Assembly: GCF_037031225.1 (NCBI RefSeq)
Contig: NZ_JAYEZN010000001.1
Coordinates: 2,914,001-2,978,000 of the forward strand
From: Halorientalis sp. LT38
GTDB lineage: Archaea; Halobacteriota; Halobacteria; Halobacteriales; Haloarculaceae
DNA: 64,000 nucleotides
Direction of reading: 5' to 3'
Part shown: piece after piece, positions 1 to 64,000 of the stretch
Layout: each line of letters starts with the position of its first letter
Position numbering within the stretch: the stretch's first letter is position 1
Program-made: the position numbers and the translations under genes
The notes under the pieces: generated by a model
The model's database searches: none
Seen by the model: the letters and a program-made list of their open reading frames with translations, nothing else
Told to the model about the DNA's origin: nothing

Positions 1-15
1 CGAGGAGTAACCCGA

Positions 16-1530
16 TCAGCGGTCGCTCGTCGTCAGGAACTCGAATTTCGCGCCCGCGTCACTGTCCTCGCCGAGTTCGACCTCCCAGCCGTGGGCGGCG
101 GCGATCTGTTCGACGGTGGCCAACCCGACGCCGCTCCCGCCCTCCGTTGTGGAGTACCCGAACTCGAACACGTCGTCGCGCTCCGCGACGGGGATTCCCG
201 GGCCGTCGTCCGCCACCGCGAACCCGCCACGGAGGCTGCTGATCCGAACGGTCACCTCGGGGCCGCCGTGTTCGATCGCGTTGCGGAAGAGATTCTCCAG
301 CAACTGCTGGAGGCGACTCCGATCACACGACACTGCGAGGTCCGGCGCCACCTCCAGGGAGGCCGCGCCCGTCTGCACGGTCTCCCAGGCGTCGGTCGCG
401 ACGGCAGTCATCCGCACCTCCTCGGTGTCCTGGACCGTGTCGCCGGCGCGAGTCATCGTGAGTACGTCGTCGATGAGCGTCTCCATGCGCTCGTGTGCTC
501 GCTGGATCACCGGCAGGTGGTCGCTCTCGCAGTCCCGGGACAGCAGTTCGACCCGTTGGAGCGCAACGCCCAGCGGGTTCCGCAGATCGTGAGAGACGAT
601 GGTCGCGAACTGTTCGAGTCGGTCGTTCTGCCTGCGGAGGCGCTCCTCGGTGAGTTCGCGCTCGAGCGCCGATCCCACCCACCGGCCCATGAGGTCGACC
701 AGCGTCACGTCCCACTCCGAGAACGTCCCGTCGCGCGCGGTGGTGTCGTAGAAACAGAAGGTCCCGTACACGTCACCGTCGACGAGTACCGGCGTCCCGA
801 GGTAACAGCTGATCCCCCACTCCGCGTATCCTGCCTTTTCGGTCAGTTCCGGGTGTTCCCCGGCCACGTCGCCCGCGACGAGACGCTCTTCGTCGAGCAC
901 CACGCGCTCGCAGTGCGTGACTTCCAGGTCCACGACGTCCCCGACTTCGATCGCGTCGTCCGGTGACCTGACGACCTCGAAGACGTACTTCTCGTCCCGG
1001 ACCCGGGACAGCGAGCCGTAGTCGGTTCCCAGTTCCCGACACCCGATCGCCAGCAGCTCCTGAACGCGCCCATCGAAGGCGAGATCCTGATTCGAGATCA
1101 CCTCATAGATCTCCCGAAGCACCGTTTCCTGGGTCTCCAGTTGCTCGCGCTGGCGCTTGCGCTCGGTCACGTCCCGGAAGTATACCGATAGTCCCGAGGC
1201 CGATGGATAGGCGGTAATCTCGAACCACGCTTCCAGGGGGTCGTACTGGGCCTCGAACGACACCTGTGACTGCGTCCGCATCGCCTCGCGATAGTGCTCC
1301 TCGAACCGCGTCCCCGTCAGCTCCGGAATCGCGTTCCAGATCACCCGTCCCTCGAGCTTCGCGTCGGACTGCTCCACGCTCATCGCCTCACTGACGACCC
1401 GCTTCGCCCGCTCGTTCAGATACGTGAACTGCCAGTCTTCGTCCAGGGCCATGAACGCGTCCGTCATCCGGTCCAGCGAGTCTTCGACGTGTTCTGCATC
1501 GAACGGACCATTCCCCTCGCCGGAATCCAT
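16..1530 (-). CDS. PAS-GAF sensor histidine kinase
   Basis: This is a predicted soluble histidine kinase of about 504 residues. It has an N-terminal PAS domain (roughly 20-130), a GAF domain (about 150-285) and then the kinase core. The H-box reads FATIVSHDLRNPLG near residue 310, the N-box is ENLFRNAIEHGG, and the ATP lid motifs are DDGPGIP and GGSGVGLATV. No membrane segment is visible, so it should sense a cytoplasmic ligand or redox signal and autophosphorylate on the H-box histidine. The start was placed at MDSGEGNG because the open frame continues upstream into the tRNA-Val gene, which cannot be coding. No response regulator lies next to it. The signal and the partner are unknown. Confidence 0.9.
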   Translation of the reverse strand: MDSGEGNGPFDAEHVEDSLDRMTDAFMALDEDWQFTYLNERAKRVVSEAMSVEQSDAKLEGRVIWNAIPELTGTRFEEHYREAMRTQSQVSFEAQYDPLEAWFEITAYPSASGLSVYFRDVTERKRQREQLETQETVLREIYEVISNQDLAFDGRVQELLAIGCRELGTDYGSLSRVRDEKYVFEVVRSPDDAIEVGDVVDLEVTHCERVVLDEERLVAGDVAGEHPELTEKAGYAEWGISCYLGTPVLVDGDVYGTFCFYDTTARDGTFSEWDVTLVDLMGRWVGSALERELTEERLRRQNDRLEQFATIVSHDLRNPLGVALQRVELLSRDCESDHLPVIQRAHERMETLIDDVLTMTRAGDTVQDTEEVRMTAVATDAWETVQTGAASLEVAPDLAVSCDRSRLQQLLENLFRNAIEHGGPEVTVRISSLRGGFAVADDGPGIPVAERDDVFEFGYSTTEGGSGVGLATVEQIAAAHGWEVELGEDSDAGAKFEFLTTSDR

Positions 1531-1695
1531 TCCGACGTACAAGGAACGGCGCGCGGTTAAGCATTCGCGCCGGCTCACGGGACGAATCACGGCGTCGGCC
1601 CCGCGTGCCCCGTCGAGGATCGCCTCGTCAACGGCCGTCAGGGGGATTGGTATCCTTCGTCGAACGGTCTTCAAAAATGTCAGAAAGCCGGGGGA

Positions 1696-1770
1696 TGGGT
1701 TCGGACGGATTTGAACCGTCGGCCTCCTCCATGTCAAGGAGGTGTCGTAACCGGTCTAGACCACGAACCC
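1696..1770 (-). tRNA. tRNA-Val (GAC)
   Basis: The minus strand folds into a full cloverleaf. The 7-bp acceptor pairs GGGTTCG with CGAACCC and is followed by discriminator A. The anticodon stem is CCTCC/GGAGG around the loop TTGACAT, giving anticodon GAC (valine, GUC codons). The T-arm contains GGTTCAAATCC. There is no intron and no encoded CCA. Confidence 0.96.
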
Positions 1771-1911
1771 GCGCTGACTCCATCACACCGTAATCCGCAG
1801 TGGTAATTGAAGGTTTCGGATTGGAGAACGCCGTCCCGTCCGGCACTCGTGCCCGTCTCACACGGCCTCGGCCACCTGCGCTCGCGCCACGCCCGTCCCG
1901 ACACGCTTAAG

Positions 1912-1940
1912 ATGATGAACGGATTTGTACATCATAAGCC
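1912..1940 (+). promoter_or_regulatory. trp operon promoter with dyad operator
   Basis: The sequence ATCATAAGCC (1931-1940) is centred about 27 bases before the trpD ATG at 1964, which fits a leaderless haloarchaeal promoter. A perfect 6-bp inverted repeat, ATGATG (1912-1917) and CATCAT (1930-1935), overlaps the BRE/TATA region. A repressor bound there would block TBP/TFB. The regulator is not known from this window. Confidence 0.5.
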
Positions 1941-1963
1941 GAATCAGTTCACTGGTGTCCACA

Positions 1964-2965
1964 ATGCAGGCATACATCGAACGAGTCACGGAGGGCGAGG
2001 ATCTGACGGTCGCCGAGTCCCGCGAGGCCGCGACGGCGGTCTTCGAGGACGCGACGGAGGCACAGATCGGAGCGCTGCTCTCGGCGCTGCGGGCCAAGGG
2101 CGAGACGGAAGACGAGATCGCGGGCTTCGCGCAGGGGATGCGCGAGGCCGCGCGCACGATCGAACCCGATCGGTCACCGCTGGTCGACACCTGCGGGACC
2201 GGCGGGGACGACTACGACACGATCAACGTCTCGACGACGAGCGCCATCGTCGCCAGCGGGGCGGGCGTTCCCATCGCCAAGCACGGCAACTACTCCGTCT
2301 CCTCTTCTTCGGGCAGCGCGGACGTGCTAGAGGTCGCCGGCGTGAACGTCGAGGCCGAACCGCCGGCCGTCGAGGCGGCCATCGAGGACGACGGGATCGG
2401 GTTCATGCTCGCGCCCGTCTTCCACCCGGCGATGAAGGCCGTCATCGGCCCGCGCAAGGAACTGGGGATGCGGACCATCTTCAACCTCCTCGGGCCGCTG
2501 ACGAACCCCGCCGGCGCGGACGCGCAGGTGCTCGGCGTCTACGACCCCGACCTCGTGCCGCTGATCGCGAACTCGCTGACGCACATGCCGGTCGAGCGCG
2601 CGATGGTCGTCCACGGCGCCGGCCTGGACGAGATCGGGATCCACGACGAGACGGTCGTCGCCGAGGTCCAGGGCGAGTCCGTCGAGGAGTACCGGCTCAC
2701 GCCCGCCGACCTCGGACTGGAGCGGGCGCCCATCGAGGACGTCGCCGGTGGATCGCCGGAGGAGAACGCCGCCGACCTCCGCGGCATCGTCGAGGGCGAC
2801 GTCACGGGACCCAAGCAAGACATCATCCTCGCGAACGCGGGCGCGGCGGTCTACCTCGCGGGCGAGGCCGAATCCCACCGCGACGGGGTCGAGCGTGCCC
2901 GGCAGGCGATCGAGGAGGGCCGCGCCGCCGAGAAGCTCGCGGACCTCCGCGCGGGTCAGCGATGA
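1964..2965 (+). CDS. trpD: anthranilate phosphoribosyltransferase
   Basis: TrpD transfers phosphoribose from PRPP to anthranilate, the second step of tryptophan synthesis. The 333-residue length is normal. The glycine-rich PRPP motif DTCGTGGDDYDTINVST lies near residue 70, and the conserved KHGNYSVSS and GPLTNPAGA segments follow. The ATG at 1964 (MQAYIERV) was chosen over an upstream in-frame ATG at 1925 because it fits the family N-terminus and sits about 27 bases after a TATA-like element. It is the first gene of the trpDFEG operon, and its TGA overlaps the trpF ATG. The trpC, trpB and trpA genes are not in this window. Confidence 0.97.
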   Translation: MQAYIERVTEGEDLTVAESREAATAVFEDATEAQIGALLSALRAKGETEDEIAGFAQGMREAARTIEPDRSPLVDTCGTGGDDYDTINVSTTSAIVASGAGVPIAKHGNYSVSSSSGSADVLEVAGVNVEAEPPAVEAAIEDDGIGFMLAPVFHPAMKAVIGPRKELGMRTIFNLLGPLTNPAGADAQVLGVYDPDLVPLIANSLTHMPVERAMVVHGAGLDEIGIHDETVVAEVQGESVEEYRLTPADLGLERAPIEDVAGGSPEENAADLRGIVEGDVTGPKQDIILANAGAAVYLAGEAESHRDGVERARQAIEEGRAAEKLADLRAGQR

Positions 2966-3603
2966 CGCGTGTGAAGATCTGCGGGATCACGCGCGAACGG
3001 GACCGCGAGGCAGCCGTTTCGGCGGGCGCGGACGCGGTCGGCGTCACCGCCGCCGTGACCGTCGACACGCCCCGCGAGGTGTCGGTCGCGCGGGCGGCTG
3101 AGCTCGTCGCCGGCGCGCCGCCGTTCGTCGCGAGCGTGCTGGTGACGATGCCCGAGACGCCCGAGCGAGCGGTCGAACTGGTCGAGCGGGTCGAACCGGA
3201 CGCGGTTCAATTGCACGGGGCACTGGGGCCGGACGAGATCGCCACCGTCCGCGAGGCCGTGCCCTCGAAGGCAATCGCGGCCGTCGACGCCGAGGACACC
3301 GACGTCGACGCCTACGCCGCAGCGGCCGACGCCCTGCTCGTCGATTCCGTGGACGAACAGGGCGGCGGCGGCACCGGCGAGACACACGACTGGGAGCGCA
3401 CGCGGGAACTGGTCGACGACCTCGACGCCCCGGTGATCCTCGCGGGTGGGCTGACCCCCGACAACGTCGCCGAGGCCGTCGAGACCGTCCGGCCGTTCGC
3501 CGTCGACGTGGCCAGCGGCGTGGAGTCGACCGGCGGCGAGAAGGACCACGACGCTGTCCGCCGGTTCGTGGATCGGGCCGAGAGCGCGGTGATCGGCGCA
3601 TGA
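2962..3603 (+). CDS. trpF: phosphoribosylanthranilate isomerase
   Basis: TrpF isomerises phosphoribosylanthranilate to the carboxyphenylamino-deoxyribulose phosphate (third step). It is a TIM-barrel protein of 213 residues that opens with VKICGITRERD, which contains the catalytic cysteine. The catalytic aspartate region is in the DALLVDSV strand, and the phosphate-binding strands are LAGGLTPDNV and DVASGVES near the C-terminus. It overlaps trpD at its start and trpE at its end by ATGA-type junctions, so the operon is probably translationally coupled. Confidence 0.97.
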   Translation: MTRVKICGITRERDREAAVSAGADAVGVTAAVTVDTPREVSVARAAELVAGAPPFVASVLVTMPETPERAVELVERVEPDAVQLHGALGPDEIATVREAVPSKAIAAVDAEDTDVDAYAAAADALLVDSVDEQGGGGTGETHDWERTRELVDDLDAPVILAGGLTPDNVAEAVETVRPFAVDVASGVESTGGEKDHDAVRRFVDRAESAVIGA

Positions 3604-5273
3604 TGGACACCAGCCGTGGCGAGTTCGTCGACCACGTGGAGGCAGTTCCGGACGGCCCCGCCGTCGTCCGCGTCGCGGCAGACCTCGACGTCGACGTTGA
3701 GCCGCTTGCGGCCTACGCCGCGCTGACCGGGCGGACGACGGACGCCGACCCCGCGCCGTACGCCTTCCTGCTGGAGAGCGCCGAGAAGGTCGCCTCCAGC
3801 GACCCCGACGGGGCGTTCGCGCCCACCACGGACGACCGCCACGCGCGCTACTCGTTCGTGGGCTACGACCCCGAAGCGGTCGTGACGGTCGACCCCGACG
3901 GGGCCAGGGTCGAGACGTTCGACGAGCGCTACGCGGGCCGCGTGACGGGCGACGATAGCGCCGACGCCGACGCGGTCGATCACCTCCGGAGCGCGCTCCC
4001 GGACGCGACGCTTCGTGGGTTCAACGGGTCGGATCGCCAGCACCTCGACGGCGGCCTCGTGGGCTTTCTGTCCTACGACGCCGTCTACGACATGTGGCTC
4101 GACGAGGTGGGGCTCGAACACCCAGGGGGACGGCTCCCCGACGCTCAGTTCGTGCTGAACACGAAGACGCTCGTCTTCGACGACCGGGACGACACCGTCT
4201 CGCTGGTGTTCACACCGCTGGTCGCACCGGAGGAAGACGCCGGCGCGCGGTACGACGAACTCGAAGCCGAGGCCGAGCGCGTGGGAGAGTTGCTGGCCGG
4301 CGACCTGTCGCTCGACACCGGCGGGTTCACGTACGACGACGAGCGGGCGGACCCCCGCGGGGACTACGAGGCCGCGGTCGAGCGGGCGAAGGAGCACGTC
4401 CTCGACGGCGACATCTACCAGGGCGTGATCTCCCGGAAGCGCGAACTCGAGGGCGAAGTCGATCCGCTGGCCTTCTACGAGTCGCTCCGGGCCGTGAACC
4501 CCTCGCCGTACATGTACCTGCTGGGCTACGACGGCCTCACGGTCGTCGGCGCGAGCCCGGAGACGTTGATCTCGGTGCGGGACGACCGGATCGTCTCGAA
4601 CCCCATCGCGGGCACCTGCGACCGCGGGACCTCCCCGGTCGAAGACCGGCGGCTGGCCGGCGAGATGCTCGCCGACGGGAAGGAACGGGCCGAGCACACG
4701 ATGCTGGTGGATCTAGCGCGCAACGACGTGCGCCGGGTGGCAGAGCCTGGGAGCGTCCGCGTCGAGGAGTTCATGAACGTCCTGAAGTACAGCCACGTCC
4801 AGCACATCGAGTCGACGGTGACGGGGACGCTCGCCGACGACGCCGACCAGTTCGACGCGACCCGGGCGGCCTTCCCCGCGGGCACGCTCTCCGGCGCGCC
4901 GAAGATCCGAGCCATGGAGATCATCGACGACCTCGAACCCGAACCGCGCGGGCTCTACGGTGGCGGCGTGGGCTACTACTCGTGGTCCGGCGACACCGAC
5001 TTCGCGATCGTGATCCGGACGGCGACTGTCGAGGATGGCGAGGCGCGCAGCGCCTCGGGAGACCGCGTCACCGTCCAGGCCGGCGCGGGCATCGTCGCCG
5101 ACTCGGACCCGACCAGCGAGTACTACGAGACAGAGAAGAAGATGGACGGCGTGCTCACCGCGCTGGACCGCATCGCCGATCGGTCGGTCGAGGCGGACGC
5201 GCACCCCGAAGCCGACGGTGAGGGCGTCGCCGAAGCGCCAACTGGGGCCGACGCCGAGGAGGCGTCCCGATGA
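3600..5273 (+). CDS. trpE: anthranilate synthase component I
   Basis: TrpE is the chorismate-binding subunit of anthranilate synthase, the committed step, and works with TrpG. The protein has 557 residues. The N-terminal half carries the feedback domain. The C-terminal chorismate-binding core shows NPSPYMYLL, GASPETLI, PIAGTCDRG, DLARNDVRR, GTLSGAPKIRAMEIID and QAGAGIVADSDP. Two start codons lie in tandem (3600 and 3603). A perfect 8-bp-stem hairpin (5039-5057) is embedded in frame and encodes the short EARSAS segment, where I would expect a tighter loop before DRVTVQAG. The acidic C-terminal tail is typical of haloarchaea. Confidence 0.97.
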   Translation: MMDTSRGEFVDHVEAVPDGPAVVRVAADLDVDVEPLAAYAALTGRTTDADPAPYAFLLESAEKVASSDPDGAFAPTTDDRHARYSFVGYDPEAVVTVDPDGARVETFDERYAGRVTGDDSADADAVDHLRSALPDATLRGFNGSDRQHLDGGLVGFLSYDAVYDMWLDEVGLEHPGGRLPDAQFVLNTKTLVFDDRDDTVSLVFTPLVAPEEDAGARYDELEAEAERVGELLAGDLSLDTGGFTYDDERADPRGDYEAAVERAKEHVLDGDIYQGVISRKRELEGEVDPLAFYESLRAVNPSPYMYLLGYDGLTVVGASPETLISVRDDRIVSNPIAGTCDRGTSPVEDRRLAGEMLADGKERAEHTMLVDLARNDVRRVAEPGSVRVEEFMNVLKYSHVQHIESTVTGTLADDADQFDATRAAFPAGTLSGAPKIRAMEIIDDLEPEPRGLYGGGVGYYSWSGDTDFAIVIRTATVEDGEARSASGDRVTVQAGAGIVADSDPTSEYYETEKKMDGVLTALDRIADRSVEADAHPEADGEGVAEAPTGADAEEASR

Positions 5274-5908
5274 GCGCCGCGCGCGGCGCCGACGACGCGG
5301 AGGCGGCCCGCCATCGGGTCCTCTTCGTCGACAACTTCGACTCGTTCACCTACAACCTCGTCGAGTACGTCAGCGAGCACGCCGACACCGAGGTCCGGCG
5401 CAACACCGTCTCGCTCGCGGACGTGCGCGCGATCGACCCCGACGCCATCGTGATCAGCCCCGGTCCGGGCCACCCCGCGAACGAGCGGGACGTGGGTGTC
5501 ACCACCGACGTGCTCCGCGAGGTGAGCCCAGACGTGCCGACGCTGGGGGTCTGTCTCGGGCTGGAGGCCGCGGCGTACGTCTACGGCGGCGAGGTCGGGC
5601 GCGCTCCGGAACCGATCCACGGGAAGGCCTTCGCCATCGACCACGACGGCGAGGGCGTCTTCGCCGGCCTCGACCAGGGCTTCCAGGGCGGGCGCTACCA
5701 CTCGCTGGTCGCGACCGAGGTGCCGGACTGCTTCGAAGTGACCGCGACCTGTGAGAGCAACGGCGAGGAACTGGTGATGGGCATCCGCCACCGCGAGCAC
5801 CCCATCGAGTGCGTCCAGTTTCACCCCGAGTCGGTCCTGACCGCCGTCGGCCACGACGTCGTGGGGAACTTCCTCGAGTGGGCCGCGGCGTACGAGGCGG
5901 GCGATTAG
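5270..5908 (+). CDS. trpG: anthranilate synthase glutamine amidotransferase
   Basis: TrpG hydrolyses glutamine to supply ammonia to TrpE. The 212-residue class-I amidotransferase has FVDNFDSFTYNLVEY, the oxyanion loop SPGPGHP, the nucleophile cysteine in LGVCLGLEAA, and the His-Glu pair in VQFHPES. The usual GVCLGHQ is GVCLGLE here; I believe other haloarchaeal TrpG proteins share this, but could not check. It overlaps trpE by 4 bases and ends the operon. Its stop codon overlaps that of the convergent small gene downstream. Confidence 0.96.
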   Translation: MSAARGADDAEAARHRVLFVDNFDSFTYNLVEYVSEHADTEVRRNTVSLADVRAIDPDAIVISPGPGHPANERDVGVTTDVLREVSPDVPTLGVCLGLEAAAYVYGGEVGRAPEPIHGKAFAIDHDGEGVFAGLDQGFQGGRYHSLVATEVPDCFEVTATCESNGEELVMGIRHREHPIECVQFHPESVLTAVGHDVVGNFLEWAAAYEAGD

Positions 5909-6108
5909 GCGGGGAGGGCCGTCAGCACGTCGCCGAGACTGACCGCGCCGACGATCCAGAGGACGCCGACCACGACGGCGGCGATCAGTACGAGCCGCCA
6001 GGCGAGACTCAACAGGACTCGCCCGACGAGGAGGACGACCGCGAGGGCGACCAGGCCGACGAGCAGCGACGGGGGCGATCCCAGGGGACCGAACGCAAGC
6101 GGTAACAT
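5905..6108 (-). CDS. small two-segment membrane protein
   Basis: This 67-residue protein consists almost entirely of two hydrophobic segments (about 14-32 and 36-60) separated by a short arginine-containing turn. I do not recognise its family. It is convergent with trpG and the two stop codons interlock, which is a common arrangement for real compact genes. The ATG at 6108 follows an AT-rich patch (ACAATAAAGCG on the plus strand) that could be its promoter. The coding call rests on hydrophobicity and gene packing only. Confidence 0.6.
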   Translation of the reverse strand: MLPLAFGPLGSPPSLLVGLVALAVVLLVGRVLLSLAWRLVLIAAVVVGVLWIVGAVSLGDVLTALPA

Positions 6109-6554
6109 GGCCGATACTACATGCCGACGACAATAAAGCGTACTGGCCGATCGCCCGACGCAGTCGGCCCGCGACGTGCCGCCGCACCGCGGACGCGGCG
6201 AGCCGTCTCTCTCCCTGGATCCGGCTGCCGTCTACGGGTTTTCGGACGACAGTGAACGGCGGTGTACCCGTCCGAAACGCTCGGCGGACACTGGTGCGAT
6301 CGCGGCCGAACCCCCGCTAGTTTCCACTGCAAACGCCTACCACGTCTCGCGGTTCCGCGGACGACCGTTTCACTTTCACTCCGGTCTGGCCATCCTTATG
6401 AAGTGTCCTCTCGTTGCTACTGACCGTAGCAACCACGCCCGCAAAGCGGTGCCTGTGGGCAGTGAATGACTCACAAGTTACATCTGTACAGCCGCGGAAA
6501 ACGCCCCAACGACAAGGGTTATTTGCCACCCACGACAACAGAGTTCCGTTACAA
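6109..6554. other. intergenic region upstream of nrdJ
   Basis: About 450 bases hold no convincing gene on either strand. A perfect hairpin lies at 6413-6433 (GTTGCTAC, loop TGACC, GTAGCAAC). It is followed by a smaller GC-rich fold around 6438-6460 and preceded by a TATA-like CCTTATG near 6396. A second TATA-like sequence (GGGTTATTTG, 6517-6526) is the probable promoter for the downstream micro-ORF and nrdJ. Confidence 0.4.
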
Positions 6555-6629
6555 ATGACAGGTCACAGGTCCACTATGCCGCCGAGAATCACACGTCAGA
6601 CACGATCCGAATGGGGGGAGCGTCCGTGA
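6555..6629 (+). CDS. 24-residue leader micro-ORF of nrdJ (putative)
   Basis: This ATG-initiated frame of 24 codons (MTGHRSTMPPRIT...) begins about 30 bases after a TATA-like element, so it could be translated leaderless. Its TGA overlaps the GTG proposed as the nrdJ start (GTGA junction at 6626-6629). The peptide is basic and has no family I recognise. It may couple translation of nrdJ to initiation at the transcript 5' end. The evidence is positional only. Confidence 0.35.
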   Translation: MTGHRSTMPPRITRQTRSEWGERP

Positions 6630-9600
6630 GCGGGCACGACCTCTCTACCGACGAGGTAACGCTGCCGATCAAGCGCACCGAGGGGGAGACCTTAGAGGAG
6701 CGACTGACCGGCAACGCCTACCACAACATCCTGCCCGCGCGCTACCTCCGGAAGGACGCCGACGGCGAACCGATCGAACAGCAGGAGGACCTCTTCGAGC
6801 GAGTCGCCGAGAACATCGCCCTCGCCGAAGCGGTCTTCGAGGCCGGCAAGCGCGACGTCGAGATCACCGTCACGCCCGACCAGCTCAAGCCCGACCACCC
6901 ACGCCGCGACGAACTCGCCGCGGAGGTCTTCGGTGCGGGCGTCACCGCAGACGCAGACGCCGAGACCACCCTCTCTATCTACAACGTCAACAAGTTCGCC
7001 TACGACACGGTGGTCCCGGATCTGCCCGAGGGAGTCCGGACCCACGTCGAGGACACGGCCGCCGAGTTCCAGGACCTGATGGAGCGGCTGGCCTTCATGC
7101 CCAACTCGCCGACGCTGATGAACGCCGGCGACGAACTCCAGCAGCTCTCGGCCTGTTTCGTCGACTCGCCCGAGGACGACATCGACGACATCCACGAGAC
7201 GGCCAAGGAGGCCGCCCAGGTCTTCCAGAGCGGCGGCGGCATGGGCTACGCCTTCTGGCGGCTCCGCCCCTACGGCGACGCCGTCGGCAGTACGGGCGGC
7301 ATCGCCTCCGGCCCCATCACGTTCATGCGCACGTACGACCAGATGTGCGAGACCATCGCCCAGGGGGGTGCCCGCCGCGGTGCCCAGATGGGCGTCATGC
7401 GCGTCTCCCACCCGGACGTCATCCAGTTCATCCACGCCAAGAACAAGGACGTCTCGCTGGCCGAGACCCTGCGCCTGAACGACCCGGACGACTTCACGCA
7501 CACCTCCTTCGCCGACGCGCTGGACGAGGCCCGCGAACTCATCGACGACGACGGCAAGGTGCCCGAACACCTCCGCAACGCCGTCGAGGGCCACCTCTCG
7601 AATTTCAATATCTCCGTCGGCATCACCGACGACTTCATGGACGCGGTCAAGGCGGGCGAGGAGTTCACCTTCACCAACCCGCGCACGGAGGAACCCCACG
7701 TCGCCACGCCCGAGACCAAGGAACTCTACGACATGTTCGGACTCGGCGAGCACGTCGAGGTCGGCGAGGTCCTCTCGGTGCCCGCGGAGGCGGTCTGGGA
7801 GCACATCGTCGAGGGCGCCCACGAGAACGGCGAACCCGGCGTGATCTACCTCGAACGCGTCAACAAGGAACACTCCTTCGACGTGGAGGCCCACCCCGAC
7901 CACCGCATCCTCGCGACGAACCCCTGCGGCGAGCAGCCCCTCGAGGAGTACGAGGCCTGTAACCTCGGCCACATCAACCTCTCGACGCTGGCCGCCACGG
8001 ACGCGCCGGACTGGCGGCTCTGGGCCGAGGAGCACCGCGACGAGTACGAGAGTCTGGAGGCCGCCGTCGAGGCCTTCCTCGAGGAGGCCATCGACGTCGA
8101 CGAGTTCGATCGCCGCATCGAGATGGGGACCCGCTTCCTGGAGAACGTGGTCACCATGTCCGACTTCCCGGTCGAGAAGATCGAGGAGAAGGTCCGAGAG
8201 ATGCGCAAGATCGGTCTCGGCGTCATGGGCCTGGCCCAGCTGTACGTCCAGCTCGGCATGAAGTACGGCGACGAGGAGTCCAACGAGGTCGCCCGCCAGC
8301 TCATGCGCCACATCAACCACGGCTCGAAGTGGGCCTCCCACGAGCTCGCCGAGGAACGCGGCGCGTTCGACGAGTGGGACAAATCGAAGTACGCCAACCC
8401 CACCGAGTACCGCGAGTGGTTCGAGAAGCAGACCGGCCTCGACGCCGAGGAGTGGGCAGACGGCTTCGCCGTCCGCAACCACAACACGACCACCATCGCG
8501 CCGACCGGGACCACCTCGATGGTCGGGAACACGACCGGCGGCTGTGAGCCCATCTACAACGTCGCCTACTACAAGAACGTCTCCGACGACGTCCAGGGCG
8601 ACGAGATGCTCGTCGAGTTCGACGACTACTTCCTCCGCGTGCTGGAGGAGAACGGCGTCGACGTCGACGCCGTGAAAGAAGAGGCCGAAGAGCAGATGGC
8701 CACGAACCAGTTCGACGGCATCGACGGCCTCGACACCGTGCCGGACGCCATCGGCGAGCTGTTCGTCACCACGCAGGACCTGACGGCCAAACAGCACGCC
8801 GCGATCCAGACGGCCTGTCAGGAGGGCGTCGACTCGGCCATCTCGAAGACGGTCAACGCGCCCAACGACTCGTCGGTCGAAGACGCGAAGGAGGTCTTCG
8901 AGTACATCTACGAACACGGCGGGAAGGGCGTCACCTACTACCGTGACGGCACTCGCTCGAAGCAGGTACTGACGACCCGCGCCGACAACGCGGAGTTCTC
9001 CGAGATGGACGAGGAGGAGGCCGCGGAGGTCCTCTCCGCCCAGATCGAGGACATCTTCGGCGACGTCGAGGCGTTCCTCGAGCACGAGGGCGTCCGCGCG
9101 GAACTCGAGACCGACGTCTCGGAGCTGTTCGAGATCGACGCCGAGACGTACGCCGAGAAGCGCTCCCGGCCCGACGCGCTGCGGGGCGTCTCCCAGCGCA
9201 TCGACACCGGCTACGGGAAGGTGTACGTGACCATCAACGAGGACCCCGAGACGGGCGAGCCGTTCGAGCTGTTCGCCAACATCGGCCACTCGGGCGGGTT
9301 CACCAACTCCTTCACCGAGGCGCTGGCGAAGGTCATCTCGACGGCCCTGCGCAGCGGCGTCGACCCGATGGAGGTCGTCGACGAACTCCAGGGCACCCGC
9401 AGCCCGAAGGTCGCCTGGGACAAGGGCGAGCAGATCCAGTCGATCCCCGACGCCATCGGGACGGCCCTGCGTCGCTACCTCGACGACGAGATCGACAAGG
9501 GCTACCCCAAGCAGGCCACTCTCGAGGAGACCGCCGAGACCGACGCGAAGACCGCCGAAGACCCTAACGCCGACGCCGTCGCCGACACGGGTTCGGGCGC

Positions 9601-9775
9601 GCCCGAACCGGACGGCGGCCCCGCCGCGAAGGCCCAGTCCGGCGGCAAACAGGACGCGACGCAGGAACTCATCTCCAGCGGCGAGAGCCCGGAGTGTCCC
9701 GACTGCGGCGCGATGACGCTGTACTACTCCGAGGGCTGCAAGACCTGCGAGTCCTGCGGCTGGTCGGAGTGCTGA
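6626..9775 (+). CDS. nrdJ: adenosylcobalamin-dependent ribonucleotide reductase
   Basis: This class II reductase converts ribonucleotides to deoxyribonucleotides using adenosylcobalamin and needs no second subunit. The protein is about 1049 residues. It shows [34 protein letters not shown], the active-site loop [20 protein letters not shown], and [15 protein letters not shown]. A C-terminal zinc-ribbon-like tail (CPDCG...CKTCESCG) probably acts in redox recycling. I prefer the GTG at 6626 because a GGGGGGAG Shine-Dalgarno-like tract lies 6-7 bases before it; an ATG at 6611 is the alternative. No intein is visible. The cofactor-making adenosyltransferase is encoded at 61567. Confidence 0.96.
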   Translation: [1049 protein letters not shown]

Positions 9776-9868
9776 GGGCCCGCTGACCTGTCTCACCTGG
9801 AGCGTGTGACATCGCGGGAGCGCTACACCGGACGCCGTCGCTCGTTTTTCCCCGCTGTTGGGGATACT

Positions 9869-9880
9869 GTTATATAAGCC
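9869..9880 (+). promoter_or_regulatory. strong TATA box of the tube-protein operon
   Basis: GTTATATAAGCC is a strong archaeal TATA box in an otherwise GC-rich stretch. Its centre is about 26 bases before the ATG at 9901, so transcription is predicted to start at or next to that codon. Confidence 0.65.
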
Positions 9881-9900
9881 GGATCTGTAGGCGAAACGAA

Positions 9901-9981
9901 ATGCGAGACCGTATCCAGACGAGGCGATCCGGGATCTGTGCGCCCCCGAACGCGGCGCGGCCGACCGGGGGAGGCCGGTAA
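9901..9981 (+). CDS. 26-residue leaderless micro-ORF (putative)
   Basis: The frame runs from an ATG placed exactly where the TATA box predicts transcription to begin and encodes 26 residues (MRDRIQTRRSGICAPP...). It ends with TAA two bases before the ATG of the tube protein gene at 9984. A GGGGGAGG tract inside its last codons serves as the Shine-Dalgarno for that gene. The peptide is strongly basic, unlike haloarchaeal proteins in general, which points to a regulatory leader more than a stable product. Confidence 0.4.
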   Translation: MRDRIQTRRSGICAPPNAARPTGGGR

Positions 9982-9983
9982 CG

Positions 9984-10424
9984 ATGCCGGACAGACGCGG
10001 TCCCTACCGGAACGTGCGATTCCTGCTCGAACTCGACGGGATCGCGAAGGCCGGCTTCAGTCACTGTCGGCTCCCGGAGAATCGAACGGACGTGGTGGAG
10101 TACCGCGAGGGGACGGACCCGCCGACGGTCCGGAAGCTCGCCGGCCTGAACCGCTACGGGCGACTGGTCCTGCGAAGCGGCGTCACCGACGACTCGGTGG
10201 AACTGTTCGAGTGGCGACGGGCCGTCGAGCAGGGGCAGGTCGACGAGGCGCGGCGCGTTGCGGCGATCGTCCTGCTCGACCGGGAAGGGAACGCCGGTGC
10301 GCGCTGGGAACTGGAGCATACCTGGCCGGTTGCCTACCAGGCGCCGCGGCTGGACGCCCGCGGCGAGGACGTCGCCATCGAGACCCTCGAACTGGCCTGC
10401 GAGGGCTTCAAGCGAGTCGAATGA
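9984..10424 (+). CDS. contractile-injection/phage tail tube protein
   Basis: The 146-residue protein matches the T4 gp19-like tail tube family found in phage tails and extracellular contractile injection systems. The family pattern is seen as PYRNVRFLLELDG, then VEYREGTDPPTVRKLAG, LNRYGRLVLRSGVTDD, LFEWRRAVEQGQ, VLLDREGNAGARWELEHTWP and the C-terminal AIETLELACEGF. Family members stack as hexamers into a rigid tube. The start is supported by a GGGGGAGG Shine-Dalgarno. The next gene encodes a second tube-family protein. No sheath, baseplate, spike or ATPase gene lies nearby, so what it assembles with is unknown. Confidence 0.85.
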   Translation: MPDRRGPYRNVRFLLELDGIAKAGFSHCRLPENRTDVVEYREGTDPPTVRKLAGLNRYGRLVLRSGVTDDSVELFEWRRAVEQGQVDEARRVAAIVLLDREGNAGARWELEHTWPVAYQAPRLDARGEDVAIETLELACEGFKRVE

Positions 10425-10463
10425 CGGTCTCGAATCAGGACAGCGGTCGCGGGGTCGACGGCG

Positions 10464-11033
10464 ATGTCCGGTGACGATCGATCGAACCCCTACCGGCGCC
10501 ACCGGTTCGCGGTCGATATCGGTGAACGCCCGCCGCTGGGGTTCACTGCCGTACGTGGGCTGTCAGTCCGCGTCGAAGTGGGCGAGGAGGCGGCTGCGGC
10601 CGACGGAACGAACAGGACGAATCAGTCGGACGACCCCTGGTGGGACTTCGGTGACTGGTTCGACCAGTACCGGGACGCGCTGCCGTCCGCGGAGCGGCGC
10701 CGGACGCGGTCGCCGGACCTCGAACTCAGCCGCGGCGTCACAGACGACGACCGGCTCTGGGACTGGGTCCAGGACTGGGTGGCCGGGACCACCAAACCCC
10801 GCGACGTCCACGTCGTCCTGCTGGACGAGGCGGGCGACCCGGCCCGCGGCTGGCGCTGTCGCGCGGCGGTGCCCGTCGAGTGGACGGGGCCGGAACTGGT
10901 CGCCGACCGATCGGGCGTCGCGACCGAGACGATCGAACTCGCCCACGAGGGAATCGAACCGATCGCCGACGTACAGGGACTGTTCGATCGGCTGTGGGGC
11001 GAGACGGACGGCGACGGACGGCGGTGGGGATGA
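10464..11033 (+). CDS. second tail tube-family protein with insertion
   Basis: The 189-residue protein has the same fold signature as its upstream neighbour: NPYRRHRFAVDIG at the N-terminus, LELSRGVTDDDRLWDWVQDW, HVVLLDEAGDPARGWRCRAAVPVEW in the middle, and ATETIELAHEGIEP near the C-terminus. It differs by an insertion of about 45 residues (roughly 32-75) that is rich in tryptophan and acidic residues (DDPWWDFGDWFDQYRD). Contractile systems often carry two or three tube paralogues, one of which caps or starts the tube. The gene follows the first tube gene by 39 bases and is presumably cotranscribed. Confidence 0.8.
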   Translation: MSGDDRSNPYRRHRFAVDIGERPPLGFTAVRGLSVRVEVGEEAAAADGTNRTNQSDDPWWDFGDWFDQYRDALPSAERRRTRSPDLELSRGVTDDDRLWDWVQDWVAGTTKPRDVHVVLLDEAGDPARGWRCRAAVPVEWTGPELVADRSGVATETIELAHEGIEPIADVQGLFDRLWGETDGDGRRWG

Positions 11034-11048
11034 GTGTGTTCGCCGGCG

Positions 11049-11345
11049 TCACTGCCAGGTGACGTAGGTCAGGAAGGCGAGCGCGACCGTCTCCAGCCCG
11101 CGGAGTGCGGCGACGAACTGCTGGGCCGCAGGGTCGCTGGCGTAGAGCATCCCCATCGAGAAGAAGAAGTAGATGGCGCCGAGGTTCTCGACGAGCATCA
11201 CAGTAGAGAAGGCGAGCAGGCCGAGCACCAGTGGCGACCGGAACTGCCGGTAGTTGCGCAGCCAGACGACGGAAAGCGCCGCCAGTAACAGGACGTTCAG
11301 TCCGGCGAGCCCGCTCGCGATCGTGATCCAGGTACTCATTGCCAT
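11049..11345 (-). CDS. small three-helix membrane protein next to HTH regulator
   Basis: The 98-residue protein has three hydrophobic segments (about 6-28, 38-62 and 76-96) and few other features. The stop of the upstream winged-helix gene lies 6 bases before its start, so the two form an operon. Pairs of a small membrane protein and an ArsR-type regulator recur in haloarchaea; I recall the DUF7521 name for such proteins but could not verify it. A membrane signal or stress sensor working with the regulator is a guess. A second in-frame ATG (MSTWIT) lies two codons downstream. Confidence 0.7.
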   Translation of the reverse strand: MAMSTWITIASGLAGLNVLLLAALSVVWLRNYRQFRSPLVLGLLAFSTVMLVENLGAIYFFFSMGMLYASDPAAQQFVAALRGLETVALAFLTYVTWQ

Positions 11346-11351
11346 TGTCGG

Positions 11352-11627
11352 TCACTCCACGTGGTCGATGATCTCCTCGAAGGCGTCGCGGTGGCGCTCG
11401 AAGCGGTCGGTGAGGAAGTACAGTTTGCCGTAGTCGTCCCCGCCCGTCTCGACGACGTCGTGGTCCTGGAGCATCTCCAGGTGGTGGCGGACGGTGTTGT
11501 AGTCCACCTCGAGGTGTTCGGCCAGCTGGTTGGCGTTGCGCGGGCGTTCGTCCAGGGTGCGGATGATCCGCGCCCGGTTCTCGCCCCCGCGCGTGCCGGC
11601 CAGCAGGTACCACAGGGCCTTCTCCAT
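11352..11627 (-). CDS. ArsR-type winged-helix regulator
   Basis: The 91-residue protein is a single winged helix-turn-helix. It reads ALWYLLAGTRGGENRARI, then PRNANQLAEHLEVDYNTVRH as the recognition helix region, and HLEMLQDHDVVETGGDDYGKLYFLTD as the wing. No metal-binding cysteines are present, so it is not a classical ArsR metal sensor. It is the first gene of a two-gene unit with the small membrane protein downstream. It is probably a DNA-binding repressor; its target is unknown. Confidence 0.85.
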   Translation of the reverse strand: MEKALWYLLAGTRGGENRARIIRTLDERPRNANQLAEHLEVDYNTVRHHLEMLQDHDVVETGGDDYGKLYFLTDRFERHRDAFEEIIDHVE

Positions 11628-11676
11628 CGACGGATACGTTCAGTTGTCACGGTCTCGGTTTATGCGTGCTGGTCTC

Positions 11677-13158
11677 TCACGCGACGGTCCGGGACACCCA
11701 TCCGGTCGCGCCGCTCGGGAAGGCGTCGCGCTCTTCGCGAGGCTGGCGGTTGCCCTCACCGTCGATCGCGCGGACGACGACCTCGTGCTCGCCGCTCGGG
11801 GGGTCGTACCGGTAGCGCCACTGTCGCCAGACGGAAATGCCTTCCAGCGGGTCGGTCAACTCGGCCTCGTTCCAGGTCGAGCCGCCGTCGGTCGACACCT
11901 CTACCCGATCGATCCCGCGGGTCCCGGCGTAGGCGTGGCCGCCGACCTGTTTGCGCCCGTCCGCCAGGTCGCTGACCGAGTGGAGTTTCGCGACCGTCTC
12001 GACGGGGCCCGTCCCGTGCCAGCCGCGCTCCTCCCAGTAGCCGTCGGCGTCCCGGTCGAGGACTTCGATCTCGGTGAGCCACTTGACCTGGATCTCGCCC
12101 CAGTGGCCGGGGATCAGCGCCCGGACGGGGTAGCCGTGCCCGCGCGGGAGGGCGTCGCCGTTCATCCCGTACGCCAGCAGGGAGTCCTCGAGCGCGTCGA
12201 TGGGGAACACCTGGTAGTAGTCGTCGGCGGCCCGGAGCCGGACGCACTCGCAGTCGCCCTTCGGCCCCGCGCGTTCGACCAGGTCGCGCAGCGGGGCGCC
12301 CGTCCAGAGCGCGGTGTCCATCTTCTGGCCGTTGAGAGACTCGCCGACGCAGCGGAGCGTCTCGAAGCGGTCGACCGACTCCATGGCCGTCAGGTCCTCG
12401 TAGTCGAGGGTCACCTCCTCTGCGACCTCGCCGGTGATCGTCAGCGTCCAGTCGGACTCGTCGAGCGTGGGGTCGACGTTGGCGACGTCGACGGTGTAGA
12501 AGTTATCGCTGACCAGCGGTTCCGCGCCCTCGAGCGAGAAGGACTGCGCCTCGGCCGCGGCGAGCAGTCGCTCTCGTCGGTCGCTGGGATCCAGGGACTC
12601 GCCGCCCAGCGTCGGCGTCCGTCGCTGTCCCACGGCGTAGCCCCCGAGGGCGAATCCGACCAGTGAGAGGCTGCCGGCGAGCAACTGGCGTCGGCGCGAG
12701 TCCACCGGGCGGGACGCGGACAGCGACGGCGCGGCGACGGCCACGAGGACGACCACTGCGGGCGGCAGGGCCGCGCCCAGTGCGAGGAGCGGTTCACCGG
12801 TGGCGACCGCGACGAATCCCCAGGTTCCGACCCCCGTGAGAACGACCGGGAGTGCGCGGTTGCGGAGCCGTCGACCGACGACAAGGGCCGCGACGGCGAG
12901 TGCGCCCACGGCCGTCACCGTCAGCGCCACGGCGGTCGCGAGGTTGAGTTGCTGACCGAGGCTCCCCAGGGTCTCGATGACCGTGTTGGTGACCGCGTTC
13001 GGAATCGTCGCCGTCAGCCACGCGGTGATCGGCGAGAGGACGAACGCCGGCGTGAACCCGGCGGCCGCGTACGATCCCACGACGGCGGTGAGTCCGGCAC
13101 ACAGGCCGACGAGCAGCGTCGGCAGCGCGTCACCGAACCGGTCACGGATGCGCGTCAT
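11677..13158 (-). CDS. membrane-anchored sulfite oxidase-family molybdoenzyme
   Basis: The 493-residue protein begins with several hydrophobic segments (about 12-150), then RRRQLLAGSLSLVGFALGG, which resembles a twin-arginine-like segment before an external domain. The catalytic part (from about 190) is sulfite-oxidase-like: TLRCVGESLNG holds the molybdenum-ligand cysteine, followed by DTALWTGAPLRDL, AYGMNGDALPRGHGYPVRAL and WGEIQVKWLTEIEV. The C-terminal portion resembles the Mo-co dimerisation domain (GIDRVEVSTDGGSTWNEAEL). The likely role is oxidation of sulfite or another small oxyanion at the outer membrane face. The electron acceptor is not encoded nearby. Confidence 0.9.
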   Translation of the reverse strand: MTRIRDRFGDALPTLLVGLCAGLTAVVGSYAAAGFTPAFVLSPITAWLTATIPNAVTNTVIETLGSLGQQLNLATAVALTVTAVGALAVAALVVGRRLRNRALPVVLTGVGTWGFVAVATGEPLLALGAALPPAVVVLVAVAAPSLSASRPVDSRRRQLLAGSLSLVGFALGGYAVGQRRTPTLGGESLDPSDRRERLLAAAEAQSFSLEGAEPLVSDNFYTVDVANVDPTLDESDWTLTITGEVAEEVTLDYEDLTAMESVDRFETLRCVGESLNGQKMDTALWTGAPLRDLVERAGPKGDCECVRLRAADDYYQVFPIDALEDSLLAYGMNGDALPRGHGYPVRALIPGHWGEIQVKWLTEIEVLDRDADGYWEERGWHGTGPVETVAKLHSVSDLADGRKQVGGHAYAGTRGIDRVEVSTDGGSTWNEAELTDPLEGISVWRQWRYRYDPPSGEHEVVVRAIDGEGNRQPREERDAFPSGATGWVSRTVA

Positions 13159-13286
13159 ACCCGGTAGGAGGACCGACCCGCCTAAACCGATTTTCCGAAC
13201 TCCGGACCGACTCCGTTCGGGATGGTTCTAGAATTGGACCGGGATCGACCCGAAGAGTGAAGCCTGTCTGCTCCCTCGCCGAGGCC

Positions 13287-13466
13287 ATGAGCGACGCCGA
13301 CAGGGCCGACGCGGACGCCGAGGACGGGGACGCGTCGGCCGGCACCGACGGTCCTCCCGGGGGTCGTCCCTGCCCGCTTTGCGAGCGGCCGATGTACAGC
13401 CGCCACTGCAAGTACGTCTGCCCGGAACACGGCGTCGTCTACGACTGCGCGGACACCTTCTACTGA
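13287..13466 (+). CDS. small zinc-finger protein
   Basis: The 59-residue protein has an acidic, disordered N-terminus followed by a compact zinc site, CPLCERPMYSRHCKYVCPEH, then GVVYDCADTFY. Four or more cysteines with histidines make zinc binding likely. I recall the same C-terminal pattern in a haloarchaeal family typified by HVO_2523, unverified here. The start MSDADR was preferred over the upstream in-frame ATG at 13257 because the extra residues look like untranslated leader. Confidence 0.75.
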   Translation: MSDADRADADAEDGDASAGTDGPPGGRPCPLCERPMYSRHCKYVCPEHGVVYDCADTFY

Positions 13467-13469
13467 CTC

Positions 13470-14126
13470 TCAGGCCGCGCTCTGTCGTCGGTCGCTGAGG
13501 TATCGATAGGCCGGACCAGCGAGCAACAGCACCGCGAACGCCGCGACGGCGACGATCACGTCGAGTCCGGCGGTCGCGCCAGCAGCGGTGAGGTCGTGCA
13601 TCGACCGCCCGGCCAGCACCGCGACGATCACCCAGGGGATCTCGCCGACGGCCGAGCCGAGGACGTACGATCGGACGGGCACGCGCGTCAGGCCGGCCGC
13701 GTAGGAGACGGCGTCGGAGGGCAGCGGCAGGAGTCTGGCGACGGTGACGCCCCGGAACGCCCCGGTCGTCGCGACGAACCCGTCGGCCCGGGCGCCGAAC
13801 CAGGCCGCGAGGCCGCCGTCAGCACGGGTGTATCGCGCCAGCAGGAAGACCGGGAGGTTGCTCACGACAGCGCCGGCCAGCGCGACCGGGATCCCGGGCA
13901 GGCCGTAGACGTAGCCGACGAGTACAGAGAGGACCGCGAGAGGGAGGAGCGCGAGCGGCCGAAACAGGTACAGGCCCGCCAGCACGAGGGCGAAGACGAC
14001 CGGCTGGCCGGCGAGGCTCTCGGCCCACTGGAGCAGCGCCGTCGGCGACCGGCCGACGACCGCCACGGCCAAGATCGCGGCCACCATCGCGGCGCCGAGC
14101 AACCGCCCGCGCGATACGCCTCGCAT
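13470..14126 (-). CDS. TVP38/TMEM64 (VTT domain) membrane protein
   Basis: The 218-residue integral membrane protein has about five hydrophobic segments. The VTT-domain signature is visible as YLFRPLALLPLAVLSVLVGY, GLPGIPVALAGAVVSNLPVFLLARY, and the later VTVARLLPLPSDAVSYAAGL with GSAVGEIPWVIV. These proteins resemble the DedA/SNARE-associated family and are linked to lipid or small-molecule movement across membranes. The substrate is unknown. It is convergent with the zinc-finger gene, with 3 bases between them. Confidence 0.88.
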   Translation of the reverse strand: MRGVSRGRLLGAAMVAAILAVAVVGRSPTALLQWAESLAGQPVVFALVLAGLYLFRPLALLPLAVLSVLVGYVYGLPGIPVALAGAVVSNLPVFLLARYTRADGGLAAWFGARADGFVATTGAFRGVTVARLLPLPSDAVSYAAGLTRVPVRSYVLGSAVGEIPWVIVAVLAGRSMHDLTAAGATAGLDVIVAVAAFAVLLLAGPAYRYLSDRRQSAA

Positions 14127-14209
14127 CTATCACACGTCCCACGCCCGCGAACCAAACGTCTTGTGGTGGCCGCACAACGTTTAATCCGGTCGGCCGCGCA
14201 GGAGCGACC

Positions 14210-14572
14210 GTGCAGGACGTCGATCCGGTCGAACTGGGCCTGGAACTCCTCGCGAGCCTCGAACACGACGCCCTGTCGGTCGCCGACGCGCTCGACCGGA
14301 TCGAGACCGTCACCACCGACCCGAACGTCCAGCGCGAGATCCTCGACACCGCGGTGACGCGCGGCGTCGTCGAACGCGAGGACGGCACCATCCGTCCGAC
14401 GAGCCACGACTACGTCAGCTTCGAGGCCGACGTGATCACGAAGGAGGGCGAGTTCTCCTGCCGGCGCTGCGGCGCCGGACTGTCGACGGGCTACTTCATC
14501 GACTTCGACACCGGCGAACACGGGCCCTTCGGCTCTTCCTGTATCAAAAAAGTGACCGGCCGGGCGGATTAG
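14210..14572 (+). CDS. DUF5830-type zinc-ribbon protein
   Basis: The 120-residue protein has an N-terminal helical part resembling a winged helix (DALSVADALDRIETVTTDPN...) and a C-terminal metal site, CRRCGAGLSTGYFIDFDTGE, followed by GPFGSSCIKKVTGR. The three clustered cysteines with nearby polar residues suggest a zinc ribbon. I recall this as DUF5830, a haloarchaeal family. It starts with GTG, and a CGTTTAATC TATA box 27 bases upstream makes it leaderless. Its stop overlaps that of the convergent next gene. Confidence 0.85.
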   Translation: MQDVDPVELGLELLASLEHDALSVADALDRIETVTTDPNVQREILDTAVTRGVVEREDGTIRPTSHDYVSFEADVITKEGEFSCRRCGAGLSTGYFIDFDTGEHGPFGSSCIKKVTGRAD

Positions 14573-15660
14573 CGGCCTTTCCGCAGTTCCTCGATCAGCG
14601 TGTCGATCGTCTGCTGTTGTCGCTCCAGGAGTTCGTTGTGTCGCTCGACGGCGGTCGTCAGTTCGTCGAGTCGCTGTTCGACGGCGTCGAACTCCGCCCG
14701 GCTCGGCCCGTCGGTCGACCGACTGGATTCGGCCGTCGTGCCACCGCCGCTGTTCGATCGCGACTCGTCGGACTCGCTGGGCCACTGTCTCGCCTCCGCG
14801 GACCCGGACCCGGCGTCCGACGTCGTCTCTGACTTCGTCTCCGACGCGGCCTCCGACGACGAGCCGGACCCGGTGCCGGCCTCGCCGCCGGTCGCGTCCT
14901 TCGGTGCGAAGCCGTGGTCCTGGGCGGGTTCGGCCTCGCCGTCGTCGGAGACGAGCGGGTCGATGCCGCCGCCGATGTCGATGTCGCTTCCGCCGTCTGC
15001 GTCCCGCTCGGTATCGTCCTCGTCGAGCCCGATTTTGGCGTTGAGTGCGTCGAGCCCGCCGACGTCGTAGAAGGCGAAGACGGCCTCCTCGACGATCTGC
15101 TGGACCTTCCGGGCCTGGTCGTTGGGCGTCTTGATCCGCTTGGGGCGGCCGTCGACCTCGAGGACGACCTCCGTCGCGACGTTGCCCTGCTCGAAGGAGA
15201 GGCCGGTCAGATCGGCGAAGGGGTAGACCTCGTAGTCGTCGGTCCAGACCGCCGCGCCGATGTGGCGGACGACCCGGCGGTCGGTGACGATCAGGACCAG
15301 TTCGCTAAAGCGGAAGGCGCCGGCGACGGACTCGTCGGCTTCGATCACGTCGTCGGCCCGGAGGATGCCGGTCATCAGGAGTTCGAGCACCGCGCCGTCG
15401 CGGCTCTTCGGGACGCCCAGAGACCGGGTGCCCTCGACGTACTCGAGGACGAACTTGGTCTTGCGGCGCCCCTCCTTGACGTCGAGTGACTCCACGTCGT
15501 GAGGGAACTCCTGCACTTTCTCGTCGCTCAACAGGCCTTCAGCCCGGTACAGCAGCGTCCGGGTCGGCGTGAGACAGACGACGTCCTCGTCGCCGAGGTT
15601 GACGCCCAGCTCGACGTCCTCGCCCCCGAGCGCGTCCCGGACGAGGTCAGGAATCTCCAT
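14569..15660 (-). CDS. haloarchaeal protein with PH-like domain and coiled-coil tail
   Basis: The 363-residue protein has three parts. Residues 1-205 form a beta-rich globular region (VVCLTPTRTLLYRAEGLLSD, VLIVTDRRVVRHIG, TEVVLEVDGRPKRIKTP) that resembles the PH-like folds of proteins reading membrane or RNA signals. Residues 210-320 are an acidic, Ser/Gly-rich linker. The last 45 residues are a heptad-patterned coiled coil (FDAVEQRLDELTTAVERHNE). I recall the DUF7115 name for such proteins, unverified. It probably oligomerises through the tail. Function unknown. Confidence 0.82.
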   Translation of the reverse strand: MEIPDLVRDALGGEDVELGVNLGDEDVVCLTPTRTLLYRAEGLLSDEKVQEFPHDVESLDVKEGRRKTKFVLEYVEGTRSLGVPKSRDGAVLELLMTGILRADDVIEADESVAGAFRFSELVLIVTDRRVVRHIGAAVWTDDYEVYPFADLTGLSFEQGNVATEVVLEVDGRPKRIKTPNDQARKVQQIVEEAVFAFYDVGGLDALNAKIGLDEDDTERDADGGSDIDIGGGIDPLVSDDGEAEPAQDHGFAPKDATGGEAGTGSGSSSEAASETKSETTSDAGSGSAEARQWPSESDESRSNSGGGTTAESSRSTDGPSRAEFDAVEQRLDELTTAVERHNELLERQQQTIDTLIEELRKGR

Positions 15661-15822
15661 GCTCGATGTGTGCTTGCCGGGTGGCTTAAATCCGCGGGTG
15701 GCCGCGACCCCGACCCGGCCGCCGAGGTACCGCGAGCTTACCCGGCGCTCGACCGCATAAGCGACTCCTGCCGGTCCACTACCCCCCGCGTAACAAACCG
15801 CGCGGGCGCTCTCTCGCCTGCA

Positions 15823-17388
15823 GTGTCACGCCCTCCCCTGCCGCTACTCGTGGTCCTGTCGGTACTCGTCGCCCTCGCACTCTCACCTGCGGTACTGACC
15901 GCCGTCCCGGCCACAGGGTCGCCGACCGCGCAGGCCCTCCAGGCCAACGACACGGCCCCCGGCGACGAGCAGGACCCGGAGCCGACTGACGTCGAGGACG
16001 ACGACCCCGACGAAGCGACCGAGGAAGCGGAGGAAGAGGAGGAAGCGGAAGCAGAGGAAGAAGCGGACGAAGAGGAAGGGGAGGAAGATGACGAAGCCGA
16101 GGAAGAGAAAGCAGAGGAAGAAGAAGCGGACGAAGAGGAAGAAGAAGAGCAGGCAGAGGAAGAAGAAGAGCAGGCAGAGGAAGAAGACGAAGCGGAGGAA
16201 GAGGAAGAAGAGGGAGACGAGGACCCGGAACCGGCCGAAACGGAAGACGAAGACGGTGAGAACGAGGGAGGGGACGGCGATGACGACGGCGGGTTTCTGA
16301 CCGTGGACCAGGCGACCGAAGCAGGGGACGAGGGGACGGCCGAGGACGACGGATCCACCGTCGACGATGCGGCGACGGAGGACGATGACCAACCGGCGGA
16401 GACGGACGACGACGATACGCTCGACGAGGACCTGGTCGAGGAGCTGGAAGACGCGCTGGGGATCGACGAACAGGACGGAACCGACGACGGTGACGACGAC
16501 GGGACGGCGTCGACGCCCGACGGATCGTCCGACCCGGAGACGCCCGCGGCGGAAGACACCTCAACGGCGACAGCCGATCCGGAGACGCCGGCCCCTGCCG
16601 AACCGGGACCGCCAGTCGACACGCCGACCGTCGGGTCGCCGGCCGGCTCCACTCCGACCGCCGAACCGACCGAGTCGCCGGCGGGCACGGACACGCCGGC
16701 TCCTGCCGCCACGCCTGCGGCCACGGAGACGCCTCCACCGACGGCGACGCCGAACACCCCGAACCCGACCGACACGCCCGGCGGGACCGAGACGGCTGAA
16801 CCGACGGCGACGCCGGAACCAGCCGGAACGTCGGCATCGACGGCGACGCCGGTACCTGCCGGAACGCCGGCATCGACGGATTCGACGGCCGAGACACCGG
16901 CGGACACGGCCACAGCAACCGACGCGCCGACGCAGACGCCGGCTCCGGCGCAGACGCCGACTGCGACCCCTGAGCCGACGGAGCCGACGCCGGAGCCGAC
17001 CGACGAGGTCGACGAGTCCGGCGGTGGAAATGCCAACGGCGACGGTTCCGGTGGGTCACTGCCCGGCGGCGGTGGCGGCGCGGATATCGACGTCAACCTC
17101 GGCCAGCAGGAGGCGGACACGACCACCGAGACGCCGTCGGAAACGACGGCCCCGCCGACGACCGTCGCGACGGAGTCGACCGTGACGACGGACCGGCCGG
17201 CGCGAGCCGACCGCGCGGCCGCACAGTCGGGTGAGACGGAGACACGCGCGGCCACGGAGACGGCGGAGACGCCGACCGGAACGGTGGTCGGGCCGCGGAT
17301 CACCGAGGCCGATGGGCCCGGGTTCGGGTGGGCGATCGCACTGGTGGCGCTGGCGCTCGCGGTCCTGGGTGGGATTCGCAGGCAGTGA
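15823..17388 (+). CDS. Glu-rich secreted surface protein with PGF-CTERM anchor
   Basis: The 521-residue protein starts with a signal peptide (GTG start, then PLPLLVVLSVLVALALSPA). A stretch of about 90 residues that is nearly all Glu/Asp/Ala follows (roughly 55-145), then more acidic sequence, and then a Thr/Pro/Ala-rich linker (about 245-400) of repeated TATPEPT-like units, suited to O-glycosylation. The C-terminus is GPGFGWAIALVALALAVLGG with IRRQ after it, a PGF-CTERM sorting signal recognised by archaeosortase A. There is no globular domain. It should be an extended, highly charged cell-surface stalk. An upstream in-frame extension was rejected because it is antisense to the neighbouring gene. 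Confidence 0.8.
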   Translation: MSRPPLPLLVVLSVLVALALSPAVLTAVPATGSPTAQALQANDTAPGDEQDPEPTDVEDDDPDEATEEAEEEEEAEAEEEADEEEGEEDDEAEEEKAEEEEADEEEEEEQAEEEEEQAEEEDEAEEEEEEGDEDPEPAETEDEDGENEGGDGDDDGGFLTVDQATEAGDEGTAEDDGSTVDDAATEDDDQPAETDDDDTLDEDLVEELEDALGIDEQDGTDDGDDDGTASTPDGSSDPETPAAEDTSTATADPETPAPAEPGPPVDTPTVGSPAGSTPTAEPTESPAGTDTPAPAATPAATETPPPTATPNTPNPTDTPGGTETAEPTATPEPAGTSASTATPVPAGTPASTDSTAETPADTATATDAPTQTPAPAQTPTATPEPTEPTPEPTDEVDESGGGNANGDGSGGSLPGGGGGADIDVNLGQQEADTTTETPSETTAPPTTVATESTVTTDRPARADRAAAQSGETETRAATETAETPTGTVVGPRITEADGPGFGWAIALVALALAVLGGIRRQ

Positions 17389-17454
17389 GCGGGACGCTGG
17401 TCGGAGATGGGAAGGTTAAAGACGACCACTCGTTTACCACCGGGTGCACACTGA

Positions 17455-17593
17455 GCCCGGGTGGCTTAGCTGGACATAGCGCCGCACTCATAGGGTTTTC
17501 GAGACTCACGCGGCGTCGCTCCCGGTCCCTGAGGCCCGTCAGCCTCGAACCTGGGACATGCGGAGATCGAGGGTTCGGAGCCCTCCCCGGGCA
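17455..17593 (+). tRNA. elongator tRNA-Met (CAT) with intron
   Basis: Exon 1 is 17455-17492 and exon 2 is 17558-17593, separated by a 65-base intron (17493-17557) inserted after position 37. The spliced molecule has acceptor GCCCGGG/CCCGGGC, anticodon stem CCGCA/TGCGG with loop CTCATAA, and T-arm GAGGG/CCCTC. The intron position matches the archaeal splicing-endonuclease site, and other haloarchaeal elongator tRNA-Met genes are known to carry an intron here. Confidence 0.95.
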
Positions 17594-17713
17594 TTCTGAC
17601 ACCGCAACGAGCCATCGGCGAGTTGCAACGCCGTCAGAATGTCCGGCCGTCTCCGAACCCGGAGTGTCCCGTCGAGCGAAGCGAGACGGGAGCAGGAAAA
17701 TCTTCGATTTTCC
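17592..17713. repeat. hairpin island C downstream of tRNA-Met
   Basis: Three perfect short dyads follow the tRNA. The first is CATTCTGAC (17592-17600) with GTCAGAATG (17633-17641), enclosing a nested GCAAC/GTTGC stem. The second is CCCGTC...GACGGG (17668-17690) around GAGCGAAGCGA. The third is GGAAAATC, loop TTC, GATTTTCC (17695-17713). The last shares its core with a hairpin in island B at 34181. Confidence 0.75.
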
Positions 17714-17715
17714 GT

Positions 17716-17739
17716 GGTTCGGAGCCCTCCCCGTCCATT
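17716..17739 (+). repeat. att-like partial copy of the tRNA-Met 3' end
   Basis: An 18-base perfect match (GGTTCGGAGCCCTCCCCG) to the T-arm and acceptor of the upstream tRNA-Met (17572-17589) recurs 144 bases downstream. It continues as CATT after two mismatches, giving 22 of 24 identical. This resembles the second attachment site left when an element integrates at a tRNA 3' end. The intervening 120 bases hold only hairpins. Confidence 0.65.
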
Positions 17740-17847
17740 ACGTTCCGTCAAGAACTACCGGTGAGCGGCGTCGCCGACCCGATGTAACGCGTGGCGACGA
17801 AGCGCGATCGAGTGGCGACGAATCCGAAGAACGGTTCAAACGGGTCG

Positions 17848-18027
17848 CTATCGCCGGACTTCGGTGGTGTAGTCCGTCGCGATCCAGGCGTCGATGGTGC
17901 CGGCCTCGGAGAACACCGTCCGGCCGCTCGTGCTCTCGATGGTGCGGACGGCGGGCCGGTTCCGGGTCTGGTACGCGCGGCGACCGCGGTCTGAACCGCT
18001 CCCCGGGGTACCGTCGAGGTCTCCCAT
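17848..18027 (-). CDS. small hypothetical protein
   Basis: This is a 59-residue reading frame (MGDLDGTPGSGSDRGRRAYQ...) ending TTEVRR. The second half reads AVRTIESTSGRTVFSEAGT then IDAWIATDYTTEVRR, which looks like a small beta-rich domain of a type common among short haloarchaeal proteins. I cannot name the family. Codon third positions are GC-rich like the neighbours. It lies on the minus strand between tRNA-Met and the folate gene and is the best coding candidate in this interval. Confidence 0.55.
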   Translation of the reverse strand: MGDLDGTPGSGSDRGRRAYQTRNRPAVRTIESTSGRTVFSEAGTIDAWIATDYTTEVRR

Positions 18028-18147
18028 ACCGCTAGCTGCGGACGCAGCGTCGTAGCGGTTGTGCGGATATTTTCCGGGCGTTTATATCCGAACCGAACGG
18101 GACTGGAATTCCTGAAGCCTGATGCCGCTGGCATCGCTTGTGGGCAC

Positions 18148-18852
18148 ATGGACAAGCAGGCGCTTCGCGAGCGCGTCTGGGACGACCTCGAATCGAGCGG
18201 GACGGCGCGGTTCCCGTTCCCGCCCCACGGCCGGATCCCGAACTTCGATGGGGCCGACGCGGCGGCCGAGCGCCTGACGGAGACGGACGCCTGGCGGGCG
18301 GCCGACGTCATCAAAGCGAATCCGGACGCGCCGCAGTTGCCCGTCCGCCGCGCGGCGCTGCGTCAGGGGAAGACGGTCTACATGGCCGTCCCCAGACTGG
18401 CCGACGAGGAGTGTTTCCTCCGGCTCGATCCGGCGGAGATCGAGGACGTCGATCACGCGACGACGGTCGGCGGGTCCGCGGAGGTCGGCGAGCAGGTGGG
18501 GCCCGAGGACGTGGCGCCGATCGACCTCGTGATCTCGGGCAGCGTCGCGGTCACCCCCGACGGCGCGCGGGTGGGCAAGGGCGAGGGGTACAGTGACCTC
18601 GAGTTCGCCGTCCTCCGGGAACTGGGGCTGGTCGACGGCGAGACGCCGGTCGCGACGACGGTCCACGAGCGACAGGTGGGCGACGACGCAGTGTCGACGG
18701 CGGCCCACGACGTCCCGATGGACCTGGTGGTCACGCCCGAGCGGGTACTCCGTCCAGCGGGGGGCGCGAAACCGGCCGGGATCGACTGGTCGTTACTGTC
18801 CGAGGAGCGCCGGGCGGAGATTCCGGTGCTGGACCGGTTCGCGCCGGAGTGA
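18148..18852 (+). CDS. 5-formyltetrahydrofolate cyclo-ligase
   Basis: The 234-residue protein belongs to the 5-FTHF cyclo-ligase family, which converts 5-formyl-THF to 5,10-methenyl-THF with ATP. It contains RFPFPPHGRIPNFDGADAAA, GKTVYMAVPRLAD, the nucleotide loop region IDLVISGSVAVTPDGARVGK with GEGYSDLEFAVL, and a C-terminal IDWSLLSEERRAEIPVL. The start MDKQALRERVW is the usual family N-terminus; the open frame continues upstream without a conserved sequence. The glycine cleavage genes at 52-59 kb use the same one-carbon pool. Confidence 0.9.
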   Translation: MDKQALRERVWDDLESSGTARFPFPPHGRIPNFDGADAAAERLTETDAWRAADVIKANPDAPQLPVRRAALRQGKTVYMAVPRLADEECFLRLDPAEIEDVDHATTVGGSAEVGEQVGPEDVAPIDLVISGSVAVTPDGARVGKGEGYSDLEFAVLRELGLVDGETPVATTVHERQVGDDAVSTAAHDVPMDLVVTPERVLRPAGGAKPAGIDWSLLSEERRAEIPVLDRFAPE

Positions 18853-18941
18853 GGGCAGTCGGGGCGGTCGGGTCTCGCCCCCGGACCGACGATTGCGGTG
18901 GTTGGTGGTTTTTATGGGCCTGGGACCCCGAAAAAGGGTGA

Positions 18942-20558
18942 ATGGAAGTCACGGAATCGATCGCCAGGGCGGCCCTCGACACCCTGTCGAGTCAGGTCGC
19001 CGTGCTGGACGAGGCCGGTCACATCCTCTTCACCAACAGTTCGTGGGGCTCGGCGGGCGCCGGGAGTGCGGCCGCGGGGGCGGACGCCGAGGGGACGAAC
19101 TACTTCGATTCGGTCGATCCGACAGCCGACGACTACGCGATCGATGCCGTCCGCGGCATCCGCCGGGTGCTCGACGGCGAGTGTGACGAGTTCACGCTCG
19201 AATATCCGTGCCACTCCCCCGACGAGCGACGCTGGTTCCTGATGCGGGCGACGCCGTTCGAGATCGGCGGCGGGAACTTCGCCACGGTCGCCCACATCGA
19301 CATCACCGACCGCCGACTCGCGGAACTCGAGGCCCAGGAGCACGCCCGACAGGCCGAACGCGAGCGACACACCCTCGAACACCTCGTCGACCGCATCAAC
19401 GGACTGGTCCAGGACATCACGCGGCTGCTGGTCGAGTCCGTCTCCAGAGAGGAGATCGAGCGGGGCGTCTGCGAACGCCTCGCCGACACCGACCCCTACG
19501 TGTTCGCCTGGATCGGGAGCGCCGACATCCCGGAGGAACGACTCCGGGTGCGCGCCGCTGCCGGATCTGCCGACGTGGATCTGGAGGCCGAGCCGTTCGA
19601 TCTCGGGGCCGAGGCCGCGACGCCCAGCGGGCAGGCGTTCGCCGACGGGGACTCACGGATCGTCTCGACGGTCGACACCGGGTCGGCCGTCGGTCGCCGG
19701 TACGGCGACGCCGGCGTCGAGTCGGTCATCTCGATCCCGCTGGGCAATCGCGAGAGCGAGTACGGGGTACTGACCGTCTGCGCCGATCACCCCGACGCGT
19801 TCGACGAGCGCGAGCAGGTCGTGCTCGAAGCGCTCGGGCGGGCTATCGCCAACGCCATCGACGCGCTCGAGCGCAAGCGCACGCTCACGGCCGATCGGAT
19901 CGTCGAGATGGAGTTCACCGTCGGTGACCCGGAGTTCGTGCTCAACGCGGCCACGATCGACCGTGACTGCCGACTCTCCTTCTCCGGCTCGGTGTACGGC
20001 TCGGACGGCTCGCTCCGGGAGTTCTACACGGTCGACGGCCCCGACGCCGGCGAGGTCGGCACCTTCTTCACAGCCCACGACGCCGTCGCCGATGCAACGG
20101 TCCTCACGGAGCACGACGACGGCTGTCTCCTCCAGGTGACGCTCCGGGAGTCGGTCGTCGAACTGCTCGTCGACAGGGGCGTGGTCACCAAGGCGGTCAC
20201 GAGCGAGGACGGTCAGACGGAGTTTACCACCGAACTCTCCCGCGAGGCCGACGCTAGGTCGCTGTTCGAGTCGGTCGCCGATCGCTTCGACGGCACCGAA
20301 CTCGTCGGCTACCACGAACACGAACGCCCCGTGCGGACGCGCAAGGAGTTCCGGGCCGGCCTCGAAGAGCGGCTCACCGACCGGCAGCTGACCGCGCTCC
20401 GGACGGCCTACTACAGCGGCTTCTTCGACTGGCCCCGGGCCGTCGACGGCGACGAACTCGCCGCGATGATGGACATCTCCCGCTCTACCTTCCACCAGCA
20501 CCTCCGGGTCGCCGAGCGGAAACTGCTGGACTCGTTTTTCGAACACGACCGGCAGTGA
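18942..20558 (+). CDS. bat-like PAS-GAF-HTH transcriptional regulator
   Basis: The 538-residue regulator has a PAS domain (about 10-125), a coiled linker, a GAF domain (about 160-305), a bacterio-opsin-activator-type domain (320-465) and a C-terminal HTH-10 (LTDRQLTALRTAYYSGFFDW to MDISRSTFHQHLRVAERKLL). This is the architecture of Bat, the haloarchaeal light/oxygen regulator, and its many paralogues. The ligand and targets are unknown. The start is leaderless, with GGTTTTTATGG about 27 bases upstream. An MCP-like signalling gene follows in the same orientation. Confidence 0.92.
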   Translation: MEVTESIARAALDTLSSQVAVLDEAGHILFTNSSWGSAGAGSAAAGADAEGTNYFDSVDPTADDYAIDAVRGIRRVLDGECDEFTLEYPCHSPDERRWFLMRATPFEIGGGNFATVAHIDITDRRLAELEAQEHARQAERERHTLEHLVDRINGLVQDITRLLVESVSREEIERGVCERLADTDPYVFAWIGSADIPEERLRVRAAAGSADVDLEAEPFDLGAEAATPSGQAFADGDSRIVSTVDTGSAVGRRYGDAGVESVISIPLGNRESEYGVLTVCADHPDAFDEREQVVLEALGRAIANAIDALERKRTLTADRIVEMEFTVGDPEFVLNAATIDRDCRLSFSGSVYGSDGSLREFYTVDGPDAGEVGTFFTAHDAVADATVLTEHDDGCLLQVTLRESVVELLVDRGVVTKAVTSEDGQTEFTTELSREADARSLFESVADRFDGTELVGYHEHERPVRTRKEFRAGLEERLTDRQLTALRTAYYSGFFDWPRAVDGDELAAMMDISRSTFHQHLRVAERKLLDSFFEHDRQ

Positions 20559-20590
20559 CGCCGCAAATGAGCGGTCTGCGGGAACCCCTC

Positions 20591-20628
20591 AGTTGGTACC
20601 CAACTAGTCAGGTATTACGGTTTAATTC
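20591..20628 (+). promoter_or_regulatory. MCP promoter with upstream dyad
   Basis: TTTAATTC (20621-20628) sits about 27 bases before the ATG at 20653, giving a leaderless promoter. A 6-bp inverted repeat, AGTTGG/CCAACT with spacer TAC (20591-20605), lies 15 bases further upstream, where activators commonly bind. Confidence 0.45.
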
Positions 20629-20652
20629 GATCGTCGTCTTATAATCCACACG

Positions 20653-21621
20653 ATGTCTCGCGACGGTGGTATTGACGCCGCTGTGGAACAGGACGTCAAA
20701 GAAGACGTCTCGGAAGACATCGACCGAGACGCTGGCTACGGTCACGAGGCGGCGAGCGAGATTCAGACCTCGATCGCCGAACTGGAGGACTCGTCGGTCG
20801 AGGTCGCCGACCGGACGCGCGAGATCTCGGAACTGGCTCGCGAACAGCACGAGGGCATGTCCGAGGTCGCCAACGAGGTGTCGACGCTGTCGGCCTCGGT
20901 CGAAGAGATCGCCTCCTCGGCGGAGGAAGTCGCCGCGGCCAGCAAACAGGCGCGGGACCTGGCCGACGAGGGCCAGGCCTCCGCGGAGGAGGTCGTCACG
21001 GCGATGGAGGAGATCCAGGAGGCGGCCGACAGCGTGGCCCAGGACGTCCGGACGATCCAGACGAGCGTCCAGGAGATCGACGACATCGTCGATATCATCA
21101 ACGACATCGCAGACCAGACGAACATTCTGGCGCTGAACGCCTCGATCGAGGCCGCCCGCGCCGGGCAGGCCGGCGAGGGCTTCGCCGTGGTCGCGGACGA
21201 GATCAAGGACCTCGCCGGCGAGTCCCAGTCACAGGCCGGCGAGATCGAGGCGATGATCGACGAGATCCAGGGCAACACCGAGCGGGCCGTGGATAGTCTG
21301 GAGGACAACAACGAGCGCATCGACGACGGGATCGATCTGGTCGACGACGCGATGGAGAACCTCCAGGAGATCGGCGAGACCGTCCGCGAGGTCAACGACG
21401 GCATCGAGGAGGTCGCGGCGGCGACCGACCAGCAGGCCGCCTCGACGGAGGAAGTGGCCAGCATGGTCGACCAGACGACGACGAACGCCGAGGAGATCGT
21501 CGACGCGGTCGAGGAGATCGCCGGGGAAATCGACGACCAGACGGACCAGGTCACCGACATCGACGGGGCCGTCGACGACCTCATCGACGACGTATCGGTG
21601 ACGAGCGCCGCCGGCGACTGA
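20653..21621 (+). CDS. soluble MCP-like signalling protein without sensor domain
   Basis: The 322-residue protein is one long coiled coil of the methyl-accepting chemotaxis family. The conserved hairpin tip that contacts CheA and CheW is present (IINDIADQTNILALNASIEA ARAGQAGEGFAVVADEIKDL, near residues 155-195). There are no membrane segments and no recognisable sensory domain; the first 35 residues are acidic and unstructured. Such soluble transducers may join a cytoplasmic array, receive input from a partner, or act outside chemotaxis. Glu/Gln pairs suitable for methylation occur on both sides of the tip. A bat-like regulator lies just upstream. Confidence 0.88.
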   Translation: MSRDGGIDAAVEQDVKEDVSEDIDRDAGYGHEAASEIQTSIAELEDSSVEVADRTREISELAREQHEGMSEVANEVSTLSASVEEIASSAEEVAAASKQARDLADEGQASAEEVVTAMEEIQEAADSVAQDVRTIQTSVQEIDDIVDIINDIADQTNILALNASIEAARAGQAGEGFAVVADEIKDLAGESQSQAGEIEAMIDEIQGNTERAVDSLEDNNERIDDGIDLVDDAMENLQEIGETVREVNDGIEEVAAATDQQAASTEEVASMVDQTTTNAEEIVDAVEEIAGEIDDQTDQVTDIDGAVDDLIDDVSVTSAAGD

Positions 21622-21661
21622 CGGGAAACCGTCAAGGGCGGCCGGCGCCTGAGGTCGGAAT

Positions 21662-22099
21662 ATGTCCGGAGGAGACGACCCGACGGCGATCCGCTCCATC
21701 GCGGTCCGGGCCGACGACGTGGTCACGGCGCTCGAGGCCACCCGCCGGAGCGGACAGGATTCCGTCCTGCGCGTGACGCCGCCCTTTAGCGGCCGGATGC
21801 GCGCCCGCCTCCACCGCGAGAACGCGTCCGAGTACGACGAGGACCCGACGCCGGTCCACGTCGACCCGCGCGACCTCGTGGCCGACGACGCCCCGGCCTA
21901 TCCCGCGCCGGCCGAGACCGAGGACGAACTTCGCGCCGATCCCGACGAAGAATACACCCGCGAGCGACATCGAGAGCGCCACACCGAGGCCGTGGGAGCG
22001 TGGCGAGAGTCCGTGGCCGACCACGTCGTCGACGCGGTCGCGATCGAGGCACCGTCCGGACCCCACGAAGTCGACGTCACCGTGCTCGGATCAGGGTGA
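21662..22099 (+). CDS. conserved haloarchaeal protein, unknown function
   Basis: I do not recognise an enzymatic family in this 145-residue protein. The N-terminal 60 residues look like a small alpha/beta domain (IAVRADDVVTALEATRRSGQ, then VLRVTPPFSGRMRARLH). The middle is acidic and the C-terminus has another short beta region (DAVAIEAPSGPHEVDVTVL). The pattern feels like a widespread haloarchaeal family, possibly one with a DUF8009 label, but this is unverified. It lies 40 bases after the MCP gene in the same direction. Confidence 0.75.
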   Translation: MSGGDDPTAIRSIAVRADDVVTALEATRRSGQDSVLRVTPPFSGRMRARLHRENASEYDEDPTPVHVDPRDLVADDAPAYPAPAETEDELRADPDEEYTRERHRERHTEAVGAWRESVADHVVDAVAIEAPSGPHEVDVTVLGSG

Positions 22100-22362
22100 A
22101 CGCCCGTCCAGTTACACCCCCGATCGACCGGTTCAATCGACGATTCAGTGGCGCCTTCCTTCCGCCGCGACGGTCGCGGAAGGATGCCTTCTGACAGGTC
22201 GATATAACTCGATTAGGTCGGTGGATAAAACGTGTTACCGATTCTGCGGCGTTCGTGAAAGGTCCGTAGAGAGCGGGTTCCGCAGTGAAATGAACCGAAA
22301 CGGATCGAAGGCTCTTGCAGTTATAAGAATGTACCCGTCATACAGCTGGATAGAACGAACCG

Positions 22363-22623
22363 ATGGCACCGTCAAGTCCCTCCAGCAACGAACGCCAACT
22401 GTCCCCGGGGGAGCGCAGCGTCCCGCCAGCCCTGGCACAGTACGGCACCGATCTCAAAGCCGGCGTCACCGGCCTCGCCTTCTGGTCGGCGGTCGTCCTC
22501 CCCTTCCTCTATCTCCCGCTTCTGTTCTACGGGTTCCGGGATAGCTCGATCGTCGCCGCCTTCGTCGGCCTGCTCTCCCTGAACGTCGTGGCGGCGGTCA
22601 TCGGCCACCGCTATCACGACTGA
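22363..22623 (+). CDS. small two-helix membrane protein
   Basis: The 86-residue protein has a polar N-terminus of about 30 residues followed by two hydrophobic segments (GLAFWSAVVLPFLYLPLLFY and VAAFVGLLSLNVVAAVIG). Function is unknown. A TATA-like GTTATAAGAA lies about 40 bases before the ATG. The 263 bases before it contain no gene I can support. Confidence 0.65.
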   Translation: MAPSSPSSNERQLSPGERSVPPALAQYGTDLKAGVTGLAFWSAVVLPFLYLPLLFYGFRDSSIVAAFVGLLSLNVVAAVIGHRYHD

Positions 22624-22629
22624 GTCCTC

Positions 22630-23127
22630 TCAGGCCCCGTTCCGCGCGTCCCGCAGCGCCCTGATCGCGTCCTGTCGGGCGATGATCCCGACCACCGCGC
22701 CGTCCTCGATGACCGGCAGTCTGTTGATGTCTCGCTCACGGTCGGCCAGCAGATCGAGCACGTGGTCGACGTCGTCGTCGGGCGCGACCGTCACCACCTC
22801 GGTGGTCATCACGTCGCTGATCGACTTGCCGGAGTTGCGCACCATGTCAAGGCCCACGTCCAGATTGTCCCAGGAGAGGTCGATTCCATAGGTCAGGCTC
22901 TCGAGGAACGGGGGAAATCCGACGGGGATCCACAGCGTCCGGTCCGAGGGCTGGAACAGGTCCACGAGGTCGCCCTGCGTGACGATGCCGACGAGGTCGC
23001 CACCCTCGTCGACGACCGGATAGCCGTTGAAGTCCGCGCGCGCCAGTCGGGTGAGGACCGACGCCACGTCGTCGTCCGGGGCCACCGTCTCCACCTCGGT
23101 CGTCATGATGTCGCGAGCCGTCAGCAT
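22630..23127 (-). CDS. tandem CBS-domain protein
   Basis: The 165-residue protein is made of two CBS motifs: ARDIMTTEVETVAPDDDVAS with PVVDEGGDLVGIVTQGDLVD, and SDVMTTEVVTVAPDDDVDHV with PVIEDGAVVGIIARQDAIRA. Paired CBS motifs form a Bateman module that binds adenine nucleotides and senses energy state. There is no effector domain, so it probably regulates another protein in trans. It is convergent with the small membrane protein gene. Confidence 0.92.
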   Translation of the reverse strand: MLTARDIMTTEVETVAPDDDVASVLTRLARADFNGYPVVDEGGDLVGIVTQGDLVDLFQPSDRTLWIPVGFPPFLESLTYGIDLSWDNLDVGLDMVRNSGKSISDVMTTEVVTVAPDDDVDHVLDLLADRERDINRLPVIEDGAVVGIIARQDAIRALRDARNGA

Positions 23128-23322
23128 GGCCGAGGGGACGGACGGCCCGGCCGTAGGCGTTGCGGTCGGTGGGTCGCCCGCGAGCGATCGGTCGGAGACC
23201 GCCTGACGCGACGGAATCGCCCGGCTCGCGCGTCGCTCGAAACGGGTTTGCCCTCACTTCGGGCGGTTTCCGCCAGCGCATCGGGCCATATATTTAAATT
23301 GCCCCGCAACTAATGGACGTAT

Positions 23323-23964
23323 ATGGCCGCTTACGGCCGGCCGTCCCTTCGGGACCTGTTCGACGAGTCGCCGACGCCACACATTGCCCACCCCCCTCGC
23401 ACCCACCATCGGGACTTCTACCTCGCCACAGACGGCTCCTACAGAGGCCGCTGTGGCGCGGTGGGCGGCGAGGACAACCCCGCCGGCGGACTCGGCGTGG
23501 TCATCGAGACGCGAGACGGTGAGCGAGTGGCGCGGCTCTCGGTCGCGGACAGCGCCCCTGACAACAACGTCGCCGAGTACCGCGCGCTCCACCTGGGCCT
23601 GGACGTCCTCGCGGCGCGAGCCCCGGCGGACGCTCGCGTCGGCGTCCTCATCGACCACGACGCCCTCGCGGGCAACGTGAACCAGGCCGTCCTCGACGCC
23701 CGGGGCGCCGACTGGGACCCCGCCGTCTCAGTCCCGACGGCGACGAACCACCACTGGCGCGGCATCCGCGCCCGCATCAACGGGTTCGACGAACTCCGGG
23801 CCGCCCGCATCCGGAGCGACGTGAACCCGGCCCATCCGCTGGCCAACGCGCCCGACCAGTACGCCCACGTCAACCGGGAACCCGACCGCTGCGTCATCCC
23901 GGAAGATCCGACCGAGGAGCAGGTCCCCCCGCCCTCCCGGTCGGACCGCGGTGCCAGCGACTGA
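23323..23964 (+). CDS. RNase HI-like protein
   Basis: The 213-residue protein has the RNase H fold signature: YLATDGSYRGRCGA with the first catalytic Asp (about residue 36), GGLGVVIETRDGERVARL, DNNVAEYRALHLGLDVLA with the Glu (about 87), and VGVLIDHDALAGNVNQ with the next Asp (about 112). Archaeal type I enzymes of this kind cleave RNA in RNA/DNA hybrids. The C-terminal 70 residues carry HPLANAPDQYAHVNREPD and an acidic tail. The start is leaderless, with a very AT-rich TATA box (TATATTTAAATT, 23289-23300) about 27 bases upstream. Confidence 0.83.
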   Translation: MAAYGRPSLRDLFDESPTPHIAHPPRTHHRDFYLATDGSYRGRCGAVGGEDNPAGGLGVVIETRDGERVARLSVADSAPDNNVAEYRALHLGLDVLAARAPADARVGVLIDHDALAGNVNQAVLDARGADWDPAVSVPTATNHHWRGIRARINGFDELRAARIRSDVNPAHPLANAPDQYAHVNREPDRCVIPEDPTEEQVPPPSRSDRGASD

Positions 23965-24006
23965 CGCGGCAAGATTTAACTCGCTGGCCAGTGCCACAAT
24001 CTGTCA

Positions 24007-24396
24007 ATGGGGGGCAGGGAGGGGTTCTGGGAGCCATTCGCGTCGGTCGCCCAGGCCGGCGTGCTCACGTTCGCGCTGACTGTCTACGTCGCCGTCGAGC
24101 TATGGAGGGGCCTGCTCCCCGGCGGCTCCGTACTCGCAGTCCTGCTCGCGCTCGTCGTCGGCGTCGGCGGTGGCGTCGGCTTCGCCTTCGTCGGCGTCTC
24201 CCGGCTGTCTGCCGATCCCCTCGACGAATACGTCTTCCTCGTCACCGTCGTCGCGATCGGCCTGGTCGCCGCGAAGATCGTCTCCCCCGTCGGCGTCCCG
24301 GCCGGCGTAACGGTCGGCGTCCTCGCTTTCCTCTGGACCGGCGTGGGCGCGAAACTGTACTTCGAGGGTGACGATCACGAACCCATACCAACCTAG
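24007..24396 (+). CDS. four-helix membrane protein, unknown function
   Basis: The 129-residue protein has about four hydrophobic segments (VLTFALTVYVAVELW, VLAVLLALVVGVGGGVGFAF, VFLVTVVAIGLVAAKIV and GVTVGVLAFLWTGVGAKLYF). I know no family for it. The gene runs into hairpin island A, which separates it from the convergent malic enzyme gene. Confidence 0.7.
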   Translation: MGGREGFWEPFASVAQAGVLTFALTVYVAVELWRGLLPGGSVLAVLLALVVGVGGGVGFAFVGVSRLSADPLDEYVFLVTVVAIGLVAAKIVSPVGVPAGVTVGVLAFLWTGVGAKLYFEGDDHEPIPT

Positions 24397-24456
24397 TACG
24401 CGCGATACTCGGTAGCGAAGATAGAACGGGGATTCAGACACCCATATCCAACATCC

Positions 24457-24657
24457 GCGGCGCGAAGCGCCGCAGTCTCCGTCAGAGCTTTGCTCTGACG
24501 AGCACCCACTCGTTCCCGCTGGTCACTCGCGGGTATCCCGGAACTCGCGCAGAGCGCGAGTTCCGCTTTTTCGCCACCGAAAGACTCGCTTCGCTCGTCT
24601 TTCGAGCACCCGCTCACTGCGTTCGCGGGAACCACGTTTTTCGAGAAGTGGTGGCGA
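24457..24657. repeat. hairpin island A
   Basis: A tight series of perfect hairpins: GCGGCGC/GCGCCGC with loop GAA (24457-24473), GTCAGAGC/GCTCTGAC with loop TTT (24481-24499), GGAACTCGCG/CGCGAGTTCC with a 5-base loop (24540-24564), and CGAAAGAC/GTCTTTCG around TCGCTTCGCTC (24578-24604). A 41-base block (24566-24606) recurs with one mismatch at 34109-34149 in island B. A second shared block (GTTCGCGGGAACCACGTTTT, 24621-24640) follows in the same order in both. The island lies between convergent genes and carries T-runs in both directions. Confidence 0.8.
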
Positions 24658-24677
24658 GCACCGCGAGCCACCCGAGG

Positions 24678-24689
24678 AGAAAAAGGTGG
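24678..24689 (-). terminator. T-tract terminator after malic enzyme
   Basis: Immediately after the malic enzyme stop codon the transcript reads CCACC followed by a run of five T. An almost identical CCACCTTTTT follows the stop of the gene at 34330, so this is a shared 3' boundary motif of islands A and B. Oligo-T runs are the usual archaeal termination signal. Confidence 0.5.
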
Positions 24690-26948
24690 TCAGTAGTCGT
24701 TCTGCTGGGCGTCGACGACCGCCACGCTCGCCAGGTTGACGATGTCTTTGACCTCGTCGCCCCGCTGGAGGACGTGGACGGGTTTGTCCATGCCGACGAG
24801 CATCGGGCCGATGGCCTCGGCGCCGCCGAGGCGCTGGAGGAGTTTGTAGCCGATGTTGCCCGCTTCGAGGTTCGGGAACACCAGGATGTTCGCCGGTTCC
24901 TCGAGGTCCGAGAACTCGTAGGTGCCGTTGAGGATGTCCTCGACGACGGCGGTGTCGGCCTGCATCTCACCGTCGACCGGGAAGTCGACCTCTGGGTCGG
25001 CCCGGAGCAACTCCGCGGCCTCGCGGGGCTTGCGCGTGCCCTCGTTGTCGACCGAGCCGAAGTTCGAGTACGACAGCATCGCCGCGCGCGGTTCCACGTT
25101 GAACCGGCGGGCCAGGTCGGCGGTGTGGCAGGTCACCTCCGAGAGCACCTCCGCGTCGGGGTTCTGGTTGACCGTCGTGTCCACGCAGAAGATCACGCGG
25201 TTCTTGAAAGTCAGCATGTACACCCCGGCGGCGTAGTTGGCGTCGTCGGCGGTGCCGACGATCTGGAGCGGCGGCTTGAGCGCCGAGGGGTAGTTGTGCA
25301 TCAGCCCCGTCAGCATGGCGTCGGCGTCGCCCATCTCGACCATGACGCTGCCGAGGAAGTTGCCGTCCTGGACGAGTTCGCCGGCCTCCCGTCGGGTGAT
25401 GCCCTTGCGCTGGCGGAGTTCGTACAGCCGCTCTGCGTACGGTTCGAGGCTCCCCTCGCCGGGGTCGACGATCTCGGGGTCGAAGTCCAGGGCCAGGGTC
25501 TCCATGATCGCCCAGATGCGCTCGCGGTCGCCGATCAGGATGGGTTCGGCGATGCCCTGGTCGACCAGCTGGTAGGCCGCCCGGATCATCTTCTCGTCGT
25601 CGCCCTCGGCCAGCACGACCCGCTTGGGCTCGTTTTTGGCCTTGTTCAGGACGACCCGCATCATCTCCCGCGATTTGCCCAGGCGGGCTTCGAGCTGTTC
25701 GACGTACTCGTCGTGGTCGATGTCGAAGCGCGCCGCGCCGCTGTCCATCGCGGCCTGGGCGACCGCCGGTGCCACCTCGAAGAGCACGCGTGGGTCGAGC
25801 GGCTTCGGGATGACGTACTCGGGCCCGTACTGGAGCGGCTGGTCGCCGTAGGCCTTGACGACCGCGTCGGGCACGTCCTGGCGGGCCAGGTCGGCCAGCG
25901 CCTCGGCGGCCGCGCGCTTCATCTCCTCGTTGATCTCGGTCGCCCGCACGTCGAGCGCCCCGCGGAAGATGAAGGGGAAGCCGAGCACGTTGTTCACCTG
26001 GTTGGGGTAATCGGAGCGGCCCGTGGCCATGATGACGGTGTCGTCGCGGGCCGCCTTGGCGTCCTCGTAGGCGATCTCCGGGTCCGGGTTCGCCATCGCG
26101 AAGATGATCGGGTCCGAGGCCATCGCCTGCACCATCTCCTCGGAGACGATGCCGCCGACCGAGAGGCCGACGAACACGTCCGCGCCGTCCATCGCGTCCG
26201 CGAGGTCGCCCTCGGGCACGTCGCGTGCGAACTCGCGTTTGAACTCGTTGACGTCGCCCGACTCCGCGCGGGCCTGGGTGATGATCCCCGAGGAGTCACA
26301 CATCGTGATGTTCTCGCGTTTCGCGCCGAGCGAGACGTAGAAGCGCGCGGAGGCGATGGCGCTCGCGCCGGCGCCGGAGAAGACGATGTCCAGTTCCGCC
26401 AGTTCCTTGCCGGCGATGTCGGCGGCGTTGAGCAGGGCGGCCCCGGAGATGATCGCGGTGCCGTGCTGGTCGTCGTGGAAGATGGGGATGTCCATCTCCT
26501 CGCGGAGGCGCTCCTCGACCTCGAAGCACTCGGGGGCCTTGATGTCCTCAAGATTGATGCCGCCGAAGGTCGGCTCCATCGAGGCGATCGAGCGGATCAT
26601 CTGGTCGGTGTCGTCCTCCTCGAGTTCGATGTCGAAGACGTCGATGTCGGCGAAGCGCTTGAAGAGGACCCCCTTGCCCTCCATGACCGGTTTCGAGGCC
26701 TGTGCGCCGATGTCGCCGAGGCCGAGCACGGCTGTCCCGTCGGAGACGACGCCGACGAGGTTCCCCTTCGCGGTGTAGGTGAACGCGTCGTTGGGCGCGT
26801 CGCGGATCTCACGGCAGGGAGCGGCGACGCCCGGCGAGTAGGCCAGGCTCAGGTCCCGCTGCGTGTTCGTCGGCTTCGTCGTGGAGATCTCGATCTTCCC
26901 GGGTGGATCCTCCCGGTGATAGTCGAGCGAATCCTCGTCTAGTCCCAT
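24690..26948 (-). CDS. maeB: NADP-dependent malic enzyme with phosphotransacetylase-like domain
   Basis: The 752-residue fusion has an N-terminal malic enzyme ([71 protein letters not shown]) and a C-terminal phosphate acetyltransferase-like domain from about residue 430 ([40 protein letters not shown]). It decarboxylates malate to pyruvate with NADP reduction. The C-terminal domain is usually regulatory in this family and not catalytic. A TATA-like CCTTTTTACC on the minus strand lies about 27 bases before the ATG, so it is leaderless. Confidence 0.95.
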
Positions 26949-27093
26949 GCCTCTAGGGGGTTCAGGCCAGGGTAAAAAGGTAACCGAAAATCGTGTTCGA
27001 CGTTCGTCGATACCCGTCTGTACCGTCGGGGTCGTTCTCGCATCGCGGGAACGAAAGGCGGAGCATAAGTATGCGCGAACCCGACCCTCGGCT

Positions 27094-27600
27094 ATGCGAC
27101 TGGGATTTCGCCACCTCGCCGCGACGACGACGGCGATGACGTTCGCCCTGATCTTGCTGGGCGTCTACACGGGCGCTATCGGCGCGGGACTGTCCTGCGG
27201 AGCGCGCTGGCCGCTCTGTAACGGGAGCGTCTTCGGCCTCTTCCCGGCCGACTGGCCCAGCTTCGTCGAGTGGTTCCACCGCCTCGTGGCGATGATCACC
27301 GGCTTCATGATCATCGGCACCGCCTACGCCGCCTGGAAACGCCAGGAGAGCGACGCCGTCCGGCGCGCGTCCATCGTCGCGCTGGCGGTCCTCCCCGTGC
27401 AGGTCATGCTGGGCGCGAACACGATCTGGGGCTACGGGCCGCTCGCACAGGTGCTCCACCACTCCGCGGCGCTGCTCATCTTCGCCTCGCTGACCGCCGC
27501 GACCGCCTGGTCGTTCCAGCACGCCGCCGCGGCAGCCGCCGAGACCCCCTCGGACGCCGAACAGAGCGCCGAGAACACCTCCGGCCCGGTCCGGCTCTGA
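27094..27600 (+). CDS. ctaA: CtaA-type heme A synthase, short archaeal form
   Basis: The 168-residue, four-helix protein is about half the length of bacterial CtaA/COX15 and matches the short archaeal form, which probably dimerises. It shows GVYTGAIGAGLSCGARWPLC, with the cysteine pair of the extracellular loop, and heme-ligand histidines in EWFHRLVAMITGFMIIG and LAQVLHHSAALLIFASLTA. It converts heme O to heme A for terminal oxidases. The ATG at 27094 was chosen over upstream starts because CATAAGTATG lies about 27 bases before it (leaderless). Confidence 0.88.
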   Translation: MRLGFRHLAATTTAMTFALILLGVYTGAIGAGLSCGARWPLCNGSVFGLFPADWPSFVEWFHRLVAMITGFMIIGTAYAAWKRQESDAVRRASIVALAVLPVQVMLGANTIWGYGPLAQVLHHSAALLIFASLTAATAWSFQHAAAAAAETPSDAEQSAENTSGPVRL

Positions 27601-27601
27601 C

Positions 27602-29116
27602 TCAGACGAAGTCGCCCAGCCCCGACTGCTGATCGTTCGCGTCCGCGTCCTCGCCCTCGGTCGCCGATGCAGGGGGCTCCTCCTCGTCGTCTGCTGCGCT
27701 CCCGGCGAGCGTCGCCTGCCCCGCCCCGTCCGCGTCGTCCGATTCGGTACCGCCGGCGCTTTCCTCGGTGCCGGACTCGGTCGCGTTCGTCTCGGCCGCC
27801 TGGCCGGCCCGACCGCCCTCGAAGGCCCCGCCCGAGTGCTCGACGGCGGACTCAGCCTGGAGTCGTTCGGCGTCCTCGACGATGTCCTGGACCTTGTTCG
27901 TGTCCTTGCCGGAGCCGGTGACGAAGGAGACGTGTTCGGCGTCGAGGTCGTAGCGGGCCGTCATCGCGACCGTCAGCTCACGGTTCTTGCAGTGGTGGGT
28001 CATGACCGCGAGGTGGGGCATGATCTCCCGGCGTGCCGTGGCCATGCTGACGCCCTGCTCCTCGGCGATCTGTCGGGCGACGTAGTCGCGTTTCTCACGC
28101 GTGCCGCGCGAGCGCCCGAGCTTCGACCAGTAGCTCGGCGGGCCATAGCGGGTCCAGCCGCCCTTCTCGCCGCCCCTGGCAGCGGCGACGCCGGCGGTCA
28201 TGTTGTCGCCCGCGTACCGCCAGTACGAGTAGTTCTGCGTCGCGCGGACGCGCCCGAGCCAGCGGTCGGCGTTCCCGAGGAAGTCGTAGGCCCGGGCCAG
28301 TTCTCGCCCCTCGTAGTCTTTGGGCATGTTGTCCTCGATCCAGTTGATGAGGTCGTCGGGCGTCTCGTCGACGTCGTAGGACGCCTTCAGCGCCTCCTCG
28401 GCGCCGGCCTTCTTGATGACCGTGTCGAGGTAGTCGAAGACGCCGCTGGTGCGGTCGCGCTCGCCGGTGACGACGTCCTCGGCGCGGAGTTCGGTCCGGC
28501 CCTGGGCCATCGCCTGCAGATCGTTGATCGCCCCGCGGAGGTCGCCGCTGTTGGACTCGGCGATGGCCGACAGCGCCTCGTCCTCGAACTCGATGCCCTC
28601 CTGGCGACAGACGTCCCGGAGGACGGGGACGATCGAGCGCGCGGAGATGTCGCGGAACTCGATCTCCCGGCAGGCGTTCCGCAGCGTGTTCGACATCTCG
28701 TAGAAGTCGTTGGCGATCAGGACCATCGGCTGGCCGGCCTCCTTGACGATGCCGGTCACTGCCTTCGAGCCCCCGCGGTCGACGTTGCCGTGGAAGTTGT
28801 CGGCCTCGTCGACGACGATGAGCTGTTTGCCGGTCCCGCCCAGCGTCGCGTTCTTGGCGGCGCGGCCGGCCAGCCGCTCAATGTCGTCTTTGGTCCGCGA
28901 GTCACTGGCGTTGAGTTCGACGGTCTCCCAGCCCATGTCCGCCGCCAGCGCGTGGGCCGCCGAGGTCTTGCCGATGCCGGGGCTGCCGTGGAGGATGGCC
29001 GCTTCTCGGTGCTCGTCCCACGTCTCGCCCCACTCCCGGAGGGCGTCGCGGGCCTTGTCGTTGCCCCGGACCTCCGCCAGCGTCGACGGGCGGTACTTTT
29101 CGGTCCAGTCGCTCAT
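27602..29116 (-). CDS. rfcL: replication factor C large subunit
   Basis: The 504-residue AAA+ clamp loader subunit opens with WTEKYRPSTLAEVRGNDKAR. It has Walker A HGSPGIGKTSAAHALAADMG (about 42-61), Walker B LIVVDEADNFHGNVDRGG (about 100) and the sensor region PMVLIANDFYEMSNTLRNAC. The RfcL-specific C-terminal domain (YWSKLGRSRGTREKRDYVA) is followed by a long acidic tail ending QQSGLGDFV, a PIP-box-like PCNA-binding motif. With the small subunit it loads PCNA onto primed DNA. There is no intein. A CATAAGC TATA box on the minus strand lies 27 bases upstream. Confidence 0.95.
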   Translation of the reverse strand: MSDWTEKYRPSTLAEVRGNDKARDALREWGETWDEHREAAILHGSPGIGKTSAAHALAADMGWETVELNASDSRTKDDIERLAGRAAKNATLGGTGKQLIVVDEADNFHGNVDRGGSKAVTGIVKEAGQPMVLIANDFYEMSNTLRNACREIEFRDISARSIVPVLRDVCRQEGIEFEDEALSAIAESNSGDLRGAINDLQAMAQGRTELRAEDVVTGERDRTSGVFDYLDTVIKKAGAEEALKASYDVDETPDDLINWIEDNMPKDYEGRELARAYDFLGNADRWLGRVRATQNYSYWRYAGDNMTAGVAAARGGEKGGWTRYGPPSYWSKLGRSRGTREKRDYVARQIAEEQGVSMATARREIMPHLAVMTHHCKNRELTVAMTARYDLDAEHVSFVTGSGKDTNKVQDIVEDAERLQAESAVEHSGGAFEGGRAGQAAETNATESGTEESAGGTESDDADGAGQATLAGSAADDEEEPPASATEGEDADANDQQSGLGDFV

Positions 29117-29217
29117 TGCGAGTGGGGACGGACGGCCCGCGCTTATGGGTTGCGGAGCCCGGGTTCCGGGGGGTCCGACGGCAGCGCTACCGGCACGGCA
29201 TCCCCGACGCCTCCCGA

Positions 29218-29257
29218 ATTAATAATGGGGTCTGCGAACCAAGCAACTATTAATAAT
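29218..29257 (+). promoter_or_regulatory. paired ATTAATAAT sites upstream of the zinc importer
   Basis: ATTAATAAT occurs at 29218-29226 and again at 29249-29257. The 31-base separation is about three helical turns. More AT-rich sequence (GATAATAACTTATTTAC, about 29270-29286) then provides a TATA element about 27 bases before the znuA ATG. The arrangement fits cooperative binding of a metal-responsive repressor; the regulator is not in the window. Confidence 0.5.
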
Positions 29258-29309
29258 ATCGGGGGTAGAGATAATAACTTATTTACTCGGCTGCCGTCTG
29301 CTCCCGGAT

Positions 29310-30356
29310 ATGAAGCGCACGCGACGATCCATTCTGACGGCGAGCGCGGCGGGGCTCGGTGCGGCGACGGCCGGCTGTCTCGGCGGGTTCTCCGGCGAGG
29401 GATCGACCAGCGACGGCGCACAGACCTCCTTCCACCTGCTGTACGACTTCGCGCAATCGGTCGCGGGCGAGGACGTCCCCGTCGAGAGCATCGTCCCCTT
29501 CGGCCAGCACGGGCACGGGTGGGAGCCCTCGGGACAGGTCCAGCGGGACGTCTACACCGCCGCACTCTTCGTCTACATGGGCGAGGGGTTCCAGCCGTGG
29601 GCCGACGACGTCGTCCGGAACATGCGCGACGACGACGCCGACGTAGTCGTCACCGACGCCTGGGACGGCGTGGACTTCCTCGACGTCGACGGCCACGGCG
29701 CCGGAGAACACGAGCACGACGAGGAGCACGATGCCGGGGAACACGGGACCGAAGCGCACGAGGGTAGCGACCACGCCGACCACGAGGGGGGCGACGACGG
29801 ACACGACCACGACCCAGGAAATCGCGACCCGCACTTCTGGCTGGACCCACTTCGCGCCAGGACGGCCGTCGAGAACGTCCGCGACGGCCTGATCGAGGCG
29901 TACCCGGACGGCGAATCCGGGTTCCGTGACCGCGCCGACGCGTACCTGGCCGAGCTGGAGGCCCTCGACGACCGCTTCGCGGAGACCCTCGACGACCGAT
30001 CGCGGGACGCGGTGCTCGTGGCCGGACACAACTCCTTCCAGTACCTCGGCGCGCGCTACGGGTTCGAGATCCACGCGCTCCGCGGGCTCTCGCCGGACGA
30101 ACGTCCGAGCGCGCGAACCGTCTCCCGGGCCCAGGTGTTCGTCGCCGAACACGACGTCGAGTACGTGCTCGCACCAGCCCTCGAGTCGTCGCGGGCGGCA
30201 GAGCAACTCGTCGCGGAGACCGACGCGAGCGAGGTCCTCGAGATCACCGCCATCGCGGGCCTCACCGAGGAGTGGGAGGAGCGCGACTGGGGCTACGTCG
30301 ACCTCATGGAGCGGGTGAACCTGCCCGCGCTCGAGCGCGCCCTGGGGGCCGAATGA
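29310..30356 (+). CDS. znuA: zinc ABC transporter substrate-binding lipoprotein
   Basis: The 348-residue protein begins with a twin-arginine lipoprotein signal (KRTRRSILTASAAGLGAA then TAGC, the lipid-anchored cysteine). It belongs to the cluster-A metal-binding family: GQHGHGWEPSG supplies a ligand histidine, DPHFWLDPL the next, and VLVAGHNSFQYLGARYGFE the third. A His/Asp/Glu-rich loop (residues about 130-172, with many HDHEH-like repeats) is characteristic of zinc-specific members. It hands Zn(II) to the ZnuB/ZnuC pair, whose genes overlap or abut it downstream. Manganese or another divalent metal cannot be ruled out. Confidence 0.92.
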   Translation: MKRTRRSILTASAAGLGAATAGCLGGFSGEGSTSDGAQTSFHLLYDFAQSVAGEDVPVESIVPFGQHGHGWEPSGQVQRDVYTAALFVYMGEGFQPWADDVVRNMRDDDADVVVTDAWDGVDFLDVDGHGAGEHEHDEEHDAGEHGTEAHEGSDHADHEGGDDGHDHDPGNRDPHFWLDPLRARTAVENVRDGLIEAYPDGESGFRDRADAYLAELEALDDRFAETLDDRSRDAVLVAGHNSFQYLGARYGFEIHALRGLSPDERPSARTVSRAQVFVAEHDVEYVLAPALESSRAAEQLVAETDASEVLEITAIAGLTEEWEERDWGYVDLMERVNLPALERALGAE

Positions 30357-31093
30357 GCGTCGCGGCCGTCGAGCACCTCCGGTTCGGCTACACCGACGTC
30401 GACGTACTGCGGGACGTCTCGCTGTCCGTCGAGGCCGGGGAGTTCCTCGGACTGGTCGGGCCCAACGGCTCGGGGAAGAGCACGCTCCTGAAGGTACTGC
30501 TCGGGCTCCTGGAGCCCGACGCCGGGGACGCGCGGCTGTTCGGCGAGCCGGCCCACGCCTTCGCCGACGGGCATCGCATCGGGTACGTCGGGCAGCGGAC
30601 GGCGACCGCAGACCGAGGGATCCCGGTGACCGTCGAGGAGGTCGTCACGACGGGACGATACCCCCACGTCGGCTACGGCCGGCTGCGCGCCGAGGACCGC
30701 GCGGCAGTCCGCGAGGCGATGGCGACGACGGGGATCACCGACCTCGCCGATCGTCGGCTCTCGGCGCTCTCCGGGGGCCAGCGCCAGCGGACGTTCATCG
30801 CCCGCGCGCTCGCCTGCGAGGCGGACTTGCTCGCGCTCGACGAACCGGCCGTCGGCGTCGACGTCGAGTCCCGCGACGCCTTCTACGAGCTTCTGGGCTC
30901 GCTCCACGCCGACGGGCTGACGATCCTGCTCGTCGAACACGACATCGGCGTCGTCACCGAGTACGCCTCCAGTATCGCCTGCATCAACCGGCGGCTCCAC
31001 TACCACGGCGATCCCGGCGCGTTCGCCGACAGCGGCGCGCTGGCCGACGCCTACGGGACGACCCAGCGCATCGTGGAGCACGATCACTCGTGA
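30353..31093 (+). CDS. znuC: zinc ABC transporter ATP-binding protein
   Basis: The 246-residue ABC ATPase has Walker A GLVGPNGSGKSTLLK, Q-loop GYVGQRTATADRGIP, signature LSGGQRQRTFIARALA, Walker B LLALDEPAVGVD and the switch histidine in ILLVEHDIGVV. It starts within the stop codon of znuA (ATGA overlap) and ends overlapping the permease start, so the three genes form one translationally coupled operon. It energises import of zinc delivered by ZnuA. Confidence 0.94.
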   Translation: MSVAAVEHLRFGYTDVDVLRDVSLSVEAGEFLGLVGPNGSGKSTLLKVLLGLLEPDAGDARLFGEPAHAFADGHRIGYVGQRTATADRGIPVTVEEVVTTGRYPHVGYGRLRAEDRAAVREAMATTGITDLADRRLSALSGGQRQRTFIARALACEADLLALDEPAVGVDVESRDAFYELLGSLHADGLTILLVEHDIGVVTEYASSIACINRRLHYHGDPGAFADSGALADAYGTTQRIVEHDHS

Positions 31094-31953
31094 CGGGCGC
31101 CGTTGCCCTCCAGGCCGTCCCCGTCGTCGACGTGTTCGCCGAGATGCTCGGCTTCGAGTTCATGCGACGGGCCTTCCTGGCCGCGATGCTCGTGGCGGTC
31201 ATGGCGCCGGTCGTGGGATCCTTTCTCCTCTACCGGCGGATGGCGTTCATCGGGGACACGCTCGCCCACGTCGCCTTCGCCGGCGTCGCCGCCGGCCTGT
31301 TCGCCGAGGCGGTCCTCGGCGTCGGTGGGTCCCCCTTCCTCGTCGCGCTGGTCGTCGCGGCGCTCGCGGCGGTCCTGATCCAGGCCATGGCCGACTACAC
31401 TGACGTGGACAACGACGTCTCGATGGCCATCGTCCTCTCCGGCGGGTTCGCGGTGGGGACGGTGCTGGTCAGCCTCGGCGGCGGCGTCGCCGTCGGCATC
31501 GACCAGTACATCTTCGGGAGCGTCACCACCGTCGGCTGGTCCCACGTGTACGTGATGGCCGGGCTGAGTGCGCTGGTCGTCGGCGTCGTCGCGCTCACCT
31601 ACAAGCCGCTGCTGTACGTGACCGTCGACGAGGAGGCCGCCCGCGCCGCACGCCTGCGCGTGGACTTCCACAACCACCTGCTCGTCGTCCTCGCCGCGCT
31701 GGTCGTCGTCGCTGCCATGCAGGTCATGGGGGTGATCCTCGTCGCGGCGATGCTCGTCGTCCCCGTCGCCGCCGCCGGCCAGGTCGCGCCGAGTTTCGGC
31801 GCGTCGATTTTCCTCGCCGTCGCCGTCGCGGAACTGGCCGCCGTCACGGGCGTGACGCTGTCGTACACCCACGACGTGGCGGCCTCGGGCGCCATCGTGC
31901 TGGTCGCCATCGCCCTCTACGTGGCTGCCGCCGTCGTCGCCCGCCGTCGGTAA
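31090..31953 (+). CDS. znuB: zinc ABC transporter permease
   Basis: The 287-residue permease has about eight hydrophobic segments and belongs to the ABC-3 metal transporter family (MLGFEFMRRAFLAAMLVAVM, SFLLYRRMAFIGDTLAHVAF, DYTDVDNDVSMAIVLSGGFA). The GTG at 31090 overlaps the znuC stop. An internal ATG at 31144 (MLGFEF) would be an alternative start that keeps all membrane segments. It is the last gene of the zinc operon. Confidence 0.93.
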   Translation: MTGAVALQAVPVVDVFAEMLGFEFMRRAFLAAMLVAVMAPVVGSFLLYRRMAFIGDTLAHVAFAGVAAGLFAEAVLGVGGSPFLVALVVAALAAVLIQAMADYTDVDNDVSMAIVLSGGFAVGTVLVSLGGGVAVGIDQYIFGSVTTVGWSHVYVMAGLSALVVGVVALTYKPLLYVTVDEEAARAARLRVDFHNHLLVVLAALVVVAAMQVMGVILVAAMLVVPVAAAGQVAPSFGASIFLAVAVAELAAVTGVTLSYTHDVAASGAIVLVAIALYVAAAVVARRR

Positions 31954-32000
31954 CCGCCGGCCACAAGGGTTTTTCCTCCGCCTCTCTTCTCTGTAAACTG

Positions 32001-32573
32001 ATGAGTACACAACGACTGCAGTCGCTGCCGCTGACGACTGGGGCTATCGCTGGTGCGGGCGCGTACGTCCTCGGCTACGTCTTCACGTATCTGCTGGTCG
32101 GGAGTGACGTTCGCGAATCCGCCGCGAATCAGGTCGCCCAGGCGTTCGGGGGACAGGATCTGACGTATCAGGCGGTCGGGTGGGTGTTCTACAACGCCCA
32201 CTTCGTCTCGACGGTCGTCGACGTGGACGTGCCGTTCATCGGTGGCTCCAGTACGGTGAACTTCATCGCGGAGGTCGACGCCTTCTCTGCGATCCTGTAT
32301 CTGGTCCCGGTCCTCCTGCTGTTCGGTGCGGGCCTGGCCATCGGCCGCCGGACGGCGGGTGAGCAGGACTACGGTGACGCGGCCGCGGCCGGCGCGACCG
32401 TCGTCGTCGGCTACCTGCCGCTGGCCGTGATCGGTGCCTTCCTGGTCCAGGTCCAGTCCGGCGGTTCCTCGGCGGGACCGGACCTGCTCCTCGGGGCCGT
32501 CCTCGCGGGCCTGGTCTACCCTGCCGTCCTCGGTGCGCTGGGAAGTGTCGTCGCCTTCGCGACTCAGTCCTGA
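32001..32573 (+). CDS. haloarchaeal membrane protein, unknown function
   Basis: The 190-residue protein has about four membrane segments (TGAIAGAGAYVLGYVFTYLL, FSAILYLVPVLLLFGAGLAI, AGATVVVGYLPLAVIGAFLV and LLLGAVLAGLVYPAVLGALG) and an external loop between the first two. I recognise the general form from haloarchaea but no function. A TATA-like GTTTTTCC lies about 30 bases upstream. Its 3' end overlaps that of the convergent next gene by 10 bases. Confidence 0.8.
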   Translation: MSTQRLQSLPLTTGAIAGAGAYVLGYVFTYLLVGSDVRESAANQVAQAFGGQDLTYQAVGWVFYNAHFVSTVVDVDVPFIGGSSTVNFIAEVDAFSAILYLVPVLLLFGAGLAIGRRTAGEQDYGDAAAAGATVVVGYLPLAVIGAFLVQVQSGGSSAGPDLLLGAVLAGLVYPAVLGALGSVVAFATQS

Positions 32574-33193
32574 CGAACCCGCGCCCAGAGGACGACCGGA
32601 CTCGCGAGCACGAGCAGTAACTGCCAGCCAGACTGTGCGACCGGGAAGATCCGGTCGACGCCCTCCGGCTCGGCGCCGCGGTTCGGATCGACGCCGCTGT
32701 TGACGTGATAGTCCGCGGTGGTTCCCAGTTTTTTGGGCCCCGCCTCTGGCCCGCCGACCTCGACGAACGTCTGGACGAGCCCTCGCTGGGACGAGAGCTC
32801 GAGGGTCCCCTCGATCCGGTAGAACTGGTCGTGCAGGGGGTACAACGGGTTCGCGCCCCAGGTCGTGAACAGGTCGAGCCCCACGGCCGCGAAGACGAAC
32901 GCGGCGAGGGCGGTCCAGGCGACCGTCGGGGCCGACTCGCCGAACCGCGCCGTGAGCCACCGGTCCTCGCGTCGGGCGTCGGCGTAGATCGCCGCGCCGG
33001 CGATCGCGGGCAGCAGGAGGGTGTGGAAGGCCGCGCGGTGGGCGCCCCCGACCAGGAAGCCGAGGAAGACGTCCAGGTCGGCGAAGATCACGACGGCGAA
33101 CACGACCGCGAGGCTCCGGGGAGAGAAAGCCTCGCCCAGCAACGCGGCCGCGAGGATGCCCGCAAAGGCCAGGTGCACCACCGTCGATGGCAT
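32564..33193 (-). CDS. YdjM/LexA-bound type membrane metal-dependent hydrolase
   Basis: The 209-residue membrane protein starts MPSTVVHLAFAGILAAALLG, with an N-terminal histidine, and has ADLDVFLGFLVGGAHRAAFHT with further His/Asp residues facing a membrane interface. This His-Asp pattern and topology fit the predicted inner-membrane hydrolase family typified by YdjM. The natural substrate is unknown. The start at MPSTVV was preferred because it gives the family N-terminus; the frame stays open upstream. Confidence 0.82.
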   Translation of the reverse strand: MPSTVVHLAFAGILAAALLGEAFSPRSLAVVFAVVIFADLDVFLGFLVGGAHRAAFHTLLLPAIAGAAIYADARREDRWLTARFGESAPTVAWTALAAFVFAAVGLDLFTTWGANPLYPLHDQFYRIEGTLELSSQRGLVQTFVEVGGPEAGPKKLGTTADYHVNSGVDPNRGAEPEGVDRIFPVAQSGWQLLLVLASPVVLWARVRQD

Positions 33194-33308
33194 GGCAGGG
33201 GCCTGGACGCGGGGGTGCAAATCCCTTCCGGTGGCTCTGCCCGTGACGGCCGCGCCGCCGACCGCCGGTGTCGGTACGTTTTTGCCCTGGAGCGCGTCCA
33301 CTGTCCCC

Positions 33309-34016
33309 ATGGGCCGCGAACCGCGGCGGGAACTGGCCGAGAAGATCGCCGGTGAGATCACGCTGAGTGACGATCCCGGCGCCACGCTGCGGAAGTGGCG
33401 GACGGACTTCGACGTCTCCCAGACGGAACTGGCCGACCACCTCGAGGTCTCCTCCTCCGTCATCTCGGACTACGAGAGCGGCCGCCGCCAGAGTCCGGGC
33501 ATCGGCGTCGTCGACCGCATCGTCGGCGCGCTGCTCGAGATCGACGAGTCCCGCGGCGGCGGGCGCATCCGCCAGCACGCGCGCGTGCTATCCGCGGGGT
33601 TCGACAGCGAGATCGTCCACGACCTCCGGGAGTACCCCGCGACGATCCCGATGGACCGCTACTACGACGCCATCGGCGCGACGGAACTGGTCGAGGGAGC
33701 ACAGGCAACGGTCGCCGGCCATACGGTCATCGACAGCATCCAGGCGATCACCCGTCTCTCGAGCGAGGAGTTCTACCGGCTCTACGGCCAGTCCACCAAC
33801 CGGGCGCTGGTGTTCACGAACGTCACGCGCGGCGAGTCGCCGCTGGTCGCCATGCGCGTCGTCACCCCGACGCCGAACGCCATCGTCCTCCACGGACTTG
33901 ACGAGGAGAGCCTCTGGGATCACGCGCCGCGGCTGGCGCAGATCGACGGCTTCTCGCTCGCGGTGACGACGACGGATCTGCCGACGATGCTGGAAGGATT
34001 GGACGAGTTGCCCTGA
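33309..34016 (+). CDS. XRE-type HTH transcriptional regulator
   Basis: The 235-residue protein has an N-terminal helix-turn-helix (about 28-80: LRKWRTDFDVSQTELADHLE, VSSSVISDYESGRRQSPGIG) and a larger C-terminal ligand-like domain (about 110-235) containing TRLSSEEFYRLYGQSTNRAL and SPLVAMRVVTPTPNAIVLHG. This architecture is conserved across archaea. The C-terminal domain probably senses a small molecule; target genes are unknown. The gene is followed by hairpin island B. Confidence 0.87.
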   Translation: MGREPRRELAEKIAGEITLSDDPGATLRKWRTDFDVSQTELADHLEVSSSVISDYESGRRQSPGIGVVDRIVGALLEIDESRGGGRIRQHARVLSAGFDSEIVHDLREYPATIPMDRYYDAIGATELVEGAQATVAGHTVIDSIQAITRLSSEEFYRLYGQSTNRALVFTNVTRGESPLVAMRVVTPTPNAIVLHGLDEESLWDHAPRLAQIDGFSLAVTTTDLPTMLEGLDELP

Positions 34017-34060
34017 TGGTTCGACGGAAGTGGTATACCGAAATTGCGGTGGGGGAGCAT

Positions 34061-34318
34061 CCGGCGCGCGAAGCGCGCCGGTTCACTGGCCGAGCGAAGC
34101 GAGGCAGCCTTTTTCGCCACCGAAAGACTCGCTACGCTCGTCTTTCGAGTGCTCAAGAGAACTCCGTTCTCTTGGCATGCCAAAAATCTTCGATTTTTGA
34201 GCACTCCCGCTCACTGCGTCGCCGGACTACGTCCGGCTTCCAGAGGGACCTCCGGTCCCTCCCAGTTCGCGGGAACCACGTTTTTGGCCGGGGGGTTCGC
34301 GGGTCGAACCCCCCGGCC
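34061..34318. repeat. hairpin island B
   Basis: At least six perfect hairpins: CCGGCGCGC/GCGCGCCGG with loop GAA (34061-34081), CGAAAGAC/GTCTTTCG (34121-34147), AAGAGAAC/GTTCTCTT with loop TCC, CAAAAATC/GATTTTTG with loop TTC (34181-34199), GCCGGAC/GTCCGGC with loop TAC, GAGGGACC/GGTCCCTC with loop TCC, and a 14-bp GC-rich stem (34286-34299 with 34305-34318). It shares a 41-base block and the block GTTCGCGGGAACCACGTTTT with island A in the same order, but carries extra hairpins between them. Confidence 0.8.
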
Positions 34319-34329
34319 AAAAAGGTGGG
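34319..34329 (-). terminator. T-tract after metalloprotease gene
   Basis: Directly after the stop codon the minus-strand transcript reads CCCACC and five T, then enters the 14-bp stem of island B. The near-identical CCACCTTTTT after malic enzyme suggests a common 3' boundary sequence. Confidence 0.45.
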
Positions 34330-35535
34330 TTAGCAGAGATTTTGCTGGTAGTACCCGGAGCCGGCGAACCCGTCGTCGAGTTCCGCGGCGGTCGCGTCGG
34401 AGAGGAACTCGTCGTCAGCGCCGACGGACGGTGAGAGCCAGCCCGCGTCGGTGTGCGTGCCGCCGTCGACCTCGCCCACGACGTTGTGCAGGAGTTCGTG
34501 CGTGATGACCTGGACCCGGAACGGGACCGAGCCGTCGGTAGCCCGCCGCTGGTCGTCGATGACGCTTCCGAAGCCGGGGGCGCTGCCGAACCCGGGGCGG
34601 TCACCGCCGTCGATCTCGCCGACCACGACCTGGTGGTACACGCAGCGTCGCGGCCCGAGGTTCTCGGCCGTGTAGTACTGGTGGATCTCCGCGCCGTCGG
34701 TCCCAGAGATAACGACTTCGCTCCCGACGGGGCCGCCGTAGCCGTCCCGTCCGTCGTCGTCGATGTGGAGCGCGATCCCGGTCGAGCCGTCCGGGTTCTC
34801 GACGGGCATCTCCGCCCAGACCGATTTCAGCGCCCGTTTCTCGCGATCGTTCAGCGGATGGGTGTAGTAGCCGTAATTCAACTGGACGTAGAGATCCATG
34901 CGATCGGGATCGGCGTTCGGGAGCGCAGCCCCATCCGCCGTCCGGCCGCGCTCCTCCCACTCGTCTGGCAGCCGGTCCCCGTCAGCGTCCGGCCCTGGGC
35001 GGTCGTAGGCGCGTTCGTCGGCGGCGGCGCCGTCGCCGGTGGTGGCTGCGTCATCGTGGAGTACCCCCTCCTCCGCGTTCTCCAGTGCGTCGTCCGGACC
35101 GCTGTCGGTGGTGAAGTCCCCCGCGTTGCTGACGGCGCTGTTCTCCCCGAGGTCGCCGATCACGTACGGGAGCGACCAGACCGAGCCGATGAGAAAGAGG
35201 ACTGTCAGCGCGAAGGCAAAGCCCGCCTTCCCGATCGGCGTGTTCGGCGTCACGAACCGGTAGAGGCGTTTGGTCCGCGGCCCCGCCCGGTGGAGCGCGG
35301 CGTAGCCGACCCGCGCGAAGACGACGGCGACGAACACCGTGAGGACCATCGTCCCCAGGAACACCGACAGGATGAATGCCGGTTCGGGGAGCGACTCGCT
35401 GGCCCAGCGGATTCCGTCGACGACCGCCCCCGCCGCCGGCGCGAGCAGTCGCCCGACCCTGGTGGGGAAGGCTGCGAGGGCGACGACGAGTCCGACGACC
35501 GCACCGACGACCGCACTCTCCGCTGGGTGTGCCAT
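34330..35535 (-). CDS. membrane-anchored zinc metalloprotease candidate
   Basis: The 401-residue protein has three N-terminal membrane segments (about 8-35, 53-78 and 104-125), an acidic linker, a calcium-binding-type loop DADGDRLPDEWEERG (about 183-197), and a soluble domain containing QVITHELLHNVVGEVDGG (about 340-357) followed by a histidine in THTDAGW. The HExxH motif with a further glycine and histidine resembles metzincin-like zinc proteases, though the spacing is not the standard HExxHxxGxxH. The domain would face the outside. The start ATG is followed immediately by the first hydrophobic segment. Confidence 0.7.
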   Translation of the reverse strand: MAHPAESAVVGAVVGLVVALAAFPTRVGRLLAPAAGAVVDGIRWASESLPEPAFILSVFLGTMVLTVFVAVVFARVGYAALHRAGPRTKRLYRFVTPNTPIGKAGFAFALTVLFLIGSVWSLPYVIGDLGENSAVSNAGDFTTDSGPDDALENAEEGVLHDDAATTGDGAAADERAYDRPGPDADGDRLPDEWEERGRTADGAALPNADPDRMDLYVQLNYGYYTHPLNDREKRALKSVWAEMPVENPDGSTGIALHIDDDGRDGYGGPVGSEVVISGTDGAEIHQYYTAENLGPRRCVYHQVVVGEIDGGDRPGFGSAPGFGSVIDDQRRATDGSVPFRVQVITHELLHNVVGEVDGGTHTDAGWLSPSVGADDEFLSDATAAELDDGFAGSGYYQQNLC

Positions 35536-35693
35536 ACCCCGAGTTGTCTCCCATCCGATTTGAATCCCTCGTTAATTTTATCGTTATCGATACTTTTTAC
35601 CAGTCTGCGACCAGATCTACCTTCGAGCGCGTCGGGCTCTCCTCTCTCGAATTTCTGCTATCAGAATCGAAAACGAGCGATCGTAACGGGTCG

Positions 35694-35741
35694 TTACTCC
35701 ACGTGGCGGTACTTGCGCTCGCCCATCCGGCCCCAGCCATC
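35694..35741 (-). pseudogene. partial copy of the hmgB 3' end
   Basis: The 46 bases 35696-35741 repeat 35909-35954 with three mismatches. In the minus frame they still encode DGWGRMGERKYRHVE and a stop, against DGWGRMGERKYRYVE at the true C-terminus of HMG-CoA synthase. No upstream coding part of the gene accompanies it. Island D lies between the two copies. This is a detached duplicate tail and not a functional gene. Confidence 0.85.
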
Positions 35742-35906
35742 CGACCTTTTTCTGCGTCGGGTTCCCTCGCTGAACGCTCGGGAACCCCTCCTTGAAAAAC
35801 GTCCCCAGAAATTGGAGATTTCTGGTGGGCTGCGCAAGCGCTCCGCTCTTGCGAACGTCGATGAAAAAGCGGGTCGTTCACTTCGTTCACGACCCCTAGA
35901 ACGACT
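35742..35906. repeat. hairpin island D between the two hmgB tails
   Basis: Hairpins include GGGTTCCC/GGGAACCC (35759-35787), CAGAAAT/ATTTCTG with loop TGGAG (35806-35824), CGCAAG/CTTGCG (about 35833-35853) and GGGTCGT/ACGACCC around TCACTTCGTTC (35871-35895). T- and A-runs lie between them. The style matches islands A, B and C but the sequences are mostly different. The bases 35536-35693 before it are AT-richer and hold no gene. Confidence 0.75.
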
Positions 35907-37250
35907 TCACTCCACGTAGCGGTATTTGCGCTCGCCCATCCGGCCCCAGCCGTCGAAGACGAACTCCTCGTCGGGCGTCGTGAACTCCTCCGCGTCGGCT
36001 TCGGTCTCCTTGTCGTGGTTGTGCACGTCGTGGATGTGCTCGTACTCCTCGAAGGAGAGGGGATAGCGCGCCTCGAGCTGTTCGTCGACGTTCAGCGCCT
36101 CGATCTCGTCCGCCCAGCCGGGCTGGATCGTCTCGGCGTGGATCTCCGCCTGCGCGCCGCTGCCGTAGGAACCCACGAGCATGCGTTCACCCGTCAGGTC
36201 CTCGCCGGCTTCGAGGGCCTGCTTCAGCCCGCTGACTCGGGCGACGTGGACCGAGCCGGTGTACCAGTTGCCCACCTCCCGCGAGATGGTCAGCGTCGGC
36301 TCGATGACGTCGTCGTACCAGTCCGCGTACCGCTCGGTCTCCTTCAGGCCGTCCGTGTACTCCGCGATGGCGTCCAGGTAGGCCTCGTCGTCGTCGAACG
36401 CCTCCGGCCGCGGCTGGCGACCGATCTCCTCGGCCAGGGCGTCCTCGATCTCGGTGTCGCGGATCATGTGCCGATAGCCGAGCAGTGCGGCCTTCCGGAC
36501 CATCCCCGGGAAGGGCGTGTGGAAGGGCACCAGCGCGAAGTCACTGGGCTCGACCTCGCCCCAGACCGACTCGAAGTCCATGACCGCCTCGCGCATCCGC
36601 GCGAGGTACACCTGCACCGAGCGCTTCCCGTCGACCGACGGGAACTGCTGGTTGGGCTTCAGGAAGTCCGTCTCGTCGGCGCTGCCGAATCCCTGCTCCG
36701 GCGACAGTTCCACCAGGTCGGGGTCCTCGCCGATGAGGAGCGCGACCGCGCCCGCGCCCTGGGTCGCCTCGCCGGGGTCGCCCCGGGCGTACAGCGCCGT
36801 GTCGGTGGCGACGACGATCGCCTTCCGACCGCGGTGGCGCCCCGCGCGGATCCAGTTGTACGCGTCGTCGATGCTCTGGGTGCCCGCCACGCAGGCGAAC
36901 TTGCGTTCGCCCTTGTTCGCGTGGTGGAAGTCCCCGTCGTACACCTGCTCGAGACAGCCCGCGATGTACGTCGAGACGGGTTTCGAGTTGTCGAAGGCGC
37001 TCTCGGTGGCCACGTCGATCCGGCCGATGTCGTCCGGTTCGAGCCCCTTGCGCTCCATCAGGCGATGGGCGGCGTTGGCCCCCATCGTCACGATGTCTTC
37101 GTAGGTGTCCGGGAACGAACTCGAATACAGCCCGAGCCCCTTGGTGTACTTCCCCGGTTCCTCCCCCTTCGCCGGCGCGAACGTCTCCGCCAGGTCCAGT
37201 TCGAGCTTCCCCGTTCGTATCTCCACGGCGTCGATGCCGACCGCTGTCAT
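35907..37250 (-). CDS. hmgB: hydroxymethylglutaryl-CoA synthase
   Basis: The 447-residue protein condenses acetoacetyl-CoA and acetyl-CoA to HMG-CoA for mevalonate and archaeal lipid synthesis. It has GIDAVEIRTGKLELDL at the N-terminus, the catalytic glutamate region IDVATESAFDNSKPVSTYI, the nucleophile cysteine in GERKFACVAGTQSIDDAYNW, VPFHTPFPGMVRKAA with the active-site histidine, and GNWYTGSVHVARVSGL. The start MTAVGID fits a leaderless transcript, with a strong TATA box 27 bases upstream. A partial copy of its last 15 codons lies 213 bases downstream. Confidence 0.95.
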   Translation of the reverse strand: MTAVGIDAVEIRTGKLELDLAETFAPAKGEEPGKYTKGLGLYSSSFPDTYEDIVTMGANAAHRLMERKGLEPDDIGRIDVATESAFDNSKPVSTYIAGCLEQVYDGDFHHANKGERKFACVAGTQSIDDAYNWIRAGRHRGRKAIVVATDTALYARGDPGEATQGAGAVALLIGEDPDLVELSPEQGFGSADETDFLKPNQQFPSVDGKRSVQVYLARMREAVMDFESVWGEVEPSDFALVPFHTPFPGMVRKAALLGYRHMIRDTEIEDALAEEIGRQPRPEAFDDDEAYLDAIAEYTDGLKETERYADWYDDVIEPTLTISREVGNWYTGSVHVARVSGLKQALEAGEDLTGERMLVGSYGSGAQAEIHAETIQPGWADEIEALNVDEQLEARYPLSFEEYEHIHDVHNHDKETEADAEEFTTPDEEFVFDGWGRMGERKYRYVE

Positions 37251-37272
37251 ACCAGCAACTGCGGGAACGTGG

Positions 37273-37313
37273 TATAATATATTGTCGACTGTACTATCGA
37301 CGATCGTCGACAA
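37273..37313 (-). promoter_or_regulatory. hmgB promoter with abutting dyad
   Basis: On the minus strand AATATATTATA (37273-37283) is a strong TATA box about 27 bases before the hmgB ATG. Directly upstream lies an 8-bp inverted repeat, TTGTCGAC (37282-37289) and GTCGACAA (37306-37313), with a 16-base spacer, overlapping the BRE. This placement suits a regulator that controls TFB access. Confidence 0.5.
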
Positions 37314-37406
37314 CCGTTCCCGTCCGACCGTCGGCCTCACCAGCCCTCCCGAACGACTTCTCCAGGAGGCGTCGGAGATCGACCGAGCCCGGGGCGCCGA
37401 AGCGAG

Positions 37407-39371
37407 TCAGTTACAGGTGAGGCCTCCACCGGCCGTATCGATGGTGTCGCCGCTGTTGTCGATCGTCCCGGTGCAGGTCCTGGCGTTGCCCGCGTCGTCG
37501 ACGACCGTCATGTTGACGGCGACGCCGTTGTTCCCGTTGAAACTGGCCTCGGCGTTGAGCGCGAGCGATTCGTCGGTGAACGATCCCGGCGAGGTGGTGA
37601 CCACGCGCTGGTTGAACTGGTTCCCGTTCGTCGCCCGGCTAGCGGTGAGTATCGTGCGGTCGATCCCCGACGCGTCACTGGCCTGGAGGTCGAAGAAGAC
37701 GTCGTCGTCGAAGTCCAGGAAGATCCCTGAGTTGTCGTCGTGGGTCGCAGCCGCGGAACTGATCGTGGGGGGCGTCGTGTCACTTCCGCCACCACCGGCC
37801 CCGACGTTCACGAGTTCGACGGCGATGTCCTCGCTGGAGCCACCGCTCGCCACGAAAACGCCGACGGTTCCATTGTTCTGTGCCAGCAGATCCGTCGTCG
37901 CTTCACCGTTCGCGTCGGACGTCTCGGTGTTCTTGCTCGAACTCGCGACGGTCGAGTCGTTCACGCCGTAGTCGTGCGTCACTCCCTCGACGCTCGGTGT
38001 CGTGTCGCTGCGAAGCGTCAGCGAGGAACTCCCGCTGTTGCCGACGTCCCAGACACACGATTCGTCGTCGCAGTTCGAGAGCGCCGCGCCGGAATTGTCG
38101 CCCGTCGCGTCCGGGGCGAGCCAGTCGACCGTGTACGCGCTGGAACCGCCACTCCCACCGTCGGTGTCCCTGACGTTGACTCTCAGCACCGCGTTCTCCG
38201 GCCTGCCCGCATCGAACGGGCCAGTGTAGTCTTCGACGTCGGATTGATCGACCGCGTAGCTGACTCTGACGGTATCCGTCAGCTCCGACGTGGTGATGTC
38301 GCCTGGGGCACTGTATTCGAGTGCGACGCGCCCCTGGTCGTCTGTCTCTCCGGGTTCAGTCACCGTTCCCTCCGCCGCGCTCGCGTTCACGTCCACACCG
38401 CTGACGGGATTGTTGAATCGGTCGCGGACTTCCACCACCAGTCGTTCGTCCCCGCCTTCTGGGACCGACGACCCGTTCCCCTCGACCGGGAGGAGGTATC
38501 CCGTTTCGGAGGCTCGGCGTCCGGTCCCGACGCCCACTTTCGCCATCCGGAGGTCGTAGGTGGTGTCCGGCTCCAGATCCAGTCGCAACAGTCCCCAGTC
38601 GCCGTCTATCGTGCCCGGATCGACCGTCAGGCCCGCGACGTTGGACTCGCCCGCAGTCAGCTCACGCCAGCGCTCGGCCGAGAGTCGCGTCGGCACCTCG
38701 ATCGTGACGTTGTGCGAGGTATTCCGCACCGAGACCGTGCGCGTCGACGTGCTCAGTGCGTCGGTATCGACCGAGATGGCTCCGGTCCGCGTCGCGTCGA
38801 GGGACCCGTTGAGTGTCACGAGTGTGATGCGATCGCCCTCGATCAGTCCCTGCCCGGTTCTCGGAACCGACTGGTCCCCGTCCGCGCCGTACAGGACGGA
38901 ATTCTCGTAGATCGAACGCGGCGCCTCGTCGTATCGATTGTAGTCCGGGGTGTAGACGAGACCGCCCGTCTCGTAGACGTGCGCCGATCCGTTCCAGAAG
39001 TCCGCGAGTTCACCGCTCCCGCTGGCGGTGGCGTTCTCGATCGTCAGGTTGTATCGCCCGTCGGTGGTTCCAACGGTCCGGAGCGACCCGCTTGCGGGCC
39101 CCGGATTCAGTGCGACGAGGCGGCTCGGATACCGGACCCCGAGATCAACCGTCACCGACCGCCCCGTGTTCCCGCCAGGGACCGAGACGATCGCATTTCT
39201 GACGTCCTGTAACTGCCCCTGCACTTCCTGACTGTGGGTGAACTCCACCTGCTTGTTCTGATTGGGGACGACGAACGCCTGGTAGGTCGAGAAGGCGATG
39301 ATCAGCGCCGCGAACAGCAGCACGGCTCCGATCTGGATGGCCTGCCCGCGCTCGTCGTCCCGAAAGATCAC
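37407..39371 (-). CDS. large pilin-like surface protein with Ig-like domain
   Basis: The 654-residue protein begins with a class III (prepilin-type) leader, DERGQAIQIGAVLLFAALII, in which RG precedes the hydrophobic stretch, as in PibD-processed archaeal pilins. The rest is an extracellular Ser/Thr/Asn-rich beta protein. Residues about 315-360 resemble a BIG1-type Ig fold (DRFNNPVSGVDVNASAAEGT). Four cysteines (SNCDDESC and, near the end, TCTGT and LTCN) could form disulfides, and many NxS/T sequons are present. It is probably a surface or pilus-tip protein. The C-terminus has no sorting signal. Confidence 0.8.
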   Translation of the reverse strand: MIFRDDERGQAIQIGAVLLFAALIIAFSTYQAFVVPNQNKQVEFTHSQEVQGQLQDVRNAIVSVPGGNTGRSVTVDLGVRYPSRLVALNPGPASGSLRTVGTTDGRYNLTIENATASGSGELADFWNGSAHVYETGGLVYTPDYNRYDEAPRSIYENSVLYGADGDQSVPRTGQGLIEGDRITLVTLNGSLDATRTGAISVDTDALSTSTRTVSVRNTSHNVTIEVPTRLSAERWRELTAGESNVAGLTVDPGTIDGDWGLLRLDLEPDTTYDLRMAKVGVGTGRRASETGYLLPVEGNGSSVPEGGDERLVVEVRDRFNNPVSGVDVNASAAEGTVTEPGETDDQGRVALEYSAPGDITTSELTDTVRVSYAVDQSDVEDYTGPFDAGRPENAVLRVNVRDTDGGSGGSSAYTVDWLAPDATGDNSGAALSNCDDESCVWDVGNSGSSSLTLRSDTTPSVEGVTHDYGVNDSTVASSSKNTETSDANGEATTDLLAQNNGTVGVFVASGGSSEDIAVELVNVGAGGGGSDTTPPTISSAAATHDDNSGIFLDFDDDVFFDLQASDASGIDRTILTASRATNGNQFNQRVVTTSPGSFTDESLALNAEASFNGNNGVAVNMTVVDDAGNARTCTGTIDNSGDTIDTAGGGLTCN

Positions 39372-39441
39372 GTTCTCGGTGCTTTCGGCTCCGTGAGTAA
39401 AACTCGTGTGGCTGTTCCGTCCACCGTAACGCCGTCCGGGG

Positions 39442-39861
39442 CTACTCGTCGGCGACGAACACCACCGTCCCCTCGGCGACGATCTCGTTCGTCGGCCGGT
39501 GGACCACCAGCACGCGCGCCTCGTCGCCGCTCATCCCGTGCTCGCGGACGAGCGCCTCCCCGAACGCCAGCCGGGCGTCGCCGTCGTCGTTCGTCAGGTT
39601 CGCCGCGTCGACCCCGAACCGGGTCGTCCCGTCGGGGCCGCGGACGACGACGTCGAGGTCCGAGACCGCGAGCCCGTCGCCGCCGACGTGGGTGACCTGC
39701 AGGTGCGTGTCGTTGCCCTCGATCCGGAGGTCCGCGACCGGCGCCGGCTCGTCGACGACGTTCGAGAGGGCGACGACGCTCACGAGTCCGACCATCGTGA
39801 CGACCACGCCGGTCAGGATGACGACGCCGACGACCTCCGACTGTGCACGCGCGCGAGACAT
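39442..39861 (-). CDS. type IV pilin-like protein
   Basis: The 139-residue protein has the archaeal pilin leader SRARAQSEVVGVVILTGVVV, where RA|QSEVVG is the expected PibD cleavage context and the following helix would form the filament core. The C-terminal domain is a small beta fold (ADLRIEGNDTHLQVTHVGGD, VVRGPDGTTRFGVD). The start at MSRARAQ gives a short basic leader; upstream ATG codons would extend it unnaturally. It lies downstream of the large pilin-like gene in the opposite reading order but on the same strand. Confidence 0.85.
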   Translation of the reverse strand: MSRARAQSEVVGVVILTGVVVTMVGLVSVVALSNVVDEPAPVADLRIEGNDTHLQVTHVGGDGLAVSDLDVVVRGPDGTTRFGVDAANLTNDDGDARLAFGEALVREHGMSGDEARVLVVHRPTNEIVAEGTVVFVADE

Positions 39862-39943
39862 CCGAGACGTACGCAATCGGCGCCGGACGCGCAATAGTAT
39901 TGGGGGCGTATCGACCCGGCGGCCCCGTCCCCCCGCAACGCGT

Positions 39944-40531
39944 TCAGTCCTCGTCTTCTTCGACGACTTCGGGGTCGCTCATGGCGGTCTGGAGACTGTC
40001 GAGCCCGTTGACCCACTCGGCGACCAGGCCGAACTCCAGGTCTTCGGCCAGTTCCATCGACAGTTCCTCGCCGTCGATGATGCGGGTGCCGGCCTGCGCG
40101 CAGTAGCCCAGGGCGGTGTCCGGGTCCTCCTCGGCCTCGGCGTCGGCGGCCGCGCGGACGTACTCCTCGATCGACCCGTCGTCCGCGACGCCGCCCGCGA
40201 CGTACTCCTCTGCGGCGTAGAAGACGCAGACCAGCGAGGTCTGGACGCCGTCGACGAGCATCAGCTTCTCCTCGTCGTCGAGCTGGACCTCCGAGAGCAC
40301 GATCTCGCGGATGTCGGCCAGCTTCTCCCGGGCCTCTTCCTCGTCGATGTGGCCGTCCTCGTGGGCCGTGATGATCTTCGCGACCGCGATGGCCGTGTCG
40401 TCCTGGAGGTTCAACAGGAGCCGCGCGGAGTCCTCGTCCTCCGGGTCGATCTCCTCCTCGTCGATCCGCTCGATCCAGTTTTGCCACCGCTCCTCGGTAT
40501 AAAATGTCCCCGGCGGGTCGCTCTCGCTCAT
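39944..40531 (-). CDS. DUF2150 family protein
   Basis: The 195-residue acidic, mostly helical protein starts TFYTEERWQNWIERIDEEEI and contains LLLNLQDDTAIAVAKIITAH and EIVLSEVQLDDEEKLMLVDG. I recognise the pattern as DUF2150, a family conserved in methanogens and haloarchaea with no established function. A TATA-like GGTTAAAG lies about 27 bases upstream of the ATG on the minus strand. Confidence 0.88.
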   Translation of the reverse strand: MSESDPPGTFYTEERWQNWIERIDEEEIDPEDEDSARLLLNLQDDTAIAVAKIITAHEDGHIDEEEAREKLADIREIVLSEVQLDDEEKLMLVDGVQTSLVCVFYAAEEYVAGGVADDGSIEEYVRAAADAEAEEDPDTALGYCAQAGTRIIDGEELSMELAEDLEFGLVAEWVNGLDSLQTAMSDPEVVEEDED

Positions 40532-40565
40532 ACCTCCACCAATGTACGGCCGGGGTTAAAGACTT

Positions 40566-40616
40566 CGAGGTCAACGAACCTCGACAGACCCGCCGTCCGG
40601 CGTCGAAACGCCGGAC
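40566..40616. repeat. two adjacent hairpins
   Basis: CGAGGT/ACCTCG (40566-40583) and GTCCGGCGT/ACGCCGGAC with tetraloop CGAA (40595-40616) lie between the DUF2150 promoter and the 3' end of the zinc-ribbon gene. They may terminate the latter, or belong to the same hairpin family as the islands. Confidence 0.55.
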
Positions 40617-40638
40617 AGAGGCCTCATATTCCGAGGAT

Positions 40639-40845
40639 TCACGCGTACTGTCGGAGGAGTCCACACTCCGGGCACCGGACCGTGCTCACGGGCCGCCGGC
40701 GGCCGCCCCCCAGCAGCCCAAGCAACCCGCCGCCGTCCTCGTCGGTCGTCACGTACGCCGTCAGGAACTCGGCGAAGCCCGCGCGCAGACTGAACTGGAC
40801 CGGTTCCATCGGCACGCCGCAGTCGGGACAGGTTCGCTCGACCAT
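40639..40845 (-). CDS. small zinc-ribbon protein
   Basis: The 68-residue protein carries two CxxC knuckles: ERTCPDCGVPMEPVQF at the N-terminus and VRCPECGLLRQYA at the C-terminus, joined by a glycine-rich loop (DEDGGGLLGLLGGGRRR). The four cysteines should bind one zinc. Small zinc-ribbon proteins are abundant in haloarchaea and mostly lack known roles. Confidence 0.78.
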   Translation of the reverse strand: MVERTCPDCGVPMEPVQFSLRAGFAEFLTAYVTTDEDGGGLLGLLGGGRRRPVSTVRCPECGLLRQYA

Positions 40846-40882
40846 ACGGGCGGTACGGCCCGGCCGTACCTGGGTCCGTCGC

Positions 40883-40948
40883 CTACCCCTCGATCGCCGC
40901 GGAGAACCCGAACAGCCCGCACCCGGGACAGCGGGCGGTCCCCGTCAT
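40883..40948 (-). CDS. 21-residue CPGCG micro-ORF (putative)
   Basis: A 21-codon frame (MTGTARCPGCGLFGFSAAIE G) starts inside the stop of the upstream TatD-like gene by an ATGA overlap, as in coupled operons. It holds a single CxxC knuckle similar to those in the next gene. Its brevity means it may be a real mini-protein, a decayed zinc-ribbon gene, or chance. I give it modest weight because of the ATGA junction. Confidence 0.3.
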   Translation of the reverse strand: MTGTARCPGCGLFGFSAAIEG

Positions 40949-41787
40949 TCCATGGTCGCCTCCGTGTCGATCCCGTACACCGACGCGGGCGTCTCGACGT
41001 GGGCGTTCCGGACGGCCTCGTCGTGGCCCTCCTCGAGCAGCCAGCGGACGCGCCGGGGGACCGTCTTCGGCCCCAGCACGGCCCCCGGCCGGTCGGGGTC
41101 GTCGATGAAGTCCGTCTCCATCAGGAACGGCTCGCCCCGCTCTACCGCGACCTCGAGTTCCTCCTTGTCGCTCAGGACGCTCGGGATCGGCCCCGCAAGC
41201 CGCCCGCCGGAGTAGTGTTTTACCACGCGCTCGCGCGGGAGGCCACGCTCTTCTGCCCACTCGGCCACCTCGGTGAAGTCCTCGCCGCCCTCGGTGTGCA
41301 ACTGGACGGCACAGCCCACCTCGCCGGCCAGTTCGAAGGCGTGTTTCATCACGTCGTTCGAGGCCGCCCACACGTCGTCGTCGACGTCGTAGTGGGGCCG
41401 CCCGGACTTGATCGCCAGCGCAGGTCCGTCGGCGACGTACTCGGCGGCCACGTCCAGACCCGCCTGCATCAGATCGCGCGCTTCCGCGGGCTCGTAGCCC
41501 CGATCGAGAAGCTGTGAGATCAGCGCCGGGTGGACGCCGAGGACGGGCCAGGCCCGCCCTGCCAGCACGTCGGTCGCGTCCTCGACGGCGCCGACGGTGA
41601 GGTCGAACCCCTCCCGGAAGTCGTCGGCGGCGTCGACCTCGACGCCGAGCGACCAGGAGGGTTTGTTCAGCACCAGCAGGTGCGTGCCGCCGTGGTCGGC
41701 GAACTCCTCGACGGCGTCCGTGTTGCGTCCGTTCACCGGGTCCAGGTGGAGATGGTTATCGAGGACCGGCGTGTCGAGGTCGTCCAT
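40945..41787 (-). CDS. TatD-like metal-dependent hydrolase
   Basis: The 280-residue protein is a TIM-barrel amidohydrolase related to TatD. It has the N-terminal metal motif LDNHLHLDPVNG, then WPVLGVHPALISQLLDRG, a histidine in VQLHTEGGED, another in RVVKHYSGG, and an aspartate in FLMETDFIDDPD. Members hydrolyse nucleic acids or other phosphoesters; the substrate here is unknown. A short zinc-knuckle frame is coupled to its stop. Confidence 0.88.
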   Translation of the reverse strand: MDDLDTPVLDNHLHLDPVNGRNTDAVEEFADHGGTHLLVLNKPSWSLGVEVDAADDFREGFDLTVGAVEDATDVLAGRAWPVLGVHPALISQLLDRGYEPAEARDLMQAGLDVAAEYVADGPALAIKSGRPHYDVDDDVWAASNDVMKHAFELAGEVGCAVQLHTEGGEDFTEVAEWAEERGLPRERVVKHYSGGRLAGPIPSVLSDKEELEVAVERGEPFLMETDFIDDPDRPGAVLGPKTVPRRVRWLLEEGHDEAVRNAHVETPASVYGIDTEATME

Positions 41788-41888
41788 ACCGACCCTGGTC
41801 GGGCCCGCCGCAAAAGCGGTTCGTTCGCCGTCTCCGGCCCGCCGACGCGCCGGAACCGCTTAGTGTCTCCTGGCTGATCGCCCACTCG

Positions 41889-42926
41889 ATGAACTGGGCG
41901 GGCGTCTCGATCGTCGAGGTGGCGGTGATCCTCCTCACGACCGGCGCGATCTACGTCGGCAGCGGCTGGCTGGAAGGGGCGAGCGAGGACCTCTCGACGT
42001 ACTACGGGCTCCCGATGGTCGTGCAAGGAGCGGTCGTGACCGCCGTGGGGTCGAGCTTCCCCGAACTGGCCTCCGTCGTCTTCGCCGCGATCGTGACCGG
42101 CTCCATCGAACTCGGCGTGGGGGCCATCGTCGGCTCGGCCATCTTCAACGTCCTCGTGATCCCGGCGGTGTCGACGCTGGCGACCGACGAGCCGATCGAG
42201 GCCAACCGGACGCTCGTCTACAAGGAGGCGCAGTTCTACATGCTCGCGGTGTCCACGCTGGTGATTACCTTCGCGCTCGCGGTCATCTACTACCCCGATC
42301 CGTCGGCCGCGGGGGACCTGGAGGGCCTCGTGACCCGACCGCTGGCGCTCATCCCGATCGGCCTGTACGGGCTCTACCTCTTCATCCAGGCCCAGGACAC
42401 CGGCGACTTCGATGCCGACCGGGGTGGACGTGGCGGGATCGACGTCCGCCGCCAGTGGGCCTTCCTGGCCGCCGGCCTCGTCGTCATCCTCGTGGCCGTC
42501 GAGCGCCTCGTCCACGCCGTCGACCTGATCGGCGCCGCGCTCGGCGTCCCGGAGTTCATCATGGGTGTGACGGTCATCGCCGGCGCGACCAGCCTGCCCG
42601 ACGCGCTGGTGAGCGTCCGGGCCGCCCGTGACGAGCGGGGCGTGGCATCGCTCGCGAACGTACTGGGTTCGAACACCTTCGACCTGCTCGTGGCGATTCC
42701 GATCGGCGTCCTCATCGTCGGCGCCGCGTCGATCGACTTCGCGATGGCCGTCCCGATGTTCGCCGTCCTCACCGGCGCGACCGTACTGTTGTTCACCGTC
42801 CTCCGGACCGACCTCTCGCTCACCGATCTCGAAGCGTACGCCCTGCTCGCGGCCTACGCGGCCTTCGTGCTCTGGATGATCCTCGAGTCCGCGGGAGTGG
42901 TCGCCGGGGTGCTCCCGACAGGCTAG
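41889..42926 (+). CDS. sodium/calcium exchanger family protein
   Basis: The 345-residue membrane protein has about ten hydrophobic segments and the two alpha repeats of the CaCA superfamily: TAVGSSFPELASVVFAAIVT and VIAGATSLPDALVSVRAARD, with GAIVGSAIFNVLVIPA and NVLGSNTFDLLVAIPI as partners. The Glu and Asp in the SFPE and SLPD motifs are the usual cation ligands. It probably exchanges Ca(II) or another cation for Na or H at the cell membrane. Its stop overlaps the convergent NYN gene. Confidence 0.92.
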   Translation: MNWAGVSIVEVAVILLTTGAIYVGSGWLEGASEDLSTYYGLPMVVQGAVVTAVGSSFPELASVVFAAIVTGSIELGVGAIVGSAIFNVLVIPAVSTLATDEPIEANRTLVYKEAQFYMLAVSTLVITFALAVIYYPDPSAAGDLEGLVTRPLALIPIGLYGLYLFIQAQDTGDFDADRGGRGGIDVRRQWAFLAAGLVVILVAVERLVHAVDLIGAALGVPEFIMGVTVIAGATSLPDALVSVRAARDERGVASLANVLGSNTFDLLVAIPIGVLIVGAASIDFAMAVPMFAVLTGATVLLFTVLRTDLSLTDLEAYALLAAYAAFVLWMILESAGVVAGVLPTG

Positions 42927-43369
42927 TCCAGCGTCACCGCGTCGTGGGCGGCGGTCCGGAGCGCGTCGGAGCGGCCGTGCTCGCCGGGGGCGATGGCGAA
43001 GGTCTCGATCCCCCGGCGGGCGGCGGCCTCGACGACCGGCTTGAAGTCGGTGTCGCGGGAGGCGATCGCGAGCACGTCGATCTCGTCCTCGGCGGCCGCC
43101 GCGGTCGCGTCGACGGCGAGTTTCACGTCCACGTCGCCGCTGGTGGTCACCACCTCGAACCCGTTGGCTTCGGCGGCCTGGATCAGCCCCGGGGTCGCGT
43201 TCTCGTCGAGATACAGTCGCACGACCGCGAGGCGTCCCTTGCCGGCCGCGACCTCGCGCACGTCGGCGAGGTCGACGTCGAACTCGGAGCGCAGGACGTT
43301 GGGCCCGTCGACGAACAGTCCCACGCGCGAACCGTCGCGGCCGGCCGACAGCCGGTCCAGCAGTCCCAT
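42923..43369 (-). CDS. NYN-domain (PIN-like) protein
   Basis: The 148-residue protein has a NYN fold: VGLFVDGPNVLRSEFDVDL with the first Asp and Asn, DVDVKLAVDATAAAAED with paired Asp, and IDVLAIASRDTDFKPVVEAA with the final Asp triad. These form a single metal-binding nuclease site. Members are putative RNases of the TIGR00288-type archaeal group. The target is unknown. Confidence 0.88.
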   Translation of the reverse strand: MGLLDRLSAGRDGSRVGLFVDGPNVLRSEFDVDLADVREVAAGKGRLAVVRLYLDENATPGLIQAAEANGFEVVTTSGDVDVKLAVDATAAAAEDEIDVLAIASRDTDFKPVVEAAARRGIETFAIAPGEHGRSDALRTAAHDAVTLD

Positions 43370-43430
43370 GGCTCCGAGAGGGCGGGCGAACGTTATATGC
43401 GTGGCCGTTTCCCCCGGCCCGCCAGGCCGG

Positions 43431-43760
43431 TCACTCCGACTCGGCGGGTTCCACGACGACGGTCCCGTCGCTGTCGACGGTCACCGGCCGCCCCGCGAGC
43501 GTGAACTCGACCGTCACGGGTTCGGCGGGCGACGATCCCACCACGCGGACGAGCGCGTCCGGGTCGACGACGTCGTTGAGTACCTCTGACAGCGCCAGCC
43601 CGTCGACGCCCTTCGCCTCGGCGACGGCGTTGACGACCGTACTCGGTAGCGAATCCGGGTCCTCGGTGTTCCAGGTCGCCCGATGTCTCCCCCCGTCCGA
43701 ACGATACCGCCCCCCTCCGTCATCACTGCTGTCGGACCACATGCTCGCGGATACATCCAC
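43431..43760 (-). CDS. HalOD1 output-domain protein
   Basis: The 109-residue protein consists of an acidic N-terminus and a HalOD1 domain (DPDSLPSTVVNAVAEAKGVD, DPDALVRVVGSSPAEPVTVE, LAGRPVTVDSDGTVVVEP). HalOD1 is a small haloarchaeal output domain found alone or fused to response regulators. Its partner is unknown. A second possible start (MWSDSS) lies six codons downstream. Confidence 0.85.
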   Translation of the reverse strand: MDVSASMWSDSSDDGGGRYRSDGGRHRATWNTEDPDSLPSTVVNAVAEAKGVDGLALSEVLNDVVDPDALVRVVGSSPAEPVTVEFTLAGRPVTVDSDGTVVVEPAESE

Positions 43761-43873
43761 CGGGTAATCAAAGGTTGTGCTTCCGGGACGAACCCCCGCC
43801 CCGTCAGGGCCCGGACTGTGCAGTCGCTGTGGGTGCGTCGAAACAGCGAGAAACCGCCGCAGTGGGTCCTCGA

Positions 43874-44023
43874 TCAGGTCAGGTCGGGAACGAGCGGCGC
43901 CTCCGTCTCCGTCGCGCGGGCGACTCCGCCGTCCGACGCGACGCGGGCGTCGTCGGTCCTGTCGGTCGCGCTCGCGATCACGGGCACCATCGGGTCGATC
44001 TCGTCGTGTCGTGGCCGGGTCAT
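43874..44023 (-). CDS. 49-residue hypothetical protein
   Basis: The frame runs MTRPRHDEIDPMVPVIASAT to VPDLT and has haloarchaeal-style composition (acidic, D/T/A-rich). A TATA-like GGTTTATAG on the minus strand (about 44070-44079) would start transcription about 25 bases before the ATG. No family is recognised. It is the best coding candidate in this interval but remains uncertain. Confidence 0.4.
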   Translation of the reverse strand: MTRPRHDEIDPMVPVIASATDRTDDARVASDGGVARATETEAPLVPDLT

Positions 44024-44517
44024 AGTCTGTGGGTCCGCCGTCTTCGTTTCACACTCCCACGGCGATCACTATAAACCTTCATGATTTATCCTGATACAGC
44101 GTACGTCCACGACGAATCGAACGATCGTCTCGGTCCAGTTCACTTCGCGTCCGATTCCAGTCGAAACGTCGGGTGAGTGGAGCACAAGTGAACGCTCGTC
44201 GAAATCTGCCGGCGGAGCGCGGGTCCCGTGAGCTGGGGGTCAACTGAGCAAGAGACGGCGCTCGGCGTGCTCGTGTTCGGCCGGACCTGTCTCGATGACG
44301 AGTCGCTGGACGTCCGTGCGACTGATCCCGAGCGCGCTGGGGCGCACCCACGAGGTCGGTGAGCTACGAGCCCCTGTTTCACCATACACAGATTTTGGAC
44401 GCATCGACGAGCGTTTGTGCTCTTTCATCCCGGGGCAGGATAAAATCCGTCCGGTTCTGGTCGCGAAAATCGACGGAGGGCCTGGCCGGATCGGTGGATT
44501 GATTACGGCGGTGGCTC
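44024..44517. other. intergenic region with possible decayed gene
   Basis: No intact gene is supported. A minus-strand frame at 44240-44428 ends WVRPSALGISRTDVQRLVIE and looks like the tail of a DNA-binding protein, but it lacks an N-terminal part and may be a remnant. GGATAAAATCC (about 44438-44448) is a probable promoter for the downstream permease. Confidence 0.35.
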
Positions 44518-45201
44518 GTGTCGGGACACATGGCGATTACTGCGGCAGCGATCACCGGCGCGGTGGTGGGGCTCCGGCACTCGCTGGAGGCCGACCATCT
44601 CGCCGCGATCTCGACCCTCGTCAACGAGGAGAAGACCGATCGGCCCAGCGTCGTGGGCGCCTCCTGGGGCGTCGGTCACTCGATTCCGATCGTCGCGATC
44701 GGCCTCCTGTTCGTCGCCATTAGCGCGTCGCTCCCGGAATCGGTGACCACCGGGTTCGAGATCCTCGCCGGCCTGATCCTCGTCTATCTCGGGCTCCGGA
44801 TGCTGTTCGAGGTCTCGGGGCTGCTCGCGGTCGAACAGCACGAACACGACGGACACGAGCACACCCACGTCTCCGTCGGGAGCGTCTCGATCGGCTCCTT
44901 CCACACGCACGTGGACGGCGAATCGTTCCTCGTCGGGATCGTCCACGGGCTGGCCGGGAGCGGCGCCATCGTCGTCGCGCTCGCGGCGAGTGCCTCCTCG
45001 ATCACCTCCTCGTTTTCCCTGCTGCTTTCCTTTTCCCTGGTCACCGTCTGCACGATGAGCGTGCTCTCCTTCCTCTGGGGCCGGATCCTCACGACGCGGC
45101 TCAAATCGCTCCTGAAGACCGTCGCCGGCGGCGCGAGCTTCGTCATCGGCGGCCTCCTCGTCGTGAACCAGCTGTTCGGCGTCGGCCCGGTCCTGTTCTG
45201 A
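44518..45201 (+). CDS. NiCoT/UreH-like nickel-cobalt permease candidate
   Basis: The 227-residue protein has about six membrane segments. The first carries GAVVGLRHSLEADHLAAIST, close to the HxxxxDH metal signature of nickel/cobalt transporters, and a His-rich loop (EQHEHDGHEHTHVSVG) with FHTHVDGESFLVGIVHGLAG follows. It probably moves Ni(II) or Co(II) across the membrane. Direction is uncertain because RcnA-type efflux and NiCoT uptake share features. NikR is encoded at 59401. The GTG at 44518 or the ATG at 44530 may be the start. Confidence 0.8.
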   Translation: MSGHMAITAAAITGAVVGLRHSLEADHLAAISTLVNEEKTDRPSVVGASWGVGHSIPIVAIGLLFVAISASLPESVTTGFEILAGLILVYLGLRMLFEVSGLLAVEQHEHDGHEHTHVSVGSVSIGSFHTHVDGESFLVGIVHGLAGSGAIVVALAASASSITSSFSLLLSFSLVTVCTMSVLSFLWGRILTTRLKSLLKTVAGGASFVIGGLLVVNQLFGVGPVLF

Positions 45202-45276
45202 CCCCGCGATAGCGACCCCGTTCGGCCCCGACGCAGCCACTCGGGCGTGGCCGGTCCTCGACGCTCAAAACGGCCA

Positions 45277-45318
45277 GTATGCTTATTCTTCACGATGCAC
45301 AACATCTGTGAACTACGA
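45277..45318 (+). promoter_or_regulatory. promoter motif shared with the pilin operon
   Basis: The segment contains, in order, TATGCTTATTC, ACGATG and ACAACA just before the vWA gene. The minus-strand promoter of the pilin operon at 52016-52044 has TATACTTATTC, ACGATG and ACAACA in the same order with slightly different spacing. The TTATTC core would place transcription about 5 bases before the ATG at 45318. Confidence 0.6.
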
Positions 45319-47471
45319 TGTGGGAGAACGATCGGTCGCTCGGCGACGCGGATCGGGGTGCCTCGGAGATCCTGGGGATCGTCCTGTTACTCGGGCTCGT
45401 CCTTGGGGGCGCGATGGCGGTCGTCGTGATGGGGTCCGGCGCGATCACGGAGGCCAAAGACCAACACGAGATGGAGAGTGCCCTCGCGAGCGTGCAACAG
45501 CTCGACGCGACCTTCGGCTCGTTCGGCCGGCAGACCGACGACGCGACGGTCGCCTTCGACCTCGGGAACGTCGACCCCGGAGACGTTCGCGTCGTTCGGA
45601 CGGGATCGATCGCCGTGACGGCCAACGACGACCCGAACTGTCAGGCCTCGATCCCGCTCAGCTCGATCCGGTACGAGGACGACTCGGGGCGGACCGTCGC
45701 CTACGAGGCGGGCGGCGTCTGGCGGGCCGGGGAGACCGGGAGTGCGATGGTTTCGGCGCCGGACGTATCCTTCCAGAACGGGACGCTGTCGGTGTCGGTC
45801 GTCGACGTCGTGGGTGACGTCAACGCCTCGCGGATCGATGCCCGGATGAACGCGACGCGCTCGGAGGCGACCACCCAGCGGCTGATCGACGACCTCTACG
45901 AGGACGATTGTCAGCGGCCGGACAATCTCACGATGTCGGTCCAGAGCGACTTCGACGTCGCCTGGGCGGACTACCTCCGCGGCGAGACGGGACAGCCGGT
46001 GACGCGGTTCGAGGGCAACGACACCGTTCGCCTGTCGCTGTCGAGCGACGAGTTGCCCGTGGCGGCCGACGACGCGGCCAATCAGGTGATCAACCTCTCA
46101 CAGTCGCCGACGGCCGCCTACATGGACCAGGTCGAAATCCTGAACGATCAGATCACCGTCAACAAGTCGGTCAAGAACACGTTCACCGTGACCGCGGCGC
46201 CGCTGCACGACGGAATCGACGTGGGGGACGTTCGGGACGTCGAGACCTCACAGAACGTCCGCCGCAAGTCCCTCGACCTGGTGTTCATCATGGACCGGAG
46301 CCTCTCGATGAACGACGGCTACCCGTCGAAGCTCAGTCAGGCGAAGTCGGCCTCGAAGGGCTTTCTCGCCGACCTCGATAGCACCGTCGACCGGGCCGGG
46401 CTGGTGGGATACACGATGGACGGCTACACCGACGTAACCAAGATCTACCTGATCGACGACGAGAAGTACCTCTCGAACGACTTCAGTGACACCGGCGTCA
46501 ACGGCACTATCGACCGGCTCGGCACGGAGGGCGGGACGAACATCAACCGGGGAATCGACGTCTCGAACGAACTCTACGACTACTTCAGCGACCAGAACAG
46601 GGACCGGGTCGCCATCCTCCTGACCGACGGCGTCAACGACCATCCCGACGGGCAACCGGAGACGGACGAGTTGAACGCCTCGACGATCGACAAAGCGAAG
46701 GCGGCCGCTCGAAACGACGTGACCATCTACACGGTCGGGTTCAGCTCGAGCGAAGACCAGGTCGCGGATGACCTCTTGCGAGACGTCGCGGACATCACGG
46801 GTGGGGAGTACTACTACGCCGCGGACGGTGACGAACTAGGTGACCGATTCGGTACGATCCTCGAGTCTATCCAGTCGGAGCCACGGGTGACCAGGGCGCC
46901 GATCACGACGTCGTTCTCGACCGACGGTGAGCACCCACCGACGATCGCCGGCGACAGCTCGCACCTCGCCCGCGACGACAGCGGCGGCACGACGTATCTC
47001 AACGTCAACGACCCGACGGCGCCGTCGCTGTTCGGGCACTCCTTCCCCGTCTCCGGCGGCGAGAGCGTCGACATCGGTGCCACGGAGTACGATTGCGACT
47101 CCTGGGCGGGAACCTCCCAGACCGTCCAGAGCGGCGGGGATACCTACCAGGTCGCCAGGTGCGCGTCGCTCGACGAGAGCAGCGGGACGACGGTTCCGAC
47201 GACCGTCTACACCGACGGCGACGACGCCAGCCCGCTGCTTTCCAGCGACACCGCCGACTGGCAGACGGACATGGGGGACCAGCTCGACCCGTATCTCGAC
47301 GGGAGTGATCTGGATCTGAAGAGCAACCAGGCCATCATCGCCTACGACTTCGACGACAGCGTCGACTCGGACAACCTGCTGCTGGTCCTGTACGAGGTCG
47401 GCCTCCCGGACCAGGGAACCAGAGCCGAGGTCTTCGAACCGCGGGTCCACAACGTCTCCCTGGACGGGTGA
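45318..47471 (+). CDS. vWA-domain protein with pilin-like leader
   Basis: The 717-residue protein has a prepilin-type N-terminus (DADRGASEILGIVLLLGLVL). A beta-rich region (about 55-310) with NxS/T sequons follows, then a von Willebrand A domain (about 318-515) with the MIDAS sequence DLVFIMDRSLSMNDGYPSKL, TEGGTNINRGIDVSNELYDY and VAILLTDGVNDHPDG. The last 200 residues are another beta domain with paired cysteines. vWA domains with a MIDAS bind ligands through a divalent cation, so this is a candidate adhesin or structural tip. It faces five pilin-like genes across a 10-base gap at its 3' end and shares a promoter motif with them. Leaderless start. Confidence 0.88.
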   Translation: MWENDRSLGDADRGASEILGIVLLLGLVLGGAMAVVVMGSGAITEAKDQHEMESALASVQQLDATFGSFGRQTDDATVAFDLGNVDPGDVRVVRTGSIAVTANDDPNCQASIPLSSIRYEDDSGRTVAYEAGGVWRAGETGSAMVSAPDVSFQNGTLSVSVVDVVGDVNASRIDARMNATRSEATTQRLIDDLYEDDCQRPDNLTMSVQSDFDVAWADYLRGETGQPVTRFEGNDTVRLSLSSDELPVAADDAANQVINLSQSPTAAYMDQVEILNDQITVNKSVKNTFTVTAAPLHDGIDVGDVRDVETSQNVRRKSLDLVFIMDRSLSMNDGYPSKLSQAKSASKGFLADLDSTVDRAGLVGYTMDGYTDVTKIYLIDDEKYLSNDFSDTGVNGTIDRLGTEGGTNINRGIDVSNELYDYFSDQNRDRVAILLTDGVNDHPDGQPETDELNASTIDKAKAAARNDVTIYTVGFSSSEDQVADDLLRDVADITGGEYYYAADGDELGDRFGTILESIQSEPRVTRAPITTSFSTDGEHPPTIAGDSSHLARDDSGGTTYLNVNDPTAPSLFGHSFPVSGGESVDIGATEYDCDSWAGTSQTVQSGGDTYQVARCASLDESSGTTVPTTVYTDGDDASPLLSSDTADWQTDMGDQLDPYLDGSDLDLKSNQAIIAYDFDDSVDSDNLLLVLYEVGLPDQGTRAEVFEPRVHNVSLDG

Positions 47472-47480
47472 CCCGGCCCG

Positions 47481-48281
47481 TCACCGGCGGAAGGAGACGT
47501 TGACGACCGTCCGTCGGACGTAGACGCCGCCGTCGTCACCGACGGTACAGCGCGCGGTGTCAGAGTCGACCATCGTCCACCCCGACTCCGGACGCTCGAA
47601 GTAGTCCACCCAGAGCGACTCGCGTGGCGAGTTCCGGACCGAGACGTCCACCTCGGTCGGTGCGGTCGAACTGTTCGCGCCGGTCCGGTTGAGCGGGAAC
47701 AGGAGGTCGGTCCGCTCTCGCACGCCGACCACGTGGACGACGCCGGAGCCGACCTGGCGCTGGTCCGGCCCGTCGAGTTCGACGATCGAAACGATCGCCC
47801 GCTCGCCGTCGCGACAGACCAGCTCCGGACGCTGCTTCATGACCCCGCCGGCCGATCCATCCGACCGGAAGACGGCCCCGTTCTCGAAGGCGACGTCCGT
47901 GTCCGCGAGTTCGAGCCGCAGCGAGCCCGGCCTGAACGAGTGCTCGACGTTGGTGTCCGTCTCCACCTCGATCGCCGTGTCGTCGATCCACCGCAGCCGG
48001 CCGACCGAGAGGTCGATCCTGGTCGAGTGGCGCTTGGCGCGTTGCTGCTGGAGTCGATCGAGGTCGTTCCCGACGGCTTCCATGTTCCGGACGGCGTTGT
48101 TGTGTTGCTCGTGGAGCTGGAACTCGCCCAGCGAGCCGATCCCGACCGTCGTGATGATCGCCACGGCGGTGATGATGATCGCGAACGTCCCGATGAACCC
48201 GACCAGATCGCTCACGGCGCGGTCGTCGCCGTCGCGGTCTCGCGGCCGGTCACGATCGTCGGTGGGTGTGTTTCGGATCAT
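47481..48281 (-). CDS. pilin-like protein E of the cluster
   Basis: The 266-residue protein has an N-terminal leader DDRAVSDLVGFIGTFAIIIT, with the RA|VSDLVG junction typical of archaeal prepilins, then a helix with NAVRNMEAVGNDLDRLQQQR and a beta domain with cysteines (LVCRDG, TARCTVG). It is the last of five consecutive minus-strand genes with such leaders. I recall the DUF7289 label for related proteins, unverified. The start MIRNTP is preferred; the longer open frame upstream overlaps the preceding gene out of frame. Confidence 0.82.
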   Translation of the reverse strand: MIRNTPTDDRDRPRDRDGDDRAVSDLVGFIGTFAIIITAVAIITTVGIGSLGEFQLHEQHNNAVRNMEAVGNDLDRLQQQRAKRHSTRIDLSVGRLRWIDDTAIEVETDTNVEHSFRPGSLRLELADTDVAFENGAVFRSDGSAGGVMKQRPELVCRDGERAIVSIVELDGPDQRQVGSGVVHVVGVRERTDLLFPLNRTGANSSTAPTEVDVSVRNSPRESLWVDYFERPESGWTMVDSDTARCTVGDDGGVYVRRTVVNVSFRR

Positions 48282-48289
48282 CGTATCAC

Positions 48290-49801
48290 TCAGTCGTACA
48301 GGGTAGAGACGTACTCCAGCCGGTAGATCGGCGTCTCGCCGCTCTGGATCCCGCCGCTGCTGGTCGCCTCCCGCAGGACGACGTAGTGCAGGCCCCACTC
48401 GTCGTTGACCTGGGCGCGGTAGGCGTAGCGGTCCTGGCTCGCGTCCGTCAGGCTCGAGTCCTGGCTGAAGTCGGCCTCGGTGAGCGTACCGTCCTCGAAC
48501 GTGAACAGCCGGTCCCACTCGACTTCCACCGTGTCCATCGGTTTGTCGGTGATCAACACCGCATCGAGGTCCGTGTCGTCCTCCTCGAGGTAGAAGTTCC
48601 TGATCTCCATGCTCCCGACCACGTCGGTGAACCGGGTCACGTTGGATTGCCCATCCACCTCGTGGCGGACCGAGAAGGACATCGTCTCGCCGCTGATGTC
48701 CTGGCCGTAGTCGTCGACGGTGATCGTCACGTCGTCACCGGGCTGGACCGTCGTGTCGAAGCCGGTCACGATTATGCCGTCGTTCGGGACTTCGGTGTCG
48801 TCGATCTCACGCACGCTCGAATCGGTGTCGGAGGTGATCGTGACCTCTGGTTCACACAACCACCCGTAGCAATCCAGTTCGTCGACGTCGTTCGGCGGAT
48901 CGATCAGGATCGACTCGATGGTCACCGGGTGGGAACTCCAGTTGTTCGTCATCGTGAACTCCGTCTCGTCGTTGCCGCTCGCGATCGTGAGATCGCGGTT
49001 GTACTCGAGCCCGGCGACGGTGATGTTCTGGCTCGTCTTGACCGTGGCGCCGTCGTCGTCGGTGACGTTCAGGTAGACTTCGTAGTAACCGGGGTCGTGA
49101 TCGTAGTCGTAGGTGATCTTCGGTTTGGAACTCCCGATCCGATCGCCGTTGCCGAAGCTCCAGGTGTAGTTGACGATGCGACTGTCGTCGACGGACGTCG
49201 ACCCGTCGAACAGGATGTCGTTCGAACTGTCCGGCGCGCCCGGGTCGATCGTGAACCGCGGGACGGGTTCCTGATTCAGGCCTCCAGACACCCGCGTCGT
49301 GCTCGTGAAGTCGTGGCCGACGCCGGGCCGAAGCGACTGCCGGCCCGCGTCGGGTGCCGCCTCGCCCTGGGGCCGTCCTTCGAGTCTGAACTCGCCGGCG
49401 CCGTTCGAATCGACCGACAGGTCGTTCTCGGCCTGCAGCGGGACGTATTCGGTGATCGAGTGCCCCGCCGACGTGACGACCAGACACGTATCGGGATCCA
49501 TGCCGTCCGCTTCGCAGTCGCTGCCCTGCCGGAGTCTGACGTTGTAGGACTCGCCGGCGATCAGTGGCTGGTGGCGCACGGACATGGACACGTTGCCGCC
49601 ACGCTCGCTCATCCGGTCGAGCTGTGTCAGTTCCGCCGCGAGCCTGTTCCCCACGGTCTCCATCTGCTGGCGGGCGCTGGACTCGCGCTGATCGGACAGG
49701 AGCGTCCCCGCCGAGTACAGCAGCCCGACGATGAGCAGGCTCGCGATCCCGACCGCCAGGACGTGGGAGACGACCGCGCTCCCTCTGGACTGTCCGTTCA
49801 T
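48290..49801 (-). CDS. pilin-like protein D with PKD domain
   Basis: The 503-residue protein starts GQSRGSAVVSHVLAVGIASL, a prepilin-type leader. Residues about 180-270 form a PKD-type Ig fold (PRFTIDPGAPDSSNDILFDG, RIVNYTWSFGNGD, YYEVYLNVTDDDGA), common in archaeal surface proteins. The remainder is beta-rich, with one pair of close cysteines (ELDCYGWLCEPE). Related proteins may be labelled DUF7266 (recalled, unverified). It overlaps the upstream gene by 4 bases. Confidence 0.83.
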   Translation of the reverse strand: MNGQSRGSAVVSHVLAVGIASLLIVGLLYSAGTLLSDQRESSARQQMETVGNRLAAELTQLDRMSERGGNVSMSVRHQPLIAGESYNVRLRQGSDCEADGMDPDTCLVVTSAGHSITEYVPLQAENDLSVDSNGAGEFRLEGRPQGEAAPDAGRQSLRPGVGHDFTSTTRVSGGLNQEPVPRFTIDPGAPDSSNDILFDGSTSVDDSRIVNYTWSFGNGDRIGSSKPKITYDYDHDPGYYEVYLNVTDDDGATVKTSQNITVAGLEYNRDLTIASGNDETEFTMTNNWSSHPVTIESILIDPPNDVDELDCYGWLCEPEVTITSDTDSSVREIDDTEVPNDGIIVTGFDTTVQPGDDVTITVDDYGQDISGETMSFSVRHEVDGQSNVTRFTDVVGSMEIRNFYLEEDDTDLDAVLITDKPMDTVEVEWDRLFTFEDGTLTEADFSQDSSLTDASQDRYAYRAQVNDEWGLHYVVLREATSSGGIQSGETPIYRLEYVSTLYD

Positions 49802-50766
49802 GGATACACGCTCACGTTCTGCGTTCGGTCGATGGTGACGCCAGTGGTGTCGAACGTGACGGTGACGTTCGCCTCCCAGACGACGGGGGCGGTGCAGGGA
49901 CGGTCGGCATCGACCCCGTCGTCACAGGTCGGGTACGGATCCACGGTGCCGTCGTCGTAGGTGTCGACCGTGTCGTTCGCCACGAGGCCGAACTTCCCGA
50001 CGCCGCCCTGGCCGTTCTCGATCCGGACGGCGACTGGTCCGCCGACGTTTTCGAGGCCGGGGAAGTCGCAATCGGCTGTGTGCGCGCGTCCCGAGACCAA
50101 CCCGAGGAGGGAACGGCCCCCGCGGGTGTCGCAGGTCGTGGTGCCGTCGGGGCGGTCGCTGGCCGTCCAGTCGACGCGCACGCTCCCGTCGCGCTCCTTG
50201 CCAAGTTCGAGCTGCAGGGACGAGCCGGTCGCGTTCGTCGCCGACACGTTCACCGTGCTGAGCCACCTGCTTCGCATGTTGGCGTTGACGACGAACCGGC
50301 CAACCTCTCGACGCTGGCCCGAGACGTTCCGGATCAGCCACCAGTCGGAGCCGCCGCCCGGCGACTGGTACCGGTCGTCACCGACCTGGACGATGCGCTC
50401 CCCCCAGGTACTGCTCGCGTTGTGGTACGCCAGATCGACGTAGGTCGAGCCGCTGGCGCCGTAGGTCTCACCCAGGAGACGACCGTACCGGCTCACGTTC
50501 TCGTGGATCGAGGCGTTCACCGCGGGCGCGGTGACGTTTCGCTCCCGGTGGTTCACCTCGAGCAGGAGTCGCTGGACGTTCCGCCTGGCCTCGAACTCGA
50601 ACGACTCCGCCTGGTCCGCGCGGTCGAGTCGGTCGCCCGCCAGCCCGTCCTCGGTGACGATGAGCGTGTTCACGACGACGACCAGGCCGATGATGACGAA
50701 CGCGACCGCGATGGCACCGGTCAACAGGACCTGCGCCCGTTCGCGCCGGCTGCTCTGGCTCACCAT
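49798..50766 (-). CDS. pilin-like protein C
   Basis: The 322-residue protein has the leader SRRERAQVLLTGAIAVAFVI, with RA|QVLLTG. A coiled stretch (DRADQAESFEFEARRNVQRL) and a beta-rich domain with many N-glycosylation sequons (NVT, NAS, NVS) follow, then three cysteines in TTCDTRG, TADCDFPG and PTCDDGVDADRPC. I recall the DUF7261 name for this type, unverified. It overlaps the neighbours on both sides by a few bases, so it is part of a coupled operon. Confidence 0.83.
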   Translation of the reverse strand: MVSQSSRRERAQVLLTGAIAVAFVIIGLVVVVNTLIVTEDGLAGDRLDRADQAESFEFEARRNVQRLLLEVNHRERNVTAPAVNASIHENVSRYGRLLGETYGASGSTYVDLAYHNASSTWGERIVQVGDDRYQSPGGGSDWWLIRNVSGQRREVGRFVVNANMRSRWLSTVNVSATNATGSSLQLELGKERDGSVRVDWTASDRPDGTTTCDTRGGRSLLGLVSGRAHTADCDFPGLENVGGPVAVRIENGQGGVGKFGLVANDTVDTYDDGTVDPYPTCDDGVDADRPCTAPVVWEANVTVTFDTTGVTIDRTQNVSVYP

Positions 50767-51386
50767 ACGGTCAATCGCACCTCCACGACGTTGTACACCG
50801 GTCCGTCGACGGCGTTCGGCACGGGATAGTAGCCCCCGCTGCCACCGCGACGCGAGCTGATCTCCTGGAGTTCGATCCCGGACGTCGTCGGGGCGGTGAG
50901 CGTCTGGTTGTCGTACAGCGTGATCGTGTACGTCGCCCGGACGGCGGTCTCGTCGGGTTCACCGCGCCTGACGATGGGCGTCGACTCCCAGCCGTTCGAG
51001 AGCGACTCGTTCCGGTACCTGATCCGGAGGTTGTAGGTTCGGCCCTGCTCGGTGATCGTCGACTCGAGGATCCGGCCGACCTGTCCCGGTGGCGTCCCGT
51101 CGCCGTAGCCGACGCGGCTCCCGACCGCCCCGTAGTACTGCTCCTGGGCGGGCGCGTAGTACCGAATCAGCTCCGAGAGGCCGAACGTGTCGTTCCGTGC
51201 CGCCATCCGCAACGCGTCGTCGGCCTGGGCCGACACCTCGGCCTCCGCTCCGGGACCGCCGTCGTCGTCGGTCGGGACCGCGTTGATGGCCTGTAACGCG
51301 AACAGCACGGCCGTCAGGAGGACGATGGCCCCGATGAGCCCCTCCAGGGTGAAGGCCTGTCCCCGCTCGTCGGGCGCGGCCCCCAT
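50760..51386 (-). CDS. pilin-like protein B
   Basis: The 208-residue protein starts MGAAPDERGQAFTLEGLIGA, where RG|QAFTLEG closely resembles the +1 to +5 region (FTLIE-like) of bacterial type IV pilins and pseudopilins. A hydrophobic helix and a compact beta domain (YNLRIRYRNESLSNGWESTP, VRATYTITLYDNQTL) follow. A longer frame beginning at 51416 was rejected because it overlaps the upstream gene. Possibly DUF7288 (unverified). It may be a minor pseudopilin-like subunit. Confidence 0.83.
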   Translation of the reverse strand: MGAAPDERGQAFTLEGLIGAIVLLTAVLFALQAINAVPTDDDGGPGAEAEVSAQADDALRMAARNDTFGLSELIRYYAPAQEQYYGAVGSRVGYGDGTPPGQVGRILESTITEQGRTYNLRIRYRNESLSNGWESTPIVRRGEPDETAVRATYTITLYDNQTLTAPTTSGIELQEISSRRGGSGGYYPVPNAVDGPVYNVVEVRLTVW

Positions 51387-51388
51387 GC

Positions 51389-51892
51389 TCACCACACCTC
51401 CACCACGAGCCGACACACCGGATCGCAGCTCGTCCCGCGGAGTTCGACGAGTCGGCTCGCGCTCGCGACCGACCCGCTGGTCCGGTTCAGGTCGTTCGTG
51501 AGCGGGGCGCCACCGGCCCTGACGACGGACCCGTTCGGCACCGTCCGGACGGAGATACTGACCCGTGCCGTCGGTGGGAGCGCGTACCGCTCCCGGATCT
51601 CGTCTTGCTCGAGGGCCAGCACCGTGTCGAGGGTGCTCGTCGACAGGGTGGGGTCGTCCAGCGCAACCGAGAGGTTCGAGACCAGCGTCTGTGCGACCCT
51701 GTCCGCCTGGGCCTCCTCGTCCCCGCCGACGCCGACCGTGTACGGCGACAGGTACCCCGGCAGGAGACTGAGGACGAACATCGTCGTCACGAGGAACAGC
51801 GACACCCCCAGGAGGAAATCCTGTAGCGTCTGTCCGCGCCGGTCCCCCCGGAGCCGTCCGGCCGTCACCCCGCCGTCTCGATCTGTTCTCAT
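51389..51892 (-). CDS. pilin-like protein A, first gene of the cluster
   Basis: The 167-residue protein has the leader RGDRRGQTLQDFLLGVSLFL, with RG|QTLQDF, then a helix and a small domain with two cysteines (LRGTSCDPVCRLVVEVW). It is the first of five abutting or overlapping minus-strand genes. A 36-codon leaderless micro-ORF ends 12 bases before its ATG. Possibly DUF7287 (unverified). There is no pilus ATPase or platform gene in the window, so assembly machinery must be encoded elsewhere. Confidence 0.82.
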   Translation of the reverse strand: MRTDRDGGVTAGRLRGDRRGQTLQDFLLGVSLFLVTTMFVLSLLPGYLSPYTVGVGGDEEAQADRVAQTLVSNLSVALDDPTLSTSTLDTVLALEQDEIRERYALPPTARVSISVRTVPNGSVVRAGGAPLTNDLNRTSGSVASASRLVELRGTSCDPVCRLVVEVW

Positions 51893-51904
51893 CTCTGATT
51901 CAGT

Positions 51905-52015
51905 TTACCCCGACGTCATCTGGCTGCAACTATCGCGTACCGATCGGACCGAGAAACTGCAGGGGCCAATCGAGGATGCGTCTCGTATCCGATCACGTTG
52001 CACATTGTCTACCAT
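51905..52015 (-). CDS. 36-residue leaderless micro-ORF ahead of the pilin operon (putative)
   Basis: A minus-strand frame (MVDNVQRDRIRDASSIGPCS...) begins where the upstream TTATTC element predicts transcription to start. It ends with TAA 12 bases before the first pilin gene. There is no stronger signal for that gene's own translation, so coupling through this short frame is plausible. No family is recognised. Confidence 0.35.
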   Translation of the reverse strand: MVDNVQRDRIRDASSIGPCSFSVRSVRDSCSQMTSG

Positions 52016-52044
52016 TTGTTGTTCATCATCGTGAATAAGTATAG
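52016..52044 (-). promoter_or_regulatory. pilin operon promoter motif
   Basis: Read on the minus strand: TATACTTATTC, ACGATG, then ACAACA. The same three blocks in the same order precede the vWA gene at 45277. The TTATTC core is about 27 bases from the micro-ORF start. The shared blocks suggest co-regulation. Confidence 0.6.
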
Positions 52045-52208
52045 CGGGCGTATCGATCCTGAAATTCGAGGGGGTTGGACCCGCTCCCGAGCCCCGTCGT
52101 GACGGTCGCGGTCGGGGACGAGTACGGCGATCCGGAGTCGACAGTGGTCATGGTGATGGACCGTAAGTAGACCAAAGAGTTAGGTCGCTGGCCGGGGCGG
52201 ATACAGGT

Positions 52209-53312
52209 ATGACGGAACGGACGCCGCCCCTGCACGGGATACACGAGGACAGGGGGGCGACATTCACCGACTTCGGCGGGTGGGAGATGCCGGTCGAGTT
52301 CGACTCTATCCGCACCGAACACGCGGCCGTCCGCGACTCGGCCGGGATCTTCGACGTCTCGCACATGGGCGAGATCGAGGTGTCCGGCCCGGACGCCGAG
52401 CGGCTCATGCAGCGACTCACGACCAACGACGTGACCGCCCTCGATCCCGGCGAGGCCCAGTACGCGATGATCACCGACGACGACGGGATTATCCTCGACG
52501 ACACGGTCGTCTACGACCTCCCCGACGACCGGCCGGCGGATTTCCTCTTCATCCCGAACGCGGGCCACGACGGGCAGATGTACGACCGCTGGGTCACCCA
52601 CCGCGACGAGTGGGGACTGGACGCGACCGTCGAGAACCGCACCGACGACTACGCCATGCTCGCCCTGCAGGGCCCGGAAGCCGAGGAGCGCCTGCTCGAC
52701 GCCGTCGCCGACGACCAGCGGACCGCGATCTGTGACCTCTCGCGGTTTTCGACCATGACGGCGACCGTCGGCGGCGTCGACGCCCTGGTCGCCCGCACCG
52801 GCTACACGGGCGAGGACGGGTTCGAACTGATCGTCCCCTGGGACGAGGCCGTCCGCGTCTGGCGGCAGTTCGACTGCCAGGCCTGCGGGCTGGGCGCGCG
52901 GGACACCCTCCGCATCGAGATGGGCTTTCTGCTCTCCGGGCAGGACTTCGATCCCGAGGACGACCCCCGGAACCCCTACGAGGCCGGCGTCGGCTTCACG
53001 GTCAAACTCGACACGGAGTTCGTGGGCCGGGACGCCCTGGAGGGCGTCGAGGCCCAGGGCGTCGAGGAGAAGCTGACGGGCTTTCGCCTCGTGGATCGGG
53101 GCGTCCCCCGCGAGGGGTACGTCGTCCAGGACCTCGACGGCGAGCCCATCGGCGAGGTCACGAGCGGGACGATGAGCCCGACGCTGAACAAGCCGATCGG
53201 GCTGGCGTACCTCCCGGTGGAGTACCGGAGTCCGGGCGTCAACGTCCAGGTCGTCGTCCGGGGCGAGCCGAAAAAGGCACAAACACAGGCGTTGCCATTT
53301 CTGGATAGATGA
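52209..53312 (+). CDS. gcvT: aminomethyltransferase (glycine cleavage T protein)
   Basis: The 367-residue T protein transfers the methylene group from lipoyl-bound aminomethyl to tetrahydrofolate and releases ammonia. It has [55 protein letters not shown] and [16 protein letters not shown], the conserved folate-binding surface. The first gene of the gcv locus, it overlaps gcvH by an ATGA junction. The upstream 190 bases are shared with the divergent pilin operon. Confidence 0.95.
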
Positions 53313-53692
53313 GCTTCGAGATCCCAGACGACTGTCGGTTCCTGGAGTCCCACGAGTGGGCGCGGCGCGAAGACGGGACGGTGCGCATCGGCGTCTCGGA
53401 CTTCGCCCAGGACGAACTCGGCGACGTGGTCTTCGTCGAACTCCCCGACGAGGGGACGCAGGTGACCAAGGACGCGGACTTCGGCGTGGTCGAGAGCATA
53501 AAGGCCGTGTCGGACCTCTACGCCCCGGTTTCGGGCACCGTCGTCGGCGTCAACGAAGACCTCGTCGACGCGCCGGAACTGGTCAACGAGGATCCCTACG
53601 GCGACGGCTGGATGCTCGAGGTGGAACTCGACGACGAGAGCGAACTCGACGCCCTGCTCTCGCCCGACGAGTACGAGGACCAGATCGCCTGA
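53309..53692 (+). CDS. gcvH: glycine cleavage H protein
   Basis: The 127-residue lipoyl carrier has the lipoylation lysine in [20 protein letters not shown] and the family patterns [20 protein letters not shown] and [15 protein letters not shown]. It shuttles the aminomethyl group between GcvP and GcvT. The C-terminal tail is acidic. The next gcv genes are 2.8 kb away. Confidence 0.96.
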
Positions 53693-53861
53693 GGAGCCCG
53701 CCCCGCCGACGGATTCTTCCGAAACGTTCGACACGCGCGACTGAGTATCGGCGCAGAGCCGGTCGTCCCCGCTCCTCGGGTCGGAACCCCGTCACAGAGA
53801 CGACGGCGTCCCGCTGGTGTTCGCCACAAACGGGTTAGGGGAGGGCCGAGTAGCCCGACGC

Positions 53862-54278
53862 ATGGACTCTGTCAGCGTAACGCGGACGTTCGACGCCCCG
53901 CCCGACCAGATCCGCGAGGCGATGGCCGACGTCGAACGGTTCATGGAAGGGGCCGGATTCGACGCGGTCGACGTCGACGGCGACGCGATGCGCATCGAGA
54001 ACGGGTTCAGCATCGCCGCCATCGAACTGTCGCTCCGGCTCGTCGACCGGGAGGGCGCCGAACTGGCCTACGAACAGGTCGACGGCATCTTCGACGAGAT
54101 GTGGACGACCTACGAGGTAACCGCCCAGAACGGTGGGACCCGCGTCACGGCGACGACCGAGTTCTCGCTGGACGTGGCCGTGATCGGGAGCCTGCTGGAC
54201 GCGACGGTGATCAAGCGACAGCGCCGGCGCGAACTGGACGCCCAGTTCGACTGGCTGGAAACCGAGACCGGCGAGTGA
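53862..54278 (+). CDS. SRPBCC (START-like) family protein
   Basis: The 138-residue protein is a single helix-grip domain: VSVTRTFDAPPDQIREAMAD, ENGFSIAAIELSLRLVDREG, TYEVTAQNGGTRVTATTEFS, and a long C-terminal helix LLDATVIKRQRRRELDAQFD. Such domains bind hydrophobic ligands in a cavity. The ligand and its link to glycine cleavage are unknown. The start MDSVSVTR gives the family N-terminus. Confidence 0.82.
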   Translation: MDSVSVTRTFDAPPDQIREAMADVERFMEGAGFDAVDVDGDAMRIENGFSIAAIELSLRLVDREGAELAYEQVDGIFDEMWTTYEVTAQNGGTRVTATTEFSLDVAVIGSLLDATVIKRQRRRELDAQFDWLETETGE

Positions 54279-54446
54279 AGCCGCCGGTCCCGCGCCGTTC
54301 ATCCGACTCCTGTCCGGCGGTTCCCTGACGCTGTCAGTGGCTCTCGCCGACGCGAACTCCGCCGTCGCGTAGCCGCCGGCTCGTCCCCACCCGTGTCCGT
54401 GACTGGCTGATTTGATATCGCGAATAACAGTTTACGCACCCGGTCG

Positions 54447-56390
54447 GTGGACACGGAATCCACCGGAGAGCGGCGAACGCAACACTTTCGACGCTGGCGG
54501 GTCGGATCCTCGAACGACTCCGGAAACGTGACAGCTTCGACCGAACTGATCGCGCTCGTCGTCACGGTCATCGGCGTCGGCGTGGCCGCACAGGTGCTCT
54601 CGGACTGGTTGAGCGTGCCGAGCGTGCTCTTCTGGCTGGTGGCGGGCGTCGCCGCTGGCCCCCAGGTGCTGGGGATCATCGACCCCGGGACGATCGACAG
54701 CGGCGCGCTGTCGGCCATCGTCGGGCTGAGCGTCGCCGTCATCGTCTTCGAGGGTGCCTTCCACCTCCGGGTCGATCGATTGCGCGAGGCGCCCCGGGAG
54801 ACGCTCAGGCTGGTGACCGTGGGCGCGGTCATCTCCCACCTCGCGACGACCGTCGTCGTCCGGTACGCGCTGGGGACCTCCTGGGAACTGGCGCTTTTGA
54901 TCGGGTCGCTGCTGATCGCGACCGGCCCGACGGTGATCAACCCGATCCTGGCCGTCGTCCCCGTCCGCGAGCGCGTGGCGACGACCCTGGAGACCGAGGG
55001 GGTCGTCAACGACGTCACCGCCGCCATCCTCGCCATCGTGATGTTCGAGTACCTCCTGCTGGAGGGGGAGGGACTGCCGACGCTGATCGGGCAGTTCGCC
55101 TTCCGGCTCGGGGCCGGCGTCCTGGTGGGCGTGGCCGTCGCGACGGTCGTCTGGCTGCTGCTGGCGCGCGTCGAGTTACCGACCGAGAACGCCCTCCGTA
55201 ACGCGCGACTCGTCGTGTTGGCCGCGGCGCTGTCCGCCTACGGGCTCGCGGAGGCCGGACTCGGCGTCGGCGAGTCGGGCATCGCGGCCGTCGCCGCGGC
55301 CGGGTTCGTTCTCGGGAACGTCGACCTCCCGTACCGCGAACAGATCGAGCAGTTCAAAGGCGACGTGACGCTGGTCGTGCTCACCTTCGTCTTCGTCGTG
55401 CTGGCCTCGCTGCTCTCGCTCTCCGACCTCCTGTCGCTCGGACTGGGCGGACTCGTGGTCGTCGTCGCCGTCGCGCTCGTAATCCGGCCGCTGCTCGTTT
55501 TCCTCTGCACCGTCGGCGGGCGGTTGACGCTCCGCGAACGGCTGTTCGTCAGTGCCATCGGGCCGCGAGGGATCATCCCGGCGAGCGTGGTGACGCTCTT
55601 TGCCCTCCGGATCGGCGACAGCCAGCCAGCGGTCGCGACGACGCTGGTCGGGACGGTCTTCCTCGTCATCTTCGCGACCGTGACCTTTCAAGGGGGTCTG
55701 GCGAGACACATCGCGCAGGCACTGGACGTGATCCCGAACCGAACCATCATCGTCGGCGGCGGACGGATCGGCACGGCGCTGGCCGAGCGACTCGCGGACC
55801 GCGGTGAGGCGGTGACCATCGTCGACCACGATCCGGACGTGGCCGAGCAACTCAGAGAGGCCGGCTACCGGGTCGAAGTCGGTGACGGTGCGAGCAAGGA
55901 CGTCCTCACGCGGGCCGGCGCGGAGAACGCCAAGGTCGTCGCGGCCGCGACCGCCGACGACGACGTGAACCTGCTCGTCGGGCAACTCGCCCGGAACACC
56001 TTCGAGGTCGAGACGATCGTCGCGCGGGTCAACGACCCCGACAACGAGGCTGCATTCCGGGACCTGGACGTCGAGGCGATCTCGACGGGGATGTCCGTCG
56101 CGTGGTCGATGGACAACGTGATCGAGCGGCCGGCGATCGCGCGCTGGATGACGGAACTGGACCGGAGCGGCGACGTGCAGGAGGTCGAAGTGACGGCCGA
56201 CGCCGCCGCCGGTCGCACCGTGTCGGATCTGGCGTCGAACCTCCCCGACGGGTGCTACGTCGGGTTGATCAGTCGCGGGGACGAGAACCGCATCCCCCAC
56301 GCCGACGACCGGATCGAGCGCAACGATCACATCACGATCATCGGCCGGACGGAAGCCGTCCACGGGGCCATCGACTTCTGCACCGCCTGA
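54447..56390 (+). CDS. CPA-type cation/proton antiporter with TrkA domain
   Basis: The protein of up to 647 residues has about twelve membrane segments of the NhaP/CPA1-type exchanger (GVGVAAQVLSDWLSVPSVLF, GLSVAVIVFEGAFHLRVDRL, GSLLIATGPTVINPILAVVP, TTLETEGVVNDVTAAILAIV, ISAIGPRGIIPASVVT-like core). A TrkA-N nucleotide-binding domain (TIIVGGGRIGTALAERLADR) and a TrkA-C domain follow. It exchanges Na or K for protons and is probably gated by NAD(H) or a dinucleotide. The GTG at 54447 is the longest start; a GTG at 54528 (MTASTELIALVV) directly before the first helix is equally likely. Confidence 0.9.
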   Translation: MDTESTGERRTQHFRRWRVGSSNDSGNVTASTELIALVVTVIGVGVAAQVLSDWLSVPSVLFWLVAGVAAGPQVLGIIDPGTIDSGALSAIVGLSVAVIVFEGAFHLRVDRLREAPRETLRLVTVGAVISHLATTVVVRYALGTSWELALLIGSLLIATGPTVINPILAVVPVRERVATTLETEGVVNDVTAAILAIVMFEYLLLEGEGLPTLIGQFAFRLGAGVLVGVAVATVVWLLLARVELPTENALRNARLVVLAAALSAYGLAEAGLGVGESGIAAVAAAGFVLGNVDLPYREQIEQFKGDVTLVVLTFVFVVLASLLSLSDLLSLGLGGLVVVVAVALVIRPLLVFLCTVGGRLTLRERLFVSAIGPRGIIPASVVTLFALRIGDSQPAVATTLVGTVFLVIFATVTFQGGLARHIAQALDVIPNRTIIVGGGRIGTALAERLADRGEAVTIVDHDPDVAEQLREAGYRVEVGDGASKDVLTRAGAENAKVVAAATADDDVNLLVGQLARNTFEVETIVARVNDPDNEAAFRDLDVEAISTGMSVAWSMDNVIERPAIARWMTELDRSGDVQEVEVTADAAAGRTVSDLASNLPDGCYVGLISRGDENRIPHADDRIERNDHITIIGRTEAVHGAIDFCTA

Positions 56391-56468
56391 ACCGGGACAC
56401 TCTTTTCAGGTCGGGCGTAACACTCCCCAACCACACACAGGGCGGCGTGCCGTCCTGCGGTAGTTACC

Positions 56469-57806
56469 ATGACCGACAACGACACACGCGGGAGCCCGTA
56501 CGCGCCCCACACGGCGACGGAGACGGCGGCGATGCTGGACGCGGTCGGCGTCGACAGCGAGTCGGACCTGTTCGACATCCCCCCGGCGGTGCGGTTCGAC
56601 GGCGAGTTCGGCATCGACGCGAGCGACGAACGCGCCGTCCGGCGCGACGTAGAGCGCACCCTCGCTCGCAACGACGACCTGACGGAACTGCTCGGCCGCG
56701 GCCACTACGACCACTACGTCCCGTCGATGGTCGACCACCTGGCCGACCGCTCCGAGTTTCTCACCTCCTACACGCAGTACCAGCCCGAAGTCGCGCAGGG
56801 CTTTCTCCAGGCGCTCTTCGAGTACCAGTCGCTTTTGGTCGAACTCACCGGACTCGAGGTGGCCAACTGCTCGATGTACGATGCGGCGACGGCGCTGGGC
56901 GAAGCCGCCACGCTCGCCAGCCGCGTGCGTTCGGTTTCGGGCGACCGGGTGCTCGTCCCGGCCCAGCTGAGCGACGGGCGACGCGGCGTACTGGAGAACT
57001 ACGCCGACGGCGCCGACCTGCTCGTCGACACCTATCCCATGGCCGACGGCGCCGTGGACATCGATGCCCTCGAGGGAATGATGGACGAGGACGTGGCGAT
57101 GGTGTACGCGGAGTCACCGACGATCCGGGGCGTCGTCGAACCGTCGCTGTCGGCGGTCGGTGGCCTCGCCGACGCCCATGACGCGCTGTTCTGTCTCGGC
57201 TCGGATCCGGTGGCGCTCTCACTGCTCGAATCGCCTGCAAGCGTCGGGGCGGACGTGGTCGTCGGCGACGCGAGTACGCTCGGTCTCGGCCGGAGTTACG
57301 GGATGGGGCTGGGGATGTTCGCGACGCGCGAGGACTACCTCCGGCAGGTCCCCGGCCGGCTGGTGGGGGCTGGCGAAGACGAAAGCGGTCGCAGAGCGTA
57401 CACGCTGACGCTCCAGACGCGTGAACAGCACATCCGTCGCGAGCGTGCCACCTCGAACATCTGCACCAACCAGGCCTGGGTGGCGCTCCGGGCGGCCATG
57501 CACGCCGCCTGGCTCGGGCCGGACGGACTCGTCGACCTCGCCGAGGACTGCGTCGCCTACCCGCGCGACCTGGCGGCCAGGCTGGACGAGATCGAGGGCG
57601 TCCAGGCGCCGATCCACGACCGTCACCACTTCCGGGAGTTCCAGGCGCGGACGGACCAGCCCGCCGCGGCGGTGGCGGGCGACCTGCGCGACCGCGGCTA
57701 CGCGGTCCACACCCTCGGCGAACACCGACTGGGGATCTGCGTCACCGAGCGGACCGCAGACAGGCTCGATCGGTTCGTCGCCGCGATGGCGGAGGTGGCC
57801 CCATGA
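56469..57806 (+). CDS. gcvPA: glycine dehydrogenase subunit 1
   Basis: The 445-residue N-terminal half of the split P protein has [60 protein letters not shown] and [20 protein letters not shown]. With subunit 2 it decarboxylates glycine and transfers the aminomethyl group to GcvH. The last base pairs overlap the gcvPB start (ATGA). Confidence 0.95.
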
Positions 57807-59338
57807 GCGAGGGCGAAGGTGACGGGAGCCGGGAGTCCACCGGACCGCTCGGCTACGACCAGGCCCGCTGGACCGACTCGGGGGAGCGGTACGAGCCGCT
57901 GCTCTCGGAGAAGGACTCGACGGAAGTCGAGGTCGGGGGCGACGACTCGCCGCTGCCCGACGACCTGACCCGTGATTCGCTCGAACTGCCCGCCCTCTCG
58001 GAGCCGGAACTGGCGCGCCACTACACCCGACTCTCCCAGATGAACTACGGCGTCGAGAGCGGCCCCTTCCCGCTCGGCTCCTGCACGATGAAGTACAACC
58101 CCAAGTTCACGGAGGACGTGGCGGCCCTGCCCGACGGCGCGGTCCATCCGGACCGTCCGGACGAGACGGTCCAGGGGACGCTCGCGATCCTGGCCGGCCT
58201 GCAGGACTACCTCGGACGGATCGGCGGGATGGACGCGGTCACCCTCCAGCCGCCGGCCGGCGCGGCCGGCGAGTACGCAGGCATCCTGATCGCGAAGGCC
58301 TACCACGAACACCGGGGCGAGGAGCGGACGGAGGTCGTCGTCCCCGACAGCGCCCACGGCACGAACTTCGCGAGCGCGGCCCTGGCCGGCTACGACGTCG
58401 TCGAACTCCCCAGCGCCGAGGACGGTCGCGTCGACCTCGACGCGCTCCGGGCCGCCGTCGGCGACGACACCGCGGCGCTGATGCTCACGAACCCGAACAC
58501 GCTGGGCTGCTTCGAGCGGGACATCGAGACGATCGCGGAGATCGTCCACGACGCGGGCGGCCTGCTCTACTACGACGGCGCGAACCTCAACGCCCTGCTG
58601 GGGCAGGCTCGCCCGGGCGACATGGGCTTCGACGTGATGCACTACAACGTCCACAAGACCTTCGCGACGCCCCACGGCGGCGGCGGGCCAGGGGCCGGAC
58701 CGGTGGGCGTCAATGCGGAACTCGCGCCCTTCCTGCCGTCGCCGCACGTGCGGCGCGTGCCGCGAAGCGGCACGGACGGGTCGAGCGGGGAACGGAGTGA
58801 CCCGCGAGACGGGCCCCACCACGACGGCTACGAGCGTTACGACCCCGAACACAGCGTGGGGAAGGTCCACGGCTTCGAGGGCAACTGGCTCGTCCTGATC
58901 AAGGCCTACGCGTACATCTCGCGGCTGGGCGACGCCGGACTGGCGGACGCCAGCGCCAAGGCCGTCCTCAACGCGAACTACCTGGCCGAACAGGTGGACT
59001 ACGAGGTGCCGTTCGGCCCGTTCCACCACGAGTTCGTCGCCAGCGCGGGCGACCAGGACGCCGCCGACGTGGCCAAGCGAATGCTCGACTTCGGCGTCCA
59101 TCCGCCGACCACGAAGTGGCCTGAGATCGTCGGCGAGGCGCTGATGACCGAACCGACCGAGATCGAGGGCAAACGCACGCTCGACCAGCTGGCAGCGGCC
59201 TTCGACGCCGTCGCCGGCGAAGACGATTCGACGCTCGAGGCCGCGCCGTCGAAGACGAGCGCCCGCCGGATCGACCAGGTCGCCGCAGCCCGGAACCCGC
59301 GGCTCTCGTGGCAGGCGCTCGACGACGGCGAGGAGTGA
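57803..59338 (+). CDS. gcvPB: glycine dehydrogenase subunit 2 (PLP subunit), with repeat insertion
   Basis: The 511-residue subunit carries the PLP lysine in [19 protein letters not shown] and the patterns [34 protein letters not shown] and [20 protein letters not shown]. Between [10 protein letters not shown] and [18 protein letters not shown] lies an extra segment of about 30 residues ([20 protein letters not shown]). It is encoded by 58742-58804, which is a run of perfect hairpins like the intergenic islands. The insertion keeps the frame and probably sits in a surface loop. The C-terminal residues are conserved. Confidence 0.94.
58742..58804. repeat. in-frame hairpin element inside gcvPB
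   Basis: CCGCACGTGCGG is a perfect 12-base palindrome (58742-58753). CGTGCCGC/GCGGCACG with loop GAA follows (58756-58774), then CGGGTC/GACCCG enclosing 16 bases (58777-58804). The GAA triloop with GC-rich arms is the hallmark of islands A and B. Its position in a family-variable stretch supports insertion. Confidence 0.75.
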
Positions 59339-59400
59339 CTCCCCCGCCGTCCGCGGCCCCCTTACAAATCATTAATAGTCGAGCGGTGCTGCGTTAACAT

Positions 59401-59832
59401 ATGACCGTCGTCAGCGTCTCGATGCCCGAGGAGTTACTCGAACGGATCGACGAGTTCGCGGACGGCCACGGCTACACCGGCCGGAGCGAGGTCGTCAGGG
59501 AAGCGGCTCGAAACCTCCTCGGCGAGTTCGAAGACCGTCGGCTGGAGGGCCGCGAACTCATGGGCGTCGTCACCGTCCTGTTCAACTACGAGACCACGAG
59601 CGTCGAGGAGCGGATGATGCACCTGCGTCACCAGCACGAGGGACTGGTCCAGTCGAACGTCCACAACCACGTCGGCGACGCCTACTGCATGGAACTGTTC
59701 ATCCTCGAAGGGTCCCTGGAGGAGATTTCTACCTTCGTGGGCAAGATCCGGGCGACCAAGGACACGCTGACGGTGGATTACTCGGTGATCCCCGTCGACG
59801 GGCTGGACGGGGCGTTGACCGGCGGAAACTGA
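59401..59832 (+). CDS. nikR: nickel-responsive regulator NikR
   Basis: The 143-residue protein has an N-terminal ribbon-helix-helix ([36 protein letters not shown]) and a C-terminal ACT-like nickel-binding domain with the ligand pattern [20 protein letters not shown] (three His and one Cys in the expected spacing). It is a Ni(II)-dependent repressor of nickel uptake genes. A nickel/cobalt-type permease is encoded at 44518. The start is leaderless, with AATCATTAATAG about 27 bases upstream. Confidence 0.93.
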
Positions 59833-60597
59833 TCCCAGCGGGGGTGAGAGCGGAGCGCGCGTGGTTCGATCTCGCGGGGGCAGGATCTCAGCCTCGAAGC
59901 CCGCCGGGACGTCGCTCGACCGCCGGTATCGCGGCACGGCTATCGGCTGCGTGAACGGTGAAGACCGAACCGATCGCCATCCTGCCCGCCAGCGTGACGA
60001 ATAGAGCCACAGCGAGACGTGTCTGAGAGGAATCGATCACTCCGGGGAGCTATCGCAATGCCGGGAATACGGGTCGCAGCGGTTTTCACCGCTCGAGACA
60101 GCCCCGCTCGGCCCGTACGATTCGTGTGCAACCTCGATTTCCTATTGCGACATACCGTTTAGGCGTACTGGCTGCGAACTCTCTACGAGCCGCTCACGAC
60201 CGTTCTGAGGCCGGTTCGCCGCCGGTACGACTGCTGAGCTAGCAAGGAGAGGGTCGAACGCGGAAATAGAGGGGGCGAATCGGTGGGGACTCGGCCGAAT
60301 CCGACGGACTGGGGGCTGTTTCACCGGTCTCGTTCGCCGATCGGGGGCTCAGCACGGTCGCTCGTTCGCGATGCAGCGGATCCGTCGGGCGCTGGAGTCA
60401 CGAAGGAGGCTCCGGGGGCCCGGATGCGCGGCGAAGAACGTGGGTTCGTGCGCGAAGCTGCCGAGTGGCGCTGAGAAACGGCTCCGTCGGCGAATCGAAA
60501 CGGCGGGTGAGCGCGCAACGTGTCGAATTGCAGGGCCGTCCGGTGCCCTCACGGTCTCTGGTGACGGTGATCGACGAGAACGATGACGGCGATCGGG
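59833..60597. other. 765-base region without a supported gene
   Basis: Short frames on both strands show no family pattern, no good promoter-start spacing and atypical (Arg-rich) composition, as expected from shadows in GC-rich DNA. A few weak dyads are present. I see no RNA gene. The region between NikR and the zinc-ribbon gene may hold decayed sequence. Confidence 0.5.
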
Positions 60598-60765
60598 TCA
60601 GGCGGACGCGCCGGTGTCGATGCCGTCGATCTTCACGAAGCCGTAGTCGCAGTCCGGGCAGTGCCACTTCACCTTCTGTCCCAGGTGGAGCGTGGTGCTC
60701 GCCGCCCGGTAGAAGGTCTTCGACTCGCCACAGCTCGGACAGGATCGATCGAGTTCCATGGCCAT
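60598..60765 (-). CDS. small zinc beta-ribbon protein
   Basis: The 55-residue protein has two CxxC knuckles, ELDRSCPSCGESKTFYRAAS and VKWHCPDCDYGFVKIDGI, which should bind one zinc. I recall a widespread haloarchaeal family with this exact layout (perhaps DUF7838), unverified. A second ATG two codons downstream (MELDR) may be the real start. Confidence 0.8.
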   Translation of the reverse strand: MAMELDRSCPSCGESKTFYRAASTTLHLGQKVKWHCPDCDYGFVKIDGIDTGASA

Positions 60766-60912
60766 GTCCCGCGCTTTGCCGGCCGGACAGTTCAACGTCC
60801 CGGTTTTCGAGGGGGATAAACGACTGACCGCTATATCGAATCGGCAACGGCGCCGCCGAGCTGGGTCGATCCGAAACCCGAACTGTAGGGCACTGCGGAC
60901 GGTCTGTCGGCG

Positions 60913-61488
60913 TTACCGGGCCCGGAGGAGGTGCGCCCGGCCGGCGAGCAGGCCGAGGAACAGGCCGGTGAAGTGCGCGACCAGGGCGGCGCGGGCCGAA
61001 CCGGTCGCGAGCGTGACGACGGCGGCGACCAGCAGGAAGGCGAGTACCTGGACGCGCGTGGAGAGGGCGACGCCGCCGACGACGGTCTCGGTGAGCCGGT
61101 TGCCGGTCAGGAGGTAGCCCAGGAACGCGAAGATGGCGCCGCTGGCGCCGAGGACGCCCGTCGCCGGCCCGAAGAGGTCCCCGAGCGTGATCTGGGCGAC
61201 GCCGGCGAGGGCGCCGGTCCCCACGAAGAAGACGTGATAGCGCAGGCTGGTCGTCTTCCGTTCGAGCAGGAAGCCGGTGACCAGCAGGCCGGCGGAGTTG
61301 GCGAGCAGGTGATCGAGGGTCTGGTGGGCGTAGACGCTCGTGACGACCGTCCACGGGTGGACGGCCACCGGTGGGTGCAGGACGAACAGCGTCCCGGAGA
61401 GTCCGAAGGGCACGGCCGCCCACTCGAGGAGGAAGACGACGACGAAGATCGACAGCGTCGTGATCGTCGGACTCCCGCCCCTGGCCAT
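60913..61488 (-). CDS. rhomboid-family intramembrane serine protease
   Basis: The 191-residue protein has six hydrophobic segments and the rhomboid pattern: HPWTVVTSVYAHQTLDHLLA with the early His and Asn (LLANSAG), the nucleophile serine in GVLGASGAIFAFLGYLLTG, and the catalytic histidine in ALVAHFTGLFLGLLAG. It cleaves membrane proteins within the bilayer. The start MARGGSPT was chosen because it immediately precedes the first segment. Confidence 0.9.
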   Translation of the reverse strand: MARGGSPTITTLSIFVVVFLLEWAAVPFGLSGTLFVLHPPVAVHPWTVVTSVYAHQTLDHLLANSAGLLVTGFLLERKTTSLRYHVFFVGTGALAGVAQITLGDLFGPATGVLGASGAIFAFLGYLLTGNRLTETVVGGVALSTRVQVLAFLLVAAVVTLATGSARAALVAHFTGLFLGLLAGRAHLLRAR

Positions 61489-61566
61489 ACCGACTCTGGA
61501 GTCCCCGAGCAGTAAACTCCGTCGCCGTCGGGGAGCTATAAGACCGTGGCGACCCACGTTTGCGCC

Positions 61567-62103
61567 ATGAAGATCTACACCGGCCGCGGCGACGAGGGAC
61601 TGACCGATCTCCGGAACATGGACCGCGTGTCGAAGGCCAGCCCGCGGATCGAGGCCTACGGCACCGTCGACGAGGTCAACGCGCTGGTGGGCGTGGTCCG
61701 CCCGACGGGTCAGGACGACGTCGACGAGCAACTCCGGGCGATCCAGAACCACCTCCACGTCGTCCAGGCGGACTTCGCGAACCCGAATCCGGACGAGGAC
61801 GACCCGCAGATCACCGACGAGCACGTCGAGGAACTCGAGTCGTGGATGGACGGGTACGACGAGGAACTCGATCCACTGGAGTCCTTCATCCTCCCCAGCG
61901 GCAGCGAACCCGGCGCGAAACTCCACCAGGCCCGGGCGGTCTGTCGCCGCGCCGAACGGCGGGCCGTGAGCTTCGCCTCGGAGGAGGCGGGCGTCAACGA
62001 CGCCGCCATCGTCTACCTCAATCGCCTCTCGGACTGCCTGTTCACGCTCGCGCGCGTCGTCAACAAGCGCGAGGGCGTCCGCGAGGAGAACCCCGAGTAC
62101 TGA
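61567..62103 (+). CDS. cob(I)alamin adenosyltransferase, PduO type
   Basis: The 178-residue protein makes adenosylcobalamin from cob(I)alamin and ATP. It shows KIYTGRGDEGLTDLRNMDRV, EAYGTVDEVNALVGVVR, HLHVVQADFANP, ESFILPSGSEPGAKLHQARA and VCRRAERRAVSF with YLNRLSDCLFTLARVVN, the PduO ATP- and corrinoid-binding residues. The product is the cofactor of NrdJ encoded at 6626. The start ATG at 61567 gives the canonical MKIYTGRGD. Confidence 0.95.
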   Translation: MKIYTGRGDEGLTDLRNMDRVSKASPRIEAYGTVDEVNALVGVVRPTGQDDVDEQLRAIQNHLHVVQADFANPNPDEDDPQITDEHVEELESWMDGYDEELDPLESFILPSGSEPGAKLHQARAVCRRAERRAVSFASEEAGVNDAAIVYLNRLSDCLFTLARVVNKREGVREENPEY

Positions 62104-62139
62104 GGCCCCGGTCCAGTCGCAACAGCTGCTCGCGTCGAC

Positions 62140-63084
62140 CTACTGGGGCTCGTAGACCAGCACGCCGCCGCGGTCGCGAAGCGTCACCTCGCCCCGGTCT
62201 TCGAGCACGTCGAGGTGGCCCACCGCCTCGCTCATGCCGGCGAAGGACTCGGTGACCGGCAGGTCCTCGAACAGCCCCTCCATCACGTCGACCGGCGTCG
62301 TCGGGCCGTCGACCAGCGCTTTCACGTTCGCGGTGCGCTCCTCGTGGGCCTCGCGGATCTCGCCGATACGCTCGCTCGGCCGGTCGATCAGGTCGCGGTG
62401 GCCGGGGAGCAGTCGGTCGTAGTCGCGGTCGCGGAGGCGGTCGAGCGAGCGGTTGTAGGCCGGGAGGACCCGGGGTCGCTCGCCGTCCTCGCCGGGCGGC
62501 AGGAGGAAGGGATTCGGCGTGATCTCGAGGAGGACGTGGTCGCCGACGATCGCCTGGCGCTCCCCGTCGGCGTCGAAGGAGAGGACACATTCCCCGTCCG
62601 CGTGGCCGAGTACCTCGTCGACGTCGAGGACGGTGTCGTGGACGACGAGGGTGTCGCCCTGGACGACCTCCTGGTCGACCGCGACGTCGGGGGCGTACCG
62701 CAGGAACACCTCGGGGAGGCCGGTAACGGTCTCGGCGGTCGAGCGGGCCATCCCGCAGCGCTCGAAGAAGTCGGTGAAGAACTCGCATTCGCGCTCGAAG
62801 CGGCCCTCGAAGTCGCTGACGATGGCGGCGGCGTCGGGGGTGGCGACGACGGTCGCGCCGGCGTCGCGGAACCGGTGGGCGAGTCCGAAGTGGTCGGGAT
62901 GTGGGTGGGTGATCACCACGCGCTCGATATCGTCGGGTTCGAGGTTTCGTTCGTCGAGCGCGTCGAGCAGGTGCGACCAGGCCTCCTCGCTGTCTGGACC
63001 GGGATCGACGAGGGTGCGCCCGGCGAGGTAGGCGTTGACCGGGCCGATCTGGAACGGCGTCGGAACCGTGAGGCGTGTGAACAT
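62140..63084 (-). CDS. MBL-fold metallohydrolase
   Basis: The 314-residue protein has a metallo-beta-lactamase domain: ERVVITHPHPDHFGLAHRFR with the HxHxDH motif, VLGHADGECVLSFDADGE, AIVGDHVLLE with the bridging Asp, and RLLPGHRDLI with the last histidine. The C-terminal 90 residues form a winged-helix-like domain (PVDVMEGLFEDLPVTESFAG), as in the RNase Z/LACTB2-like branch. Substrate unknown. The start MFTRLTVPTPFQIGPVNAYL is the family N-terminus. Confidence 0.9.
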   Translation of the reverse strand: MFTRLTVPTPFQIGPVNAYLAGRTLVDPGPDSEEAWSHLLDALDERNLEPDDIERVVITHPHPDHFGLAHRFRDAGATVVATPDAAAIVSDFEGRFERECEFFTDFFERCGMARSTAETVTGLPEVFLRYAPDVAVDQEVVQGDTLVVHDTVLDVDEVLGHADGECVLSFDADGERQAIVGDHVLLEITPNPFLLPPGEDGERPRVLPAYNRSLDRLRDRDYDRLLPGHRDLIDRPSERIGEIREAHEERTANVKALVDGPTTPVDVMEGLFEDLPVTESFAGMSEAVGHLDVLEDRGEVTLRDRGGVLVYEPQ

Positions 63085-63236
63085 GCAATCGCCTACCCGC
63101 CGCTGGGGCATACAGTTTTGGTCGAAAAGCGCGGCCGGCGAGTCCGTGCCCACGGTGAGGCTCGACGGCCGAGTACCGTTTGGACGCGTTGTTGGGACAG
63201 ACGCGTGGCCGACCCCCGACGGGGCTGCAGCCGATT

Positions 63237-63250
63237 TTAGGTACGCCTAA
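63237..63250. promoter_or_regulatory. iron-box-like palindrome
   Basis: TTAGG-TACG-CCTAA is a perfect 5-bp inverted repeat matching the core of DtxR/IdeR-type iron boxes, and haloarchaea have DtxR-family iron regulators. It abuts an AT-rich TATA-like stretch (TAAATAATTG, to 63257). Either the minus-strand MBL gene (150 bases away) or a plus-strand transcript toward 63364 could be controlled. Confidence 0.5.
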
Positions 63251-63279
63251 ATAATTGAAAAAGGTTGTGGTCGGCCCCG

Positions 63280-63315
63280 CCGGGCAGTGCACCCCGTCAC
63301 CCTCTGACGGCCCGG
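63280..63315 (+). ncRNA. structured RNA candidate downstream of the iron box
   Basis: CCGGGC (63280-63285) pairs with GCCCGG (63310-63315), and CGTCA (63295-63299) pairs with TGACG (63305-63309), giving two stacked helices with a 5'-side bulge. A TATA-like element lies about 25-30 bases upstream. It could be the start of a small iron-controlled RNA or part of a leader. Confidence 0.25.
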
Positions 63316-63363
63316 ACGTGTAGGGCCACAAACCTTTTATCTGTCCTCTGCGTAAGGACGGAT

Positions 63364-63624
63364 ATGAACAAACACTTCGAAGACGCGGGCTACTACCTGA
63401 AGCGAGCGGGCGAGACGGCAAAGCGCGGCGTCGTGGAGGAACTCGAACCGGTCCAGCGGCGCGTCGAGAAGTTGACCGGCGGCGAGGACGAACCGGAACC
63501 GGGCCGGCTGGAGGAAGTCCGTGCGGACCTGAAGGAGATCCAGGGACGCGCAGAGGGCGAGGCGAAGGAGGCCATCGCGAAGGCGCGGGAGCGGATCGAT
63601 TCCTACCGGACGGCGGAAGCCTGA
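63364..63624 (+). CDS. DUF7553-type small helical protein
   Basis: The 86-residue protein is almost wholly helical: MNKHFEDAGYYLKRAGETAK, RGVVEELEPVQRRVEKLTGG, LEEVRADLKEIQGRAEGEAK. I recall this pattern as DUF7553, a common haloarchaeal family with no known role. The start is leaderless, with CCTTTTATC 27 bases upstream. An upstream in-frame extension was rejected for lack of conservation-like composition. Confidence 0.85.
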   Translation: MNKHFEDAGYYLKRAGETAKRGVVEELEPVQRRVEKLTGGEDEPEPGRLEEVRADLKEIQGRAEGEAKEAIAKARERIDSYRTAEA

Positions 63625-63666
63625 GAGGTAACCCTTAAGTCCGGTCCAGCGGTAGGATTTTTCGCC

Positions 63667-63741
63667 GGGTCGGTGATCTAGTCCGGTTATGATATCTCCT
63701 TCACACGGAGAAAGCCGGCGGTTCAAATCCGCCCCGACCCA
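63667..63741 (+). tRNA. tRNA-Val (CAC)
   Basis: Acceptor GGGTCGG pairs with CCGACCC and is followed by discriminator A. The anticodon stem TCTCC/GGAGA encloses TTCACAC, giving anticodon CAC (GUG codons). The T-arm is GGCGG/CCGCC around TTCAAAT. No intron or encoded CCA is present. Confidence 0.96.
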
Positions 63742-63837
63742 TTTTCAAGGGACAAGACGAGGAGCGCTGCGAGGAGTCCGTCCCTCGAAAATGATCGACA
63801 GGATTTGAGCCCAGAGGACGAGCGAAGCGAAGTCCTC
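63741..63837. repeat. inverted repeats after tRNA-Val
   Basis: A 13-base inverted repeat with one mismatch, ATTTTCAAGGGAC (63741-63753) and GTCCCTCGAAAAT (63780-63792), starts at the tRNA discriminator base. GAGGAC/GTCCTC (63814-63837) around GAGCGAAGCGAA follows, the same GCGAAGCG style of core seen in islands B and C. After this the base composition becomes AT-richer up to the window end, with no gene I can support. Confidence 0.65.
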
Positions 63838-64000
63838 GCGTTCACAATGCGTTCGGAACAAGTTACTTTGACAACTAAATCTCAGCTGTGTTTTCGAACG
63901 AAATCGCGCCAGCCTTCATACGACGTATTCGCCCAGATGTGCTTATCCGTGCTACTCCCACTGACATGGCGCGCGACAGAAGATGCAGACCGATGACTGT

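Follow-up and report, generated by a model that had tools for sequence, protein, structure and literature searches.

Dispersed intergenic palindromes are familiar from bacteria, where they include the REP/BIME and MIRU repeats, the latter lying at stop codons. In haloarchaea, PMC3119063 describes SMR-A of Haloquadratum walsbyi, an element of about 110 bp with terminal inverted repeats, no transposase gene and an unexplained mobilisation, which produces no target duplication and prefers the palindromes of other mobile elements. The same source describes PATEs as devoid of terminal inverted repeats, with ends like those of IS605-type elements. Transcription termination has been mapped in Haloferax volcanii, where, according to PMC7237163, the intergenic motif is a T stretch followed by TC (748 of 807 sites) and hairpins lie upstream of 503 termination sites.

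We analysed a window of 64,000 nucleotides from Halorientalis sp. LT38, in which an earlier note, made from the letters alone, had described two intergenic islands of hairpins, A and B. Both were found where that note had placed them, each with a GC-rich, GAA-loop hairpin near its left end. Revised against other copies, island A extends from a degenerate AACATCC at 24450 to 24689; its parts, like those of island B, are given on the plus strand. AACATCC and hairpin 1 (7-bp stem, GAA loop) form the left end (24450–24473), the hairpin itself reading 24457–24473. An extra hairpin follows, GTCAGAGC-TTT-GCTCTGAC (24481–24499), with a similar module in copies L032, L095 and L116. Hairpin 2 and the T5 tract behind it (24567–24571) make up a terminator-like module for the plus strand (24539–24575; terminator scan and folding), which folds better than shuffled sequences (z −4.9) and is the sole terminator-like site within 24390–24700, where shuffles gave a mean of 0.2. 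The 41-base variant block (24566–24606) consists of T5-CGCCACC and a hairpin at 24579–24603. The island ends with a unit that we call E3 (24632–24689; CCACGTTTTT-structured hairpin-AAAAAGGTGG; −27.0 kcal/mol, z −4.9). The neighbours are a 129-aa protein with no Pfam family on the left (24007–24396, plus strand) and, on the right, a 752-aa malic enzyme with a phosphate acetyl/butyryl transferase domain (24690–26948, minus strand), whose stop codon abuts the right end of E3.

Island B, with boundaries revised in the same way, runs from AGCATCC at 34056 to 34328. Its left end combines AGCATCC with a hairpin 1 of 9-bp stem and GAA loop (34056–34081; hairpin itself 34061–34081). The hairpin 2 region and its T5 (34110–34114) occupy 34091–34114 and fold no better than shuffles (z +0.3). 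The variant block (34109–34149) is separated by extra hairpins (34150–34275) from an E3 unit that is a near-perfect hairpin (34276–34328; −46.3 kcal/mol, z −8.5) and whose right end leaves 1 nt to the stop codon of the minus-strand gene. On the left lies an HTH-domain protein of 235 aa (33309–34016, plus strand) and on the right a 401-aa protein with no Pfam family (34330–35535, minus strand), presumably metalloprotease-like from its HELLH motif. In two element-free congeners the convergent genes at this site overlap (gap −4 and −9), compared with a gap of 313 bp in LT38.

The likeness of the two islands reported earlier holds in its details. The 41-base blocks differ at one base, with exact runs of 25 and 15; the shared block GTTCGCGGGAACCACGTTTTT, of 21 bases, lies at 24621 and 34265; minus-strand CCACCTTTTT lies at a distance of 0 nt in A and 1 nt in B from the stop codon of a minus-strand gene; and the hairpins separating the shared blocks differ between the islands. 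The earlier note had regarded the islands as a modular, spreading repeat, a view that would fail if there were no further copies or if a local duplication between A and B explained them. We found instead a dispersed family whose frame is constant while its hairpins are interchangeable, in the LT38 genome and in relatives, and these other copies rule out local duplication as the origin.

Islands A and B are thus short, non-coding intergenic elements of a haloarchaeal family. The gapped pattern CCACNTTTTTN{10,40}AAAAANGTGG matches strictly at 13 places in the LT38 genome and nowhere for the reversed control, CCACSTTTTTB gives 27 + 24 matches there compared with 3 + 3 for its control, and a pattern search found E3 in at least 57 of 85 sampled genomes of the host's taxonomic family. 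E3, of structure CCACGTTTTT-hairpin-AAAAAGGTGG and 51–70 nt long, is the conserved unit; its ends, which are fixed by the search pattern itself, are terminal inverted repeats with one G-G mismatch. Among 33 distinct 54-nt units, stem pairing is maintained through compensatory change (columns 13-42: CG 12, GC 20; columns 24-32: GC 14, CG 11, AT 6). A tandem G.A step is also kept (G.A/A.G at 32 and 30 of the 33) and occurs on one strand only, which makes the unit asymmetric. Hairpins outside E3 are optional modules, so that the element is a chain of hairpin modules with E3 at its end and, in other copies, a canonical left end AGCATCC-hairpin-GGTTC. The 41-base block marks one variant of the element (30 distinct sequences). 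The search for it that the earlier note had proposed, run with 40 of its bases, one position free and at most three mismatches, yielded only the two known copies in LT38. In relatives, a 31-base part (one position free) is present exactly in Haloarcula mannanilytica (two places), H. salina, H. vallismortis and Halomicroarcula sp. SYNS111. Across the whole window, Rfam returned two tRNAs only, with no match to the islands at gathering scores. In agreement with the earlier note, which knew no named element of this structure, we found no published description in the open-licence literature. Phages gave no match to the element and plasmids two weak partial ones, and we discarded a phage or plasmid origin on these grounds.

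Convergent genes, reported earlier around each island, do flank both A and B, but they are not the rule. The 33 end-motif clusters in the LT38 stretches analysed comprise 9 convergent, 17 tandem and 6 divergent settings and one unresolved, and convergent neighbours occur at 57 of 134 sampled copies, a non-random set assembled from part of the listed BLAST and pattern matches and from LT38 stretches, in which orthologous copies are not independent. Convergence is therefore ruled out as the defining context. The right end of the element adjoins stop codons or lies 38–44 nt ahead of start codons, and in copies without a duplicated gene tail it touches the neighbour's stop codon or promoter edge in 43 of 59 cases (3.2 expected). 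Such abutting ends may mark where promoters and stop codons start. Erosion of the right flank down to essential sequence predicts intermediates, of which we saw few, and is a less likely cause of the pinned right ends. The host genes include housekeeping genes, among them those of Spt5, citrate synthase and gyrase A.

The earlier note had not remarked on a duplication of gene ends. In 73 of the 134 sampled copies, roughly half, the element is flanked on either side by a copy of the same gene end, compared with 7 of 662 mismatched control pairs, among which orthologous locus pairs may occur. The duplications vary in length from about 24 to 138 nt, and none was detected in the other class of copies. 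The tail copy begins 0–12 nt past the GGTGG at the right end of E3, frequently with a one-base shift at the junction (19/36). String clustering groups the tails into 27 rough families. Tandem arrays of tail plus element were seen. Of 67 tail copies, 11 have an element-like core behind them, and 56 have none within 130 nt. Genes were called with a custom script. An upstream plus-strand gene is present at 67 of the 73 duplicated copies; five of these were left out of the codon test for a misfit between gene call and duplication. With the first two and last two codons excluded, the second gene-end copy proved to have evolved like coding DNA: 51 of 172 changed interior codons (0.30) are nonsynonymous, compared with the 63–77% expected (0.63 if only the copy were free to change, 0.77 at random placement). 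A stop at the same place is retained in 53 of 62 second copies.

The element is present at given places in some relatives and absent from the same places in others. Where it is present, the distance from element to anchor is 15 nt at a DHH-type gene in five g3 genomes and in G149 of g6, 8 nt at a NuoI-type gene in g1 and g3, and 4 nt at the malic enzyme gene in g1 and g3. For these three genes, the point at which the gene restarts behind the element is thus identical or within about 10 nt between genera. It is clearly different at ArgF-type (29 and 8 nt) and UbiE-type (12 and 29 nt) genes, and also in the g7 copy of the DHH-type gene. Near-identity across genera for several genes implies that many events are old or guided by sequence, and led us largely to withdraw the idea of independent, repeated insertion in each genus at the same gene end. 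Two element-free genomes (G090 and G023) run into a flank resembling that behind the tail copy of three others (G089, G062 and G058). Tails within one genome are clearly more alike than between genomes in four of nine gene sets and two lean the same way; the IMGL and YGQ sets show the opposite trend, and YLDSKG is uninformative. We found no donor allele. The two tails of the DHH-type gene are equally distant from element-free relatives, which lends no support to a foreign donor of the upstream tail. The tail of this gene diverges more than its body, also among element-free genomes (0.52 compared with 0.19, 33 pairs). Faster synonymous change of the tail was accordingly rejected as a sign of element-driven recombination, being seen in element-free pairs too.

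The most likely explanation, which we put forward tentatively, is that the element is a T-tract terminator module that works in both directions and owes its spread to host recombination, both the termination and the movement being read from sequence. E3 bears T5 on both strands, the next base being C in many copies and G in others, and so has the T stretch with TC after the gene that characterises haloarchaeal terminators. With hairpin 2, it would put TTTTTC-like tracts on both strands, which suggests that the element halts transcription from both sides, serving the gene whose stop codon lies against it. The two-way stop suggested by the earlier note is borne out as far as stop-like signals on both strands are concerned, and termination itself is predicted from them. 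Spread would proceed without a transposase of the element's own; a domain search of LT38 for two transposition-related domains, Y1 transposase and reverse transcriptase, found neither. A strand copying the gene, its stop codon and the element would quit its template at GGTGG|, the constant point at the right base of the E3 hairpin, and resume at an internal point x of the same gene on a copy that lacks the element, giving gene, stop, element, gene-tail copy and native flank. Because haloarchaea are polyploid and mate, the two templates can come together in a single cell. The coding tail copy would then serve as a conserved homology arm through which the finished arrangement may pass between species with its junction unchanged. 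Exchange with element-free alleles would keep the copy coding-like, and unequal exchange between tails would generate the tandem arrays.

Coinciding restart points are not expected if switching to any x is free, and a single old event per gene followed by losses also explains them. The pinned right ends of copies without tail duplication (43/59) are explained by host recombination only where the neighbours abutted beforehand, as at B. The likeness of tails within a genome is accounted for equally well by transfer and by homogenisation following a single old event.

A further reading, which we consider doubtful, is that of a transposase-free selfish repeat passing between species purely by host recombination and carrying along a second copy of its host gene's conserved coding end. 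This copy would offer a portable homology arm where the adjoining intergenic DNA has diverged too far for pairing. The host gene would stay intact and gain a terminator, and such travel would leave identical junctions in different genera. If spread by host recombination is right, haloarchaea possess a small element that settles at housekeeping gene ends, leaves the genes unbroken, provides them with a stop signal and often has a copied gene end at its flank; this would offer a transposase-free route for reshaping terminators, intergenic spacers and gene ends and for passing them from one species to another.

Among the rivals of spread by host recombination, a small repeat that a transposase or site-specific recombinase mobilises in trans survives best, although we regard it as somewhat unlikely. 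It would make long duplications with a sequence-dependent start, and selection would spare the upstream gene. The exact and constant right end, the terminal inverted repeats, the presence or absence among relatives and the nearly constant restart point within genes of different genera all agree with it, whereas a single staggered cut is at odds with a class of copies that has duplications of about 24–138 nt beside one in which none was detected, and the domain search found no Y1 transposase in LT38. Y1/IS200-type mobilisation is thus rejected for this genome; it could operate in the 56 of 86 family genomes that have the enzyme.

Less probable still is an old terminator or insulator module held by selection, whose tails would stem from an ancient tandem duplication of gene tail and terminator, homogenised by unequal exchange and precisely lost in some lineages. 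The coincidence of restart points across genera strengthens this reading and weakens the recombination model. T tracts on both strands, right ends beside stop codons or 38–44 nt before start codons, tail-plus-element arrays, tails often more alike within than between genomes and the element-like core behind 11 of 67 tail copies also fit. Yet unrelated genes share the E3 frame, which requires some spread, 56 of the 67 tail copies lack such a core within 130 nt, and direct repeats this close should vanish fast. A structure-dependent recombination site like integron attC, with constant ends, a bulged variable hairpin and a place beside stop codons, matches the architecture and strand asymmetry of E3, but inspection of the ends revealed no attC core sequence, no cassette exchange was observed and the copies are dispersed; we judge it very improbable. 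Retro-insertion, in which an mRNA tail would be reverse-transcribed with a template switch to E3 RNA, would suit the constant right end joined to an internal gene point and the common one-base shift, but PF00078 occurs in 1 of 86 family genomes and not in LT38, and we dismiss reverse transcription as the origin.

Compared with known systems, the element resembles SMR-A (PMC3119063) in being haloarchaeal and short, with terminal inverted repeats and no transposase gene, and differs in lying at gene ends, in about half of the sampled copies between duplicated ones (73/134). Judged from their position at gene ends and promoter edges, the copies do not insert into PATE/IS605 palindromes. PATEs and other IS605-type derivatives, as the same source presents them, are likewise short and haloarchaeal with palindromes near their ends; the present element has terminal inverted repeats, and Y1_Tnp is absent from LT38 (0 hits; 56 of 86 family genomes positive). 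Like MITEs it carries terminal inverted repeats (13 places in LT38, reversed control 0; ends defined by the pattern), with long, variable duplications or none detected in place of a short one of constant length. It shares with REP/BIME and MIRU repeats the character of a dispersed intergenic palindrome and is set apart by the gene-tail duplication; RAYT, of the Y1 family, is missing from LT38. In fungal mitochondrial mobile ORFs, an insert likewise parts a working gene end from a second C-terminus downstream, but these (PMC3630166) code for a homing endonuclease and supply a C-terminus of foreign origin, whereas our elements are non-coding and their tails fall into many families. With the T-tract terminators of Haloferax volcanii (PMC7237163) the element shares the T stretch followed by TC; in E3, by contrast, the tract is present on both strands within one fixed, dispersed element.

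Islands A (24457–24657) and B (34061–34318) lie on a haloarchaeal chromosome (G000:C1:2914001-2978000; genome of 3.58 Mb in 2 contigs), and re-reading the sequence confirmed the blocks and coordinates that the earlier note had assigned to both. It had also proposed a search for further copies of the 41-base block shared by the islands. With up to 3 mismatches allowed, this search found 2 copies in the genome itself, and a 31-base part of the block matches exactly in four other named organisms. Using island A as BLAST query, 8–32 matches per genome were obtained in 8/8 genomes of the genus (27 in its own genome), many of them to its last 58 bases, CCACGTTTTT...AAAAAGGTGG, which we named E3. Of 391 genomes of the class, 70 contain the gapped pattern CCACGTTTTTN{15,45}AAAAAGGTGG (57/85 within the family and 13/306 outside it, as counted from the search table), and its reversed control gave zero among the table rows listed. 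A relaxed gapped pattern occurs at 13 places in the own genome, where the single end CCACSTTTTTB has 51 matches versus 6 for the control.

With the CCACG side first, the full form of the element reads (T)AGCAYCC, hairpin 1, GGTTC(AC), hairpin 2, CTTTTTCGC, CCACGTTTTT, hairpin 3 and AAAAAGGTGG. Hairpins 1 and 2 are variable or absent among copies. In the variant carried by islands A and B, additional hairpins separate TTTTTCGCCACC from CCACGTTTTT; the loci sampled include 30 different sequences of this variant, 3 of which come from the own genome. E3, the conserved right-hand unit, folds far better than its shuffles (island A, −27.0 kcal/mol, z −4.9; island B, −46.3 kcal/mol, z −8.5); hairpin 2 does so in island A (z −4.9) and not in island B (z +0.3). 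Structure columns were read from 33 E3 sequences of 54 nt, out of 144 distinct ones. Inner and outer stems both show compensatory swaps (columns 13-42, 14-41, 15-40, 24-32 and 25-31; n=33). Also conserved are a tandem G.A/A.G step (32/33 and 30/33), a G-G mismatch at 11-44 (26/33) and, at column 19, a base with nothing opposite it. The E3 ends are set by the search pattern and are therefore uninformative on conservation. The G.A step is present on one strand only, which makes the strand read from CCACG the probable one to fold.

The element is frequently followed by a second copy of the end of the gene on its left. Among 134 distinct copies taken from 121 loci, the left sequence begins anew 0–12 nt past GGTGG, the right end of E3, in 73 (mismatched pairs, 7/662). 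In 67 of these 73 a plus-strand gene lies on the left; in 35 of the 67 the aligned repeat ends −7 to +3 nt from that gene's stop codon, and in most others it runs further, often into hairpin 2. At five loci (L062, L068, L134, L173 and L188) the gene on the left is on the minus strand, and it is the start of this gene that has been duplicated; the element cuts the gene off from its native upstream region. Where the alignment begins 3–7 nt past GGTGG (36 copies), the first three bases match the gene sequence at an offset of one base in 19, e.g. ACTC for CACT.

These tail copies look like coding sequence. By codon test, the second copy retains the stop codon at the same place in 53 of 62 tails, and 58 of 62 have no earlier in-frame stop. 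Interior codon changes between tail copies comprise 121 synonymous and 51 nonsynonymous, a nonsynonymous share of 0.30 versus 0.77 under random placement and 0.63 if the second copy alone were unconstrained. The tails sort into 27 rough families, and (tail + element) units form tandem arrays at several loci, e.g. L019, L057, L138, L141, L165 and L176. Pfam recognised seven of eight host proteins: Spt5, a UbiE-type methyltransferase, ornithine carbamoyltransferase, citrate synthase, a histidine biosynthesis protein, gyrase A and electron-transfer flavoprotein alpha. The eighth had no Pfam match at 1e-10, and we presume it to be "DHH-type"; labels such as NuoI and GatB for host genes are likewise our assumption. 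In gene sets grouped by tail, the distance between the two tails of one genome was smaller than that between upstream tails from separate genomes for VPE (4.0 vs 10.0), TTQG (6.8 vs 16.1), LAEQ (2.8 vs 11.2) and FEFRL (2.7 vs 10.3). TFVPL and DSEER tend in this direction and IMGL (13.5 vs 9.0) and YGQ (2.0 vs 0.0) in the opposite one; YLDSKG is uninformative.

The restart point, where the copy begins in the gene, is given as the distance between the element's right end and one fixed gene residue. For the DHH-type gene it is 15 nt in five genomes of genus g3 and in G149 (g6), 23 nt in two g5 genomes, and elsewhere in the g7 copy. For the NuoI-type gene it is 8 nt in g1 and g3 (15 in a second g1 genome), and for the malic enzyme gene 4 nt in g1 and g3, 8 nt in g4 and 9 nt in g9; it varies more for the ArgF-type (29, 8) and UbiE-type (12, 29) genes. 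Hence many arrangements are either old and shared, passed between genera, or sequence-guided, which weighs against free switching to any point.

Relatives with and without the element were compared at three sites. The DHH-type gene has a tail copy in 8 of 30 orthologues read: element and tail copy are present in G089, G058 and G062 and absent from their congeners G090 and G023, whose downstream sequence resembles that behind the tail copy in the other three. At the malic enzyme gene beside island A (30 orthologues), the right end lies at the stop codon in the own genome and two congeners, the latter with imperfect end motifs; the congener G005 carries the element inverted and together with a malic-enzyme tail copy, and no element is present in G001. 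For the island B site, eight congeners were searched and six junctions read. The convergent genes have overlapping stop codons in G005 (gap −4) and G001 (gap −9), a gap of 25 in G002, and 313 bp between stops in the own genome. Two same-genus loci (L224 in G317 and L226 in G232), only one of which carries the element and a malic-enzyme tail copy, both retain hairpin-1-like sequence behind the stop codon, which may be a scar of element loss. Towards its end the DHH-type gene has more synonymous change than in its body (L231–L260), and malic enzyme does so more weakly (L201–L230), element present or absent. In L102 of the own genome (about 2615–2784), a long C run next to a degenerate copy may reflect tract slippage or an error of assembly.

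Copies without a detected tail duplication (61, several of them orthologues of one another) were surveyed for the position of the right end. Where the gene on the right is on the minus strand, its stop codon is 0–4 nt away in 21/25 convergent and 10/16 tandem minus cases; where that gene is on the plus strand, the element ends 38–44 nt ahead of its start codon in 11/15 tandem plus and 1/3 divergent cases. Right ends are thus pinned in 43 of the 59 copies with both neighbours called, versus 3.2 expected under even placement in free spacer. At island B the pinning follows from neighbouring genes that overlap in relatives, an account limited to sites of that kind. Another of the 59, in L097 (2529–2662), has its right end at the 3′ end of tRNA-Arg, overlapping the predicted tRNA by 3 nt; a second copy in L093 (6567–6695), outside the 59, adjoins the 3′ end of tRNA-Ala with a gap of 1 nt.

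The element is likely a two-way terminator for the gene whose stop codon it touches, judging from T5 tracts on both its strands, one terminator-like site found in island A by a bacterial-type scan, and the motif of Haloferax volcanii, for which PMC7237163 gives a T stretch with TC at 748 of 807 intergenic termination sites and hairpins upstream of 503 sites. As to its spread, domain searches of the own genome detected neither a Y1 transposase nor a reverse transcriptase domain. We tentatively propose a template switch between element-bearing and element-free gene copies at the E3 hairpin base, after which alleles would exchange and the completed arrangement would be transferred. The switch fits the constant right end at that base, a restart inside the gene itself and a tail copy that resembles coding sequence. 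The abstracts of PMC4500145 and PMC10085750 state that haloarchaea are polyploid and that their species recombine with one another. The main rivals are some trans-acting enzyme, which seems somewhat less likely than the switch, and an old module kept by selection, which seems less likely again.

No description of the element was found in the open-licence literature searched. As a member of the MITE, SMR-A, PATE or REP/RAYT groups, it fails at least one tested feature in each case. The nearest published systems found are the Haloquadratum repeats without transposase, namely MITE, PATE and SMR (PMC3119063), and the mobile ORFs of fungal mitochondria that make C-terminal duplications (PMC3630166).

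What the first reader, a model, noticed from the sequence alone, without database searches (positions are those of the whole stretch)
45318..51892. vWA adhesin-like protein and five pilin-like genes form a putative surface assembly
Six proteins of 167, 208, 322, 503, 266 and 717 residues all start with prepilin-type leaders (RG or RA before a hydrophobic helix). Five form a tightly overlapping operon; the sixth has a vWA MIDAS domain and is convergent with them. One has a PKD fold. Several different minor pilins plus one large ligand-binding protein resemble pseudopilin tip complexes or PilY1-tipped pili. No ATPase or platform is present, so a distant machine would be used.
Basis: partly seen in the sequence, partly recalled or inferred. 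Interest (0 to 1): 0.68.

Follow-up and report, generated by a model that had tools for sequence, protein, structure and literature searches.

The report
Swappable adhesive pilus-tip gene cassette
This salt-loving archaeon carries a spare set of six pilus-subunit genes, one ending in a metal-dependent grasping domain, that is probably built into pili by a motor encoded far away on the chromosome, and comparison with relatives suggests that such sets are swapped to give one pilus motor different adhesive tips.

Summary
The six genes are real, at the stated coordinates, with conserved prepilin leaders. They are not an isolated novelty. The five-gene operon is DUF7287-DUF7288-DUF7261-DUF7266-DUF7289, the pilin set that normally follows the PilB4 ATPase and PilC4 platform genes of haloarchaeal type IV pili. 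The convergent gene is a DUF7289 pilin fused to a vWA domain with a complete MIDAS. In 96 family genomes the vWA pilin and its cognate DUF7288 occur in exactly the same 19, as neighbours. In 11 of these, plus 5 of 6 loci in another family, the set sits directly behind pilB4-pilC4. Here it lies between a NicO-like gene and gcvT, while this genome's pilB4-pilC4 carries a different cassette with a ~1300-aa tip protein. All seven f1 genomes with an unlinked vWA cassette keep PilB4 elsewhere. Motor and cassette trees conflict strongly. Adhesive modules vary in place: vWA, CARDB, DUF7305 or DUF7308 on the convergent pilin; ConA-like, ricin-B or malectin lectins, or none, on DUF7266. Best reading: a displaced, intact, interchangeable adhesive-tip cassette assembled in trans by PilB4/PilC4, an archaeal counterpart of modular-pilin tips (S. 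sanguinis PilB/PilC, Myxococcus Kil). Assembly, processing and ligand are untested.

The parts
45318..47471 (+). 717-aa modular pilin: leader DADRG|ASEILG, DUF7289 pilin module (13-235), vWA domain (about 315-520) with complete MIDAS D326xS328xS330/T407/D437, beta-rich C-terminal region
   Evidence: Pfam PF23960 E=6.5e-26, PF00092 E=5.4e-12; AlphaFold helix 17-71 then beta head, alpha/beta vWA fold, pLDDT 76.7; PDB relatives include pilus tip adhesins
47481..48281 (-). 266-aa pilin, DUF7289, leader DDRA|VSDLVG (PilA-like H-domain)
   Evidence: PF23960 E=6.1e-38
48290..49801 (-). 503-aa modular pilin: DUF7266 module + PKD domain + a further ~240 aa; the lectin module found here in many relatives is absent
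   Evidence: PF23928 E=1.3e-13, PF18911 E=4.1e-11; alignment to relatives
49798..50766 (-). 322-aa pilin-like protein, DUF7261 by orthology (Pfam match below cut-off), leader RERA|QVLLTG, no acidic residue near +5
   Evidence: PF23922 23.2 bits vs cut-off 27; 354 bits to the family profile built here; N-terminal helix and beta-sandwich model, pLDDT 66.9
50760..51386 (-). 208-aa pilin, DUF7288, leader DERG|QAFTLEG
   Evidence: PF23959 E=5.5e-45
51389..51892 (-). 167-aa pilin, DUF7287, leader DRRG|QTLQD with Asp+5 that is invariant in 57 of 57 relatives
   Evidence: PF23958 E=6.8e-29
45282..45304 (+). possible promoter element CTTATTCTTCACGATGCACAACA upstream of the vWA gene (weak evidence)
   Evidence: pattern occurs only here and at 52017-52039 in the genome, but p about 0.03 against shuffles and not conserved in other loci
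52017..52039 (-). matching element CTTATTCACGATGATGAACAACA upstream of the five-gene operon (weak evidence)

Best explanation
The locus is one of three paralogous minor-pilin (tip) cassettes in this Halorientalis genome. The six prepilins are cleaved by the one prepilin peptidase found in the genome and assembled by the PilB4 ATPase and PilC4 platform, encoded about 2.5 Mb away in the contig numbering (about 1 Mb the other way round if circular). The small pilins and the DUF7266-PKD protein form a priming or tip complex. The convergent DUF7289-vWA pilin caps it and presents a metal-dependent adhesion site for a protein or surface ligand. In relatives the cassette lies behind pilB4-pilC4; in this lineage it is displaced and a different cassette (with a ~1300-aa CARDB tip protein) occupies that place. 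Shown: gene content, leaders, domains, MIDAS, co-occurrence, PilB4 linkage in relatives, PilB4 retained in genomes with an unlinked cassette, tree conflict. Inferred: processing, assembly by PilB4/C4, tip position, adhesion, and cassette exchange as a way to change what the pilus binds.
For: Families and order. Perfect co-occurrence, 19 of 19 in 96 genomes. Directly behind pilB4-pilC4 in 11 of 19 f1 loci and 5 of 6 f4 loci. The own genome and the six other f1 genomes with an unlinked vWA cassette have PilB4 elsewhere, and in three of them PilB4-PilC4 has no pilin genes beside it. 9 of 12 genomes without DUF7288 lack PilB4; the other three are one genus, two of whose PilB4 genes carry in-frame stops. 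vWA cassettes form one side of a branch (SH-aLRT 99) while their PilB4 partners do not (AU p 1e-59); the reverse test on cassettes gives p 6e-29. Nearest solved structures of the vWA part include pilus tip adhesins SpaC, PitA, RrgA, Mfa5 and S. sanguinis PilB. Lectin modules vary on the DUF7266 partner. Window genes keep 141 of 154 otherwise invariant residues. One prepilin peptidase.
Against: No direct evidence of expression, cleavage or piliation. The window cassette has a long end branch (0.69 against 0.43-0.49 in congeners). Two other PilB-PilC pairs in the genome (L043, L046) could serve instead. The 322-aa protein is below the Pfam cut-off and its model is weak. Stand-alone DUF7289-vWA genes without a cassette occur in family f3, so the vWA pilin may work without the other five. 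The shared upstream motif is not conserved in orthologous loci.
Confidence: 0.72

Rival explanations
1. The cassette is assembled by a different motor of the genome (the PilB-PilC pairs at L046 or L043, for instance a PilB3-type motor that builds PilA pili).
For: Two further PilB-PilC pairs in the own genome; L043 has a DUF7289-like gene overlapping pilC; archaeal motors can use pilins in trans (PMC4858521).
Against: In relatives the cassette lies behind pilB4-pilC4 and no fetched locus shows it behind another pilB; PilB4 is present in every examined genome with an unlinked vWA cassette.
Confidence: 0.12
2. The cassette is a displaced relic on its way to loss.
For: Moved away from its motor, long branch, no lectin module; relatives G058, G167 and G251 show no vWA cassette.
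Against: All six frames open with overlapping or closely spaced genes, MIDAS complete, 141 of 154 otherwise invariant residues kept, within the range of other loci for five of the six genes.
Confidence: 0.08
3. A pseudopilus that secretes or displays a protein, rather than an adhesive pilus tip.
For: Several minor pilins of different sizes, one without an acidic residue near +5 (DUF7261), as in the GspHIJK tip.
Against: No pseudopilin domain by Pfam; the structure search of the 322-aa model gives no pseudopilin; the variable parts are adhesion modules (vWA, lectins), and the lectin module is present or absent between close relatives, as expected for receptors.
Confidence: 0.05

Closest known systems
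PilB4-type (clade 2, Fig. 4B) haloarchaeal type IV pilus, Makarova 2016 (PMC4858521)
   Same: Same kind of pilin set with PilB4/TadC; a pilin family of variable length that duplicates; ATPase-platform module and pilin sets evolve separately, as that paper already stated.
   Different: The vWA-bearing cassette, its unlinked copy, the swapped tip proteins and the lectin series were not found described in the passages read. arCOG assignments were not checked here.
Streptococcus sanguinis T4P tip, PilB (vWA) and PilC (ConA-like lectin) (PMC8179133, PMC9934059)
   Same: A pilin module with a grafted vWA carrying a canonical MIDAS, beside a second modular pilin with a ConA-like lectin; modelled at the tip there.
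   Different: Pilin modules here are DUF7289 and DUF7266, with no match to the bacterial pilin N-terminal family; archaeal motor; the window copy lacks the lectin. That survey covered the bacterial domain IPR012902.
Myxococcus Kil Tad pili with adaptable tips (PMC12075869)
   Same: Four paralogous minor-pilin gene clusters (kilLMN) each giving a distinct tip complex, with the large TadG-like pilin carrying a C-terminal module; three paralogous cassettes here.
   Different: No TadE, TadF or TadG family match here; role there is prey killing; whether one archaeal motor serves all three cassettes is inferred.
PilY1-tipped type IVa pili
   Same: vWA domain thought to be at a pilus tip with minor pilins.
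   Different: PilY1 is not a pilin and has a C-terminal propeller domain (own knowledge); the protein here starts with a prepilin leader and pilin module and has no such match.

Membership tests
PilB4-type haloarchaeal T4P pilin set | DUF7287-DUF7288-DUF7261-DUF7266-DUF7289 in this order on one strand | tested here: met
   DUF7261 only by the profile built here, Pfam score just under cut-off
PilB4-type haloarchaeal T4P pilin set | pilB4-pilC4 directly upstream | tested here: not met
   not at this locus; met in 11 of 18 other f1 vWA loci and 5 of 6 f4 loci; PilB4 is elsewhere in this genome. So this copy is an unlinked paralogue, not a complete PilB4 locus
PilB4-type haloarchaeal T4P pilin set | phylogenetic membership among PilB4-linked cassettes | tested here: met
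   window groups with PilB4-linked cassettes of congeners G109 and G233, SH-aLRT 98
PilB4-type haloarchaeal T4P pilin set | prepilin leader cleaved by PibD | not testable with these tools
   leader motif present in all six; one peptidase gene in the genome
Modular vWA pilin (S. sanguinis PilB kind) | N-terminal pilin module with grafted vWA | tested here: met
   DUF7289 + VWA; predicted long first helix and beta head
Modular vWA pilin (S. sanguinis PilB kind) | complete MIDAS | tested here: met
   DxSxS, T, D
Modular vWA pilin (S. sanguinis PilB kind) | pilin module of the bacterial pilin N-terminal family | tested here: not met
   Pfam gives only DUF7289 for the module; so alike in design, not shown to be homologous
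Modular vWA pilin (S. sanguinis PilB kind) | located at the pilus tip | not testable with these tools
   inferred
Tad minor pilins (TadE, TadF, TadG) | TadE/TadG domain | tested here: not met
   no such Pfam or NCBIfam match
PilY1 | non-pilin protein with C-terminal propeller domain | tested here: not met
   pilin module present, no such Pfam match
T2SS pseudopilin tip (GspH-I-J-K) | pseudopilin folds | tested here: inconclusive
   no sequence match; the 322-aa model is of low confidence and finds no pseudopilin

The most novel reading that the evidence does not exclude
Haloarchaea run an exchangeable-tip system: one conserved motor (PilB4/PilC4) serves several alternative six-gene tip cassettes, linked or unlinked, whose adhesive modules (vWA, CARDB, DUF7305, DUF7308 on one pilin; ConA-like, ricin-B or malectin lectins on another) are swapped in place. 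This would be an archaeal modular-pilin tip that pairs a vWA with lectins, as in S. sanguinis.
Probability: 0.5. Interest if true: 0.68.

Novelty: new variant of a known kind. Interest (0 to 1): 0.56.

Why it matters
[quoted passage not shown] This analysis proposes roles: a conserved core of small pilins, a tip pilin that carries the adhesive module, and a second pilin that carries variable glycan-binding modules. It makes an open question testable: what haloarchaeal PilB4 pili bind, and how one motor can make several kinds of pilus. It also suggests that archaea use their own pilin modules to carry the same adhesive domains as bacterial tips.

Tried and rejected
Shared promoter for the operon and the vWA gene: the motif is unique to these two sites in the genome, but it was derived from them, p is about 0.03 against shuffles, and it is not conserved in other unlinked loci; kept only as a weak note. 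DUF7261 as a GspK-like initiator: model weak, fold search without meaningful hits. PilY1 and TadG membership rejected on domains. Relic hypothesis tested by residue retention and not supported. Literature: no paper in the library mentions DUF7289; HVO_1160 only in Makarova 2016; the library holds no preprints and few subscription papers, so priority cannot be settled.

Full report
OBSERVATION. Pfam gives DUF7289+VWA (717 aa), DUF7289 (266), DUF7266+PKD (503), DUF7261 just below cut-off (322), DUF7288 (208) and DUF7287 (167). All six have an R-[G/A] leader before an uncharged helix; a simple leader scan scored five of the six (the 167-aa protein was missed because of its Asp+5) and 2 of 45 other ORFs of the window. 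Across 54-57 relatives per family the leader is conserved, including Asp+5 in all 57 DUF7287 proteins and QxxTLE in DUF7288.

CONSERVATION. DUF7288 is found in 185 of 194 Halobacteria genomes and, among 14 well-known control genomes, only in Haloferax volcanii. This genome has three DUF7288 loci: at 480.9 kb, 580.9 kb and the window. In 96 genomes of the same family, clear relatives of the vWA protein (E at most 1e-60) and of the 208-aa DUF7288 protein (E at most 1e-48) occur in exactly the same 19 genomes, a few kb apart; the next DUF7288 matches drop to E 1e-24. In a draw of 391 genomes of the class, further vWA relatives occur in family f4 (6 genomes, all with the full cassette) and in f3 (4 genomes; in the two examined the gene stands alone). 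The vWA gene is convergent with the operon in 17 of 19 f1 loci and 5 of 6 f4 loci.

THE MACHINE. Profiles built here were run over 20-kb stretches around the relatives. In 11 of 19 f1 vWA loci and 5 of 6 f4 loci the cassette begins directly behind an ATPase gene and a platform gene. The same order holds in PilB4-type loci of the rest of the class. So the lack of an ATPase is a local feature of the window and of six other f1 genomes. Each of these seven genomes has a PilB4 elsewhere (72-100 percent identity over the matched parts to this genome's PilB4; two pieces of 62 and 83 percent in the incomplete G205), and in G202, G240 and G205 that PilB4-PilC4 pair has no pilin genes beside it in the stretch held. 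Of 12 genomes without DUF7288, nine have no PilB4; the other three belong to one genus, two of them with in-frame stops in PilB4 and one with PilC in pieces. Makarova 2016 (PMC4858521) described the PilB4 system with its own pilin set and noted that the motor module evolves apart from pilin sets.

THREE CASSETTES. In this genome pilB4-pilC4 carries a different cassette whose convergent protein has about 1300 aa (DUF7289 + CARDB); a third cassette at 580 kb has a convergent protein of about 585 aa (DUF7289 + DUF7308). A tree of four concatenated pilin families separates a vWA group (25 rows, SH-aLRT 99) and a giant-protein group (8 rows, 99). The PilB4 tree does not: PilB4 of this genome, next to the giant cassette, nests with those of congeners G233 and G109, which are next to the vWA cassette, and G177 repeats the pattern. 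A single clade of f1 vWA-linked PilB4 is rejected (AU p 1e-59), and so is a clade of the three congeners' PilB4-linked cassettes (p 6e-29). The AU groups were named after an exploratory tree, so the p-values overstate certainty, but the branches involved are starred. G235 has the giant, vWA and short cassettes in tandem behind PilC, so differential loss from tandem arrays is as good an account as direct exchange. In the window genome the vWA cassette lies between a NicO-like gene and gcvT; in three congeners that interval is about as long but holds other genes (thiC-like and ABC transporter genes in those read), in G243 the thiC-like gene alone, and no pilin gene (gene names there from reading the translations, not from a search).

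MODULES. The vWA domain has the complete MIDAS; profile and fold searches put pilus tip adhesins among its nearest solved structures (SpaC, PitA, RrgA, Mfa5, S. sanguinis PilB). The model of the 717-aa protein has a helix 17-71, a beta head and an alpha/beta vWA fold, mean pLDDT 76.7, with low confidence in the first 46 residues. On the DUF7266 partner, 406-903 aa in f1 vWA cassettes against 137-197 in most others, the PKD domain is followed by a ConA-like lectin (Laminin_G_3), a ricin-B lectin, malectin, or nothing recognised. Two close relatives are 97 percent identical over 454 aa and differ by a clean ~340-aa lectin segment. The window protein is of the lectin-less form. On the convergent DUF7289 protein of other cassettes the C-terminal module is DUF7305, DUF7308, CARDB, or vWA+PKD.

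STATE OF THE COPY. The window genes keep 141 of 154 residues that are invariant in all other f1 vWA cassettes, within the range of the others except that the 208-aa protein is the lowest of 19. So it is intact, though on a longer branch.

MECHANISM. Most likely the six prepilins are processed by the one prepilin peptidase, primed as a tip complex and polymerised by PilB4/PilC4 in trans, with the vWA pilin presenting a metal-dependent adhesion site. This is inferred from linkage, retention, homology and analogy to S. sanguinis PilB/PilC (PMC8179133, PMC9934059) and to the Myxococcus Kil tips, where four paralogous tip clusters exist (PMC12075869). Pohlschroder and Esquivel (PMC4371748) note that pilB4-pilC4 is expressed in H. 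volcanii and suggest that it builds a separate pilus-like structure. Processing, assembly, tip position and ligand are untested.

VERDICT. Real, well conserved, mostly a known kind of pilin set; the new part is the displaced vWA tip cassette, the tree conflict between motor and cassette, and the in-place swapping of adhesive modules in archaea.

Noticed in passing
window 37407-39371 (-): Another pilin-like protein of 654 aa, leader DDERG|QAIQIGAVLLFAALIIAF, with a weak Ig-like domain match.
   Followed up: partly
window 45202-52208 against L148, L149, L150, L153: In congeners the NicO-like to gcvT interval holds other genes (thiC-like, in some with ABC transporter genes) and no pilin cassette: a variable site.
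   Followed up: partly
L131, L132 (G044, G156; also G073): A genus without DUF7288 keeps PilB4, with in-frame stops in two of the three genomes and a fragmented PilC in one, as if the motor decays without its cassette.
   Followed up: partly
L083 9738-11411 and L094 9646-12339: Two DUF7266 proteins 97 percent identical over 454 aa differ by a clean lectin segment of about 340 aa.
   Followed up: yes
L079, L080, L081, L078, upstream of DUF7287: A shared element close to CGCCGTAACAATCATACTGGTGGA upstream of unlinked vWA cassettes, not present in the window.
   Followed up: no
L173, L174 (G366, G263): Stand-alone DUF7289-vWA genes of about 965 aa with no pilin cassette within several kb.
   Followed up: no
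L092 (G235): Three cassettes of different type in tandem behind PilC, including a 1302-aa protein with vWA and four PKD matches.
   Followed up: partly
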